Virus record (IMG/VR): IMGVR_UViG_3300017977_000057
Span: 1 to 41,118 of that record
Strand: one strand, 5' to 3'
DNA length: 41,118 nt
DNA from: a virus
Shown: piece by piece, positions 1 through 41,118 of the stretch
Position numbering within the stretch: position 1 is the first letter of the stretch
Layout of the letters: every line of letters starts with the position of its first letter
Made by a program: the position numbers and the translations under genes
The notes under the pieces: model-generated
Databases searched by the model: none
What the model saw: the letters and a program-made list of their open reading frames with translations, nothing else
Told to the model about the DNA's origin: nothing

Positions 1-3
1 TAA

Positions 4-37
4 ACTACTGTATAGTGAAAGCTATACAGTAGTAGTC
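4..37 (+). terminator. Hairpin terminator of the upstream gene
   Basis: A perfect 12-bp inverted repeat (ACTACTGTATAG at 4-15, CTATACAGTAGT at 22-33) with loop TGAAAG is followed by a T-containing tract. The TAA at bases 1-3 may be the stop of a gene that lies outside the window. It probably ends the preceding transcript on the plus strand. Confidence 0.7.
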
Positions 38-71
38 TTTATTTGATTAAATTATATAAAAGGATGACCTT

Positions 72-542
72 ATGAATAGAATAGATGTAGATAGTATACC
101 TGAGTTAAAAGCTATATATGGTAGAAGTATGAAGATAGAGGATATAGATAGTGTGTTATTAACAGATGAGTATAAAAAAGATTATGCTACTTCTTTAACA
201 TTAGTGAAACTATGTTTTAAAAAGTTAACAAATCATAAGAGAAATGATTTTGTAGCTTCTATAAATGAAATTATTAGAAATTGTAAACTTAATGTTAACG
301 ATACTATGTTTATAGAACAACTTACTAAGAATGTGTGTTTAGAAGAAGCTAAGTATGATTTAGATTTAATTATACCTTTTGTTAATGAAGAAGATAATGG
401 TAAAAAGTTTAAAGCTATGAATCAATTTCAAAACATACCTGTAATAGCCTCTGAGAACGCTTGTATCACTCTTTTAGAAAAGAATGGTATAGTTACTACA
501 TATAAAGCTATAAAGCTTCTTATGCAAATGTACCAATATTAA
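72..542 (+). CDS. Hypothetical protein, 156 aa
   Basis: Not recognised. It is a soluble, lysine- and isoleucine-rich, mostly helical-looking protein with no signal peptide or membrane segment. The start is supported by AAGGATG about 8 bases upstream. It lies after a terminator and is followed after 13 bases by a large unknown gene, so it is probably the first gene of a four-gene run (72-3954) that looks virion-related by context only. Confidence 0.75.
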   Translation: MNRIDVDSIPELKAIYGRSMKIEDIDSVLLTDEYKKDYATSLTLVKLCFKKLTNHKRNDFVASINEIIRNCKLNVNDTMFIEQLTKNVCLEEAKYDLDLIIPFVNEEDNGKKFKAMNQFQNIPVIASENACITLLEKNGIVTTYKAIKLLMQMYQY

Positions 543-555
543 AAAAGGATAAGAG

Positions 556-2100
556 ATGTTGCAGAGTAAAGTAACACTAGGAGAGCAAGATACTACTTTA
601 CTTAGATCTGCTTCTCTCTCATTAGTGGACAATATAAAGTTTATTTTGAATCTACCTAATAAATTAAAATTAGATCTAGATGATAATGATAATATAGATA
701 GAGTGAAGAAGACTAATGATAAGATAGAAACTGTTAGTAGTTCTTTAACAGAAGAACTTAAGATAAGGTATGAAGATGGTATTGCTGAGAATATGAACAA
801 CTCCATGATACATAGAAGTAAAAATATGAAATCTATTTATAAAGATGACAGTACGCTTACATCTATAACACCTTTATACTCTAAACACAAGATGACATTA
901 ACACTTACTTATTTTAATAAGAGTAAGAGTAGTGTAACTTCTTTAGTAAATAAATTAAATCAGAAAATGGTAGCTGGAAGTAACAATTATGTAAATGATA
1001 TAACTTATAGTTATCCTTTACCTGATTATGTATTATATTTATTATCACATATTAATAATCTTAAAAATAAGAGGTATGAAGAAGCTGTAGATTTTGATGA
1101 TAATTTAGCTATGTATACTGATGATAGATTTGTAGTAAACCATAGTGGTACTGATGATAGTAGTAAAGCTAGTCTAAGTATAGGTGAAACTCAAGAAGGT
1201 CTAATAGGTTACTTCGAAGGTAACCTTAATGATATAAAGAAAGATTTTGATAGTGAAACTAATAGATGGTATATAGATTTTAGTTATAGTGTAGTATATG
1301 ATTACCCTACTCAATTATTATTACAATACCCTATATTAATCTTTAATACTGTTATTGATAAAAGGTTTATGAAGTTTGTTAATAATAAGAAAATACCTGT
1401 AAATGGTAATAGATATGGTATGAATAAAAGTATAAAAGTAGTAGACGATCTAAACAGTAATCTTACTATAGATTCTAATAACTATTATTTAACTATACCT
1501 AAACAAGATAAGTTTATGTTACCTAAACCACAACCTTACTACGCTAGAGTATTTTCTGGCATGTTAGTAGTGGATAATGAAGATGACACTAACTACTTAA
1601 TGTCTTTAACTAAGTTAACTAAAGTTTCTTTAAAAGAATGTTTTATAGACTATTTGAAATTAACACATATGGATGTGTTTAAAGCTTTTAACAATTTATT
1701 TTATATAGAGCTTTATAATAACAATAGTTTAGTATCTAATGTAGAATTAACTATGGATGAGAACTTAAATATCTATAGTAATGTACCGTTAGATATATTT
1801 GGTACTTATAGATTATCTTTTTCAGTAATTACCGACTTAGCTATACTTACGAGTAATGCTAAGAGTAAATTAAGTGATTATTCATTAAGTAATGAAGTAG
1901 GTTTATTAGATATCTATAATGGTTATACTACCCTACTTAATATAGATAATGAGTATTATGACATCTATAACGAAGCTAATGGTGAATTTAGTTTAGATAG
2001 TAATATTTTATTTAAAATTAAACCTGTAGAATATGCTAAATACTTTACAGTAAGTACTAGCATGGTAGTAGCTGGTATATTAGAAAATAAAGGAAAGTAA
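556..2100 (+). CDS. Hypothetical large protein, possible virion component (514 aa)
   Basis: No family recognised. The N-terminal ~100 residues are charged and helical-looking; the rest is rich in Asn, Tyr, Asp and beta-branched residues, the texture often seen in phage structural proteins. There is no signal peptide or transmembrane segment. An AAGGA ribosome binding site precedes the ATG. It is followed one base later by the next gene, suggesting co-translation. A structural role is inferred from texture and neighbours only. Confidence 0.75.
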   Translation: MLQSKVTLGEQDTTLLRSASLSLVDNIKFILNLPNKLKLDLDDNDNIDRVKKTNDKIETVSSSLTEELKIRYEDGIAENMNNSMIHRSKNMKSIYKDDSTLTSITPLYSKHKMTLTLTYFNKSKSSVTSLVNKLNQKMVAGSNNYVNDITYSYPLPDYVLYLLSHINNLKNKRYEEAVDFDDNLAMYTDDRFVVNHSGTDDSSKASLSIGETQEGLIGYFEGNLNDIKKDFDSETNRWYIDFSYSVVYDYPTQLLLQYPILIFNTVIDKRFMKFVNNKKIPVNGNRYGMNKSIKVVDDLNSNLTIDSNNYYLTIPKQDKFMLPKPQPYYARVFSGMLVVDNEDDTNYLMSLTKLTKVSLKECFIDYLKLTHMDVFKAFNNLFYIELYNNNSLVSNVELTMDENLNIYSNVPLDIFGTYRLSFSVITDLAILTSNAKSKLSDYSLSNEVGLLDIYNGYTTLLNIDNEYYDIYNEANGEFSLDSNILFKIKPVEYAKYFTVSTSMVVAGILENKGK

Positions 2101-2101
2101 T

Positions 2102-3358
2102 ATGAGTTTATTAAATATAGACGATGATGAAACTTCTAGTGAGATAGAAGTACATACATCAGAAGAATTAGATATGAATATAGTAAGTAGTAGAGAGTTA
2201 GATATAGATAACTTAGCTAGTTACATTTCTGGACTACCTTGGACAGTTACTTATTATAATCAAATAGTTTCACCTAATGATACTTTACAATTACCTGATA
2301 TAAACTTACCTATAAATGCTATAAAATATAGACAGATAGAAAAACTTATAATATTCTTGGACAGTGGTTTACCATCTGGTGAAGTAAATGAGATAACTGG
2401 AACAGCTGTTATAAACGCTGGAATCATACCTAACTATGGTGATGTAATCTATGCTAATATTAGCGGAGGTATTCCTGCTTTATTAATAATAGATAAAGCT
2501 GAGAAGAAACACTATAATAACCACTATATTTATTATATATCTTTTAAGTTACACTCTTTAGTAAATGAAGAAGCTATTGTACTTAATGACCTTATCTATA
2601 AATCTACTGAGAAATATGTATATGATGAAAACCATATAAATACTAAAAGTACGCCCTTACTATTAACAACTGAGGTAGTAAGTAGAGAGAAGATAGCTGG
2701 AGCTATGACAGATATGTTAGATTACTATCTTAAAACTATGATGGATAAAGAATCTAATGTATTAAGACTTCCTACTGAATCTTATTTCTTTGTAGATACT
2801 TCTGTAGTGGAGTTTTTATTGAAATTGGTTAGTGTCAAAGACCATCCTTTAATAAGTAGACTGACTCTTAATAGTAGTGATGGGTTTAACTTGGGAGATA
2901 ATACCTTATTTAACATATTATTAAATAAGAGAAAAGATAGACTTAAAATAGCTAATACAGATATAGGGTTTAAAACTATAGGTAACTACTTCTCTAACTC
3001 TAAGATAGGTAAAGATTTAAGATACTTAGGAGTTAGTCATGTGTTAGTAGGCGATGATAGTGATTATACTATACCTGTAATGAAAGATAATCCTCTATAT
3101 GATGTAGATAAGGATATAGTTATAGAAAATATTGAGTATATCTTTAGTAATAACTTTTATGATCTTAATATAGAAGCTTGTAATGATATAGAGTTATTAG
3201 TTATTGATTATTTGGATAATAAAGTATTAGATATGGAAAAACTAAGTAAACTAGTAGATGAGTATCCTTATTGGAGTTATGGTAATCAATTTTATATAAT
3301 TCCTATTCTATATATGCTTTGTAAGTATAGTTTAATAGGTAGAGGAGATAAACTATGA
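2102..3358 (+). CDS. Putative virion structural protein (418 aa)
   Basis: Not assigned to a named family. Near residues 42-120 it has a beta-rich segment beginning GLPWTVTYYNQIVSPND. The resemblance of this to structural proteins of large myophages is from memory and untested. There is no membrane segment or signal peptide. It starts one base after the previous stop, with AAGGAAAG upstream, and its own TGA stop overlaps the next start as ATGA. The close coupling suggests the three proteins 556-3954 are made together, perhaps as parts of one tail or baseplate assembly. Confidence 0.75.
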   Translation: MSLLNIDDDETSSEIEVHTSEELDMNIVSSRELDIDNLASYISGLPWTVTYYNQIVSPNDTLQLPDINLPINAIKYRQIEKLIIFLDSGLPSGEVNEITGTAVINAGIIPNYGDVIYANISGGIPALLIIDKAEKKHYNNHYIYYISFKLHSLVNEEAIVLNDLIYKSTEKYVYDENHINTKSTPLLLTTEVVSREKIAGAMTDMLDYYLKTMMDKESNVLRLPTESYFFVDTSVVEFLLKLVSVKDHPLISRLTLNSSDGFNLGDNTLFNILLNKRKDRLKIANTDIGFKTIGNYFSNSKIGKDLRYLGVSHVLVGDDSDYTIPVMKDNPLYDVDKDIVIENIEYIFSNNFYDLNIEACNDIELLVIDYLDNKVLDMEKLSKLVDEYPYWSYGNQFYIIPILYMLCKYSLIGRGDKL

Positions 3359-3954
3359 TTAATCGCTTTAATGGCCCTGTAAGTGGCTTAAATGGTCATT
3401 CTAGTAACAAAGGAACTGAAGTTAAGTTTCCTAATAAGTTATTTACTGTTAGAGTACCTACTAGTTATACTTATAACAGACATAACTTAGAGGGAGAGGG
3501 TATAGCTGAAAACCCTGATGAAACTACTGTAGTGATGCTACCTTTAGTATCTATTATCAAAATATATGGGGATGGTGGTAGTATAAGTACGCCTGTTTAT
3601 AAAGATGTTTCTAAAATATATGAAGAGATAAATGGATTTATACAATTAGTAAATAGAAGTATGGGAATAGGTGAAAACTTTGATGAAGAGATGCATGATC
3701 TATTAGTACAAGCTGATAGGTTTGCTTCTGAGATATACGATAATAATAGTAAGTACTTGACTATGAGTACTAAAGTAAATCTTTTAGGTGGATTTGGTGT
3801 AGGACTTATGAATGCTGATGGTAATGGAAGTAACGGTTATATTACCACTCCATCGCCTAGTGGGATGAATGGAATAGATATAACAGGTACTAGAATTTCA
3901 TTAGTAAATGAACTAGATGGAGTCACTGTTTCTAATAGCCAAATATTAAAATAA
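3355..3954 (+). CDS. Hypothetical protein, possible virion component (199 aa)
   Basis: Not recognised. The N-terminal ~35 residues (INRFNGPVSGLNGHSSNKG and onward) are Gly/Asn-rich and probably flexible; the C-terminal third is also Gly/Ser/Asn-rich. The ATG overlaps the previous stop (ATGA), with a GAGGAG site upstream, so translation is likely coupled. A 14-bp hairpin directly downstream ends the unit. A virion role is inferred from operon position. Confidence 0.72.
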   Translation: MINRFNGPVSGLNGHSSNKGTEVKFPNKLFTVRVPTSYTYNRHNLEGEGIAENPDETTVVMLPLVSIIKIYGDGGSISTPVYKDVSKIYEEINGFIQLVNRSMGIGENFDEEMHDLLVQADRFASEIYDNNSKYLTMSTKVNLLGGFGVGLMNADGNGSNGYITTPSPSGMNGIDITGTRISLVNELDGVTVSNSQILK

Positions 3955-3961
3955 TTTACAC

Positions 3962-3992
3962 TTAGGTATATAGTATGATACTATATACCTAA
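3962..3992 (+). terminator. Perfect hairpin ending the 72-3954 unit
   Basis: TTAGGTATATAGTA (3962-3975) pairs perfectly over 14 bp with 3979-3992 around the loop TGA. A short T-run follows only later (about 4005-4011), so termination may be weak or factor-assisted. Confidence 0.65.
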
Positions 3993-4025
3993 CCTATATA
4001 GTCAATTTTTTATAAGGAAATAAGA

Positions 4026-4361
4026 ATGAAAAAGATATTTTTTCTAATGATTGCTTTTGCAATTACACTGTGTGCTTCTGTAGTGCTTCCTCCATCTGGA
4101 GTAACTACTAGTAAAGAAGTATCTAACCAACCTGTATTTGGTGTAGCATCTATGCAAGATACTATTAACTTTGATAAATTAGTTTTATCACATAAACATG
4201 ATGAAGGCCCCGCAATGATTGTTGTAAGTTCTAATGGAGCTTATGGTATAGTTAAGAATAATAAAATGATTAAACTTTCTGCATTCATCACGAGAAAAGG
4301 TTCTTTATATGCATCGAACCATCTCCCTTTATTTAAAGTAGGGTGGAGTGCTTCTGCATAG
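4026..4361 (+). CDS. Small secreted protein (111 aa)
   Basis: No family recognised. Residues 1-18 (MKKIFFLMIAFAITLCAS) are a clear signal peptide: positive n-region, hydrophobic core, small residues before the likely cleavage site. The ITLC lacks a small residue before Cys, so it is not a canonical lipobox. The mature part is about 90 residues without further membrane segments, so it is expected in the periplasm or outside the cell. It is a single-gene unit, flanked by a hairpin upstream and a TTCG-loop terminator downstream. It uses ATT, ATA and GCA/GCT more evenly than its neighbours, hinting at separate acquisition. A role in envelope modification or superinfection exclusion is possible but not shown. 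Confidence 0.75.
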   Translation: MKKIFFLMIAFAITLCASVVLPPSGVTTSKEVSNQPVFGVASMQDTINFDKLVLSHKHDEGPAMIVVSSNGAYGIVKNNKMIKLSAFITRKGSLYASNHLPLFKVGWSASA

Positions 4362-4372
4362 TTATAATATTT

Positions 4373-4406
4373 AAATAGTAGTGTCTTCGGATACTACTAT
4401 TTTTTT
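4373..4406 (+). terminator. Rho-independent terminator with TTCG loop
   Basis: A 13-bp stem from AAATAGTAGTGTC to GATACTACTATTT (one G-U pair) is closed by the very stable TTCG tetraloop and runs into T-residues. It ends the single-gene unit 4026-4361. Confidence 0.85.
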
Positions 4407-4484
4407 GACCGTCAATTAAGTTATTATCTATTTTGCACACATTTACTCTTATATGATTTAAAAATAAAAAATAAAAGGAAAGTC

Positions 4485-5327
4485 ATGAGTGATAAAGTAT
4501 TAGTAGTAGAGATGAAGTTTTGGGATAAAGCATTTAACCCTGCATATTCTAAAGAAACAGTAAATTTATTAGAGAGTAAGATATCTAGATTAAATATAGA
4601 TATGGACGCTTTAAGAACAGAGAAACTTGATCTTATTGAAGAAAGATTTAAACTTAATAAAGAGATTAACAGACTTAAAGAATCTCATTCTAGTGAACTA
4701 GAAGAGTTAGAAACTAAGTTAAAAGAATCTGAAGATTTGGTTGGTAAACTGCAAGGTGAAAATATGGTACTAGAAACTAAGAACGCAACATTAGAAACTA
4801 ATGCTAAAACATTAACTGAAAATGCAGGTAAAGTTAATACTAAACTAGAGATAGCTCAAAATGATGTAAAAGAACTTAAGCAAACTATAAAAGATAATGC
4901 TAAAGAACATAAACTAGCTATTGATACTATTAAGAGTGAAAATAGTAAAGCTATGCAAAAGCAACAAAAAGAGTTTGCTGATAATATGTTAAAAGTTGAT
5001 AAAGATGCTTCTGTTAGAAGCCTTACTGATGCTAATACAGCATTATCTGATGACTATGAAAAGCTCATGGATGCTTATGAGGCTAAAACAGGAGAGGTAT
5101 TTGATCCTGATGCTAAAGAAGAGATAAAAGAAAAGGTCACAGAACCTATAACTAAAGATACTAAAAAGAAAGTAGGAGTTCCTGCATTTACTTGTCCGCA
5201 GATAAAAGATATCAGAACTAGAGCTAAAGCTGGTGAGTCTGAGGATGTACTTGCTACTGAGTATAAAGTACATAGAACCACTATATCTAGAATAGTAGAT
5301 AACAAAACTTATAAGAAGTGTAAATAG
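4485..5327 (+). CDS. Coiled-coil protein with C-terminal helix-turn-helix (280 aa)
   Basis: Residues ~25-200 form a long heptad-rich coiled coil (repeated Leu/Lys/Glu, many Asn and Lys). After an acidic/Pro linker, the last ~50 residues match the helix-turn-helix pattern of resolvase/Hin-type C-terminal domains: a G-E-S-E-D-V-L-A-T-E-Y segment followed by VHRTTISRIVDNKTYK. No recombinase catalytic domain is present, so it is more likely a DNA-binding scaffold or segregation/packaging-type protein than a recombinase. Single gene between terminators, with AAAAGGAAAG upstream. The function is inferred from architecture. Confidence 0.75.
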   Translation: MSDKVLVVEMKFWDKAFNPAYSKETVNLLESKISRLNIDMDALRTEKLDLIEERFKLNKEINRLKESHSSELEELETKLKESEDLVGKLQGENMVLETKNATLETNAKTLTENAGKVNTKLEIAQNDVKELKQTIKDNAKEHKLAIDTIKSENSKAMQKQQKEFADNMLKVDKDASVRSLTDANTALSDDYEKLMDAYEAKTGEVFDPDAKEEIKEKVTEPITKDTKKKVGVPAFTCPQIKDIRTRAKAGESEDVLATEYKVHRTTISRIVDNKTYKKCK

Positions 5328-5357
5328 TACTACTATGGGTTAATTCCCATAGTAGTA
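5328..5357 (+). terminator. Hairpin terminator
   Basis: A 12-bp stem, TACTACTATGGG (5328-5339) with CCCATAGTAGTA (5346-5357), has the loop TTAATT. The G-G-G-T-T-A-A-T-T-C-C loop region recurs in the hairpin at 18148 and, in shorter form, at 31300. Confidence 0.7.
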
Positions 5358-5374
5358 TGTAATTTATTTATAAC

Positions 5375-5383
5375 CATATATTA
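5375..5383 (+). promoter_or_regulatory. Candidate phage promoter motif CATATATTA
   Basis: CATATATTA lies just after the hairpin at 5328-5357 and 30 bases before the dioxygenase-like gene. The same 9-mer occurs in the same post-terminator position at 18196 and 23160. It contains the TATATTA core reported for phiKZ early promoters. Inferred, not proven. Confidence 0.4.
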
Positions 5384-5412
5384 ATTATGTATATAACACA
5401 AGGAGAATGAAA

Positions 5413-6129
5413 ATGGAATATTTAAAAAGAGCCTTTACAGCTATAGGATTACATGGGTTTAAAACTACCAACTTTCCAGATAAAGTTTTTGATTATGAAT
5501 TAGAGTGTCCTCATGATAGACAGTACATACTAAGAATGATGATAAGAGAACCACACGGTGAGTTTAAAATACCTACTGAATTAGAATGGTGTGAAGACTT
5601 AATAGTTAAATGTGATGCTAAACAAAAAGAACATAACCTAAATCATTCTTTCTGTTACATAACTGTTAGACACGGGTTATTAGATAGTGAAACTGATGAT
5701 GAATGGCACACAGATGGATACAGCGAAATGATAACTCATTTACCTGAACAAAACTATATAGTTACCTCTAACTCACCTACAGAATATATAGGACTACCTA
5801 TAGCGTTTCCAGAAGACTTTGATGCTAAAAAACATAACCTAGTAACTTACATAAATTCTGAAGTTGAAAGAAAACAACCTAAAGTACTTAAGGCTCAGAG
5901 TAATAAAGTTTATGTATTTGATCCTTATGTAATACATAGAAGACCTGTAGGTATAGAAGGTAAGATGAGAACATTTGTAAGAGTTACTTTTGTACCTGTC
6001 GAGATTATGGACGATAACTGCACACCTAATCCTCTATTAGCTATTAGAAGATATAATAGAACAGCGGATACGGTAAGAGGTAAACTAATTGAATATAAAA
6101 GAACTTTAAAAAGAAGGATAAAGATATGA
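5413..6129 (+). CDS. 2-oxoglutarate/Fe(II)-dependent dioxygenase-like protein
   Basis: The core has the double-stranded beta-helix iron signature: E-W-H-T-D-G gives the His-x-Asp pair, and P-Y-V-I-H-R-R-P gives the distal His about 74 residues later. An Arg in the following segment MRTFVRVTF is suited to bind 2-oxoglutarate. Such enzymes hydroxylate or oxidise proteins, nucleobases or small molecules; in phages they are linked to DNA or protein modification, so the substrate cannot be named. Two in-frame ATGs exist (5407, 5413). AGGAG at 5401-5405 is one base from the first and seven from the second, so 5413 is chosen (238 aa). Its TGA overlaps the next gene's ATG (ATGA), suggesting coupling. 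Confidence 0.72.
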   Translation: MEYLKRAFTAIGLHGFKTTNFPDKVFDYELECPHDRQYILRMMIREPHGEFKIPTELEWCEDLIVKCDAKQKEHNLNHSFCYITVRHGLLDSETDDEWHTDGYSEMITHLPEQNYIVTSNSPTEYIGLPIAFPEDFDAKKHNLVTYINSEVERKQPKVLKAQSNKVYVFDPYVIHRRPVGIEGKMRTFVRVTFVPVEIMDDNCTPNPLLAIRRYNRTADTVRGKLIEYKRTLKRRIKI

Positions 6130-6995
6130 AACATCCAATTTATAACGACCTGTCTGGCATAACTATGAATCTAGTTAAAGCGCTTAACATAAAAAATAAA
6201 TTAGGAGTAGAACTAACAAAAATAGCAAACGCTATAGGAGTTCCGTATTTACCTAATAATGATTCAACGGCTTTAATAACTAAAGCTATTATAACTAGAC
6301 AGATTATGTCTGAGGGTCATACTTTAATAAAGGTAAAGGGAGAAGATTGGAAATCTGATATAACTGAAAAAACCTTATCTAAAATGAAACTAAAAGATTT
6401 TAAATTTAGTTTTAATTCTGGTACAATTATAGTAGGTGAAACAGAAATACATTTCGCACATATACCTAAAGAAACTGCGATTAAAGATTTAACAACTAAT
6501 CCAGATATATTTATAGCTAAAGATGGTCAAAAAATAGAAGATATGACTAGCGTACTAGATATAGTAGTAACAACTAAGTCAACTAACACTACATGGTTTA
6601 TACAGATAGAGGAAAACGATTATCTTTTTGAGAAAATATCTGATAGTGACTATAAAAATTTAATAACTATAACTATGTCGGTCTTGTTTTATGCTGCTAC
6701 ATTTAAAAATAATTCTGAAAGAGTAAAGAGTAAAAAAGTTACTGGTAAAAAGAATTCTAAGCTTAAAATACCTAAACATGTTATAAATAACATCAACCTT
6801 TTTCAAACTATTAATAATAGTAATGAAAATGACCGTAATGGGACTAACTGGAAATCAGATAAGAGATGGATTGTTAGAGGACATTTACGCAATCAGTACT
6901 ATAAATCGACTAACGAGCATAAACTTAAATGGATTGATCCTTATTGGAAAGGTTCTGGTAAAGATGAAGTAGAAAAAGTATATAACATAAAATAA
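6126..6995 (+). CDS. Hypothetical protein (289 aa), coupled to the dioxygenase-like gene
   Basis: No family recognised. The N-terminal ~100 residues are mixed; the C-terminal ~90 residues are strongly basic, with the run KSKKVTGKKNSKLKIPKH and Trp-rich patches (GTNWKSDKRWIVRGHLRNQY), which would suit nucleic-acid binding. No signal peptide or membrane segment. The ATG overlaps the previous stop, with AAGGA upstream. Co-translation with the 2OG-dioxygenase-like protein suggests a shared pathway, perhaps DNA or RNA modification; this is inference only. Confidence 0.72.
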   Translation: MKHPIYNDLSGITMNLVKALNIKNKLGVELTKIANAIGVPYLPNNDSTALITKAIITRQIMSEGHTLIKVKGEDWKSDITEKTLSKMKLKDFKFSFNSGTIIVGETEIHFAHIPKETAIKDLTTNPDIFIAKDGQKIEDMTSVLDIVVTTKSTNTTWFIQIEENDYLFEKISDSDYKNLITITMSVLFYAATFKNNSERVKSKKVTGKKNSKLKIPKHVINNINLFQTINNSNENDRNGTNWKSDKRWIVRGHLRNQYYKSTNEHKLKWIDPYWKGSGKDEVEKVYNIK

Positions 6996-7005
6996 AGGAT
7001 ATAAT

Positions 7006-7677
7006 ATGGAAAATAACGACACAATTAAAGATGACAATACTTTAGAGGAGCTTTATCATAAGTTATCTTTATTTAGAATAGCTACAAGGATAGCTAAGAC
7101 CTCTATGAGAGGCGAGGTGGGTCAAACTCTAACAATTGGTACTAAGTGTAGAGTATATGGTAAAAGAGCTAATTCTGACGCTAATGGTAAAGATGTATAT
7201 TTTGTAAAATATGAAAATGGAGATGCTTACTTTTGTAAGAGTAGAGAGGAAGCCTATAAAGTATTAGATCCTAACTTTAACCTTAGTACTAAGCATAGTC
7301 AGAAATGGAAATATTTTGTACCTTATAGGGGTGAGAATATCTTAAACTATATTTACGATAAACTTAGAAAGCTAGAAGAGGTAAATGATGAAACTGTAGT
7401 AAAGTATGGTCTATGTTTAGAGAATAAATTATTTATTATTGATTCTAACAATGATAAGGTGTATATTATAGATGAAGAAATGAGTGTAGAAAATATACTT
7501 ATGACTTGTAAGCATTTATATAGTTCATTTACTCAAGAGGTAGATGAGGATACAGCTTTAGCTACTTTAAATAATATATCTACTATGTTTAAAGATAAGA
7601 GCACTATACACATAGCTGCTGGTATCTCTATGTTTATAGATAAAGGCTGTAATGCTGAATACTTACTTAAAGAATAA
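7006..7677 (+). CDS. Hypothetical protein (223 aa)
   Basis: Not recognised. Residues ~38-85 form a beta-rich segment (GQTLTIGTKCRVYGKRA and on) that looks like a small barrel of the SH3/KOW kind; the rest is mixed alpha/beta and acidic. No membrane segment. It is the last gene of the 5413-7677 run, with AAGGAT upstream of the ATG, and is followed by a 32-base perfect palindrome shared with the convergent ribonucleotide reductase gene. Confidence 0.72.
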   Translation: MENNDTIKDDNTLEELYHKLSLFRIATRIAKTSMRGEVGQTLTIGTKCRVYGKRANSDANGKDVYFVKYENGDAYFCKSREEAYKVLDPNFNLSTKHSQKWKYFVPYRGENILNYIYDKLRKLEEVNDETVVKYGLCLENKLFIIDSNNDKVYIIDEEMSVENILMTCKHLYSSFTQEVDEDTALATLNNISTMFKDKSTIHIAAGISMFIDKGCNAEYLLKE

Positions 7678-7708
7678 TACACTATGTAGCATATGCTACA
7701 TAGTGTAT
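7677..7708. terminator. Bidirectional terminator at convergent genes
   Basis: A perfect 32-base palindrome (ATACACTATGTAGCAT and its reverse complement) lies between converging genes. T-rich sequence follows on the plus strand. The inner stem ACTATGTAGCA recurs in the palindrome at 38843-38874, also a convergent junction. Confidence 0.75.
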
Positions 7709-7721
7709 ATTTATTTTTTTT

Positions 7722-9908
7722 TTAAACTATTTCACAAGCACCGCCAGAGCAAGCTTCCGCTACTATAGTATCTACTTCTGTGTATTTCTTAACTTTTAAT
7801 TTCTCATCCCAGTTAGGTATATTTAAGTTATTTATTATCTTAGACCATTTATGTAAATTATATACATCTTTTAAACAATCTGCACACATATCTACACTAT
7901 CAAATCTTTTAGCAAATTTATTAAATCTTCTAACGAAATCTCTTTTTAATAAATCTGAACTAGATTCAGTTAGTTTCTCACCTATACCTTTAGCGGTATT
8001 GATAGCATTCCATAAATCATCTTTAAACGCAGTTAGTCCCGCTTCTATTAAAGCAGATGTAAATAAAGAATCTTCACCATATTTAGAAAGTATCTCTTCT
8101 GATGTTAATACTTCTGTAAAAGGAGCTTGAGGGTAAGCTTTATCTCCAGAAGCAGATAATAGAGAAACTCCACATAATTTATCTCTATTATCAAAAATAT
8201 AATCTGTTACTTCATCCCAGTCATCTACAGTAATAGTATTACTCACATTATGATTAAGCCAAGGCTTTACACATAAATCATGATTCTTACCATTATTTAC
8301 CCAATTTACTTGTGCTTCAACAACTTTATCTAATTGCTTAACTCCTAGTAAATCAGATTTAAATATAGAACCCTCTTTGGGTATAATAGGAAATGCCACT
8401 ACTATATCATTAGAACCCCATACACTTTCTTCTACCATATTAGGATTTTCTTCCATGAATAGTTTAGCTATCTCCGTACCCTTGTTAAACTGTGTATGTC
8501 TAAGATACCTTTTAGAATGCTCTCCATGTATTCCAGAACCAGTACCCAATAAAACACTGGCGTTTCCGCTTGGCTTAATAGTTGTGGCTCTAGCCGCCTG
8601 GTTTATATCTATTAACTTTGCTGTTAACTTATTGTATTTTTTAACTATACTAGCACCCTTAGCTAAGGTATCTTTATTAAATAAAATCTCTGGATTATTC
8701 ATCCAACCCGTTATTGAAACACCTAGAAGAGCTTCTCTTTCTACTATTTCCTTGGTTTCTTTAGAAACAAATTTAAAATCTGTATAACCCGCTTGTAATG
8801 TACCCATTATAGAAGCCACTTTACACTGATGATAAAATATCTCTTCATTTACAGACATACCACCATTTATTTCTGTTAAGTTACATACAGAAAAACCTGA
8901 TCTACCGTCACTAGTATATGAGTATAATCCTATTTCAACACAAGGGTTATATAGAGAATCTAGATTATCTACCCAGATGAAACCAGGTTCACCAAAATCT
9001 TTAACTGATTTCATAAGGTGTTCAAATTGAGATTTAGTTGTTTTGTCCCTTAAAAGAACTGCTGAGTTATTACTTCTACCTCTATGTGCGTGTTCAATAA
9101 ACCAATCTCCTGTTTTTGCATTAAGCATATCTTCGTCTTCTGGAGAGAACAAACAAATAGCCGCTGCTCTTCTAACTCCACCTGAAATAACTGCATCTGA
9201 AATATGCATTATAATATCGTAAGCTACAATAGTAGGCATAGAAGTTATACCATCACTTACTAAGTTAGTAAGCATAATCTCTATTTTATCTAAAGCCTTT
9301 CTTAGTCCTTCTGGACCAGGAGCTTTAAACCCGCCTGAAATATGAGCACCCTTTGGTCTGATTTTACTTAAATCAAACTTAATAATCTTACCATGGTATT
9401 CTGGATGTTTACCTCCATCTTCAAAGAAAGAACTAAGTAAAATATCTACAGAATCAGCCCACCCCTCTATACTGTCATCTACTGTATAAGTAACAGTTTC
9501 TTTAGCTCTTGGTGAAATCTTAGGTAGTTTATTTATATGTCTATATTGTACACTAAAACCTACACCACAACCAGAAAGCATCAAATGGAATATCTCTCCA
9601 AATACAGCAACTCTATCTATATAAGAGGCAGTGCAATTGAAAAGTTTATTGTGATTCTTAAGTAACTGCTCTCCACCAAACTGCAATGCTCTTTGCGACC
9701 CTAGGAACAATTTTTGTTTATAAGCCATTTCTACTTCAGTCATTAACTCTAACAACTCAGGAGTAAGTTTATCTTTATAAAATGTTTTATGCATTTCCAT
9801 AACTCTACTTACTGATTCATCCCATGTTTCATATCTACCTTCTTTATCTAAAAATCTAGAGTATGACTCGTAAAATTTAGCATCTGCCATTAATTGTTTT
9901 GCATCCAT
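7722..9908 (-). CDS. Adenosylcobalamin-dependent (class II) ribonucleotide reductase
   Basis: Converts ribonucleotides to deoxyribonucleotides without oxygen or a separate radical subunit. The 728 aa length and the motifs fit the monomeric class II RTPR/NrdJ type. Visible residues: Cys92 in LFNCTAS (redox Cys of the active site), the GCGVGFSVQ segment, NPCVEI at 321-326 giving Asn321, Cys323 (thiyl) and Glu325, the partner Cys342 in VCNLTEI, the PSG loop IKPSGNASVLLGTGSG, and a C-terminal C-x4-C pair (Cys720, Cys725) that would be re-reduced by thioredoxin. No nrdB-type subunit or glutaredoxin lies nearby. The ATG overlaps the stop of the upstream small gene by one base (TAATG). The ThyX-like gene is divergent from it, so the two form a dNTP-supply locus. 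Confidence 0.95.
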   Translation of the reverse strand: MDAKQLMADAKFYESYSRFLDKEGRYETWDESVSRVMEMHKTFYKDKLTPELLELMTEVEMAYKQKLFLGSQRALQFGGEQLLKNHNKLFNCTASYIDRVAVFGEIFHLMLSGCGVGFSVQYRHINKLPKISPRAKETVTYTVDDSIEGWADSVDILLSSFFEDGGKHPEYHGKIIKFDLSKIRPKGAHISGGFKAPGPEGLRKALDKIEIMLTNLVSDGITSMPTIVAYDIIMHISDAVISGGVRRAAAICLFSPEDEDMLNAKTGDWFIEHAHRGRSNNSAVLLRDKTTKSQFEHLMKSVKDFGEPGFIWVDNLDSLYNPCVEIGLYSYTSDGRSGFSVCNLTEINGGMSVNEEIFYHQCKVASIMGTLQAGYTDFKFVSKETKEIVEREALLGVSITGWMNNPEILFNKDTLAKGASIVKKYNKLTAKLIDINQAARATTIKPSGNASVLLGTGSGIHGEHSKRYLRHTQFNKGTEIAKLFMEENPNMVEESVWGSNDIVVAFPIIPKEGSIFKSDLLGVKQLDKVVEAQVNWVNNGKNHDLCVKPWLNHNVSNTITVDDWDEVTDYIFDNRDKLCGVSLLSASGDKAYPQAPFTEVLTSEEILSKYGEDSLFTSALIEAGLTAFKDDLWNAINTAKGIGEKLTESSSDLLKRDFVRRFNKFAKRFDSVDMCADCLKDVYNLHKWSKIINNLNIPNWDEKLKVKKYTEVDTIVAEACSGGACEIV

Positions 9909-10114
9909 TATGATTCCTTATTGTTATTTAATATTGTGAAACTATTTTCAAAATGTTCTTCTGTTCTAATATAAACTTTATCTAAATTATCTACTTGCGA
10001 GTAATCAATTTGATTTACCTTTTGTTTGTTAGAGAGTACTATCTTAGTTATTTCATTAACTACATAAATATCTCCATCTTTGTGCTTATATTTTTCACCT
10101 TTTATTACAGCCAT
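9908..10114 (-). CDS. Small beta-rich protein upstream of the RNR (68 aa)
   Basis: Short, probably all-beta protein beginning MAVIKGEKYKHKDGDIYVV. The pattern recalls the small DUF1653-like or SH3-like domains found in phage genomes, but the match is weak. An AAGGA site precedes the ATG. Its stop overlaps the ribonucleotide reductase start, so the two are probably translationally coupled. It has no CxxC and so is not a glutaredoxin or thioredoxin. Confidence 0.6.
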   Translation of the reverse strand: MAVIKGEKYKHKDGDIYVVNEITKIVLSNKQKVNQIDYSQVDNLDKVYIRTEEHFENSFTILNNNKES

Positions 10115-10225
10115 AATATTCCTTTTTTATTTTGTAAAGTCTTTTACTTCATAGTATTTATAAGTATGAATTTTATTAAATACTAGGTTGTTAATATAGT
10201 AAAATTTATTTAAAAAGGAAACAAA

Positions 10226-11209
10226 ATGAAAGAAACGATTGAGATTTATGGAGATGGGTATGTTACGAGTAAAGTATCTACTATACCTACTAATGAAGTT
10301 AATAAAGATGAAGAATCGAGAGTGAAGTTTGTAACCGACTTAGCTGCTATTTCTAGAGGTAAAGATAGTGCTAATAATCCCGTAAAGAGATTTAATTCAT
10401 TATTAAAAGAAGCTGCACCGTATGAGGGCAATGAAAATGGTTCTCCTAGTAGACCATTAGAATTTGCTGGTGTTATATTAGAATATGTTTTTATTAACAA
10501 TATTTATAGAATTATCTTAGGTGATAAAAGATATGACTTTGATATAGCTTTCTTTAATAATAACTTAGGGAGATATTCTTACACAACTAATGATGGTGAA
10601 TTGACTTCTCCATATGGTAAAATATTTACTAATGTAAGAGCTTGTGTAAACGCTGGTATAAAATATGAAGATATGCCATTTGCATCTAGAGAAGACTTAC
10701 ATCTTTATGATAATTTCAAAGCTCTTAAAATAAAAGTACCTATGTTTGTATTTAACCATCTTATAACACATACTGCTTTATCTAAAGAAGCTAGAAGTGA
10801 AAGAGTAGTATCTTTAGATAGTTGTGATTATTGGTTACCTGAAGACTTTATAGAAAGAGTGTTAAACTCTGATGTGAAAAGTGATATTGATGTTTCTTGT
10901 AGAAATAACTTATTAGTTTTAGTAGAAAGTGGTAATAAAAAAGATATAGTAAATTATCTATTACATGCACCATCTCAAGCAGAAGTGCAAAAATTCTTTA
11001 AAGATTTAGGTTATCCTAAAGAGATATATCAAAGAGCTATGTTAGAGTTTAGATATAAAGAGATGTTGATGGTAGGTTGGGTAAACGATCCTAATTCTTG
11101 GACTCATCTTTTCTTAGAAAGAAACGCTATGAAAGATAACTGGAAGAACTGGACGCAATCTCAAACTGAAGAAGCTGTAGTGGCTATGAAAGAGATAATA
11201 AAAAAATAA
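10226..11209 (+). CDS. Divergent ThyX-like (flavin-dependent thymidylate synthase family) protein
   Basis: ThyX makes dTMP from dUMP using FAD. Residues 171-208 align with the ThyX core: VPMFVFNHLI matches the IPMFVARQ-type strand. THTALSKEARSER follows with the spacing of the RHR-x7-S signature (His182, Ser186, Ser191, Arg193 kept). DYWLPEDF then matches the usual F-Y-x-P. The flanking arginines of RHR are replaced by Thr (T-H-T), and the usual C-terminal AQxEIR is only suggested by DPNSWTHLFLERN and NWTQSQTEEAV. At 327 aa it is longer than typical ThyX (about 220-250), with an N-terminal extension. It may be an altered-specificity or inactive homologue. Divergent from the RNR gene; AAGGAAAC upstream of the start. 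Confidence 0.6.
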   Translation: MKETIEIYGDGYVTSKVSTIPTNEVNKDEESRVKFVTDLAAISRGKDSANNPVKRFNSLLKEAAPYEGNENGSPSRPLEFAGVILEYVFINNIYRIILGDKRYDFDIAFFNNNLGRYSYTTNDGELTSPYGKIFTNVRACVNAGIKYEDMPFASREDLHLYDNFKALKIKVPMFVFNHLITHTALSKEARSERVVSLDSCDYWLPEDFIERVLNSDVKSDIDVSCRNNLLVLVESGNKKDIVNYLLHAPSQAEVQKFFKDLGYPKEIYQRAMLEFRYKEMLMVGWVNDPNSWTHLFLERNAMKDNWKNWTQSQTEEAVVAMKEIIKK

Positions 11210-11238
11210 TACATGAATATATTAAGTGAGAATATAAC

Positions 11239-11549
11239 AATAACAAAAACTTATCAGTTGTTGCTCTTTGCGAGCTAGTAGGTAAATCCTTCTAATATAA
11301 ACATATTAGATATTGTTATTCCAAAGCCTTGACCGACTACTAAGTAGTCAATCGTAAAATCTAATTGTAACAGTAAAATACGATGTTTAGTTATACCATT
11401 GATAAGTAATATAACTAAACAGTTGAGACCCAAACGAAAAGTTACATCTCCTAGTCAGAGAGTCCCTTAATAGGTAATACTAAAGGTGAAGACTCTTATC
11501 TTATTTATAAACACTTATATGCTTAGTGACTTCGGTTGCTAAGCATATA
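11239..11549 (+). ncRNA. Candidate structured RNA, family unknown
   Basis: The ~390-base gap after the ThyX-like gene has no plausible ORF but many exact pairings. AATAACAA (11239-11246) pairs with 11313-11320 and encloses hairpins GCTC/GAGC (11263-11275) and CTAATAT/ATATTAG (11292-11309). GACTAC/GTAGTC is at 11335-11349; ATCGTA/TACGAT at 11351-11384; an 11-bp stem GTTTAGTTATA (11385-11395) pairs with 11410-11420; AGAGTC pairs with GACTCT (11459-11496). A 15-bp TTCG-loop hairpin at 11516-11549 closes the region. It could be an independent small RNA or a long 5' leader of the gene at 11604. No known RNA family was recognised. Confidence 0.5.
11516..11549 (+). terminator. TTCG-loop hairpin at end of the structured region
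   Basis: Arms TATATGCTTAGTGAC and GTTGCTAAGCATATA form 15 pairs (two G-U) around TTCG. No strong U-run follows, so it may be a 3'-end stabiliser or terminator of the RNA upstream. Confidence 0.6.
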
Positions 11550-11603
11550 CATTAATCTTTATAAACGATGATAGTTAAATGATATTAAAATAAAGGAATA
11601 GAT

Positions 11604-12662
11604 ATGAAAAAACATATTTTACGAACAAACGCATTAAAGCATAATCTTGAGTTATTCATAACTAGTATGGAGTTATTAAAAAAAATAAGAAAAGATGGTG
11701 TAGATATAGAATCTTTACTTCCTGAAATAACTGTATTAGGAACTATAGATTTAACAGAAGTAAATAAAGCACTATCTGGTAAATTTACTAAAGTGATGGC
11801 TCCTAAAATACTTGAATCATTACTTAAGGTATCCATAGGAGAAATAACTAACGACTTAGGTAATTGTATAGCTTTAATCAAAGATAAAGTATCTATAGAT
11901 ATTGAAAACATGTTAGGTATACTAAGAGTTAGGTTAGCAGATATCAAGTCTAAAGATGAAGTACTTGTTAAGTTAAAAGCTATTATGTTATCTGAAGATG
12001 AAGAAGCTAATAATAAATTTACCACAAGTTTAACTACTGGTATAAAGAATAGTGTTATTACTAACGACTTAGGTTTAGCTATCTCTAAAGTAAAAGATAC
12101 TCTAACTTCTGAACTAGATAAAGAAAACTTAACTAGCATTTATAACAACCTTGTTATGTTAGATTCTGTAGATAGTGTAAATAAAACATCTATAGAAAAC
12201 TTTACTAACTTGGATAGAATGGAATATGATAAGATACTTTCTAATATAGAAGTAGATAAAGTGAATACTTCTCCTATTTTTATAGGCGATAAGTTAACTA
12301 TAGAAACAAGCGATGTTTCGTTACCATCTACTATAAATAATGCGTCAGCTATTACAGTAGTAAATAACTCTATTAAAAATATGGAACTTATTGTTGGAAC
12401 TCTAGAGGATATCTTAAAAGGTTTTAGTAATTCTTCTAAGAATAAAGCTTTCTCATTTCTATCTTTAGAATTATCTAAAGTTATAGAAGATGGAGGTAAT
12501 ATAGATACTTTAGAGCAATTGATTTGTTTAAATGTTTTAGACTCTTATAATGCATTTACTAATATCTTTAATTCTATTTTAGAATATAAAATGTTTATAG
12601 GTATATCTTCTATTGTAAATGAATCTATAATTTCTACTATAGTGGAAAATAAAGAAGAATAA
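11604..12662 (+). CDS. Hypothetical helical protein (352 aa)
   Basis: No family recognised. It is almost entirely predicted helical, with repeated patterns of Leu/Ile and Lys/Asp/Asn, no membrane segment and no signal peptide. AAAGGAAT lies upstream of the ATG. It begins about 55 bases after the TTCG hairpin and is followed after one base by the putative tail-hub gene, so it may be a tail or baseplate assembly factor or structural subunit. That is context only. Confidence 0.72.
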   Translation: MKKHILRTNALKHNLELFITSMELLKKIRKDGVDIESLLPEITVLGTIDLTEVNKALSGKFTKVMAPKILESLLKVSIGEITNDLGNCIALIKDKVSIDIENMLGILRVRLADIKSKDEVLVKLKAIMLSEDEEANNKFTTSLTTGIKNSVITNDLGLAISKVKDTLTSELDKENLTSIYNNLVMLDSVDSVNKTSIENFTNLDRMEYDKILSNIEVDKVNTSPIFIGDKLTIETSDVSLPSTINNASAITVVNNSIKNMELIVGTLEDILKGFSNSSKNKAFSFLSLELSKVIEDGGNIDTLEQLICLNVLDSYNAFTNIFNSILEYKMFIGISSIVNESIISTIVENKEE

Positions 12663-12663
12663 C

Positions 12664-13977
12664 ATGGTAGAGTCTAATGTATTATGGAATGATGTTAATC
12701 GCATCGTAAGTAACACTAATAGTGGTGTAACGGAAGTAACTCATGACCTCGTAGTACATACTAAAGATAAAGACATCGAAGTACTTATAGTACTCGATGT
12801 TGAAGTAAAGAAAGATTACAATGCTAATGTAGGTGATGAGTTAGTAATAAGTTTTTTAATGGGTGCTGGTGACTTCTATTATGACATACATCCTTATAGA
12901 GATAACTTATTAATAAGTGTAACTAGAAATATAGGTTCTGATGTAGTAACTAATAAATATAAAATGGTACTTATTAATAATAATACAGATATTAATGGCT
13001 CTAGGTATGATACTACCTCTAGAGAAAAGTTAAATCAAGAAGAGCAAGTGACTGTAGAATTACAAGCTATAGATCCTGTTTTAGAAGTGTTAAGTTTATC
13101 TACATATTCTGGTATATTTAAATATAGTATAGTGGAAGATGTAATCAATGGTGTGTTAAGTAACAGTATAAAAGATTTAAAGAATAGTGGTAGAGATTTA
13201 ACTTGTGTTATAGATTTATTCAAACCTGTAAATAATAGAGTGTTTAATCAGATAAAAATACCTACTGGTACTAAAGTATTAGATATCCCTAGTTATTTAC
13301 AAAATATAGACTATGGTGTGTATAATGGTAATATAGGTACTTATGTTACAAAGTACAAAGGACAACCTACTATATTTGTCTATCCTTTATATAATACTAC
13401 AAGAGCTTTAGATACAGATAAAAAGTTGATGGTGTTTGCGGTAACTGGTATGAAATATGAAATGATAGAAAATACTTACTTAGTAGAAGGTGATACTGTT
13501 AAAATTGTTTCTGGGCAAAATACTAGATCTATGAGTGTAGGAGATAATAGTATTCTTAATAATGGAGTAGGATTTACCGCTTCTGATGCTAATGCTGTGA
13601 TGGGTCGTAACCTAGAAGTTACTAATGACGGAACTACTTTTGATAAAGATCAAAACATAAATGGTCAAAACTATAAGGCTAAACCTGATGGTAATAATAA
13701 AAGTGTACATATAGGTCATACTAGCAACCTATATAGAGAGCGTTCTAAAGTAGTGAAGAATAGTTTATCTATATACCAAATCCAGTGGAATTATGCTGAT
13801 GAAGAACTTATATTTCCGGGAATGCCTGTTACTTATATTTTCTCTGATAATAATGAAACAATTACTAAATTAAATGGAATAGTACAATCATTTTACTTAA
13901 TGTATAATCAAAGTGCTAAAACAGTAACTTCGTTAATTAATATAATGGTAGAGCAACCTAAAAGAGAGGATATATAA
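12664..13977 (+). CDS. Putative tail/baseplate hub-like protein (437 aa)
   Basis: The protein is rich in beta strands, with an Asn/Gly-rich middle. The C-terminal part (about residues 360-432) has the pattern ELIFPGMPVTYIFSDN, then KLNGIVQSFYLMYNQ, then a final strand, like the last beta domain of phage hub proteins (gp27 / late control D type), where an LxGxV strand precedes the C-terminal strands. No enzyme motif seen. Start is one base after the previous stop with a weak AAGAAG site; the stop overlaps the next start (TAATG). The hub assignment is pattern-based and moderate at best. Confidence 0.55.
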   Translation: MVESNVLWNDVNRIVSNTNSGVTEVTHDLVVHTKDKDIEVLIVLDVEVKKDYNANVGDELVISFLMGAGDFYYDIHPYRDNLLISVTRNIGSDVVTNKYKMVLINNNTDINGSRYDTTSREKLNQEEQVTVELQAIDPVLEVLSLSTYSGIFKYSIVEDVINGVLSNSIKDLKNSGRDLTCVIDLFKPVNNRVFNQIKIPTGTKVLDIPSYLQNIDYGVYNGNIGTYVTKYKGQPTIFVYPLYNTTRALDTDKKLMVFAVTGMKYEMIENTYLVEGDTVKIVSGQNTRSMSVGDNSILNNGVGFTASDANAVMGRNLEVTNDGTTFDKDQNINGQNYKAKPDGNNKSVHIGHTSNLYRERSKVVKNSLSIYQIQWNYADEELIFPGMPVTYIFSDNNETITKLNGIVQSFYLMYNQSAKTVTSLINIMVEQPKREDI

Positions 13978-14288
13978 TGTTTAATAAGGTAAATGAACAT
14001 AAGTTTATTGTTGAAAAGCAAGAAGCTATAAAAATAAATAAACAAGTTATGGGTATTTTAAATCAAACTACTCCTGTAAGTGATATAGAGGGTAACTGTT
14101 TAGAATTATTAAAAGATCATATAGTAGGAAGTATTTTACTTAAAGAATCTAAAGATAGATTATTAGATAACCTTTTAAAAGAAGATAGTATAATCATAAC
14201 TATTGAAATAGATGATAGATTAATAGAGATTAGCATTTCAGTATTATCTTCACCAGATGATAAAGTTTTTTACTACAGCATATTATAA
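13977..14288 (+). CDS. Hypothetical protein (103 aa)
   Basis: Not recognised. Small, charged, alpha/beta protein without signal peptide or membrane segment. It overlaps the preceding hub-like gene by one base, with GAGAGGA upstream, so it is co-translated with it and may be an accessory tail protein or chaperone. It ends at an 18-bp-arm palindrome. Confidence 0.68.
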   Translation: MFNKVNEHKFIVEKQEAIKINKQVMGILNQTTPVSDIEGNCLELLKDHIVGSILLKESKDRLLDNLLKEDSIIITIEIDDRLIEISISVLSSPDDKVFYYSIL

Positions 14289-14289
14289 T

Positions 14290-14325
14290 ATATACTAGTA
14301 TAGGGATATCCCTATACTAGTATAT
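14290..14325. terminator. Bidirectional terminator (perfect palindrome)
   Basis: The 36 bases centred on GGGATATCCC are a perfect palindrome (18-base arms) located exactly between convergent genes 13977-14288 and 14325-14900. It probably terminates both transcripts. Confidence 0.75.
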
Positions 14326-14900
14326 TAATATTCTACATCATCATCATTTATATCACTAGTAGTCTTTGTAACTAAAGGAGTTTTTACTTCTTCTTTAGGA
14401 TCTACTACTAACTTACCATGTTCGATATAACCTGTTACTATATTAGTCCATATTTGAACCTCATTTGTATCTTCTAACTTATCTACACCTTCTATAACTT
14501 CATCTATAACTTTATTTACTTTAGCTTCTGCTAAATCTTTTTTACCATTTGCTAGAAGTAAAGAATAATCTTCTCCTAATTTAGAAAGACCCTTATCAGT
14601 AGTTTTTGATAAGTCTTGTCTCTGCATGATACCTGGAACGGTCATAACAATCTCACCTTGCTCACCTATTAACTCTACAGGATTAAATACACTACCTGAA
14701 AGCTCTACCCATTTAGCCGTGTATGTTTTATCTCTACCGATACCTGCAAATTTTGGAAGAAAATATTCTTCAAATACTTCTACTGGTAATTTAGCTGTTG
14801 GTTTATCTTCAGGTTCAGTTATACCTTTTGTTACTCTTTCCATTGTTCTCTGTGCAGTTCTAATATTACTAGCATTTACACCATCTACTATATCTTGCAT
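14325..14900 (-). CDS. Hypothetical protein (191 aa)
   Basis: Not recognised. Acidic, mixed alpha/beta protein with a Thr/Asp-rich C-terminal tail ending NDDDVEY. AAAGGT lies about 9 bases upstream of the ATG. It is the downstream member of a two-gene minus-strand unit with 14906-15316, five bases apart, and both sit inside a tail-like region, so a virion or assembly role is plausible. Confidence 0.7.
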   Translation of the reverse strand: MQDIVDGVNASNIRTAQRTMERVTKGITEPEDKPTAKLPVEVFEEYFLPKFAGIGRDKTYTAKWVELSGSVFNPVELIGEQGEIVMTVPGIMQRQDLSKTTDKGLSKLGEDYSLLLANGKKDLAEAKVNKVIDEVIEGVDKLEDTNEVQIWTNIVTGYIEHGKLVVDPKEEVKTPLVTKTTSDINDDDVEY

Positions 14901-14905
14901 GTCAT

Positions 14906-15316
14906 CTACCTTTTATTTATCTCTTCTATAGCTTCATATAAGTTAGCTAAGTTAGTTCCTTGTAATTCTAGACCTTGACTAAGATCCACCGTAGTTCCAT
15001 CTTCTTCAGTAACCACAACATCTATGGTCATATTAGAATTTGTATTATCTTCTGTTAAATATTTAAAAGATACTGTAACTTCTACTTCATCGAAGTAATT
15101 TAGATACATTATCTCTAAACTTTCTTTTATTTCTCTTTTTAAATCTAACGGATCGTTAAAATTATTTACTATATGTTTAAGGCTTGTTATCTTACCCTTA
15201 AATGTGTTTGATTGTGAATATCTAGAAGTGAGGAAATAAATAAATACTAATTTCATTTTAGTAATGGTATCTGTCACCCAACCAGATCTAGATAGACAAG
15301 GTACTGTACTACTCAT
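14906..15316 (-). CDS. Hypothetical protein, possible baseplate component (136 aa)
   Basis: No confident family. It has a basic N-terminal half and beta-strand C-terminal half, with VEVTVSFKYLTEDN followed by MTIDVVVTEEDG, a layout that resembles small baseplate-wedge proteins. The resemblance is only by eye. A longer frame reaches 15340, but GGAAAG lies just upstream of the ATG at 15316 while the upstream ATG has no ribosome binding site, so the shorter form is preferred. First gene of the minus-strand pair, divergent from the nuclease gene. Confidence 0.65.
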   Translation of the reverse strand: MSSTVPCLSRSGWVTDTITKMKLVFIYFLTSRYSQSNTFKGKITSLKHIVNNFNDPLDLKREIKESLEIMYLNYFDEVEVTVSFKYLTEDNTNSNMTIDVVVTEEDGTTVDLSQGLELQGTNLANLYEAIEEINKR

Positions 15317-15417
15317 ATCTTTCCTTTCAAGTTTTATCATTAATATACATTACATAGATAGTTCTATTTCTTACGAATCATAAATAGATGATAAATATTA
15401 GAAATGGAGGTATAAGT

Positions 15418-16542
15418 ATGAATTTAAGATTAAGTTATTTAGTTTTAAGCGATATACATTTTGGCAATAATTTAAACCCTACTGAAAATATAGTAAATAA
15501 TTTATTAAAGTATTTTAAAGATAATCATAAAGTATTTTCTAAATTGAAGATTATTTTTATAGCTGGTGATATATTCGATAAGTTACTCACTAGTGGAAGT
15601 AAGAATCATAACTTAGTGATGCAATGGCTTACTACTCTAGCAGTATATTGTAAACACAATAATATTAAACTAAGAATACTAGAAGGAACTCCGTCTCATG
15701 ATTGGAAACAAGCTAGTACAATTAATGTAATGCTTAAGGAAAGTAAATTAGATTTAGATTTTAAATATATAGATGCATTAAGCATAGAGACTATGGAGGA
15801 TTTAGGCCTTAATATACTTTATGTACCTGATGAATGGAAACATAAGGCTTCTGATACCTTTGAAGATATAAAGAAACTATTACTAGAAAAGAATATGACT
15901 CAAGTGGATATAGCTATAATGCATGGACAATTCCATTATCAATTACCTATAAAAATGTTAGAGTCTTCACATAATGAAAATGACTTTCTTAATATAGTAA
16001 AACATTATATTAACATAGGTCATATTCATTCACATAGTGTAAATGGCAGAATACTAGCTCAGGGTAGTTTTGATAGGATATCTCATAATGAAGAAGAGAG
16101 TAAAGGTGGTATGGTAATTACTATAGATGAATATTCTGGTAATTCGTTTCTGTTTATTCCTAATAAGAATGCTAAGATATTTAAAACTATCAAAATAGAC
16201 GAAACTGAGATGGATAAATACATAAGTAAATTAAAGCCATTAATAAATAAATATCCATTGGGTAGCCATATTAGACTTACTTTTGATAAGTCTAATTCTA
16301 TAAGAAAAAACCTTAAGAACATCCAAGAGTTATTCAAAGGCTATACAATAAAAGACCATGTACCTGATAAGAGTAATAATAGAAGTGAGGATGATTTAGA
16401 GGTATTTGAAGAAGCACCTATAGAGGGATTAAAAATAACTAGAGAGAATATAGAAGAGTTGGTTCATATAGAATTGAATAAATATACTTTTGCCCCTAAT
16501 TTATTAGAAACTATAAACTCAGAATTAAAAATGGCTTTATGA
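15418..16542 (+). CDS. SbcD/Mre11-like nuclease (T4 gp47 type)
   Basis: A calcineurin-like metallophosphoesterase expected to act as the nuclease subunit of a recombination/repair complex, normally with an SbcC/gp46 ATPase that is not in this window. In the 374-aa form the metal motifs appear in order: SDIHFG (Asp12, His14), AGDIFDK (Asp51), GTPSHD (His94, replacing the usual GNHD), MHGQFH, and NIGHIHSH (GHxH). The N-terminal phosphoesterase domain is followed by a ~120-residue charged C-terminal region. The frame extends to 15388, but GGAGGT six bases before 15418 fixes the start there. The stop is TGA, uncommon here. Confidence 0.87.
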   Translation: MNLRLSYLVLSDIHFGNNLNPTENIVNNLLKYFKDNHKVFSKLKIIFIAGDIFDKLLTSGSKNHNLVMQWLTTLAVYCKHNNIKLRILEGTPSHDWKQASTINVMLKESKLDLDFKYIDALSIETMEDLGLNILYVPDEWKHKASDTFEDIKKLLLEKNMTQVDIAIMHGQFHYQLPIKMLESSHNENDFLNIVKHYINIGHIHSHSVNGRILAQGSFDRISHNEEESKGGMVITIDEYSGNSFLFIPNKNAKIFKTIKIDETEMDKYISKLKPLINKYPLGSHIRLTFDKSNSIRKNLKNIQELFKGYTIKDHVPDKSNNRSEDDLEVFEEAPIEGLKITRENIEELVHIELNKYTFAPNLLETINSELKMAL

Positions 16543-16599
16543 TATACATTAATAAAACCACATATTAGTATATTAATAAATAAAAGGAGGAAATGTCAA

Positions 16600-16629
16600 A
16601 TGAAAATTATGGCTAACAAGACAGGATGA
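16600..16629 (+). CDS. Possible 9-residue leader peptide
   Basis: The only strong ribosome binding site before the next gene (AGGAGG, 16585-16590) is nine bases from the ATG at 16600, which opens a frame encoding MKIMANKTG and then TGA. That stop overlaps the next gene's ATG at 16626 (ATGA). It could be a leader that delivers ribosomes to the following gene by reinitiation. An earlier ATG at 16593 is in frame with the next gene but stops at TAA (16614). Confidence 0.35.
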   Translation: MKIMANKTG

Positions 16630-17480
16630 AAACTATGATGGCTTTAGCCGATAGAACATTAGGAGGTTTTCCTATAAGTATACCTACTAGCATGATGCTA
16701 GAAGCTGTATTTAAAGATGGGGATAAAGATAAGAGAAATGTTGAACAATATATAGATATTAACGATTTCGATATACACTACATTAATGTTTTTACATTAG
16801 TTAGAAATATTGAATCTAGTATAACTTCTAAAAGCGCTAAGGAAGACTTATACAATAATAAGTATATAATAGAAACATTGGTGGAAGAGATAAATTTCAT
16901 AACGATTTTGTACAATGATACTAAGTGTAAGCCTGTATTATTCGTACCAGACTATAGTAAAATCTACATGACATTTAGAAATTCAAAAATACCTGATGGA
17001 CATGATGTAACTAATGTATCTATTTTAAGGATACTAACTATTACAAGTATGCTAAGTAATATAAAACCTGAGATAGATATGGAAATAGTTTCTAATACTC
17101 ATAAGCTACCTAGTAACAATAAGAAAGTATTAATTACTTCTCATTTAGCTGTGGACTTATTGAATGTTAAGAACATACCTAATTTACTTCTATTAGAGTC
17201 CCACACAGGAAAGTTAAAAAATAAAAACAGTTGGTTTAGTAAATATAGTAAAATAGGTAAATTACCTATGGATATATTTCCATTCTATGGAATTTTATTA
17301 TTTCTATTAGGAGATAGTAATATTAGTAAGCCTATAAATATTAAATTAAGAAAAGAACTCCATGAGCTTGTACTCGAACATAAATGGAATCCTAGTACTG
17401 GTTTATTAAAAGTAACACATACATTGAACTCTCGCAACGAGTTTAAAGATGTATTAAAAAATTATAAAGAATTATATTAA
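16626..17480 (+). CDS. Hypothetical protein (284 aa)
   Basis: Not recognised. Mixed alpha/beta, no signal peptide; a hydrophobic stretch near residues 220-235 (DIFPFYGILLFLLGDS) is too short and isolated to call a membrane helix. It lies between the SbcD-like nuclease and the SSB-like protein, so a replication or recombination role is plausible. Its own ATG has no good ribosome binding site, and it is probably translated by coupling from the short frame at 16600. Confidence 0.68.
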   Translation: MKTMMALADRTLGGFPISIPTSMMLEAVFKDGDKDKRNVEQYIDINDFDIHYINVFTLVRNIESSITSKSAKEDLYNNKYIIETLVEEINFITILYNDTKCKPVLFVPDYSKIYMTFRNSKIPDGHDVTNVSILRILTITSMLSNIKPEIDMEIVSNTHKLPSNNKKVLITSHLAVDLLNVKNIPNLLLLESHTGKLKNKNSWFSKYSKIGKLPMDIFPFYGILLFLLGDSNISKPINIKLRKELHELVLEHKWNPSTGLLKVTHTLNSRNEFKDVLKNYKELY

Positions 17481-17492
17481 AAAGGATAAAAA

Positions 17493-18149
17493 ATGGCTGA
17501 ATATAAAAAACCTACATCTGTAAGTTATGTTAAACTAAGTGCTCTTGGTTTAAAGAAAGCAGTACCTGAAGAGGAAGATTACGCAACGCTTAGTTGGAGT
17601 GCTAGAAATGGATACCCTAGAGTAACAGTTTATCTGACTAACAAAGACAGAGAAGGTGCTCCTATGGACTGGAATAAAGTAATCATAGCACCTATGGATT
17701 ATGTTATGCTTGAAGGGTTTATTGACCAAATGAAAGAGATAGTAAAAGGTGAACCTAAGAACAAAATAAAGATGGGTTGCTATAGTACTAAATTTGAAAA
17801 TAACAAACCTACTAAAGATAAAGAACTTAAAGGTACTGTAGAGTTTGGTAAAGATGGAGATGGTATCTTATACATAGCTGTTCTGAAAGATGATAAGAGA
17901 ACTATAAAGTTTGATCTTAAACCTAGTGTTTGGTTTACCTTTAGTGATGTAAACGGACTTATAGAGAACCCTAGTAGATTATCTGAGATATATGCTAATG
18001 GGTATATTAAAAGACTAAGTGAAGCTTATGGACATGCTTTTAAACAAAGTGCTATTACAACTACTGTAGTAGATACTAATAAAAACAAAACTAATTATGA
18101 TAAACCTAAAGAAGATGCTAAAACTGATGAAAGTGATTCTTTATTCTAA
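17493..18149 (+). CDS. Putative single-stranded DNA-binding protein (218 aa)
   Basis: A compact beta-rich core (about residues 25-150) is followed by a flexible Lys/Asp/Thr-rich linker and an acidic, hydrophobic-ended tail, KTDESDSLF. That tail type is used by SSB, T7 gp2.5 and T4 gp32 to recruit partners. Tyr/Trp and Lys residues in the core (SWSARNGYPRVTVYL) fit an OB-like fold. No sequence family was recognised, so the call rests on architecture and on its position next to an Mre11-like nuclease. It is followed by a terminator. AAGGAT upstream of the ATG. Confidence 0.5.
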   Translation: MAEYKKPTSVSYVKLSALGLKKAVPEEEDYATLSWSARNGYPRVTVYLTNKDREGAPMDWNKVIIAPMDYVMLEGFIDQMKEIVKGEPKNKIKMGCYSTKFENNKPTKDKELKGTVEFGKDGDGILYIAVLKDDKRTIKFDLKPSVWFTFSDVNGLIENPSRLSEIYANGYIKRLSEAYGHAFKQSAITTTVVDTNKNKTNYDKPKEDAKTDESDSLF

Positions 18150-18178
18150 CAATGTGTGGGTTAATTCCACACATTGTT
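18148..18178 (+). terminator. Hairpin terminator
   Basis: AACAATGTGTGG (18148-18159) pairs perfectly with CCACACATTGTT (18167-18178) around GTTAATT, a loop like that at 5340. It overlaps the stop codon of the SSB-like gene and separates the replication genes from the 18266 unit. Confidence 0.75.
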
Positions 18179-18195
18179 ATAGATAAACTTTGACA

Positions 18196-18204
18196 CATAT
18201 ATTA
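18196..18204 (+). promoter_or_regulatory. Candidate phage promoter motif CATATATTA
   Basis: Second exact CATATATTA, 18 bases after a terminator and about 60 bases before the gene at 18266. A TTGACA also overlaps just upstream (18190-18195), but no -10 box lies at normal spacing. Confidence 0.4.
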
Positions 18205-18265
18205 GTAAAATATAGGGGAATCCTATAAACAAAAGACATTAGTCTATAAATAAGAAGGAGAAATA

Positions 18266-19849
18266 ATGTTTAGAGTAGAAGATGTATATTCTAAAACTTC
18301 AACCACTTTAGTTTACACTTATAAAGATGAAGAAGTAAAATTTACTATTGGTTCTATAATTAGTAACCGAAGTAAGAGTGATTTAAACGATCCAAATCAG
18401 TTTACCTTACTGAACGCCTATTTAGAGTACAAAGGTGATAATTTTAAGAAAGCTCTTTTTGATAAATATCACGACCTTAGTGTTAATGTGGTATCGTTGA
18501 TTATGAGAGAGACTTTACCATTACCTGAAAACCAAGTAAGTTTACCTATTTTAAATATGTTTGATTTTAAAGATGTGTATAATTTTTTAGTAAATGTATA
18601 TGGATTTAGAGCACCATCTACATTAGGAGATGTATTTGATTTTGCGAAAGAGAAAGATGGACTTATAACAAGAGTACAGACTTACATAAAAACAGATTAT
18701 TTAGAATTAGCTACTTTAGCTGTTATATGTAAATCTATACTTGGACCTATCTGTATGTACGCTGATATAAAAGAAGCTGATATATACGGTAACTTTAAAG
18801 AGTATATCTTATCAGGGTTCATTACGGGTTCTTACTTAAGTAAAACTCCACCTATGATTAAACTGAAAGCCTCTATAGATAAAACTATAGAGAAACATTT
18901 TCAGAGTAAGCCTGATGAAAGAAAAACATTTACTTTAGAAAAGGGTGTTCCAGAAGAAACTATGAATGAGTATGTACTAGCTATTGCACTTATACAAAAA
19001 GTGTGTATAGCTACTATTCTTACTGATAGTAATGAAAAGAATATAGTTACTATTATTTATAACTACGCTATAAATCTTTTAAGAACTAAAAGTGATAGCA
19101 ATAAAAAGATTGTTAATAAACAACCTTTGACTAACTCTGATGGTAGTAACGAAAGGGATAATAAAGAGTCTATAATGGAATCTTATAGGATACCTACTGA
19201 TATTACTCCGGGTGAGACTGTGGAATTTAGCGTAGTGTTATTAGATATAGATATGCTTATTTATCATGCACCTGTTAAAGTAGATAAAGCTTTAGTCTTA
19301 CTTATAAAGCAATCATTACATGTGTTTAAACATAGACCTCTAGCTGAGATACAAACATTGTTAATGGGTATGGTATTAAAAGATATAATAAACCCTAAAG
19401 CTTTTATGTATGTTGGTTTAGAAGAGATACTTAATGCTCTTAGTATTACATTTGCTGTTTTATGGACTATGGGGTATCATAGGTTGGCTGTGTTAGTTAC
19501 ATCTGTATCTAACCTTAACGATAGTAATGAAGGTGTAATGTCTCTTAACCCTGGAACTAATAGAAAAAGACTAACTGAAGATGAAACTATACGATTAGAA
19601 AAACATTATCTTCTTGGTAGAGTTATGAATACAACTAAAACATCTAGTGTTATACTAGAAAGTGTTAATAAAATAGGTAATGCGGTTTATGATCTTTCAT
19701 GGTCACCTACTGTTCCTAATAAATTACATCCAGAGTTAAAAGAAGCTGGTGTTAATCTTAACATTTTACCTAATGATATTAAAGGTATGTTAGCAAACTT
19801 CTTTTGTGATATAGAAGATATCAGAACAGCTCATCTAGAGCATAAATAA
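18266..19849 (+). CDS. Hypothetical large protein, possible virion component (527 aa)
   Basis: No family recognised. Soluble, mostly helical-looking, without signal peptide or membrane segment; a Lys/Asn/Ser-rich low-complexity segment lies near residues 275-305. AAGGAG upstream of the ATG. It heads a co-directional run (18266-23115) that includes a clear virion-like protein (19877), so it may be a structural or assembly protein. The leader between the promoter motif and ATG contains a small TATAGG/CCTATA hairpin (about 18211-18227). Confidence 0.72.
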   Translation: MFRVEDVYSKTSTTLVYTYKDEEVKFTIGSIISNRSKSDLNDPNQFTLLNAYLEYKGDNFKKALFDKYHDLSVNVVSLIMRETLPLPENQVSLPILNMFDFKDVYNFLVNVYGFRAPSTLGDVFDFAKEKDGLITRVQTYIKTDYLELATLAVICKSILGPICMYADIKEADIYGNFKEYILSGFITGSYLSKTPPMIKLKASIDKTIEKHFQSKPDERKTFTLEKGVPEETMNEYVLAIALIQKVCIATILTDSNEKNIVTIIYNYAINLLRTKSDSNKKIVNKQPLTNSDGSNERDNKESIMESYRIPTDITPGETVEFSVVLLDIDMLIYHAPVKVDKALVLLIKQSLHVFKHRPLAEIQTLLMGMVLKDIINPKAFMYVGLEEILNALSITFAVLWTMGYHRLAVLVTSVSNLNDSNEGVMSLNPGTNRKRLTEDETIRLEKHYLLGRVMNTTKTSSVILESVNKIGNAVYDLSWSPTVPNKLHPELKEAGVNLNILPNDIKGMLANFFCDIEDIRTAHLEHK

Positions 19850-19876
19850 TAAATATAATAATAAAAGGAAATAGAT

Positions 19877-21397
19877 ATGATTAATAATCAAAATAATGCA
19901 CAGAGTCATATGGGTCCCGGACAAAGACCTCAACACGGTTTACCAATTTCTAATGTGGGTGAACAACCTACAGGTCAGTTATTTGGAACACCAACAAATG
20001 TAGTAATAAAGAAATTTATTCAAATACCTACTAAAGAAGCTTATCAAGATATGTTTATCAGGGGTTATGATATGTTTGTAGAAAGAGGTAGTGTAGATAA
20101 CCTAGCAAGTGTTATTGAACAAGGTTCTACAAGAGGAGGTGTTACAGAAATTGGTTTAGCTAAAGAAGCTGGCGGTGTTATATCTGTTAATAGTAATATT
20201 GCTAAGCAAGCTCAAATTGCTAATGGATGGCAGACACAAAGGATTAGATTTATTCTAATAGTAGAATCTATGTTAAGTGGTATAAATATTGTATCTTACC
20301 TACAGGGCTATACGGAACATTTTGAAACTAGTTTTAGTTCTCTTATAGATCCTAATATGAGATTCTTTATTAACAGTGTTACTAATGTTAAGAAGCAAAT
20401 GATACCTGGCGTTGGTATGAAGATAACTCCTTATAGTACATTTAATGTTATTGCTGATAATAGTAATCCTAGTGGTGTGAGTTATCAGAGAGACACGGTT
20501 AACGATATAAAGTTAGTTAGACCTATAGATATTATAGATAATATAGATACGATACAAACTTATGGTCATGATGGTCAGGTTATAAATCATAATGATAAAT
20601 TTGCTATGAATGTTACTACTAGTAATAGAAGTAACAATAATCCATTATCTCATCTTAGAACTACGATAAATGGCTATATAGATGGTATGCAAAGTGCTAC
20701 TATGGGACATAGTGCTTCTGATGTTTTAAATAATGTAAAAGATTGTGTATTTGAGAATAATATTATGTCTGTACCATTTATAAAAGCATTGTTTAATGTA
20801 ACAGGTGTTTCATCTCCTAGTTCATTCTCTATGAACGAACTAACTAAGATACAACCTAATGCAGATAGTGTAGTGCATAGATATAGCTCTGCTAATGATG
20901 TAGCTACTTCTGATTTATCTAGAATTACTAATACTGAAAGACTTAGTGGTAATAGTATAGAGACCGTAACTGCTACTACAGTGGTACAAATGTTGACTTC
21001 ATATATGATAGAGAACTTCTTAACTGATATCGCTATAAATATGACCAATATGTCTGGTAGACCTGTAGTTATACCTATTAAGAGTAGGAGTATTATTGAA
21101 GGTATAGACGAGACAGTATATATGCAAAAAGTTGTAGTGAATGCTATGCATGTTATAATGCCTAATATTAGTAAAGCTGGTTTATTAGAAGTTTCTGTTA
21201 GAGTTGAAATAAACTTATTTGGAGATGCTAATGTAGCAGTAAGTATTAATAATCAACCTGAGGTCATCTTTAGGTTTCCTACATTTGCTGATGCTTCTTT
21301 CTCATCTATCATTACTGATACACAAAATGCAGCTGTTCTTACTCAAAGTTATGAGAATGTTTTAAATATAGCCGACCAAGCTACTAGATATGAATAA
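19877..21397 (+). CDS. Putative abundant virion structural protein (506 aa)
   Basis: The N-terminal ~40 residues are Asn/Gln/Gly/Pro-rich (NNQNNAQSHMGPGQRPQH) and disordered-looking; the rest is a well-mixed alpha/beta protein rich in Asn, Val, Ser and Thr, without enzyme motifs. Balanced use of ATT and ATA, and GTT and GTA, contrasts with neighbouring genes and suggests high expression. Size and texture fit a capsid, sheath or tube-type protein, but I cannot say which. AAGGAAAT precedes the ATG; 18 bases to the next gene. Confidence 0.6.
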   Translation: MINNQNNAQSHMGPGQRPQHGLPISNVGEQPTGQLFGTPTNVVIKKFIQIPTKEAYQDMFIRGYDMFVERGSVDNLASVIEQGSTRGGVTEIGLAKEAGGVISVNSNIAKQAQIANGWQTQRIRFILIVESMLSGINIVSYLQGYTEHFETSFSSLIDPNMRFFINSVTNVKKQMIPGVGMKITPYSTFNVIADNSNPSGVSYQRDTVNDIKLVRPIDIIDNIDTIQTYGHDGQVINHNDKFAMNVTTSNRSNNNPLSHLRTTINGYIDGMQSATMGHSASDVLNNVKDCVFENNIMSVPFIKALFNVTGVSSPSSFSMNELTKIQPNADSVVHRYSSANDVATSDLSRITNTERLSGNSIETVTATTVVQMLTSYMIENFLTDIAINMTNMSGRPVVIPIKSRSIIEGIDETVYMQKVVVNAMHVIMPNISKAGLLEVSVRVEINLFGDANVAVSINNQPEVIFRFPTFADASFSSIITDTQNAAVLTQSYENVLNIADQATRYE

Positions 21398-21415
21398 AAT
21401 AAAAAAGGAAAAGAT

Positions 21416-22780
21416 ATGATAAATAAACTATTGTCTTTATATAAAGATACATTAGAGTCAGTTAACTTTACAGTAAGTAAAGATGGATTTGTAGTTAGTA
21501 AGCACGCTACACCTAAAGTAGTTACTGTGAACGGTACACCTTTAGCATTACCTACTAAGTCTCACTTAGATACAATGACTACTGTAGATGAAGATGGAAA
21601 CATCTCTAAAACTAAGTACCTATTCAACCCTCTTAATGAAAATGTTATTAAGGGAGATACTAAAGCTTTAATTAAACTTAAAGCTATGGCTGAAGCACAT
21701 ATGGGGTTTACTTTATATACTGTTGGTAATCTTTTACTGACTATGGCTAGCGACCCTAAATTACAAAAGAATGTTGATATGGAATTAAGTAAATTCTTAA
21801 GTAGTTTAAGCTTAGCTTCTAAGAATACTGATACTTTAGTAGATCCAAATAGTGTAAAACATTGGACTACCCTATATGAGAAAACAAAGGATGTTCCAGC
21901 TACTGAAGGATTTATAAAATTATTTCTTAAGAAGAATGGTCGACATGATGGCGTTAAATATTTTAGGTTAGCTGTATTGGACTTTCCATTATACAACAAA
22001 CTTAAAGTAGGTAATAAAGATAGTCGTATATATGGTAAGAAGCTTAGAGCTAAAGACTATGGTGTATTTAGCATCGTATTTGAATATATGCTACAAAACT
22101 TAGATGAAGATGGTATGCTACATTTAGGAAGTAATGATGACACATCACCTGCATTCCATAGTCTTATGAGAATATACTTAAAAGTTATGAGTAGGTTAAA
22201 TAAGATACTTACATCTATGATTAAAGTACATGGTGACTTAGCTAGTGAATTTATAACTGAACTTAAGCTATCTGTAGAAGTTTTAGACAAAATGAATTTT
22301 AAATCTGCTTTAGCTATGATACCTAGTGATGCTGACATCAATAGAGAACATAATACAGAGATAGTAAATACTGCTGTGATGAATGAACAGGCTAGTAATG
22401 GTAATCTAAATCCTGCTTTAGCTATAGCTGCAGGTAAGACTACGCTTAAACCTACACCTACTGAAGCAAATAAACCTATAGACGCTACTAATACAGTTGA
22501 AGAAGATAACCCTATAGATGCTATTCTTAAGAGTAAGTACGGAGTTACTAATACTAATGTACCTAATTATAGACCACCTGTTCAACAACCTCAACAGCAT
22601 CCACAGATACAGCATCCTCAACATAATAATTTTACTAATAATGTAGCTGTGAATACGCACCCTATGCATAATGTAAACAATGGAGTACAACATCCTGTGC
22701 ATGTACAGCAGATGCAACAAACTAATAACTCTTATCAACCTCAGCAAAATGTATATAAGTCTCCTATAGTGAGATTCTAA
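21416..22780 (+). CDS. Hypothetical protein with Gln/His/Pro/Asn-rich tail (454 aa)
   Basis: No family recognised. Residues 1-~310 are a folded, mostly helical domain. From ~345 on, a low-complexity segment dominated by Gln, His, Pro, Asn and Val includes several short QPQQHPQ-like repeats and ends VYKSPIVRF. Such tails are usually flexible linkers or tethering segments. It follows the virion-like protein by 18 bases and its stop overlaps the next start by one base (TAATG). It may be a head- or tail-associated scaffold, by context only. Confidence 0.7.
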   Translation: MINKLLSLYKDTLESVNFTVSKDGFVVSKHATPKVVTVNGTPLALPTKSHLDTMTTVDEDGNISKTKYLFNPLNENVIKGDTKALIKLKAMAEAHMGFTLYTVGNLLLTMASDPKLQKNVDMELSKFLSSLSLASKNTDTLVDPNSVKHWTTLYEKTKDVPATEGFIKLFLKKNGRHDGVKYFRLAVLDFPLYNKLKVGNKDSRIYGKKLRAKDYGVFSIVFEYMLQNLDEDGMLHLGSNDDTSPAFHSLMRIYLKVMSRLNKILTSMIKVHGDLASEFITELKLSVEVLDKMNFKSALAMIPSDADINREHNTEIVNTAVMNEQASNGNLNPALAIAAGKTTLKPTPTEANKPIDATNTVEEDNPIDAILKSKYGVTNTNVPNYRPPVQQPQQHPQIQHPQHNNFTNNVAVNTHPMHNVNNGVQHPVHVQQMQQTNNSYQPQQNVYKSPIVRF

Positions 22781-23115
22781 TGGAAAATATATCTAATAAA
22801 ATAACTGATAATGATATAGTAAATGAAAGGCTTTTGAAAGCCTTTCATACGGTAAGTGAGTTAGATGTATCTAGATTAGAAACTGTTGTAACTACCATAG
22901 ATAGTGTTAAGGCTTTAAAGTATAAACATGACTTCTATGGTTTATTAGAGGAGCTTAAAGTAGGTGAAGATCTTAAACACATAACTACTCTGATAAATAG
23001 CTTAAACTCTAGCAGAGAGTATGATGGTAAAACTTTAGAGATAAGATTAATAAGTAATACTAATGTTAATTTAGCATTATCTATTATATCTAAAGCTAGA
23101 AAGGATATTCAGTAG
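22780..23115 (+). CDS. Hypothetical protein (111 aa)
   Basis: Not recognised. Small, helical, charged protein without membrane segment. Start overlaps the previous stop by one base. Codons near 15-23 carry a perfect 12-bp inverted repeat (ATGAAAGGCTTT at 22823-22834, complement at 22837-22848), which could fold in the mRNA just after initiation. The stop codon TAG is itself part of the downstream terminator stem. Confidence 0.68.
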   Translation: MENISNKITDNDIVNERLLKAFHTVSELDVSRLETVVTTIDSVKALKYKHDFYGLLEELKVGEDLKHITTLINSLNSSREYDGKTLEIRLISNTNVNLALSIISKARKDIQ

Positions 23116-23144
23116 CTTCGGTTACTGAATATCTTTATTTTTTT
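23104..23144 (+). terminator. Rho-independent terminator with TTCG loop
   Basis: GATATTCAGTAGC and GTTACTGAATATC form a 13-bp stem (one G-U) closed by TTCG and followed by a T-rich run (TTTATTTTTTT). It overlaps the end of the 22780-23115 gene and isolates the RNA polymerase gene downstream. Confidence 0.88.
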
Positions 23145-23159
23145 ACAATGTAGTATAAT

Positions 23160-23168
23160 CATATATTA
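23160..23168 (+). promoter_or_regulatory. Candidate phage promoter motif CATATATTA
   Basis: Third exact CATATATTA, 15 bases past the TTCG terminator and 42 bases before the RNA polymerase beta-like gene. The following C gives TATATTAC, identical to the phiKZ early promoter core as I recall it. Confidence 0.45.
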
Positions 23169-23210
23169 CTTAAATAGAGTGTTATGCACTATAAATTATA
23201 AAGGAAAGTT

Positions 23211-25361
23211 ATGAATATAAACGATATAAATAAAGATGATATATTTGAAGTAGATCCTCTACTTACTATAAACGAAGAACAGCTTAGTATACACGCTATG
23301 AACTCTTTTATCGCACACGATTCAGCATCTAGATCATATATGTTTTCTAGTCACTTTGGTCAACCTGTGGTGTTAGATAATGGTGAAGAAAGAATTGTAC
23401 AATCTGGTATAGAAAAGAAGTTTGGTGGGAATACTTTCTCTAAGAAAATAGAGAATGATAGTAGGATAATTGCAGTTACTACTAGGTACAATGGTATAGA
23501 TAGGAGTAGTGTTAATAATACCGTAGAAATTACTATTATATTTGAAGATTTAGTTACTGATGAGATAGATGTCTTAATTGTACCTAATTACTTTAGCCTA
23601 CATCAATTTTTTGGTTTTAAGTATAAGTGGGATATGGATAAACTTAATAACTTAGTTACTAATACTATTATACCAGGTGGTACTATTTTAGCTGATTCTC
23701 CAGCTGTTAAAGATAATGATGGTTATGCTTTCGGTATGAATTTAAACATACTTAAAACTGTAATGCCTGAGGGTAGTGAGGATAGTGCTATCATTTCAAA
23801 AAGTGCTGCTGAGAAGATGACTTATAAAATGTATGAAACTATAGTAGTTGAATATGGTAATGAGATGTATCCTCTTAACTTATATGGAGAAGCAGACGGT
23901 ATATATAAACCATTTCCTGAAATAGGCGATAGAGTTAGGTCTGACGGTATGATTATGGCTTTAAGAGAAGTAGATGCTGATACGGCTCCTTTAACTACTA
24001 GTAAGTTAGATGTAACTCAACCTGATACATCTTTTGATAAGTGTACTTATGCTAAGAGAGGGGATGGTATAATAACTGACATAAAAGTTTATTATAATCC
24101 TAAATTTAAGAAAGAAGTGTATGCTGGTACAAATGACATTACTGATAAATATATAAATAGTTTAGTAAAGTATCATAGTGATGTTCTAAGCATCTATAAC
24201 AGGATTAAGTCAGATCACTATGCAAAGTATAAGAATCATGATTATAAGTTCTCTAGTGGCTTTACAGCATTAGTTATGGAGTCTTTAGTAATGGCTAGTC
24301 CAGATAATAAAAGGATAAAGAAATCTTATAAAACTGAAGAATTAGATTTATATAGAGTTGAGTTAACTGTTATGTATGAAGAGAAAGTGACAATTGGTTC
24401 AAAAATTACGGATATGTCTGGTGGTAAAGGGGTTATTGGACAGATAGTTGATGACCATTTAATGCCTGTAGATAAGTATGGTAATAGAGCTGAGATTGTT
24501 ATGGATAGTAATGCTACTCCTGCTAGAATGAACTTAGCTAGAAGTTATATACAATATTTCAGTGGTACTTCTAGAGAAGTAAAAAGACTAACTATAGAAG
24601 AACTTAAAGTAATACAAACTAATAAAGGTCTAAAGAATATCTTAGAAGCTTTAGAGTCTTTAAATTTGGAAGAAACTAAACATTTGTTTAGACATATACT
24701 AGCAGTATGTAAGATCATAGATAATGAACAATATCAAGCGTATTCTACATTATCTAACATCAAAGATATTAAAGAGGTGTTACATGAGACTATTACTAAA
24801 GAGTTTTATATTTATCATAAGGTAACTAATAAGAAAAAGAGTTATGCTATAGTAAATGAAATTAGAAATAGTATATATAGGCCTCCTATCGAAGATATCA
24901 TTCTTAATAGAGATGGTGAACTCATACCATCTAAGAATAAGATGCTTATAGCTCCATTGTATATGTTTCTTATATCTAAGACTAGTGATGGTTATTTAAG
25001 TGCTGCTAGTAGTAAAACTAACCATTATGATTTACCAGTAGGTATAAGTAAAGTGGATAAGTCTAGAGTGCCTTTTAGAAGAACTCCTACTAAGATACTA
25101 TCTGAAACTGAAACTAGGTTATACGGTAGCTTTACTCCAGATGAAAGATACCTAATAGAGTTGAAAGATAGAGCTTCTAGTCCTGAAACACATAAGATAG
25201 CTTATAAGAATATTCTTACAGCTCCTAAGCCTACAAACATAGATATCTTAATAGATAGAAGTGTGGTTCCATATGGTAATGATTCTGCTTTAAAGCTAAC
25301 AGAATCTATTCTTAATGCAGCTGGTCTAGGAATAGAGTATTCTCCAGATAAAGATTTATAA
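23211..25361 (+). CDS. Phage RNA polymerase beta-like subunit (C-terminal part)
   Basis: A divergent piece of multisubunit RNA polymerase, as in phiKZ-like phages where beta and beta-prime are each split into separate genes. MPEGSEDSAIISKSAAEKM (about 185-203) matches the bacterial beta segment with YEDSILVSERVV. IGSKITDMSGGKGVIGQI (395-412) matches GDKMAGRHGNKGVISKI. MPVDKYGNRAEIVMDSN followed by TPARMNLAR matches the MPYDENGTPVDIVLNP/PSRMNIGQ block. These belong to the C-terminal half of beta near the active centre. The N-terminal half of beta is absent from the window and presumably encoded elsewhere. AAGGAAAG upstream; preceded by a terminator and a promoter-like motif; followed by a bidirectional hairpin. 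Confidence 0.88.
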   Translation: MNINDINKDDIFEVDPLLTINEEQLSIHAMNSFIAHDSASRSYMFSSHFGQPVVLDNGEERIVQSGIEKKFGGNTFSKKIENDSRIIAVTTRYNGIDRSSVNNTVEITIIFEDLVTDEIDVLIVPNYFSLHQFFGFKYKWDMDKLNNLVTNTIIPGGTILADSPAVKDNDGYAFGMNLNILKTVMPEGSEDSAIISKSAAEKMTYKMYETIVVEYGNEMYPLNLYGEADGIYKPFPEIGDRVRSDGMIMALREVDADTAPLTTSKLDVTQPDTSFDKCTYAKRGDGIITDIKVYYNPKFKKEVYAGTNDITDKYINSLVKYHSDVLSIYNRIKSDHYAKYKNHDYKFSSGFTALVMESLVMASPDNKRIKKSYKTEELDLYRVELTVMYEEKVTIGSKITDMSGGKGVIGQIVDDHLMPVDKYGNRAEIVMDSNATPARMNLARSYIQYFSGTSREVKRLTIEELKVIQTNKGLKNILEALESLNLEETKHLFRHILAVCKIIDNEQYQAYSTLSNIKDIKEVLHETITKEFYIYHKVTNKKKSYAIVNEIRNSIYRPPIEDIILNRDGELIPSKNKMLIAPLYMFLISKTSDGYLSAASSKTNHYDLPVGISKVDKSRVPFRRTPTKILSETETRLYGSFTPDERYLIELKDRASSPETHKIAYKNILTAPKPTNIDILIDRSVVPYGNDSALKLTESILNAAGLGIEYSPDKDL

Positions 25362-25367
25362 ACTTAT

Positions 25368-25399
25368 TACACTACTATGGATAATACCATAGTAGTGTA
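25368..25399. terminator. Bidirectional terminator between RNAP beta-like and pentapeptide genes
   Basis: TACACTACTATGG and CCATAGTAGTGTA form a 13-bp perfect stem with a 6-base loop (ATAATA) between convergent genes. T-rich sequence follows on the plus strand. Confidence 0.75.
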
Positions 25400-25405
25400 T
25401 GTGTT

Positions 25406-25843
25406 TTATTTTTCTTTTGTTAAATGTTCTGCTATCTCTTCTATCTTAGACTCTAATGTTATATCTTTATCTATTATAGACATATAGATATTTTCATCTA
25501 TATTCATTTTAGAACAATAGTTAATTAAGCTAGGATCGTCTATACAAGCTAAATTTATATCTAATAATAAAATACTCGTATTAAGATTATCTTTAAGCTC
25601 ATGAGCTCCTGAGAGTGTTTTAGAGAGTGTTGTCATCTTATTCTTAAAAGCTACTAACTCATCAAAGTCATGTCCATCTATAACTAAGTTCTTTGTATCT
25701 ACATTATGTATAGAAACTCCATTTAAAGATACATCTGTAAATACACTACCTGATAAGTTTACATCTGTAAATTTACTTTGTGACAGATTAGTGTTTTCAA
25801 AAGTAGAACCATTACTTAGATCACTATTTATTATGTTTAACAT
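25406..25843 (-). CDS. Pentapeptide-repeat protein (145 aa)
   Basis: Residues ~5-57 carry consecutive pentapeptide repeats of the A(D/N)LxN kind (SDLSNGSTFENTNLSQSKF then TDVNLSGSVFTDVSLNG), predicted to form a right-handed quadrilateral beta-helix of about two turns. A helical ~85-residue C-terminal part follows. Some pentapeptide proteins mimic DNA and protect gyrase, but this helix is short, so no activity is claimed. It is alone on the minus strand between the two RNA polymerase genes, with AAAGGAAAT upstream of the ATG. Confidence 0.75.
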   Translation of the reverse strand: MLNIINSDLSNGSTFENTNLSQSKFTDVNLSGSVFTDVSLNGVSIHNVDTKNLVIDGHDFDELVAFKNKMTTLSKTLSGAHELKDNLNTSILLLDINLACIDDPSLINYCSKMNIDENIYMSIIDKDITLESKIEEIAEHLTKEK

Positions 25844-25953
25844 ATTTTATTTCCTTTATATTAATCTCAAGTAATGTTTATTTGGTATAAGCTTTATGAT
25901 GTTAATTGTATGTAGTTTATTAGAGTAGTTATTCCGTAGTAATTATATAAGAA

Positions 25954-26145
25954 CTAACTGTAAATCTATTTAACTAACTCCTCAAAATGGCGGGCTTCGC
26001 CCCCTGTAGTTGGCTTTCAGTTAGCTATATTAGTAGGGAGGGTGTGTGGACTGATTGTGGTGTTTTAGCTGTTGCCTTGCCTCTGCTCCTAGGATGCTGC
26101 CTAGGTCATGGAGTATAAGTATAATCTACTAACACAGTAACTGAA
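25954..26145 (+). ncRNA. Candidate structured RNA or long leader upstream of RNAP beta-prime gene
   Basis: In a ~560-base gene-free gap, bases ~25985-26113 are close to half G+C, far above the surroundings, a known hallmark of structured RNAs in AT-rich genomes. TTCAGTTA (26016-26023) pairs with TAACTGAA (26138-26145), then TTAGTAG (26030-26036) with CTACTAA (26126-26132). Inside, CTCC/GGAG encloses CCTAGG-ATGCTG-CCTAGG (26088-26105). A GGCGGGCTTCGCCC hairpin lies at about 25989. CTAACTG (25954-25960) can instead pair with CAGTTAG (26018-26024), excluding the first stem. No tRNA, 6S, RNase P or tmRNA signature was recognised. Bases ~26165-26400 are very AT-rich with nothing else I can identify. 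Confidence 0.55.
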
Positions 26146-26406
26146 CCCATAATTTATTAATTCGATGTGAACTAATAAGGAATCAAAAACCTTTTATCAT
26201 TTAAAGGAAAGTTTTTAAAAAATATTTTATTTAAAAGAAAATAAGTTTATTTAAAAAATAAGAGAGAATTAGTTTATATAGAATTTATTTATATTAAGTA
26301 TTTATTTAAAATACTATGAACATATATCTATCTTTTAGAACTTCTATTAGAGAGTATCATTTTACTTAATCTAATAGACTTTCCAAATTGCAATAAGGAA
26401 CAAACA

Positions 26407-28428
26407 ATGAATAAGAAACCTGTAAAGATAAGAAGCTTATTATCTATAGAGAAAACATTCGTGTTAGAGAACTTAAAGACAGACTTAGACTTTCTTTTTG
26501 AAGATGGTATAGTGGAGTTTATGAATCACAAAGAATCAGTGATAAATAGATATCTATTAGACCTACTTACACTCTATCCAGAATTACCTATAAAGAGTAC
26601 TTACAGAATAAATAGATATTATACCAATGGTATGTTTACAACTAGTAGCGCTAACAAGTTGTTTTCTGTATTATTAGAAGATATCATTAAGCTGGTACTC
26701 GAACCTAGTGGTAGGTTAAAAGAGCTACCCAATGTATATAAGAAGATGTTTGAGATTATAAATGCTATCTACAATGATGTAGCTTATGGTAAAATAGATT
26801 ATATCAATTCTATTAACATAGAAGACTTCTTAGATATACAAATGGATGATGAGTTACTATTATCTATGAAGATGGTAGAGAAAGAGAATACAGTAACAAG
26901 TGTACTTAATACTTATGATGTATTAGATAAAGTAATACGAGGTAAGAAAGAGCTTAGGATGAATCCCGTAGCTAAAGGTTATATCTCTGGTATGATGAAG
27001 ATAAACCAAGTAAAACAAATACTAGGTAGTATTGGATATAGAACAGAGTTAGATAGTAAGATATTTAAGAAACCTATAGCTTCTAGTTTCTGTTTAGGTA
27101 TACCCGATATGTATGGTATGTCTATAGATAGTAGAGCTGCTGTAAAGGCTTTACATCTAAGTACTGTAGCTATTCAAGATAGTGAGTGGTTTGCTAGAGA
27201 ATTACAATTAGTGACTATGGTGATAAAAAGTATGACTATAGGTGATTGTGGTAGTAGGGATTATGTTAAATGGTATGTAAAGCCAGCTATGGGTGAGATC
27301 AAAAGTGATTTAGGAAATATGGTAGGTAAAAGATACTTAGATCCTAAAACTAATAAAGAGTTAGTTATTAAGAAAGATGATGAACACTTAATTGGTAAGC
27401 ACATTTTAATAAGAGCAGCTCATAAGTGTAAGCTTAAAGATAAACATAGTATATGTTCAGCTTGTTTTGGTGAATTATCATATGGAGTATTTGAACATAC
27501 TAATTTAGGTCATCTTTGTGGAACTACTATGACGGTACCTATTTCACAATCTATTTTAAGTACTAAACATTTAGCTGCATCTGCTGTAGCACATAGTATC
27601 GTTCTAGACACCGTAGCTAAGAGATTCTTATCTATTAAGGACAAGTACCATTATGCTGTTAATAAGTCTTTTAACGCTGTTAAGAATAAAGCTAAACTTA
27701 TTATAACACAAGATCAGATATTAGGTCTTAAAGATTTACTTAGACCATCTGATGTTAAAAAGACAGAGATAACTAGAGTATCTCTTATAGAACATATTAC
27801 TATTACTACAGAAGGTAAGAATGGTAAGTTAGAGTATTTTCCAATTATTATAAAAGATTCAGGTAGATATGGTAGTTTTACACATAAGTTCTTAGAGTAT
27901 GTAGTGGAAGCTGGATATACTTTAGATGGTCAAGATAGATATGTGATAGATTTAGCAGGTTGGACATCAGCTCAAGCTATTATTACTTTACCTCAAGTAG
28001 AGTATAACTTCTTAGACTTATCTAAGGAAACTAAAGCTTTACTTAAAACTATGCCTAACTATAAAGATGGTTCTTGTAAATATACTCCAGAGTTATTAGT
28101 AGAAGAGTTATTCAGTTTGGTTAATAGTAAGTTAGCTGTAAATTTAGCAGTTATTGAAGTTATTGTATATGCTTTTACAGTAACTAGTATAATAAACAAA
28201 AACTATAACATAGGTAGGAATGTAGAGAACCCTGGAATAGCAGATATTAGAGATCTTATAAAACATAGATCTTTAGGAGCTGGATATGGGCATGAATATG
28301 TTGTTCATAAGTTACTATCTCCAGATTCGTTCCAAAAGGAACATAGAATGAATCATCTGTTAGATGGGTTAATAAAACCTAATGAAGTCTTAATGGATAG
28401 AATAGGTACGATTATACCAAAAGTATAA
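26407..28428 (+). CDS. Phage RNA polymerase beta-prime-like subunit (C-terminal part)
   Basis: Matches the C-terminal half of bacterial beta-prime. SRAAVKALHLSTVAIQDSEW (242-261) sits at the bridge-helix/trigger-loop start, where bacteria have ADTALKTANSGYLTRR. GDCGSRD gives Cys281, and C341-x8-C350-x2-C353 in KCKLKDKHSICSACFGE supplies the other three zinc ligands of the second beta-prime zinc site. TNLGHLCGTTMTVPISQSIL then STKHLAAS corresponds to the [20 protein letters not shown] segment. The NADFDGD catalytic loop is in the N-terminal half and is not in this window, so that half must be encoded elsewhere. AAGGAAC upstream of the ATG; a long structured leader precedes it and a terminator follows. 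Confidence 0.87.
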   Translation: MNKKPVKIRSLLSIEKTFVLENLKTDLDFLFEDGIVEFMNHKESVINRYLLDLLTLYPELPIKSTYRINRYYTNGMFTTSSANKLFSVLLEDIIKLVLEPSGRLKELPNVYKKMFEIINAIYNDVAYGKIDYINSINIEDFLDIQMDDELLLSMKMVEKENTVTSVLNTYDVLDKVIRGKKELRMNPVAKGYISGMMKINQVKQILGSIGYRTELDSKIFKKPIASSFCLGIPDMYGMSIDSRAAVKALHLSTVAIQDSEWFARELQLVTMVIKSMTIGDCGSRDYVKWYVKPAMGEIKSDLGNMVGKRYLDPKTNKELVIKKDDEHLIGKHILIRAAHKCKLKDKHSICSACFGELSYGVFEHTNLGHLCGTTMTVPISQSILSTKHLAASAVAHSIVLDTVAKRFLSIKDKYHYAVNKSFNAVKNKAKLIITQDQILGLKDLLRPSDVKKTEITRVSLIEHITITTEGKNGKLEYFPIIIKDSGRYGSFTHKFLEYVVEAGYTLDGQDRYVIDLAGWTSAQAIITLPQVEYNFLDLSKETKALLKTMPNYKDGSCKYTPELLVEELFSLVNSKLAVNLAVIEVIVYAFTVTSIINKNYNIGRNVENPGIADIRDLIKHRSLGAGYGHEYVVHKLLSPDSFQKEHRMNHLLDGLIKPNEVLMDRIGTIIPKV

Positions 28429-28475
28429 ATGATATAGGGGTTAGAGATAGCTCCTATATCATCGTATCTTTTTTA
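28429..28475 (+). terminator. Rho-independent terminator
   Basis: ATGATATAGG (28429-28438) pairs with CCTATATCAT (28453-28462), and a CTTTTTT run follows. It overlaps the end of the beta-prime-like gene region. Confidence 0.8.
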
Positions 28476-28516
28476 AACGAAAGACTATGAAATGATATAA
28501 AAACAAGGAGAACCAC

Positions 28517-30817
28517 ATGAAAGAAAAGGTAAAAATAACATTGTTGAATACCGCATTTACTGTGGTTCATACACCAGCTCTTAATAGAGTATTGGAAGAT
28601 ATGTTAAGAGAAATGACTACTTATAAGCCTGTATTCGATAGAAAGACTCGTAGAATGGTAAGTCAGAAAGATAAAGTGTTTGCAGCTAAACATATAAATC
28701 CTAATATTTTAAGATTTAATATAAATGTAATAGGTAAGTTTATATCTTTGTTAAAAATAAATGGTTATACTAAAGATGATGTAATACTTTTAAAGGATAA
28801 AGAGTATAAAATTGATAAGCTTGATTTAAAAGTAAATCCAGAGTTTACTTCTAGAGAGTATCAAAATAAGTATAAAGCAGGTATAGTAGATATACAAGAA
28901 GATAATAGAGCTAAGCTAGTAAATCTTCAAACAGGTATGGGTAAAGCATTAGCTGACGATATGTTAGTAAAAACAGTATTAGGTTGGAAGAAAATATCCA
29001 ACCTTGATGTAGGCGATGCCGTAATTTCTAGAGATGGAAGTATAACAGAAGTATTAGGAGTTTATCCACAAGATGGTGTAAGAGATGTATTTGAATTTAA
29101 GTTAGACGATAATAGAAGTTTAGATGCAGATGATAATCACTTATGGAAAGTATATTCTAAATTAACTTCTAAACCAAAAGGTGAAGTAATTACTACTAGA
29201 GAAGTAAGAGAAAGGTTAAAGGATAATCAACAGTTATTCATAGACCTACCTCAGCCTCATATAGGTAAAGAAAATGATATAGAAGATATAGATTATGCAT
29301 TAGACTTCGATAGATTTTTAACAAACAAAAACCTATACAATATGTTATTAGAATCTAGGTCAGTTCAAAGAGAGTATATCTTAGATAAAATCATATCTTC
29401 TTCTACATACACTATAGTGAAAAACAGTTTTATACTAGAAGTAGGTAATAATTTAGAGAAGAGTAAATTCATTATAGATTTAGTTAGATCCATAGGTGGA
29501 GTAGCTTATAAAGATATAGATGTCTTAGGAATAAAACTAACTATAAAGTTACAGAAGTATAGTTATATTACTAATGACGATATAAGAAAATTAAAACCTA
29601 TAAAACCGTTTATTAAGATAAAGAGTGTTACAGTATGTAGGCGAACTACAACTACTTGTATAGCTGTAGATAACGAAGATAAGTTGTTTTTAGCACAAGA
29701 CTATATAGTTACACATAATACTTTTATAGCTATGAATAGCTTAGTAGAATTAAATATGAAGTTTGGTATATTAGTTTTACCCAAGTATATAGAAAAATGG
29801 ATAATGGATGTTAAGAAATTAACTAATATTAAAGATGATGAAATATGCGTAGTACAGGGTAGTAGTCAGCTTATAAATCTAATGTTAGATGTGATAGAAG
29901 GTGATAGAAGTTATAAAGTAGTTATATTCTCTATGAGAACTATATATAACTATATCAAAGCTTACGAACAGTTAGAAGTAGGTGATGAGTTTATGTATCC
30001 TGTAGAACCACAGAATTTAATACAGTTGCTAAGATTAGGTGTATTACTTAATGATGAATCGCATCAAGAGTTCTATAGTTTATTTAAAACATCTTTATAT
30101 TTTAATACTAAATTACTTTTAGGATTATCGGCAACTTTTGACACTAATGATAAATACATAAAGACTATGCATGATTTGTTATTTCCAGATAAGGATAGAT
30201 TAGCTAATATTATCGAGTACAATAAATATATAGATATCTATAGTATTAGATACTTTTTTGAAGCACCTTTAAGAATACAACATCAAAGGTCACAAGGTTA
30301 TAATCATATACTCTTAGAGCAAAGTGTAATGAGAAATAGAAATATAAAAAATAACTATTTCGATTTGATTCTTAAGTATGTTAAAGAAGGATATTACGAT
30401 AGGTATAAGAAAGGAGATAAGATACTCATTTTCTGTGCTAGTATAGATATGTGTACAGAGTTAACTATGTTGACTAAAAGAATATATCCTAAGTTAAAAG
30501 TTAATAGATATGTAGAAGATGATCCTTTTGAAAATGTACTTAACTCAGACATATGCTATTCCACCGTATTGAGCTCAGGAACTGCCATAGACCTACCTAA
30601 TTTGACTACAGTGATACAAACCATCAGTATAGCGTCGCCTACAGCTAATAAACAAGCATTAGGTAGACTTAGAGAGATAAAGGGTAGGGATATGAGATAT
30701 TATTATATCTTTGCTGGTAACTTAGATAAACAAGTAAACTTACATAAAATAAGGATGGAGATGTTAAAACCTCTTTCTAAATCTTATACGCATTTACAAT
30801 ATGATAAAAGAATATAA
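28517..30817 (+). CDS. SF2 helicase precursor interrupted by an intein
   Basis: After intein removal (residues 144-401) the spliced protein is about 508 aa. The P-loop TGMGK/TF is split exactly at the intein site. Other SF2 motifs are intact: DESH (513-516, motif II), LSAT (537-540, motif III), and QALGRLREIKGR near the C-terminus (motif VI, Q-x-x-G-R). This resembles UvsW-like or other phage DEAD/DExH DNA helicases acting in recombination or origin remodelling. No SF1 signature. AAGGAG precedes the ATG; a terminator lies upstream, and the next gene starts 16 bases downstream. The catalytic Lys and Thr of the P-loop are separated until splicing, so activity depends on it. Confidence 0.85.
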   Translation: MKEKVKITLLNTAFTVVHTPALNRVLEDMLREMTTYKPVFDRKTRRMVSQKDKVFAAKHINPNILRFNINVIGKFISLLKINGYTKDDVILLKDKEYKIDKLDLKVNPEFTSREYQNKYKAGIVDIQEDNRAKLVNLQTGMGKALADDMLVKTVLGWKKISNLDVGDAVISRDGSITEVLGVYPQDGVRDVFEFKLDDNRSLDADDNHLWKVYSKLTSKPKGEVITTREVRERLKDNQQLFIDLPQPHIGKENDIEDIDYALDFDRFLTNKNLYNMLLESRSVQREYILDKIISSSTYTIVKNSFILEVGNNLEKSKFIIDLVRSIGGVAYKDIDVLGIKLTIKLQKYSYITNDDIRKLKPIKPFIKIKSVTVCRRTTTTCIAVDNEDKLFLAQDYIVTHNTFIAMNSLVELNMKFGILVLPKYIEKWIMDVKKLTNIKDDEICVVQGSSQLINLMLDVIEGDRSYKVVIFSMRTIYNYIKAYEQLEVGDEFMYPVEPQNLIQLLRLGVLLNDESHQEFYSLFKTSLYFNTKLLLGLSATFDTNDKYIKTMHDLLFPDKDRLANIIEYNKYIDIYSIRYFFEAPLRIQHQRSQGYNHILLEQSVMRNRNIKNNYFDLILKYVKEGYYDRYKKGDKILIFCASIDMCTELTMLTKRIYPKLKVNRYVEDDPFENVLNSDICYSTVLSSGTAIDLPNLTTVIQTISIASPTANKQALGRLREIKGRDMRYYYIFAGNLDKQVNLHKIRMEMLKPLSKSYTHLQYDKRI
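28946..29719 (+). other. Intein (258 aa), class 3-like, in the helicase P-loop
   Basis: The insert starts with Ala144 (ALADDMLVKTVLGWKKISNL), a typical block-A sequence but with Ala instead of Cys/Ser. It ends VTHN followed by Thr. The class 3 WCT set is present: Trp in block B (DNHLWKV), Cys381 in block F (TTCIAVDNEDKLFLA), Thr before the penultimate His (VTHN). Splicing would start at the block-F Cys. Between blocks B and F, residues ~260-345 resemble a LAGLIDADG endonuclease half, but the acidic motif is lost (LDKIISSSTY), so homing is probably dead. Confidence 0.85.
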
Positions 30818-30833
30818 ATAAGGAGAGATAGAT

Positions 30834-31304
30834 ATGGAGAATTTTATAGCGGTATATGATACCATAGATGAAGTTAGTTATCTATTTTATTTAGATGGTA
30901 ACTTTATGTATAAAGCAAAATTAAATAATTCTTTTGAAGAGTTATGTTTGTTAGTTAGAAAGTATGGTGACAATGTTTCAGAATATCCTACAATAGAAGT
31001 AGATAAGTATTCTAATTTTAATGATATATTTAAAGACATTACAGGGTTTATTATAGATAAGAATTACTTACTTACAGATATGAAAGGTAACCAGTTTTTC
31101 AGAACATCTAAAGATCTATTAATATTACCTAATAACACGGCTTTACATAATGATATAACAGAGTTTATTATTCACGCAGATCATAGGTTAGGTGAAAAAG
31201 ATGAAACTCTTACTATTATAAATAACTATAAGATCAGTTTCATTACAGAAAGATATGGTATATTTATAAATACTATAAAGGATAATTTAATTTTAGTAGC
31301 ATAG
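30834..31304 (+). CDS. Hypothetical protein (156 aa)
   Basis: Not recognised. Soluble alpha/beta protein with many Asp, Asn and Ile, without signal peptide or membrane segment. AAGGAGA precedes the ATG 16 bases after the helicase stop, so it is in the same transcript as the helicase and ends at the terminator at 31300. Function cannot be assigned. Confidence 0.7.
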   Translation: MENFIAVYDTIDEVSYLFYLDGNFMYKAKLNNSFEELCLLVRKYGDNVSEYPTIEVDKYSNFNDIFKDITGFIIDKNYLLTDMKGNQFFRTSKDLLILPNNTALHNDITEFIIHADHRLGEKDETLTIINNYKISFITERYGIFINTIKDNLILVA

Positions 31305-31344
31305 TTGGGTAATTCCAACTATGTTATAGTCTTTTTTCTTTTAT
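31300..31344 (+). terminator. Rho-independent terminator before the lysis cassette
   Basis: CATAGTTGG (31300-31308) and CCAACTATG (31315-31323) flank GTAATT, followed by CTTTTTTCTTTT. It overlaps the stop codon of the preceding gene. Confidence 0.85.
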
Positions 31345-31351
31345 TTGATTA
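31340..31351 (+). promoter_or_regulatory. Recurring motif TTTATTTGATTA before lysis cassette
   Basis: TTTATTTGATTA lies directly after the terminator, 16 bases before the first lysis gene. The same 12-mer is at 38-49 before the first gene, and TTTATTTGAATA is at 31998-32009 before the hydrolase gene. It may be a late promoter element or spacer; only inferred. Confidence 0.3.
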
Positions 31352-31366
31352 GTAAAAGGAGGAACT

Positions 31367-31582
31367 ATGTTAAAGTTTTTACTACAACATTATATCGCTA
31401 TCTTAGTATGTATAGCATTAGTACAAGTTTTTGTTATTGTATTAAAGTTATATCCACTATTCATACCTACTTTAGGTTTAGATACGATAAGCTGGTGGTG
31501 GTTATTAATACCACTTTATGTGATTATATTTATCTGTATTATATTAGCATTGTTTATGTTAATATTCTCAGGTCCACAGTAA
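31367..31582 (+). CDS. Small two-helix membrane protein, possible holin (71 aa)
   Basis: Two hydrophobic segments (about 6-28 and 43-67) joined by a short loop with three Trp residues (SWWWLL) leave almost no soluble part, the form of small phage holins. The start is fixed by a strong AAAGGAGG eight bases upstream. It heads the lysis cassette, nine bases before a second holin-like protein. Holin versus antiholin roles of the two cannot be told from sequence. Confidence 0.6.
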   Translation: MLKFLLQHYIAILVCIALVQVFVIVLKLYPLFIPTLGLDTISWWWLLIPLYVIIFICIILALFMLIFSGPQ

Positions 31583-31591
31583 GGAAGAAAT

Positions 31592-31957
31592 ATGGAACCA
31601 ACAACAACTACAATGGTTATACTAAATGAAGCAATGCAAATCTTCATAAGTTTATTATTTACAGCAGTGAGTGGCTTTGCTATAAACTGGTTAAGAACTA
31701 GTTCAACTGCAGCTAAGTACAAGCTAAACAATGATAGAATTGAAGCTACTATAGCTAATGCAATAGATTATGCTGAAAACGCTACTAAAAAAGTAGCTAT
31801 GGATGGCTTAGCTAAGAAAAAATACGCTATAAAATATATAGAAGGAATAGATCCATCTATTATAAAAGAAAAGGGTGATAGTTTAGAACTGATGATAGAT
31901 AGAAAAGTTTATCAAAAGTTTGGTATAAATAAAATACCTAGTCAAAAAGCAGAATAG
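31592..31957 (+). CDS. LLH-type phage holin-like protein (121 aa)
   Basis: One N-terminal transmembrane helix (about 12-32, FISLLFTAVSGFAINWL) is followed by a charged helical C-terminal domain, RIEATIANAIDYAENATKKV then GLAKKKYAIKYIE. This layout and the A-V/I-x-Y-A-E pattern match the phage holin LLH family (Lactobacillus phage LL-H type). It would form membrane lesions or control their timing to release endolysin. AAGGAAG precedes the ATG; a 15-bp hairpin follows. Confidence 0.7.
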   Translation: MEPTTTTMVILNEAMQIFISLLFTAVSGFAINWLRTSSTAAKYKLNNDRIEATIANAIDYAENATKKVAMDGLAKKKYAIKYIEGIDPSIIKEKGDSLELMIDRKVYQKFGINKIPSQKAE

Positions 31958-31985
31958 TATAGAGAGGAAATCCTCTCTATACTAT
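31954..31985 (+). terminator. Perfect hairpin within the lysis cassette
   Basis: ATAGTATAGAGAGGA and its 15-base complement flank AA. No long T-run follows, so it may terminate partly or act as a processing/stability element, setting expression of the holin genes apart from the genes downstream. Confidence 0.6.
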
Positions 31986-32032
31986 AGCTAAGTGCCGTTT
32001 ATTTGAATAACCAATATATAAAAGGATAATAA

Positions 32033-32554
32033 ATGGAAATAAATAAAAATGATTTAAGACTATATTATGGTGTAACTCACGGAATATCATTGCCATCTAA
32101 GTTGATTAAGTGGTTTCAATGGGGTGATAGTAGAACTCATGCGTTCTTTGTGTTACCTGGAGAAGAAGATAATATAGATCCTAATCAAATAGAAGCTGAT
32201 TTTGGAGGTGTTAGAACAGGTAAGTTAAGTGAATTCCATACTCCTAAAACTAAGTATGATATCTATTATGTAGAGTGTGAAAGTATAGAGCAGAAGAATA
32301 ACATAGTTTCTGATTTAAAGAAAACTATAGGTATGGATTATGACTATTTAGGTTTACTAGGTTTTGCTAATAGAAGTAAGGGAGTAGAGAATGAAGATAA
32401 GGTATTCTGTTCGGAAAATATTTATAATGTATTTTATAAAAATGGGTTAAGGTTATTTAATACTTTAAAGGGATCTCAAGTCTTTCCATCTCTATTAACA
32501 GAGACTCCATTAGCTACACATTATAGGATGGGGTTTATACCTGATAAAAAATAA
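32033..32554 (+). CDS. Permuted papain-fold hydrolase (YiiX/DUF830-like)
   Basis: Circularly permuted NlpC/P60-like cysteine hydrolases cleave amide or peptide/lipid bonds. The expected order is present: a histidine in GDSRTHAFFVLPG (His36) before the catalytic cysteine in VFCSENIYNVF (Cys126), whose CSE triad of letters is a hallmark of the YiiX/YaeF group. Acidic Glu57/Asp56 or Glu81 may orient the His. No signal peptide. Placed after the holin-like genes and before the lysozyme, so a peptidoglycan-crosslink-cleaving lysis role is plausible, though these enzymes also act on lipids. AAGGATAA upstream of the ATG. Confidence 0.62.
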   Translation: MEINKNDLRLYYGVTHGISLPSKLIKWFQWGDSRTHAFFVLPGEEDNIDPNQIEADFGGVRTGKLSEFHTPKTKYDIYYVECESIEQKNNIVSDLKKTIGMDYDYLGLLGFANRSKGVENEDKVFCSENIYNVFYKNGLRLFNTLKGSQVFPSLLTETPLATHYRMGFIPDKK

Positions 32555-32574
32555 GCTTTTATAAAGGATTATAT

Positions 32575-33033
32575 ATGGAAGTGTTAAACGAAGAGGTTAT
32601 AGGTATCTTAGCTAAGTTAAGATCAGATATAGAAGCGGTTGGAGATGATGAAAGTGAGCAAGAGCTTCTTTTATCCATGAGTCACCTAGATGAATCAGTA
32701 TATGAAACTTTAATATTAATGCATATGAGTAATAGGCAGAAATACATATTGTTAGAGAAGAAAGTGCATGGTTCTTTAGATAAGTTGGTAAGAGTAGCAG
32801 AGAAACAAATACAAGTAAACAAGAAATTAGCACATCATACTACTAAAAAGAATGTAAAGTGGTTACCGCAGGTAATATTGTTTAGATTAGTAGCAGTTTT
32901 TGTAGTAGTCTTTTTCTTTATATGGTTAGCGCATATGTTTAATCCTGCTTCTACGGAGTATGTTATTAGTATAGCTGGTAAGTTTATGGATAGGTTAGAT
33001 AAAGAAACCTTTTTAGTGTTGTTAGGACTTTAG
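32575..33033 (+). CDS. Single-pass membrane protein (152 aa), partner candidate for the signalling pair
   Basis: Residues 1-100 are acidic then basic and helical, with a coiled-coil-like stretch (KLVRVAEKQIQVNKKLAHH). A strong transmembrane helix follows at about 99-122 (ILFRLVAVFVVVFFFIWLAHM) and then a short C-terminal tail. By the positive-inside rule the long N-terminus is likely cytoplasmic. No family recognised. It lies 20 bases after the hydrolase gene and 9 bases before the receiver gene, so it may be a lysis regulator, spanin-like or signalling adaptor. Confidence 0.65.
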   Translation: MEVLNEEVIGILAKLRSDIEAVGDDESEQELLLSMSHLDESVYETLILMHMSNRQKYILLEKKVHGSLDKLVRVAEKQIQVNKKLAHHTTKKNVKWLPQVILFRLVAVFVVVFFFIWLAHMFNPASTEYVISIAGKFMDRLDKETFLVLLGL

Positions 33034-33042
33034 GAGTAAATT

Positions 33043-33702
33043 ATGAAAAATAACAGAATAATAAAATGGATAGTGAAATATTTTAAAATGTCCTTTGGCT
33101 TAGCTAAAGAGGAAGAAGAATTTAAATACGCTACTCCTGATAGCATAAGTGAAACACTTCCAGATAGTATAGAAGATTGTAATATAGGTACCTATGAGAC
33201 CAGATGCAGTGAAATAGATGCTAATAAGAAAAATATGTTATTAATGGATGACGCTATGATGCAATTTGGTTTACATGCTTTAGATTTCAATAAGATAAAA
33301 AGAAATTACCACTGTGATGTAGATGATAAATTCAATGTTTATATGTGTAAAGGTAGATATGCGGGATTTATAGCTCACGATTTAATACTAAATCTAGAAT
33401 ACTTGGATGTAGCTATCTTAGACCTTACTTTAGAGACTAGAGTAAAACTAAAAAATGGTAATATATATAGTTATGATGGTATAGACATTGCTGTATTAAT
33501 AAAGTCTAAATTTCCTAAATGTAGATTTAAGTTCTTTACCTCTCACAATATGAATCATAGAGACGAATCTATTATTTATTATGTAGAGAAGTATAAACAG
33601 TTGTTAGGCGGTAATATTATGGCTAAGGTTATCTCCAAATCAGATAACAGAGTAAAACATCTAAGAAGTCTCATGGAGTGTCCAGATGTTAAGCAAGAAT
33701 AG
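33043..33702 (+). CDS. Receiver-domain (response regulator-like) protein (219 aa)
   Basis: Receiver domains accept phosphate from histidine kinases. The five key positions are visible in order: acidic pair Asp69-Asp70 at the end of strand 1 (NMLLMDD), phospho-acceptor Asp127 at the end of strand 3 (VAILDLTLE), Thr166/Ser167 (FKFFTSH), and Lys199 (VISKSDN). Spacings are longer than usual, implying insertions in the loops. A ~60-residue N-terminal segment precedes the domain, and only about ten residues follow, so there is no DNA-binding output domain. The histidine kinase gene overlaps it by 17 bases, which supports the pairing. AGGAG upstream of the ATG. The alternative, a chance motif string in an unrelated fold, is less likely. 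Confidence 0.65.
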   Translation: MKNNRIIKWIVKYFKMSFGLAKEEEEFKYATPDSISETLPDSIEDCNIGTYETRCSEIDANKKNMLLMDDAMMQFGLHALDFNKIKRNYHCDVDDKFNVYMCKGRYAGFIAHDLILNLEYLDVAILDLTLETRVKLKNGNIYSYDGIDIAVLIKSKFPKCRFKFFTSHNMNHRDESIIYYVEKYKQLLGGNIMAKVISKSDNRVKHLRSLMECPDVKQE

Positions 33703-35014
33703 TAACCCATTATCTTTAAATATGGTTTTCAAAAGATATTTTATAAATTTATTTATATTTATTTTTTTTACAGCTATAGTTACAGCTTATGCTGTTATCG
33801 TTACGGACCAACAAAGAGCAAAGTCATTTTCTAATTTAATTATAAATACAACTGAAATAAATAAAGAGAATTTAAGGGAAATATGTAAACTTACAGAGTG
33901 TTCCACTATAAGATACAATGGAGTAGCTTATAGGTTTGATTCTATAGATGGTAAACCATATGTTTGTGATAGTGCAACTAGACTAAAGTTTTTTATCAAG
34001 TCTAATTTACCAAATGTTATATCTATACATAAAGATGGAGTGGATGTTCTCATTATAGGTAATGATGAGCAGTTAGTAGCTATAATATGGTCAGCTACAA
34101 AGTTACTAATGATGTTATCTTTTTTATTTACTTTAGTCTATTTATTCTATCTAAAGAATGTAACTAGAAATACTATCTTAGCCAATAAGAATATACAAGA
34201 CTTATTAGCTAGTAAGTTACAAAGAACTATGGTAGAGTCTATGTATCATGATGCTTTAGGACCTATAGTAGTAATAAAGGATATCTCTAATGAGCTAATA
34301 CCCCATATGGAGAATAATACTATAAGTACACTAGGTAAAGATAATCTTTTTCTATACACTAATAGCCTAACTACTGCTGTAGATCAATTAGAGAGTGTTC
34401 TATTATCTTTAAAAGAGAGTAAGAATTATTCTTATACTAATGGTAACAAGAGTGTATATAACTTAATAACTAATATATTAGCTACAATAAGTAAGTTTAA
34501 GATGGATAAGTTTAATAGTAGTATTTTAAAAGAAGAATTGTTAGACACATATAGATTATCTTCTATGGCTAACGGAGAACTATCCGTAGTTCTTAATAAT
34601 CTTATTACTAATGCATTAGAAGCGGGTAGTACAACTATTATGTTTGATGCTAATGTAAGAAAAAATAAAGTTATGGATATATATGTAATTGATGATGGTA
34701 GAGGTGTAAGAGACTTAAATGGTAAAGTATTAAGTAAAGAGAATTACCATATGATATTTAATAAAGGTATAACTACTAAAGCTACTAATAATTCAGTTTC
34801 TATAAATGAAAAACTAACTTGGTTACAAACTAAGTTTAAAAATTATGTTATGGGTGACTTTATTACTTTAGATAGTGGTAGAGGAGAAGGTCTCTTTATA
34901 ATAAAAGAGAAGCTTACAAAGTGTGGCGGTAGTATAGAGTTAGAAAGTACCGCTAGTAATGGTTCTGTATTTAAAATTACAGTACCCATAGAGAAAATAA
35001 AGAAAGGTAAATAA
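33686..35014 (+). CDS. Membrane sensor histidine kinase (442 aa)
   Basis: Autophosphorylates a histidine using ATP and passes the phosphate to a receiver. Two transmembrane helices (about 15-39 and 130-157) bracket a ~90-residue extracytoplasmic sensor region with four Cys (67, 72, 94 and nearby). The dimerisation/phosphoacceptor helix has MYHDALGP (His188). The ATPase part has the N box VLNNLITNALEAG (302-314), G1 box DDGRG (336-340), F-box-like IFNKGITTK (357-365), and G2 box GRGEGLFIIKEKL (398-410), then the usual C-terminal strands. All essential boxes are intact. The start at 33686 lies inside the receiver gene with GGAG upstream; the next gene overlaps by one base. It is embedded in the lysis cassette. 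Confidence 0.88.
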   Translation: MLSKNSNPLSLNMVFKRYFINLFIFIFFTAIVTAYAVIVTDQQRAKSFSNLIINTTEINKENLREICKLTECSTIRYNGVAYRFDSIDGKPYVCDSATRLKFFIKSNLPNVISIHKDGVDVLIIGNDEQLVAIIWSATKLLMMLSFLFTLVYLFYLKNVTRNTILANKNIQDLLASKLQRTMVESMYHDALGPIVVIKDISNELIPHMENNTISTLGKDNLFLYTNSLTTAVDQLESVLLSLKESKNYSYTNGNKSVYNLITNILATISKFKMDKFNSSILKEELLDTYRLSSMANGELSVVLNNLITNALEAGSTTIMFDANVRKNKVMDIYVIDDGRGVRDLNGKVLSKENYHMIFNKGITTKATNNSVSINEKLTWLQTKFKNYVMGDFITLDSGRGEGLFIIKEKLTKCGGSIELESTASNGSVFKITVPIEKIKKGK

Positions 35015-35709
35015 TGAAAAATATACAAGAGTTTTTAAATTGGTTTAGAGTAAGAAGTCCTAAAATTCCTAAGAATTATGAGATGTTATTAGATAACATC
35101 GACGATGCTGAAGGTGGAACATTACATAGAAATCGTAGAGAAAGTAATATAACTAATGGATGGGGGATATACAAAGCATTACATCCTAATGCACTTCTAT
35201 GGAAGTATGTAGATTTAGTTTCTAGCGAAGTTACAGATTTAGATACTGAAGACTGGGAAAAAGATTTAATAGATTTAATAGATAGTAGGTTAGATAAAGA
35301 TATAGAAAGATACTTATCTTATTTATTCTATAAAGAATATCTTAAAGGAGCACACTTAGAGTTATTTGATAAGGATCTAGTTATCACTATGGCTAACTTA
35401 TATACTAACTCTCCTGAGGGTGCTTGGATGTCTGTACAAGAGGGTATATGGGATATGTATAAATATGGTCTATTAGATCATGATAAAACTGATATATCTG
35501 GTGTAGATGGAGGGTTCGGTGGTAAGACTAAAAGGTGTCTACTTAAATTAAATAATAGAGATTTCAAAGATGATATTATTTTTAAACAAGCTATTTTATT
35601 AGCTATGAAAAGTTACTATACTGATTTAACTGTAGGTAACCCCGACAAGTACCTTAGAAATGGTAATGGGTGGGATAACCGTATGGAAGATTTACAACAT
35701 AGTAAATAA
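35014..35709 (+). CDS. GH108-family lysozyme/endolysin (231 aa)
   Basis: Cleaves the glycan backbone of peptidoglycan. The N-terminal part has the GH108 signature: acidic residue in IDDAEGGTLHR (Glu33 in E-G-G, the likely catalyst) and ITNGWGIYKALHP matching the usual TNYGIT. The C-terminal part (SPEGAWMSVQEGIWDMYKY, then DGGFGGKTK) matches the companion peptidoglycan-binding region, where LQ...DGxxGxxT is typical. No signal peptide, so release would need the holin-like proteins upstream. The ATG overlaps the kinase stop by one base, tying its translation to the signalling genes. The next gene begins 11 bases after its stop. Confidence 0.82.
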   Translation: MKNIQEFLNWFRVRSPKIPKNYEMLLDNIDDAEGGTLHRNRRESNITNGWGIYKALHPNALLWKYVDLVSSEVTDLDTEDWEKDLIDLIDSRLDKDIERYLSYLFYKEYLKGAHLELFDKDLVITMANLYTNSPEGAWMSVQEGIWDMYKYGLLDHDKTDISGVDGGFGGKTKRCLLKLNNRDFKDDIIFKQAILLAMKSYYTDLTVGNPDKYLRNGNGWDNRMEDLQHSK

Positions 35710-35720
35710 AAAGGAAAGAT

Positions 35721-36110
35721 ATGTCTGCAGATATTTCAAATTATTTAGATAGTATAGATGTAGGTAAAATGAACTTACCTTGGTGTAAAACAAATGGTAT
35801 AATAAATAATGATACTAGTACAGAACCAGAAGAAAAAGATAATAGCTTACCAATAGAAAATGACACTATAGTGAATGTAGCAGGAGTAGTTCCTAAATTT
35901 GAAACTAAACTAGTAACTAATGGTAAGTTTGCTTTAACAGAAACTCCTTATTTTTTAGGTACTTATTTCATTAATAACGAAATTAGATTTAAAGATAATA
36001 ACGGTTTGACTAGTCGACATGAAGATATAAATGTCGACGGTAAAGTAGCTGATTTGGAGAATGGTTTATCTGGTACAGTTTCAGTTGGGTATTATTATAA
36101 GGCAGAATAG
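35721..36110 (+). CDS. Hypothetical protein, possible virion component (129 aa)
   Basis: Not recognised. The N-terminal third is acidic and flexible-looking; residues ~50-129 form beta strands rich in Asn, Gly and Thr, like small fibre- or baseplate-associated proteins. AAGGAAAG upstream of the ATG. It lies between the endolysin and the tail-fibre gene, so a role in tail-fibre attachment is plausible, not shown. Confidence 0.68.
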   Translation: MSADISNYLDSIDVGKMNLPWCKTNGIINNDTSTEPEEKDNSLPIENDTIVNVAGVVPKFETKLVTNGKFALTETPYFLGTYFINNEIRFKDNNGLTSRHEDINVDGKVADLENGLSGTVSVGYYYKAE

Positions 36111-36169
36111 AATTTTCCCACTATAGTATGATATTGTTTAAATAAAATAAAAAATGTAAGGATGCTAAA

Positions 36170-37102
36170 ATGGCACAAATATTAGAACTTAAAGATCACA
36201 ATCAGGACATTGAGATTGCTAAGAAAGTTGCACAAGTTGATTTTGACTCAAGAGTTAGTACTGTAAATAACAGTTTATCTCAAGAGACTTCAGATAGAAT
36301 TGCTGGAGATGCTGCTGGATTATCAGCTGGTAAATCATATACAGATAGTGAGATTACAACTCTTAATGATGCTTTAGTTAATATTATTAATAATAATGTT
36401 ACTACTTTAGAAGCTGCGGATACTGCTTTAGCTGGTAGAGCTACTGCTCTTGAGCAAGCACAAGCTATTATTAATGGTAATAGTGATGTTGAAGGTTCAT
36501 TCAGAAAAGCTATTGCAGATGTTGTTGGTAATGCTCCAGAAGCATTAGATACTTTAGCTGAAATCGCTACATACTTAAATGGTGTAGATGGTGAAGTTGC
36601 TGGTTCTATTGTAGATACAATTGCAGCTAATACAACAGCTATAAATGAACAAGTTGCTAAACAAGCTCAAGATTTAGCTAATACTACACAAACTATTACT
36701 GATAATAAAGCTGCTATCGAGCAAACTGTTTCAGATGTAGTTGCAGCTCAAGCTACAATCAATACAACTTTAGATACTAAAATTGATGATGAGATTTCAT
36801 CGGTAAGAGCAGATATGGCTGACCAAATGCCATACTACGAGTATACAGGAAGTGCTGTGTCTATAGATGGTGGTACAGGTGCTATCACATTTACAGTAGC
36901 TCATGCTCCAAGAGGTGGAATATTCAGAAATGCTGTTGATGTATTTAAAACTATTGATGGTCAAAGATACAGAGTAGGTGAATTTACAGCTACAGTTGAT
37001 ATCGGTGATGCTACAGGTAAAACTATCCTTATTGATTCTACAGATGTAGACTTAGCTGGATGTGAAGCATTTGCAGGTTACAACTATATTAAAACTGTTT
37101 GA
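36170..37102 (+). CDS. Tail fibre protein, ends at an in-frame UGA (310 aa)
   Basis: The N-terminal ~210 residues are an Ala/Thr/Asn/Asp-rich coiled-coil/heptad shaft with repeated TALEQAQ and AANTTAINEQ units. They contain the segment NAPEALDTLAEIATYLNG, a common motif in phage tail fibres. The C-terminal ~100 residues are beta-rich (YTGSAVSIDGGTGAITFTV, then KTILIDSTDVDLAGCEAF). It ends at TGA (37100-37102), but the same frame stays open for 114 more codons to TAG at 37445. ATT and GTT dominate over ATA and GTA, unlike adjacent genes. AAGGATGC precedes the ATG. It probably binds host surface polysaccharide or protein. Confidence 0.82.
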   Translation: MAQILELKDHNQDIEIAKKVAQVDFDSRVSTVNNSLSQETSDRIAGDAAGLSAGKSYTDSEITTLNDALVNIINNNVTTLEAADTALAGRATALEQAQAIINGNSDVEGSFRKAIADVVGNAPEALDTLAEIATYLNGVDGEVAGSIVDTIAANTTAINEQVAKQAQDLANTTQTITDNKAAIEQTVSDVVAAQATINTTLDTKIDDEISSVRADMADQMPYYEYTGSAVSIDGGTGAITFTVAHAPRGGIFRNAVDVFKTIDGQRYRVGEFTATVDIGDATGKTILIDSTDVDLAGCEAFAGYNYIKTV

Positions 37103-37447
37103 ACTCCTAGCCTAATTGTTCCTATAGGTGAGATAGTAACTATTGAGAATGTATTAGATTACAGTACAATTACTATCTTAGGTACTACTGAAGAAGATTC
37201 AGGTAGACTTAGAGTAAGAACTGAAGATGATAATTTCACTACATACGATTATAGAGACCTTATTGTTACAGGTGGTACATTAACTATAGATAATGATCTA
37301 GGCAATGCGGTAAATGATTACAGAAGAATAGTTATCTTAAATGATGCTTCTTTAATTATCGCCAACAGTGCTACTAACCCTGCGGTTTCGTGGGAAGAGA
37401 TGATATTTGGAACTGAAAACTCTAGCGTAAGAATAGAGGAAGTATAG
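37103..37447 (+). CDS. Possible UGA-readthrough extension of the tail fibre (114 aa)
   Basis: In frame with the fibre gene and directly after its TGA, this stretch stays open to a TAG at 37445. It encodes a beta-rich, Thr/Asp/Ile-rich sequence (TPSLIVPIGEIVTIENVLDY and further) that looks like a natural continuation of the fibre's C-terminal domain. It has no ATG and no ribosome binding site of its own. A single G-to-A change in a Trp TGG codon (V-W-T-P) would explain the stop, or UGA may be read through. Codon use moves back toward ATA/GTA here. Confidence 0.5.
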   Translation, partial: TPSLIVPIGEIVTIENVLDYSTITILGTTEEDSGRLRVRTEDDNFTTYDYRDLIVTGGTLTIDNDLGNAVNDYRRIVILNDASLIIANSATNPAVSWEEMIFGTENSSVRIEEV

Positions 37448-37451
37448 TAAC

Positions 37452-37481
37452 CTTATAGGTATGAACATTCATACCTATAAG
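37452..37481 (+). terminator. Hairpin after the tail-fibre frame
   Basis: CTTATAGGTATGAA (37452-37465) pairs over 14 bases with 37468-37481, just after the TAG that ends the extended fibre frame. This placement suggests the gene was originally bounded here, not at 37102. Confidence 0.65.
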
Positions 37482-37494
37482 ATAAGGATTTTTC

Positions 37495-37854
37495 ATGGGT
37501 GATAGATGTTTTATATTTATACCTTCGGGTGATAATGAAAAAGATATAAAAGAGTTAAGTAAATTGATAAATAACTTAAGAGAATCTTCTATAACTTCAG
37601 ATCAAATGGAAGACTTTAGAGAAGAGATGTTTGATAAGTTTATCTCTATTGAAAAATACAACGCTGATAAAGAAACTATAGAAGAAACTATAGATGGTAA
37701 AGAACATAAAAGTTATTTACCTGCTGAAATAGTTAAAATCATAATAGTTTTCTTTTTAGGTGTTACCCTTACAAGTGGTGTATTCTTTTATAATCTTTAC
37801 CATAAAAATGTAAAAGAGAAGACCACTTTAGTAAGAAAAGAAACAAGCTCTTAA
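37495..37854 (+). CDS. Membrane-anchored small protein (119 aa)
   Basis: No family recognised. The N-terminal ~80 residues are charged and helical, followed by one transmembrane helix at about 82-104 (IVKIIIVFFLGVTLTSGVFF) and a basic/Thr/Ser-rich C-terminal tail. AAGGA upstream of the ATG. It is a single gene between hairpins at 37452 and 37865. Its position near fibre and lysis genes leaves a role in envelope attachment, superinfection exclusion or lysis open. Confidence 0.68.
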   Translation: MGDRCFIFIPSGDNEKDIKELSKLINNLRESSITSDQMEDFREEMFDKFISIEKYNADKETIEETIDGKEHKSYLPAEIVKIIIVFFLGVTLTSGVFFYNLYHKNVKEKTTLVRKETSS

Positions 37855-37864
37855 TATATTAATT

Positions 37865-37899
37865 ATATACACTACGACTATTATAGTCGTAGTGTATAT
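37865..37899 (+). terminator. Perfect 16-bp-stem terminator
   Basis: ATATACACTACGACTA pairs perfectly with its complement (37884-37899) around TTA, followed by TTACTTT. It separates 37495-37854 from 37951. Confidence 0.75.
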
Positions 37900-37950
37900 T
37901 TACTTTACACATATTCTATGAATAATTAAAAGATAAGAAAAAGGAAAAAC

Positions 37951-38844
37951 ATGTCTATTGTAATAAGAATAACTAATCCAGAACTAGTAGATGGAGTTAG
38001 TCATGAAGAATCACATTTTCAAGTAGCTACTGATAAACTAATGCATAATAAAGTAGCTGAGTCGTATGAAACAGAAAGTCTACTTTCTAAAACATTCAGT
38101 ATACCTTTAGATCCATCTGTAAAATATTACAGTAGAACAAGACTAAGGTTATCTACAGGATGGACTATTTGGTCAGCAGTTACTGAATTTGTACCTACGG
38201 ATATAAATCAATTGGATATAAACCCAAAAGTACCAAGTATCATAACGCCACCTACTATCACAACAGATAGTGACATGACTTCACATACACCTATGTGGTT
38301 TAACATTAATTTATCTGAGTTTGTTTCTGATAAGGATATAAAGCATGTAGCTACTTCTATAGTAATAGAAGATATGTTTGGTAATGTAAAATACCTTAGA
38401 GAATATGATAAGGTAAACTTAACAACAGTTTTAATAGATGATGTAATTCTTGATAGTGGAACAGCATATGTTATCAAAGCTTGTTATCATGCTAGTAATG
38501 ATTGTGTATCTGAGTTATCTTCATATGTTATAGTTACTGCTACAGGTAACGAAGTATCTTTCTTTAAACCTTTAACTAATATAGACTTTAGCGAAGATTT
38601 TGAAACTACTTTAGAGAAGATAGATGGCTTAACTAAAACTATGACTACTATCTATAGTTACGATGATAATAGCATAAAGGAAGTTTATAATAATGTCAAT
38701 ATTGTAGCAGATACATTACATAACATTACTATCCCAGCTAATACATTAAAAGATAAAAAACTTTACTTATTAAAGTTAACTTTATCTACTATAAATAAAC
38801 CAGATCAAATAGTTTATATCAAATTCACAACATACACAAACTAG
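37951..38844 (+). CDS. Putative beta-sandwich virion protein (297 aa)
   Basis: Three consecutive ~95-residue beta-rich units look like Ig/fibronectin type III-like domains. The first is ITNPELVDGVSHEESHFQVA and on to RLRLSTGWTIWSAVTEF, the second begins near PPTITTDSDM, and the third near TATGNEVSFFKPLTN. Such domains decorate phage tails and heads. No enzyme motif, signal peptide or membrane segment. AAGGAAAAA precedes the ATG. The stop overlaps the palindrome at 38843. The domain call is by pattern only. Confidence 0.58.
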   Translation: MSIVIRITNPELVDGVSHEESHFQVATDKLMHNKVAESYETESLLSKTFSIPLDPSVKYYSRTRLRLSTGWTIWSAVTEFVPTDINQLDINPKVPSIITPPTITTDSDMTSHTPMWFNINLSEFVSDKDIKHVATSIVIEDMFGNVKYLREYDKVNLTTVLIDDVILDSGTAYVIKACYHASNDCVSELSSYVIVTATGNEVSFFKPLTNIDFSEDFETTLEKIDGLTKTMTTIYSYDDNSIKEVYNNVNIVADTLHNITIPANTLKDKKLYLLKLTLSTINKPDQIVYIKFTTYTN

Positions 38845-38874
38845 ATACTATGTAGCAATTGCTACATAGTATCT
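38843..38874. terminator. Bidirectional terminator at convergent genes
   Basis: Perfect 32-base palindrome (AGATACTATGTAGCAA and its complement). The inner ACTATGTAGCA stem is shared with 7677-7708. It probably ends both the 37951 gene and the minus-strand helicase gene. Confidence 0.75.
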
Positions 38875-38882
38875 TATATAAA

Positions 38883-40406
38883 TTAAAAGTCTAATGCATC
38901 TTTATCATCTTGAACATCAGGGTCTATAGTTTTAGCATCATCAAACACATCTTCTCTCAATGGCATCTCCACAGGAAATTGTAACTTAAAAAACATTTTA
39001 TCTTTAGGGATAATGATAGGGGTTCTATGTTTACCTCTTTGCACAGTGAGATGAGGAATTTTATTAAAATCAGCTATATGAATATATAATTCTAAGTCTA
39101 CTACCTGATCTATTTGTTTACTTTCCGCAGTGTAACCTTTACCAGCTATCTCTTTTACGAAACTAGCAGCTGGTACGCCATTTCGTATAAGTTGCTTAGC
39201 TTCAGTACTGACCTGATGAGGACTTACGAATAGTATCCTTTTTGAAGAGAAGAAATTTCTCGCTTTGTTAAATAGTTCTCTATACGCTGTACCAGCTGGA
39301 CCATTAGTATTACAACCTGTTGTAGGTAGCTTAGCTAAGTAATCACAAAAGAATGCATGTATTTCATAACCATTAGCTTCTAGTTCTAATACATAGTTAA
39401 ACATATCTCTATATGTCCATTCATCTGGATTAACTCTCATAATCTCACAATGATATCCATTAGCAGATAATTTCTTATGTACATAAGTAGCTATCTCTTC
39501 AGGAGGAATATTATTAATATCTGGTAGCTTTTTAAACTCATTAGTATAAAGATATCTATATATAAACTCATATGCTACTTCAGCATCATCTTCAAATGTA
39601 AGATATACCATTAATGGCTTCTTATCCTTATTATCCATAACTGGTTTATTAAGCATTTGTAATTGAGCAAATAGAGTCTGGGTAAATCCTGATTTGTAAT
39701 TATGTTGTAACGCATTTATAATAACAGTTTCACCTCTTCTAGGTCCACCACTAGTCATAGTATTTAAATCTTTAAATCCTGTCATAAACTTAGTGGAATT
39801 ATTATTATTACCCTTAATTCTAGTAAGTGTTTCTTTAACAGCATCTAGGTCAGATAAGTTTATCTTTGTTAAGATAGCAGGGTCATTTTCAACAGTGCTT
39901 TGATTAATAGCATCTAACTTAGTAGTTAACTCAGTAGCTAAATCAAATATACTATCTTTATTACCTAAGCTATTTACTTTAAAAGAAGCTTGTTGTATAT
40001 ACTTTATCATTTTTATCTCTTTGATATACTTAGTAATACTCCTTCTAGATGTAATTATAGACTTCTTAAATATCTTTTCGTCAAATGGTTTATTTATAGC
40101 TTCTTTCAATACTTCGGCAATAGTGGGTTCATTCTTACCTAATATTATATTTACCTGACTTATTATATCTTCACTATCTTTATCGTCATCTTTACTTAAT
40201 AAAGATTTAGTTAAGTTTTTAAGTTCTCCTATTACATCACTACTACCACCATGTAGTAAATTCATTTGTTTATCATTGTCTATAGTATCTAAGAATTCAG
40301 TTATTAAACCTTTACTTCCTTCAGATAACCCATCACTTACTATATTGTCTCTATATATTAAAACTAGTGATTTTACTAGCATAGTTATTACTTTACTGTG
40401 GTTCAC
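38883..40406 (-). CDS. DnaB-like replicative helicase (507 aa)
   Basis: The C-terminal two-thirds match the RecA-fold helicase of the DnaB/gp41 family. They have a GGPRRGETVIINALQHNYKSG region (Walker A position, with non-canonical N-Y-K-S in place of G-K-T), FEDDAEVA after it, IHAFFCDYLAKLP (Walker B/H3 Asp), SPHQVSTEAKQL (H4 Gln), and KGYTAESKQIDQVVDLEL near the end. A ~200-residue helical N-terminal part replaces the usual DnaB N-domain. The reading frame opens earlier, but the first codons lack an ATG. AAAGGA lies about six bases before a GTG at 40406 (VNHSKVITML), taken as start. Confidence 0.8.
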   Translation of the reverse strand: MNHSKVITMLVKSLVLIYRDNIVSDGLSEGSKGLITEFLDTIDNDKQMNLLHGGSSDVIGELKNLTKSLLSKDDDKDSEDIISQVNIILGKNEPTIAEVLKEAINKPFDEKIFKKSIITSRRSITKYIKEIKMIKYIQQASFKVNSLGNKDSIFDLATELTTKLDAINQSTVENDPAILTKINLSDLDAVKETLTRIKGNNNNSTKFMTGFKDLNTMTSGGPRRGETVIINALQHNYKSGFTQTLFAQLQMLNKPVMDNKDKKPLMVYLTFEDDAEVAYEFIYRYLYTNEFKKLPDINNIPPEEIATYVHKKLSANGYHCEIMRVNPDEWTYRDMFNYVLELEANGYEIHAFFCDYLAKLPTTGCNTNGPAGTAYRELFNKARNFFSSKRILFVSPHQVSTEAKQLIRNGVPAASFVKEIAGKGYTAESKQIDQVVDLELYIHIADFNKIPHLTVQRGKHRTPIIIPKDKMFFKLQFPVEMPLREDVFDDAKTIDPDVQDDKDALDF

Positions 40407-40498
40407 AATATATCCTTTAATTTTATTTTCTATCAAATTGATAAATGTGTAAATAAAAACAAGCTATCTATCCTATGAATATAATAGTAGGAGGTGAA

Positions 40499-41118
40499 AT
40501 GAATAATATAGAAGTAGTGTTAATACCACACTACATCGAAAGATGGTTAAAATCGAATAATATTACATTAGTGGAATTAGAAAGACTATGTGATAGTTTT
40601 AAAAGCGATTTAGGTGAATGGTCAGCAGATAAGACTTATAAAGAAAGAATGCAGAGTACCAAATTATACAAGTTAATAAATGATAGTTTGTCTATTAAAG
40701 ATACACTAGCTTTAGTGACTTCTATAAATATGTTACTTTCAAAGCTTTTTAAAAATACAGGTTATGAGACATGGGATGGGGATAATGATGGTCACCCATT
40801 AGTTTCAGTATGTAGACATATTATAAGTGAAAAGAATATATACCATACCAACAATGATGCGGTAAACAAATTAATAAATGATTTATCTAGCGATGAGTCT
40901 ATATTAATGAGTGTTAATAACATAAAGGAAAAGTACAATATCAACATAGTTGATAAAACCATTTTTGTTGTTATTCACGAGGGATTCACTGATTTCATAA
41001 GACTTAATAACCAAGAGATTGGTAGAGTTATAAGAAAAGATATCGTAAATACAATTTATAATATTTCTTCTAGAAACAGCGGTTCAGAATTTGTTACCGG
41101 TAACAAATATCTAAAGTC
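40499..41118 (+). CDS. Hypothetical protein, truncated by the window end (first ~206 aa)
   Basis: An open frame from ATG at 40499 runs off the 3' edge without a stop. A strong AGGAGGT lies three bases upstream. The visible part begins MNNIEVVLIPHYIERWLKSN and is charged and helical with no membrane segment or signal peptide. It is divergent from the DnaB-like helicase across a ~90-base gap. No family recognised from this part. Confidence 0.7.
   Translation, partial: MNNIEVVLIPHYIERWLKSNNITLVELERLCDSFKSDLGEWSADKTYKERMQSTKLYKLINDSLSIKDTLALVTSINMLLSKLFKNTGYETWDGDNDGHPLVSVCRHIISEKNIYHTNNDAVNKLINDLSSDESILMSVNNIKEKYNINIVDKTIFVVIHEGFTDFIRLNNQEIGRVIRKDIVNTIYNISSRNSGSEFVTGNKYLK

Follow-up and report, generated by a model that had tools for sequence, protein, structure and literature searches.

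The phage fragment and its signalling operon

The whole stretch of DNA analysed here, the 41,118 bases of IMGVR_UViG_3300017977_000057 (hereafter, the window), is a fragment of a jumbo phage genome with a low GC content (27–32%). It encodes RNA polymerase beta (23211–25361) and beta' (26407–28428) subunits having approximately 25–32% identity to those of phiKZ-like phages, as well as a divergent DnaB-like ATPase (38883–40436) that matches PF20307 (E 1e-100). Far closer relatives, 42–50% identical in beta, were retrieved from IMG/VR with a beta alignment. Judged by these sequences, the source of the window is a phiKZ-related, Chimalliviridae-like low-GC jumbo phage. Other genes of the window include an SF2 helicase (28517–30817) with an intein-like insert at residues ~143–400, which ends in HN followed by T; its homologue in LucasX is annotated as intein-containing, and those in L011, L012, L025 and G012 are enlarged likewise. 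At 7722–9908, on the reverse strand and so opposite to most genes, lies a gene for a class II (B12-dependent) ribonucleotide reductase that scores weakly in Pfam, and a 240-aa protein (5407–6129) has a His/Asp pattern like that of 2-oxoglutarate/Fe(II) oxygenases, with no significant match in a Pfam search.

The forward strand of the window also carries three closely packed genes, encoding a protein with a single transmembrane (TM) segment (32575–33033), a receiver (33043–33702) and a membrane sensor histidine kinase (33686–35014). A first-pass annotation, made from the sequence alone, had reported the last two as a complete-looking kinase-receiver pair overlapping by 17 bases; the ORF positions, the overlap and the intact catalytic residues are all borne out, and the unit is bigger than a pair, the gene at 32575–33033 being an obligatory third member. 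Homologues of the three were compared among nine carriers, namely, the window, G009, G010, G011, G012, G017, G020, G021 and G059.

The kinase (442 aa) is identified by Pfam, a family profile and TM prediction. Its HATPase_c domain (PF02518, E 6e-9) scores over the curated Pfam cut-off, and two TM segments (residues 14–32 and 130–148) flank a periplasmic region of ~95 aa, after which come the DHp and ATPase domains. The phosphoacceptor H188 (34247–34249) lies in the box YHDALGP, where H188 and P193 are invariant in the nine homologues. Equally invariant are N309 of the N box (34610–34612), D336, G338 and G340 of the G1 box D336-D-G-R-G340 (34691–34705), F358 of the F box, and R399, G400 and G402 of the G2 box R399-G400-E-G402 (34880–34891). 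The domain match and this invariance uphold the earlier reading of a membrane histidine kinase with His188 and N, G1, F and G2 boxes. The HisKA-type H-[DE]-x3-P box is present, having D or E at H+1 in 9/9 and the invariant proline at H+5 (P193). Pfam HisKA itself does not match the window kinase, and the family profile matches HK853 (4jas) with an E-value of 4.8e-9 and the histidines in register. Two hydrophobic segments reach the threshold in the sensor region of 7/9 kinases, and one does so in G010 and G020.

In HisKA kinases with phosphatase activity the residue at H+4 is T or N, a feature of bifunctional members that is not required for belonging to the family. In the nine homologues this position is G, G, M, M, M, L, S, S and A (G in the window), so that the phosphatase motif E/DxxT/N after the histidine is missing in 9/9. 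Because H+4 is never T or N, the enzyme may be a kinase with little phosphatase activity, acting as a one-way switch. The kinase of G059 (L125:8452–9456) has just 334 aa, with two TM segments ~13 residues apart and the periplasmic sensor missing; since it is nearly without a periplasmic loop, the signal may be read there inside the membrane or via a partner.

The 219-aa receiver has an N-terminal extension of ~60 aa with an amphipathic helix, an extra loop after D127 and no output domain; no DNA-binding domain was detectable, in agreement with the earlier statement that a DNA-binding output domain is lacking. It was compared with its homologues in the eight relatives, which are mostly 18–39% identical to it. 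The only positions invariant in these nine sequences are D69, D70, L77, D127, G146, F164, T166, H168 and K199, and five of the nine make up the whole receiver active site: the acid pair D69-D70 (33247–33252), the phosphoacceptor D127 (33421–33423), the switch residue T166 (33538–33540) and K199 (33637–33639). These are exactly the landmarks named in the first-pass annotation. The profile comparison that it had proposed for this protein also came out in favour of a receiver: in hhalign, the family profile and eight E. coli receivers aligned so that the acid pair, phospho-Asp and Thr coincided, and the match reached a probability of 85% (E 6e-6), vs at most 1.4% for 200 column-shuffled alignments and 0.1% for an unrelated control family. 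Against PDB sequences the profile gave only five matches at E ≤ 10, four of them receivers (E 0.1–0.7), and in Pfam the best recognised receiver family among the members was Response_reg (E 0.016, one member). Searched alone, the window protein was matched by nothing in Pfam, PHROGs, NCBIfam, PDB, phages or IMG/VR, nor by any PADLOC defence family, and against a receiver HMM it scored no better than its own shuffles. AlphaFold on the lone sequence reached a pLDDT of 34, the kinase likewise giving no usable model. The identity of the protein is demonstrable because relatives supplied the profile, and the lone sequence would have left it unproven; with the nine sequences together, the 219-aa protein is, by profile and invariant residues, a receiver.

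The remaining member, whose homologues are encoded immediately 5' of the receiver in 9/9 genomes, is in the window a 152-aa protein; it has a cytoplasmic helical region and one strong C-terminal TM segment (residues 100–118). It contains no recognisable lysis domain and is a candidate partner of the receiver. The order single-TM protein, receiver, kinase is kept in 9/9 carriers, always closely packed and at several genomic sites, which answers the survey of synteny in relatives proposed earlier. The spacing between the first two genes is −20 to 15 bp, and the second and third overlap by 11–68 bp in 8/9 carriers, with a 4 bp gap in G010. No broken reading frame was found in the module of any carrier. 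Pairwise distances are correlated among the three proteins (r 0.72–0.88, with at most 3 of 5000 permutations as high), the value for the receiver and kinase matrices being r 0.875 (0/5000), and shared phage ancestry alone would yield part of this correlation. The conserved signalling unit is, from gene order and covariation, the three-gene operon of single-TM protein, receiver and kinase. Very probably it is a functional two-component module, for which phosphotransfer from kinase to receiver is predicted indirectly, from the overlapping genes, their co-occurrence in 9/9 and the correlated divergence.

Carriers and genomic surroundings of the module

Fifty records behind the beta loci were scanned, and HATPase_c was found in seven; inspection of the surrounding DNA placed a receiver homologue directly 5' of every kinase in these seven. 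The eighth relative, G059 (L125), was found by a receiver-alignment scan and has all three genes. HATPase_c was found in none of the 43 other records of the beta search (some of them fragments), nor in the named complete phages FLC9, SNUABM_54, Eowyn, MS31, LucasX and FLC8, nor in eight IMG/VR relatives. In a 45-row beta tree, the carriers fall within one supported clade (99/87) of 12 rows, and the four non-carrier rows of this clade are fragments: a 150-kb record, whose beta is identical to that of the carrier L024, and pieces of 59, 19 and 8 kb. Because these four are fragments, the clade offers no near-complete genome that demonstrably lacks the module, and the 4 label changes on the tree are owed, at least in part, to missing data. 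As far as these records go, the module marks one clade of jumbo phages.

The genomic site of the operon varies. It follows the helicase gene in the window, G010 and G012, lies between beta and beta' on the opposite strand in G009 and G011, and is found elsewhere in G017, G021 and G059; in G020 it is near the DnaB-like gene, as in the window. The nearest rows to the window by beta are L021/L023 together with L029, whereas its receiver is nearest to that of G020 (39%) and merely 18–21% identical to those of L021/L023. This discordance between receiver and beta kinship means that the module has moved or been exchanged. Set against L108 and L110, the window receiver shows this departure from the polymerase tree. 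Kinase and receiver-alignment scans of 84,980 bacterial and archaeal genomes gave no relatives, exact-peptide seeding being insensitive. Generic E. coli kinase and receiver queries returned ~200–250 records labelled as phage, many of which may be bacterial contigs filed as such; since the kinase records that were opened (MaAM05 and contig405706) look bacterial, with aspS, coaE and glnE-type genes, these matches were not used as evidence for phage kinases.

Lysis genes are found on both sides of the module in the window. A holin of the LLH/holin_6_1 kind (31592–31957; PHROG 6918, E 1e-7; PF09682, E 5e-4), outside the conserved module, and a C92 permuted papain-like amidase/peptidase, YiiX-like (32033–32554; PF05708, E 1.2e-7, over the cut-off), lie 5' of it, and an endolysin-like gene (35014–35709; 231 aa, GH108/PG_binding_3-like) starts at the last base of the kinase stop, a 1-base overlap; all three are on the forward strand. 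The position of the pair among lysis genes, as first annotated, stands in the window, its GH108 label being the weaker part, with a PG_binding_3 match at E 0.024 and no GH108 match in Pfam. Strong terminator-like hairpins at 31296–31327 and 37865–37899 may bound a transcript with the lysis genes and the module. A further small protein (37495–37854) with a cytoplasmic helical part, a C-terminal TM segment and a weak XhlA/hemolysin-like PHROG match (E 0.025) is possibly another lysis protein.

Among the relatives, C92 homologues adjoin the module in G017 and G021. In G017, C92 is followed by an M15 endolysin 23 bp 5' of gene 1; in G021, two endolysins (PHROG 2649, and M15 on the opposite strand) are just 5' of the operon and C92 comes after it. 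G020 has an M15 endolysin 1.1 kb 5' on the same strand, and G059 has a homologue of the window endolysin 3.9 kb 3'. That endolysin is a conserved phage gene, with homologues in G009 (where it is beside C92), G012, G014 and G059, and the holin homologue of G021 is ~80 kb from the module. No endolysin was recognised in G011. The module therefore adjoins peptidoglycan hydrolases, which belong to unrelated families, in 4/9 genomes and has them within 4 kb in 5/9. That the module repeatedly borders non-homologous hydrolases, and does so at different sites, is in our judgement more than chance would give in genomes of at least 200 kb; the carriers are related, so the counts are not independent. The first-pass annotation had named, as a finding that would refute it, relatives with the same lysis module but without the pair, and this applies in part: homologous endolysins lie 9 and 35 kb away from the module in G009 and G012, and the M15 endolysin of G010 is 50 kb off. 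On these gene positions, the link between module and lysis genes appears real but partial. The lysis cassette of G009 (L126:243–4178), which does not have the module inside, is compact and contains the endolysin and C92, a protein with a signal peptide and homology to the non-specific endonuclease of G020, a protein with two TM segments, and a spanin-like pair made up of a membrane protein and a lipoprotein.

The operon goes on past the kinase in four carriers (G010, G012, G020 and G021): first comes a conserved secreted protein of ~95 aa that contains conserved cysteines, then a signal-peptide protein of 380–422 aa (~390 aa) with an aromatic residue near a terminal F (L109:7712–9189, L111:9673–11290, L113:7861–9268 and L114:9647–11121). 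Outer-membrane barrels typically end with an aromatic residue near a terminal F, and the ~390-aa protein is a putative outer-membrane protein; Pfam and PDB gave no match for it, and a strand-alternation test for beta-barrels, a crude one, lacked power even on OmpC. The ~95-aa protein likewise has no family match. If the barrel call is right, the module members of these four would span the whole envelope. The two genes are absent from the window and five of the nine carriers, and lysis genes do not continue the four operons.

Proposed role and alternative explanations

In HisKA systems, the kinase autophosphorylates on His and the phosphate is then transferred to Asp. By the same logic, the phage kinase would read the envelope state and autophosphorylate on H188, and the phosphate would move to D127 of the receiver. 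Since the receiver has no output domain, its target would be a protein, for which the obligatory single-TM protein is the strongest candidate; the phosphorylated receiver would most likely contact its cytoplasmic part. By way of the single-TM protein it would reach the lysis proteins (holin/endolysin release) and determine the time of lysis, or whether it takes place at all, with an outcome functionally akin to T4 lysis inhibition. The best explanation of the locus, for which the case is close to evenly balanced, is a phage-owned, inner-membrane, envelope-sensing phosphorelay, most likely steering lysis timing by protein contact. Lysis timing as the main output is a little short of an even case. 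Counted in its favour is the lysis inhibition of phiKZ, a member of the same broad group as the carriers.

Envelope remodelling or superinfection exclusion, instead of lysis, would be a rather unlikely output, in which the module senses the envelope and adjusts the surface of the infected cell, its lysis and tail neighbours being a late host-interaction region. The secreted ~95-aa and putative outer-membrane ~390-aa genes after four of the kinases are what such a role would use, and tail-like genes are close to the module too; however, the outer-membrane call has no Pfam or PDB support, these genes are missing from most of the carriers, including the window, and lysis genes adjoin the module in 4/9. 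It is improbable that the output is host takeover, with the phage kinase phosphorylating host two-component proteins, or the receiver draining phosphate from them, so that host envelope or stress signalling is rewired in infection. A receiver without output domain would suit this, H+4 without T or N is consistent with a kinase-biased enzyme, and a phage AgrC without a receiver has been proposed to feed a host regulator (PMC3901668); nevertheless, the three proteins of the module remain linked in the carriers and co-vary, an indication of a self-contained pathway, and no close bacterial relatives were found, in scans that were insensitive.

Two further readings deny the pair a signalling role of this kind. 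The 219-aa protein could be a cREC-kind enzyme (cyclic-phosphate processing receiver) with an incidental or regulatory kinase neighbour, as cRECs are known from jumbo phages (PMC7824862) and one family member has a weak cREC_REC match (PF20274, E 0.17). Such an identity is highly improbable: Response_reg matches better, the classical T and K are invariant, the kinase is adjacent in 9/9 whereas cRECs are described as never occurring with histidine kinases (PMC7824862), and none of the NAD/ADP-ribose enzymes was recognised in the module neighbourhoods. Decaying, host-derived cargo without function in the phage would fit the varying genomic site and module trees that do not strictly follow the polymerase tree; yet despite deep divergence not one active-site residue varies, the frames are intact in every carrier, and conservation leaves this reading largely refuted and the least probable of all.

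With lysis timing retained as the favoured output, it can be proposed, tentatively, that a phage-owned transmembrane phosphorelay evolved in a clade of jumbo phages, one that senses the envelope during infection and switches lysis on or off post-translationally, a kinase-controlled lysis inhibition. With the same reserve, this relay would comprise the kinase, the output-less receiver and a membrane effector, some members having periplasmic and outer-membrane inputs. Jumbo phages with their own sensor kinase, receiver and membrane protein may thus sense the envelope and use the signal for lysis timing, and the invariant His and Asp permit clean point-mutant tests.

Comparison with known systems

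Bacterial HisKA-type systems (HK853-RR468, PhoR-PhoB and ZraS-ZraR) share with the phage module the two-TM kinase with H, N, G1, F and G2 boxes, the receiver residues DD, D, T and K, and the overlapping genes in one operon. The module differs in being phage-encoded with its own single-TM third protein, in a receiver that is extended at its N-terminus, has a long loop following the phospho-Asp and lacks an output domain, and in a kinase without T or N at H+4. LytST-LrgAB and the RoeA-controlled lysis cassettes (PMC3507848, PMC10101115) also link two-component-type regulators with holin-like or holin/endolysin genes; unlike the phage module, these are chromosomal and act through DNA-binding transcription regulators.

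No phage kinase-receiver pair situated in a lysis region, and no complete, clade-conserved two-component module on lytic jumbo phages, was found in the open-access papers searched. The first-pass annotation had likewise been aware of no such pair in a lysis module, a claim that this literature supports and that slightly overstates the novelty, as a phage kinase beside an endolysin gene and without a receiver was already published. In the Clostridioides difficile phage phiCDHM1, an agrC-agrB-agrD locus adjoins the endolysin gene, with no response regulator (PMC3901668). It resembles the present module in having a sensor kinase on a phage genome beside an endolysin gene, and differs in that the phage is temperate, the kinase is of the host quorum-sensing agr type and there is no phage response regulator. 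The cREC proteins of jumbo phages, for their part, share a divergent receiver domain and have been reported never to occur with histidine kinases, being tied to NAD/ADP-ribose enzymes (PMC7824862), whereas the receiver described here always adjoins a kinase. The published cases are thus a phage kinase near an endolysin without a receiver, and jumbo-phage receivers without a kinase.

T4 lysis inhibition operates by direct periplasmic binding of the antiholin RI to the holin T, with no kinase (PMC8385771, PMC11413866), and in phiKZ lysis is inhibited on reinfection under genetic control, the mechanism being described as still unclear (PMC7909554). Of the named relatives tested, none carries the module. 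The function proposed as shared with T4 and phiKZ is the sensing of an envelope event, e.g., reinfection, to set lysis timing. Should lysis be under its control, the module would amount to a lysis timer based on phosphorylation and would make lysis inhibition in phiKZ-type phages accessible to testing (PMC7909554).

Follow-up and report, generated by a model that had tools for sequence, protein, structure and literature searches.

The stretch of DNA analysed here, in the following called the window, comprises 41,118 bp (positions 1 to 41,118 of IMG/VR record IMGVR_UViG_3300017977_000057). On its plus strand, an open reading frame at 36170..37102 encodes a tail fibre of 310 amino acids and ends with an in-frame UGA at 37100..37102 (codon 311). 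The frame matched PHROG tail-fibre and tail-protein families with E values of 5e-5 to 3e-3, as expected of a tail fibre, and its product consists of an N-terminal part, a coiled coil bearing the tail-fibre motif 'APEALDTL' and a C-terminal beta domain. The original prediction was that the fibre frame stops at this TGA yet stays open up to a TAG, and the frame check agreed: the same frame continues without interruption for 114 codons on the plus strand (37103..37444) until the distal stop of the extended frame, the TAG at 37445..37447. A 14-bp hairpin follows on the same strand (37452..37481), at distances of 4 nt from the TAG and 350 nt from the TGA. The UGA, with A as the next base, closes the fibre domain, and the next domain begins 0-3 codons later. 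The extension behind it comprises a beta domain of about 85 residues and a tail of 26 residues and lacks a canonical start.

Among the genes around the fibre, 33686-35014 encodes a phage protein with a histidine-kinase-type ATPase domain (Pfam HATPase_c, E 6e-9). The 5' neighbour (35014-35709) showed a sub-threshold peptidoglycan-binding match, and the 3' neighbour (37495-37854) encodes a small protein in which one hydrophobic segment was seen by eye. Given these two flanking genes, the fibre possibly adjoins a lysis cassette. The product of gene 35721-36110 was suspected by eye to resemble the C-terminal domain of the fibre; BLASTP revealed no similarity.

The window codes for phage RNA polymerase beta-type subunits of the multi-subunit type and for a divergent DnaB helicase, as expected of a phiKZ-like phage. 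The nearest named relatives of these proteins show only about 25-38% identity. Because of this gene content and the low identity to named relatives, the window is, as judged from its proteins, a fragment of a deep-branching phiKZ-like jumbo phage.

The chance of an open frame of 114 codons is about 3e-5 at the base composition of the window (29% G+C). For the extension, codon usage scored +0.23 in frame, and the scores of the other five frames were all negative. None of 1370 out-of-frame stretches of 114 codons from coding regions reached the score of the extension. Since the codon usage is coding in one frame and the extension is homologous to a C-terminal domain of related jumbo contigs (see below), the extension is by these measures real coding sequence, in this frame only. 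Readthrough calls for a coding extension directly behind the UGA and in its frame, and such an extension was found here with regard to both frame and codon usage. The claim that no new start precedes the extension also held: no ATG, GTG or TTG was present in frame near the UGA or anywhere before codon 100 of the extension, where the first one occurs. Starts within the first 100 nt after the TGA were out of frame only, and no AGGAG-like site was present ahead of ATT or ATA codons.

We found 13 strong short-loop hairpins in the window, one of which is intragenic. Eleven of the 12 others are positioned at most 11 nt from the stop of a listed gene, and the twelfth is the hairpin at 37452-37481. 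Because a hairpin of this gene-end class stands after the TAG and not after the TGA, the gene end by this genome's own habit is the TAG rather than the TGA. A hairpin and a terminator had been predicted behind the TAG, and the hairpin was confirmed 4 nt downstream, but it is not a classic T-run terminator, as ATAAGGATTT stands right after it. Since an immediate T-run is lacking, a role as a terminator is putative. Perfect hairpins of considerable length (9-17 bp), most of them lacking a T-run, were observed at 12 gene ends between positions 3962 and 38874 of the window, and the gene-end hairpins could represent a phage-specific 3'-end or processing signal.

A helicase profile built from a two-sequence alignment led to 80 related loci. 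The extension matched large open frames of the records G001 and G016 at their C-terminal ends, with 36% identity over about 100 residues. G016 harbors two tandem copies of the extension domain, and a profile search added a third copy in G016 and one copy in G019, the latter match being backed by hhalign (E 1e-5 over 78 columns). In all three records, the domain or its tandem copies run to the C-terminus of the protein. In G016, the domain-bearing genes encode neighbouring adhesin-like proteins of 728-830 amino acids with one or two tandem C-terminal copies (L092:2078-4570 and L108:808-2994). The modular, adhesin-like proteins of G001 and G016 thus share with the window the position of the domain at the extreme C-terminus; they differ in that no stop separates the domain from the protein of 730-830 amino acids to which it is fused, while in the window it is found behind the UGA of the fibre. 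At their N-termini, the large G001 and G016 proteins resemble the product of window gene 37951-38844, and we therefore conclude from these sequence similarities that the domain moves between proteins of the fibre cluster.

The arrangement in G019 (locus L109) also has features in common with the window. There, the domain is encoded directly 3' of a gene for a coiled-coil fibre of 328 amino acids, a hairpin follows, and the cluster also contains a homologue of window gene 37951-38844. The difference is that the domain of G019 forms a separate gene of 100 amino acids with its own ATG and an upstream ribosome-binding site (AAAGGAG), and that the fibre gene ahead of it ends with TAA. The one domain hence occurs in three arrangements in related phages (fused, as a separate gene, and behind a UGA), which form a small evolutionary series. 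The domain was not detected in GTDB genomes, Foldseek searches against PDB and BFVD gave no match at E <= 0.001, and a comparison to PDB sequences revealed no relative below E 0.68. In AlphaFold2 models, the core of the extension domain reached a pLDDT of about 76-82; when the extension was modelled alone, the pLDDT was about 80 over its first 50 residues, with modest confidence overall.

Searches with fibre patterns in IMG/VR and GTDB genomes revealed no close relative of the window fibre, nor did tblastn against phage records with the extension or the domain upstream of it. A search with the family of gene 37951-38844 led to contig G050 (L113), which encodes a homologous fibre (26% identity over 272 residues, BLASTP E 5e-15; 39% identity in the N-terminal third). 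The stop of the L113 fibre is UAA-UAA. When the C-terminal domain of this fibre was aligned against the read-through window protein, its last residue fell at window residue 313 in seven of nine gap settings, in close proximity to the UGA at codon 311. This C-terminal alignment is weak (z 2.3; 9 of 500 shuffles were as good), but its end point was left free. AlphaFold2 was also applied to the junction, again with modest confidence, and predicted two beta units linked by a stretch of low confidence (residues 93-100) in which the UGA codon lies. Because the homologous L113 fibre stops at the equivalent residue, within about 2 residues, the UGA looks like the native end of the fibre rather than a random break, and by the same alignment the fibre of 310 amino acids seems to be complete. 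The original view that the UGA cuts the fibre gene and arose from TGG is probably wrong, since the 310-aa product resembles a complete fibre.

Readthrough, a nonsense mutation and an artefact had all been considered at the outset, and readthrough is now the best supported of the three, because a homologous fibre ends at this point, the extension is a separate domain in relatives and a restart codon is lacking. The analysis established an open frame, a coding extension, its homology to C-terminal domains, the match of the UGA to the end of L113 and the lack of a canonical restart. What we infer is that readthrough occurs, how frequent it is, which residue is inserted and what the domain does, possibly receptor binding or surface decoration. 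On the sequence evidence, we slightly favour a native, leaky UGA that gives rise to a short fibre and, as a minor product, a long read-through fibre. Most ribosomes would halt at the UGA and release the complete 310-aa fibre. A minority would decode the UGA, most likely as tryptophan by a near-cognate tRNA-Trp, and continue through the C-terminal beta domain of 114 codons up to the UAG. The resulting minor fibre of 425 amino acids would display an added surface or tip domain. The further idea that programmed readthrough of a UGA, rather than frameshifting, serves a dsDNA jumbo phage to equip a minority of its tail fibres with a mobile C-terminal domain, so that two fibre types of different surface specificity arise from one gene, is put forward more tentatively, at slightly below an even chance.

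The UGA is followed by an A, a context for misreading by tRNA-Trp that was reported to be prone to such misreading in E. coli (PMC5289835); as a counterpoint, A at position +4 is common in AT-rich DNA. A stable or stimulatory RNA structure just 3' of the UGA was not significant (z -1.19). Our searches, outside of which near-identical records may be found, revealed no relative in which this UGA and the extension occur together, and conservation of the stop was not demonstrable. A mechanical scan of the loci of fetched relatives yielded seven other readthrough candidates, which by their translation were mostly antisense-like or unconvincing. Since these were judged spurious, the UGA plus extension of the window is a single case among the scanned loci.

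Several other explanations for the UGA have to be weighed against a leaky stop. The lack of a visible readthrough stimulator would also be in agreement with a recent nonsense change or polymorphism, by which the stop removes the C-terminal domain from a continuous fusion of fibre and domain. Such fusions without a stop are known from the virion-like proteins of G001 and G016, the step from TGG (tryptophan) to TGA takes a single base, and an untranslated stretch of this length could escape new stops until about 0.2 neutral changes per site have accumulated, which is compatible with a young stop. This explanation is nevertheless unlikely: only a few codons separate the stop from the domain junction, which is expected in about 1-2% of cases if a stop falls at random in 425 codons, and the homologous fibre of L113 naturally ends at the equivalent point. 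Somewhat less probable still is that the extension represents a separate downstream gene like that of G019, which has lost its Shine-Dalgarno sequence and ATG and is dead, uses a non-canonical start or is translated by reinitiation. A precedent is the domain gene of G019, which follows a fibre gene directly and has both an ATG and an upstream AAAGGAG, but the window has neither an in-frame start before codon 100 nor an AGGAG-like site before ATT or ATA. Moreover, the extension is in frame with the fibre without any spacer, is undamaged throughout and shows coding codon usage. A one-base sequencing or assembly error in the consensus is conceivable, as a single contig is the only source. Such errors are rare, and the error would need to coincide with the domain junction where the homologous fibre ends, which makes this origin of the UGA improbable.

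The original prediction also mentioned the recoding of UGA to tryptophan as known from phages, and such recoding is not supported here. Phages do reassign stops (PMC11210395, PMC9523058), and the contig, a genome fragment without a single tRNA gene in its 41 kb, would be compatible with a suppressor tRNA encoded elsewhere in the genome that allows UGA to be read as tryptophan in late genes. A code of this type would show many in-frame UGA codons at tryptophan positions and no use of UGA as a stop. We counted 74 TGG codons versus one internal TGA, TGG is used throughout the neighbouring genes of the cluster, and TGA is the stop of three other genes in the window, so that this reading is very improbable. 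The insertion of selenocysteine, for which the presence of a UGA alone speaks, can be practically neglected: the only Rfam match at the UGA site, to a spliceosomal RNA, was below threshold and due to chance, and a structural fibre is implausible as a selenoprotein.

Recoding that adds extra domains to phage virions is mainly known in the form of frameshifting, and UGA readthrough for this purpose mainly from small RNA phages. A leaky UGA at the end of the fibre gene would be most similar to the coat/A1 system of phage Q-beta, in which a virion protein gene with a complete short form carries a UGA and a same-frame extension, the UGA is decoded as tryptophan about 1 in 15 times, and the long form gains a beta-rich surface domain (PMC8067240). 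Q-beta differs in being a small RNA phage in which the coat protein is extended, while here the tail fibre of a dsDNA jumbo phage would be extended. Ig-like C-terminal domains often join virion proteins of tailed phages by frameshifting, as in T3, A2 and Listeria phages (PMC5009743). These systems would share with the window a mobile C-terminal domain that recoding places on a fraction of the copies of a virion protein, with the difference that a frameshift is used there and a same-frame UGA would be read here, and that the window domain has no significant match to a known fold. A review proposed that chance recombination settles whether an Ig-like domain is fused in frame or can be expressed only by recoding (PMC5009743). 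By analogy, the arrival of a domain in frame but directly 3' of a stop is to be regarded as a further outcome of the same recombination process. If the UGA is indeed leaky, a jumbo phage would obtain two receptor- or surface-binding forms from one gene by simple means, and what gene callers take for the end of such a protein would in fact be a UGA acting as a domain switch.

The DnaB-like helicase genes of two related jumbo-phage contigs (L037 and L038) are interrupted by group I introns (Rfam RF00028; 11134-11496 with 84 bits and 8385-8750 with 72 bits, respectively), while the DnaB-like helicase gene of the window has no intron. In L038, an open reading frame that resembles a homing endonuclease, as seen by eye from its sequence, is located near the intron copy (9699-10871).
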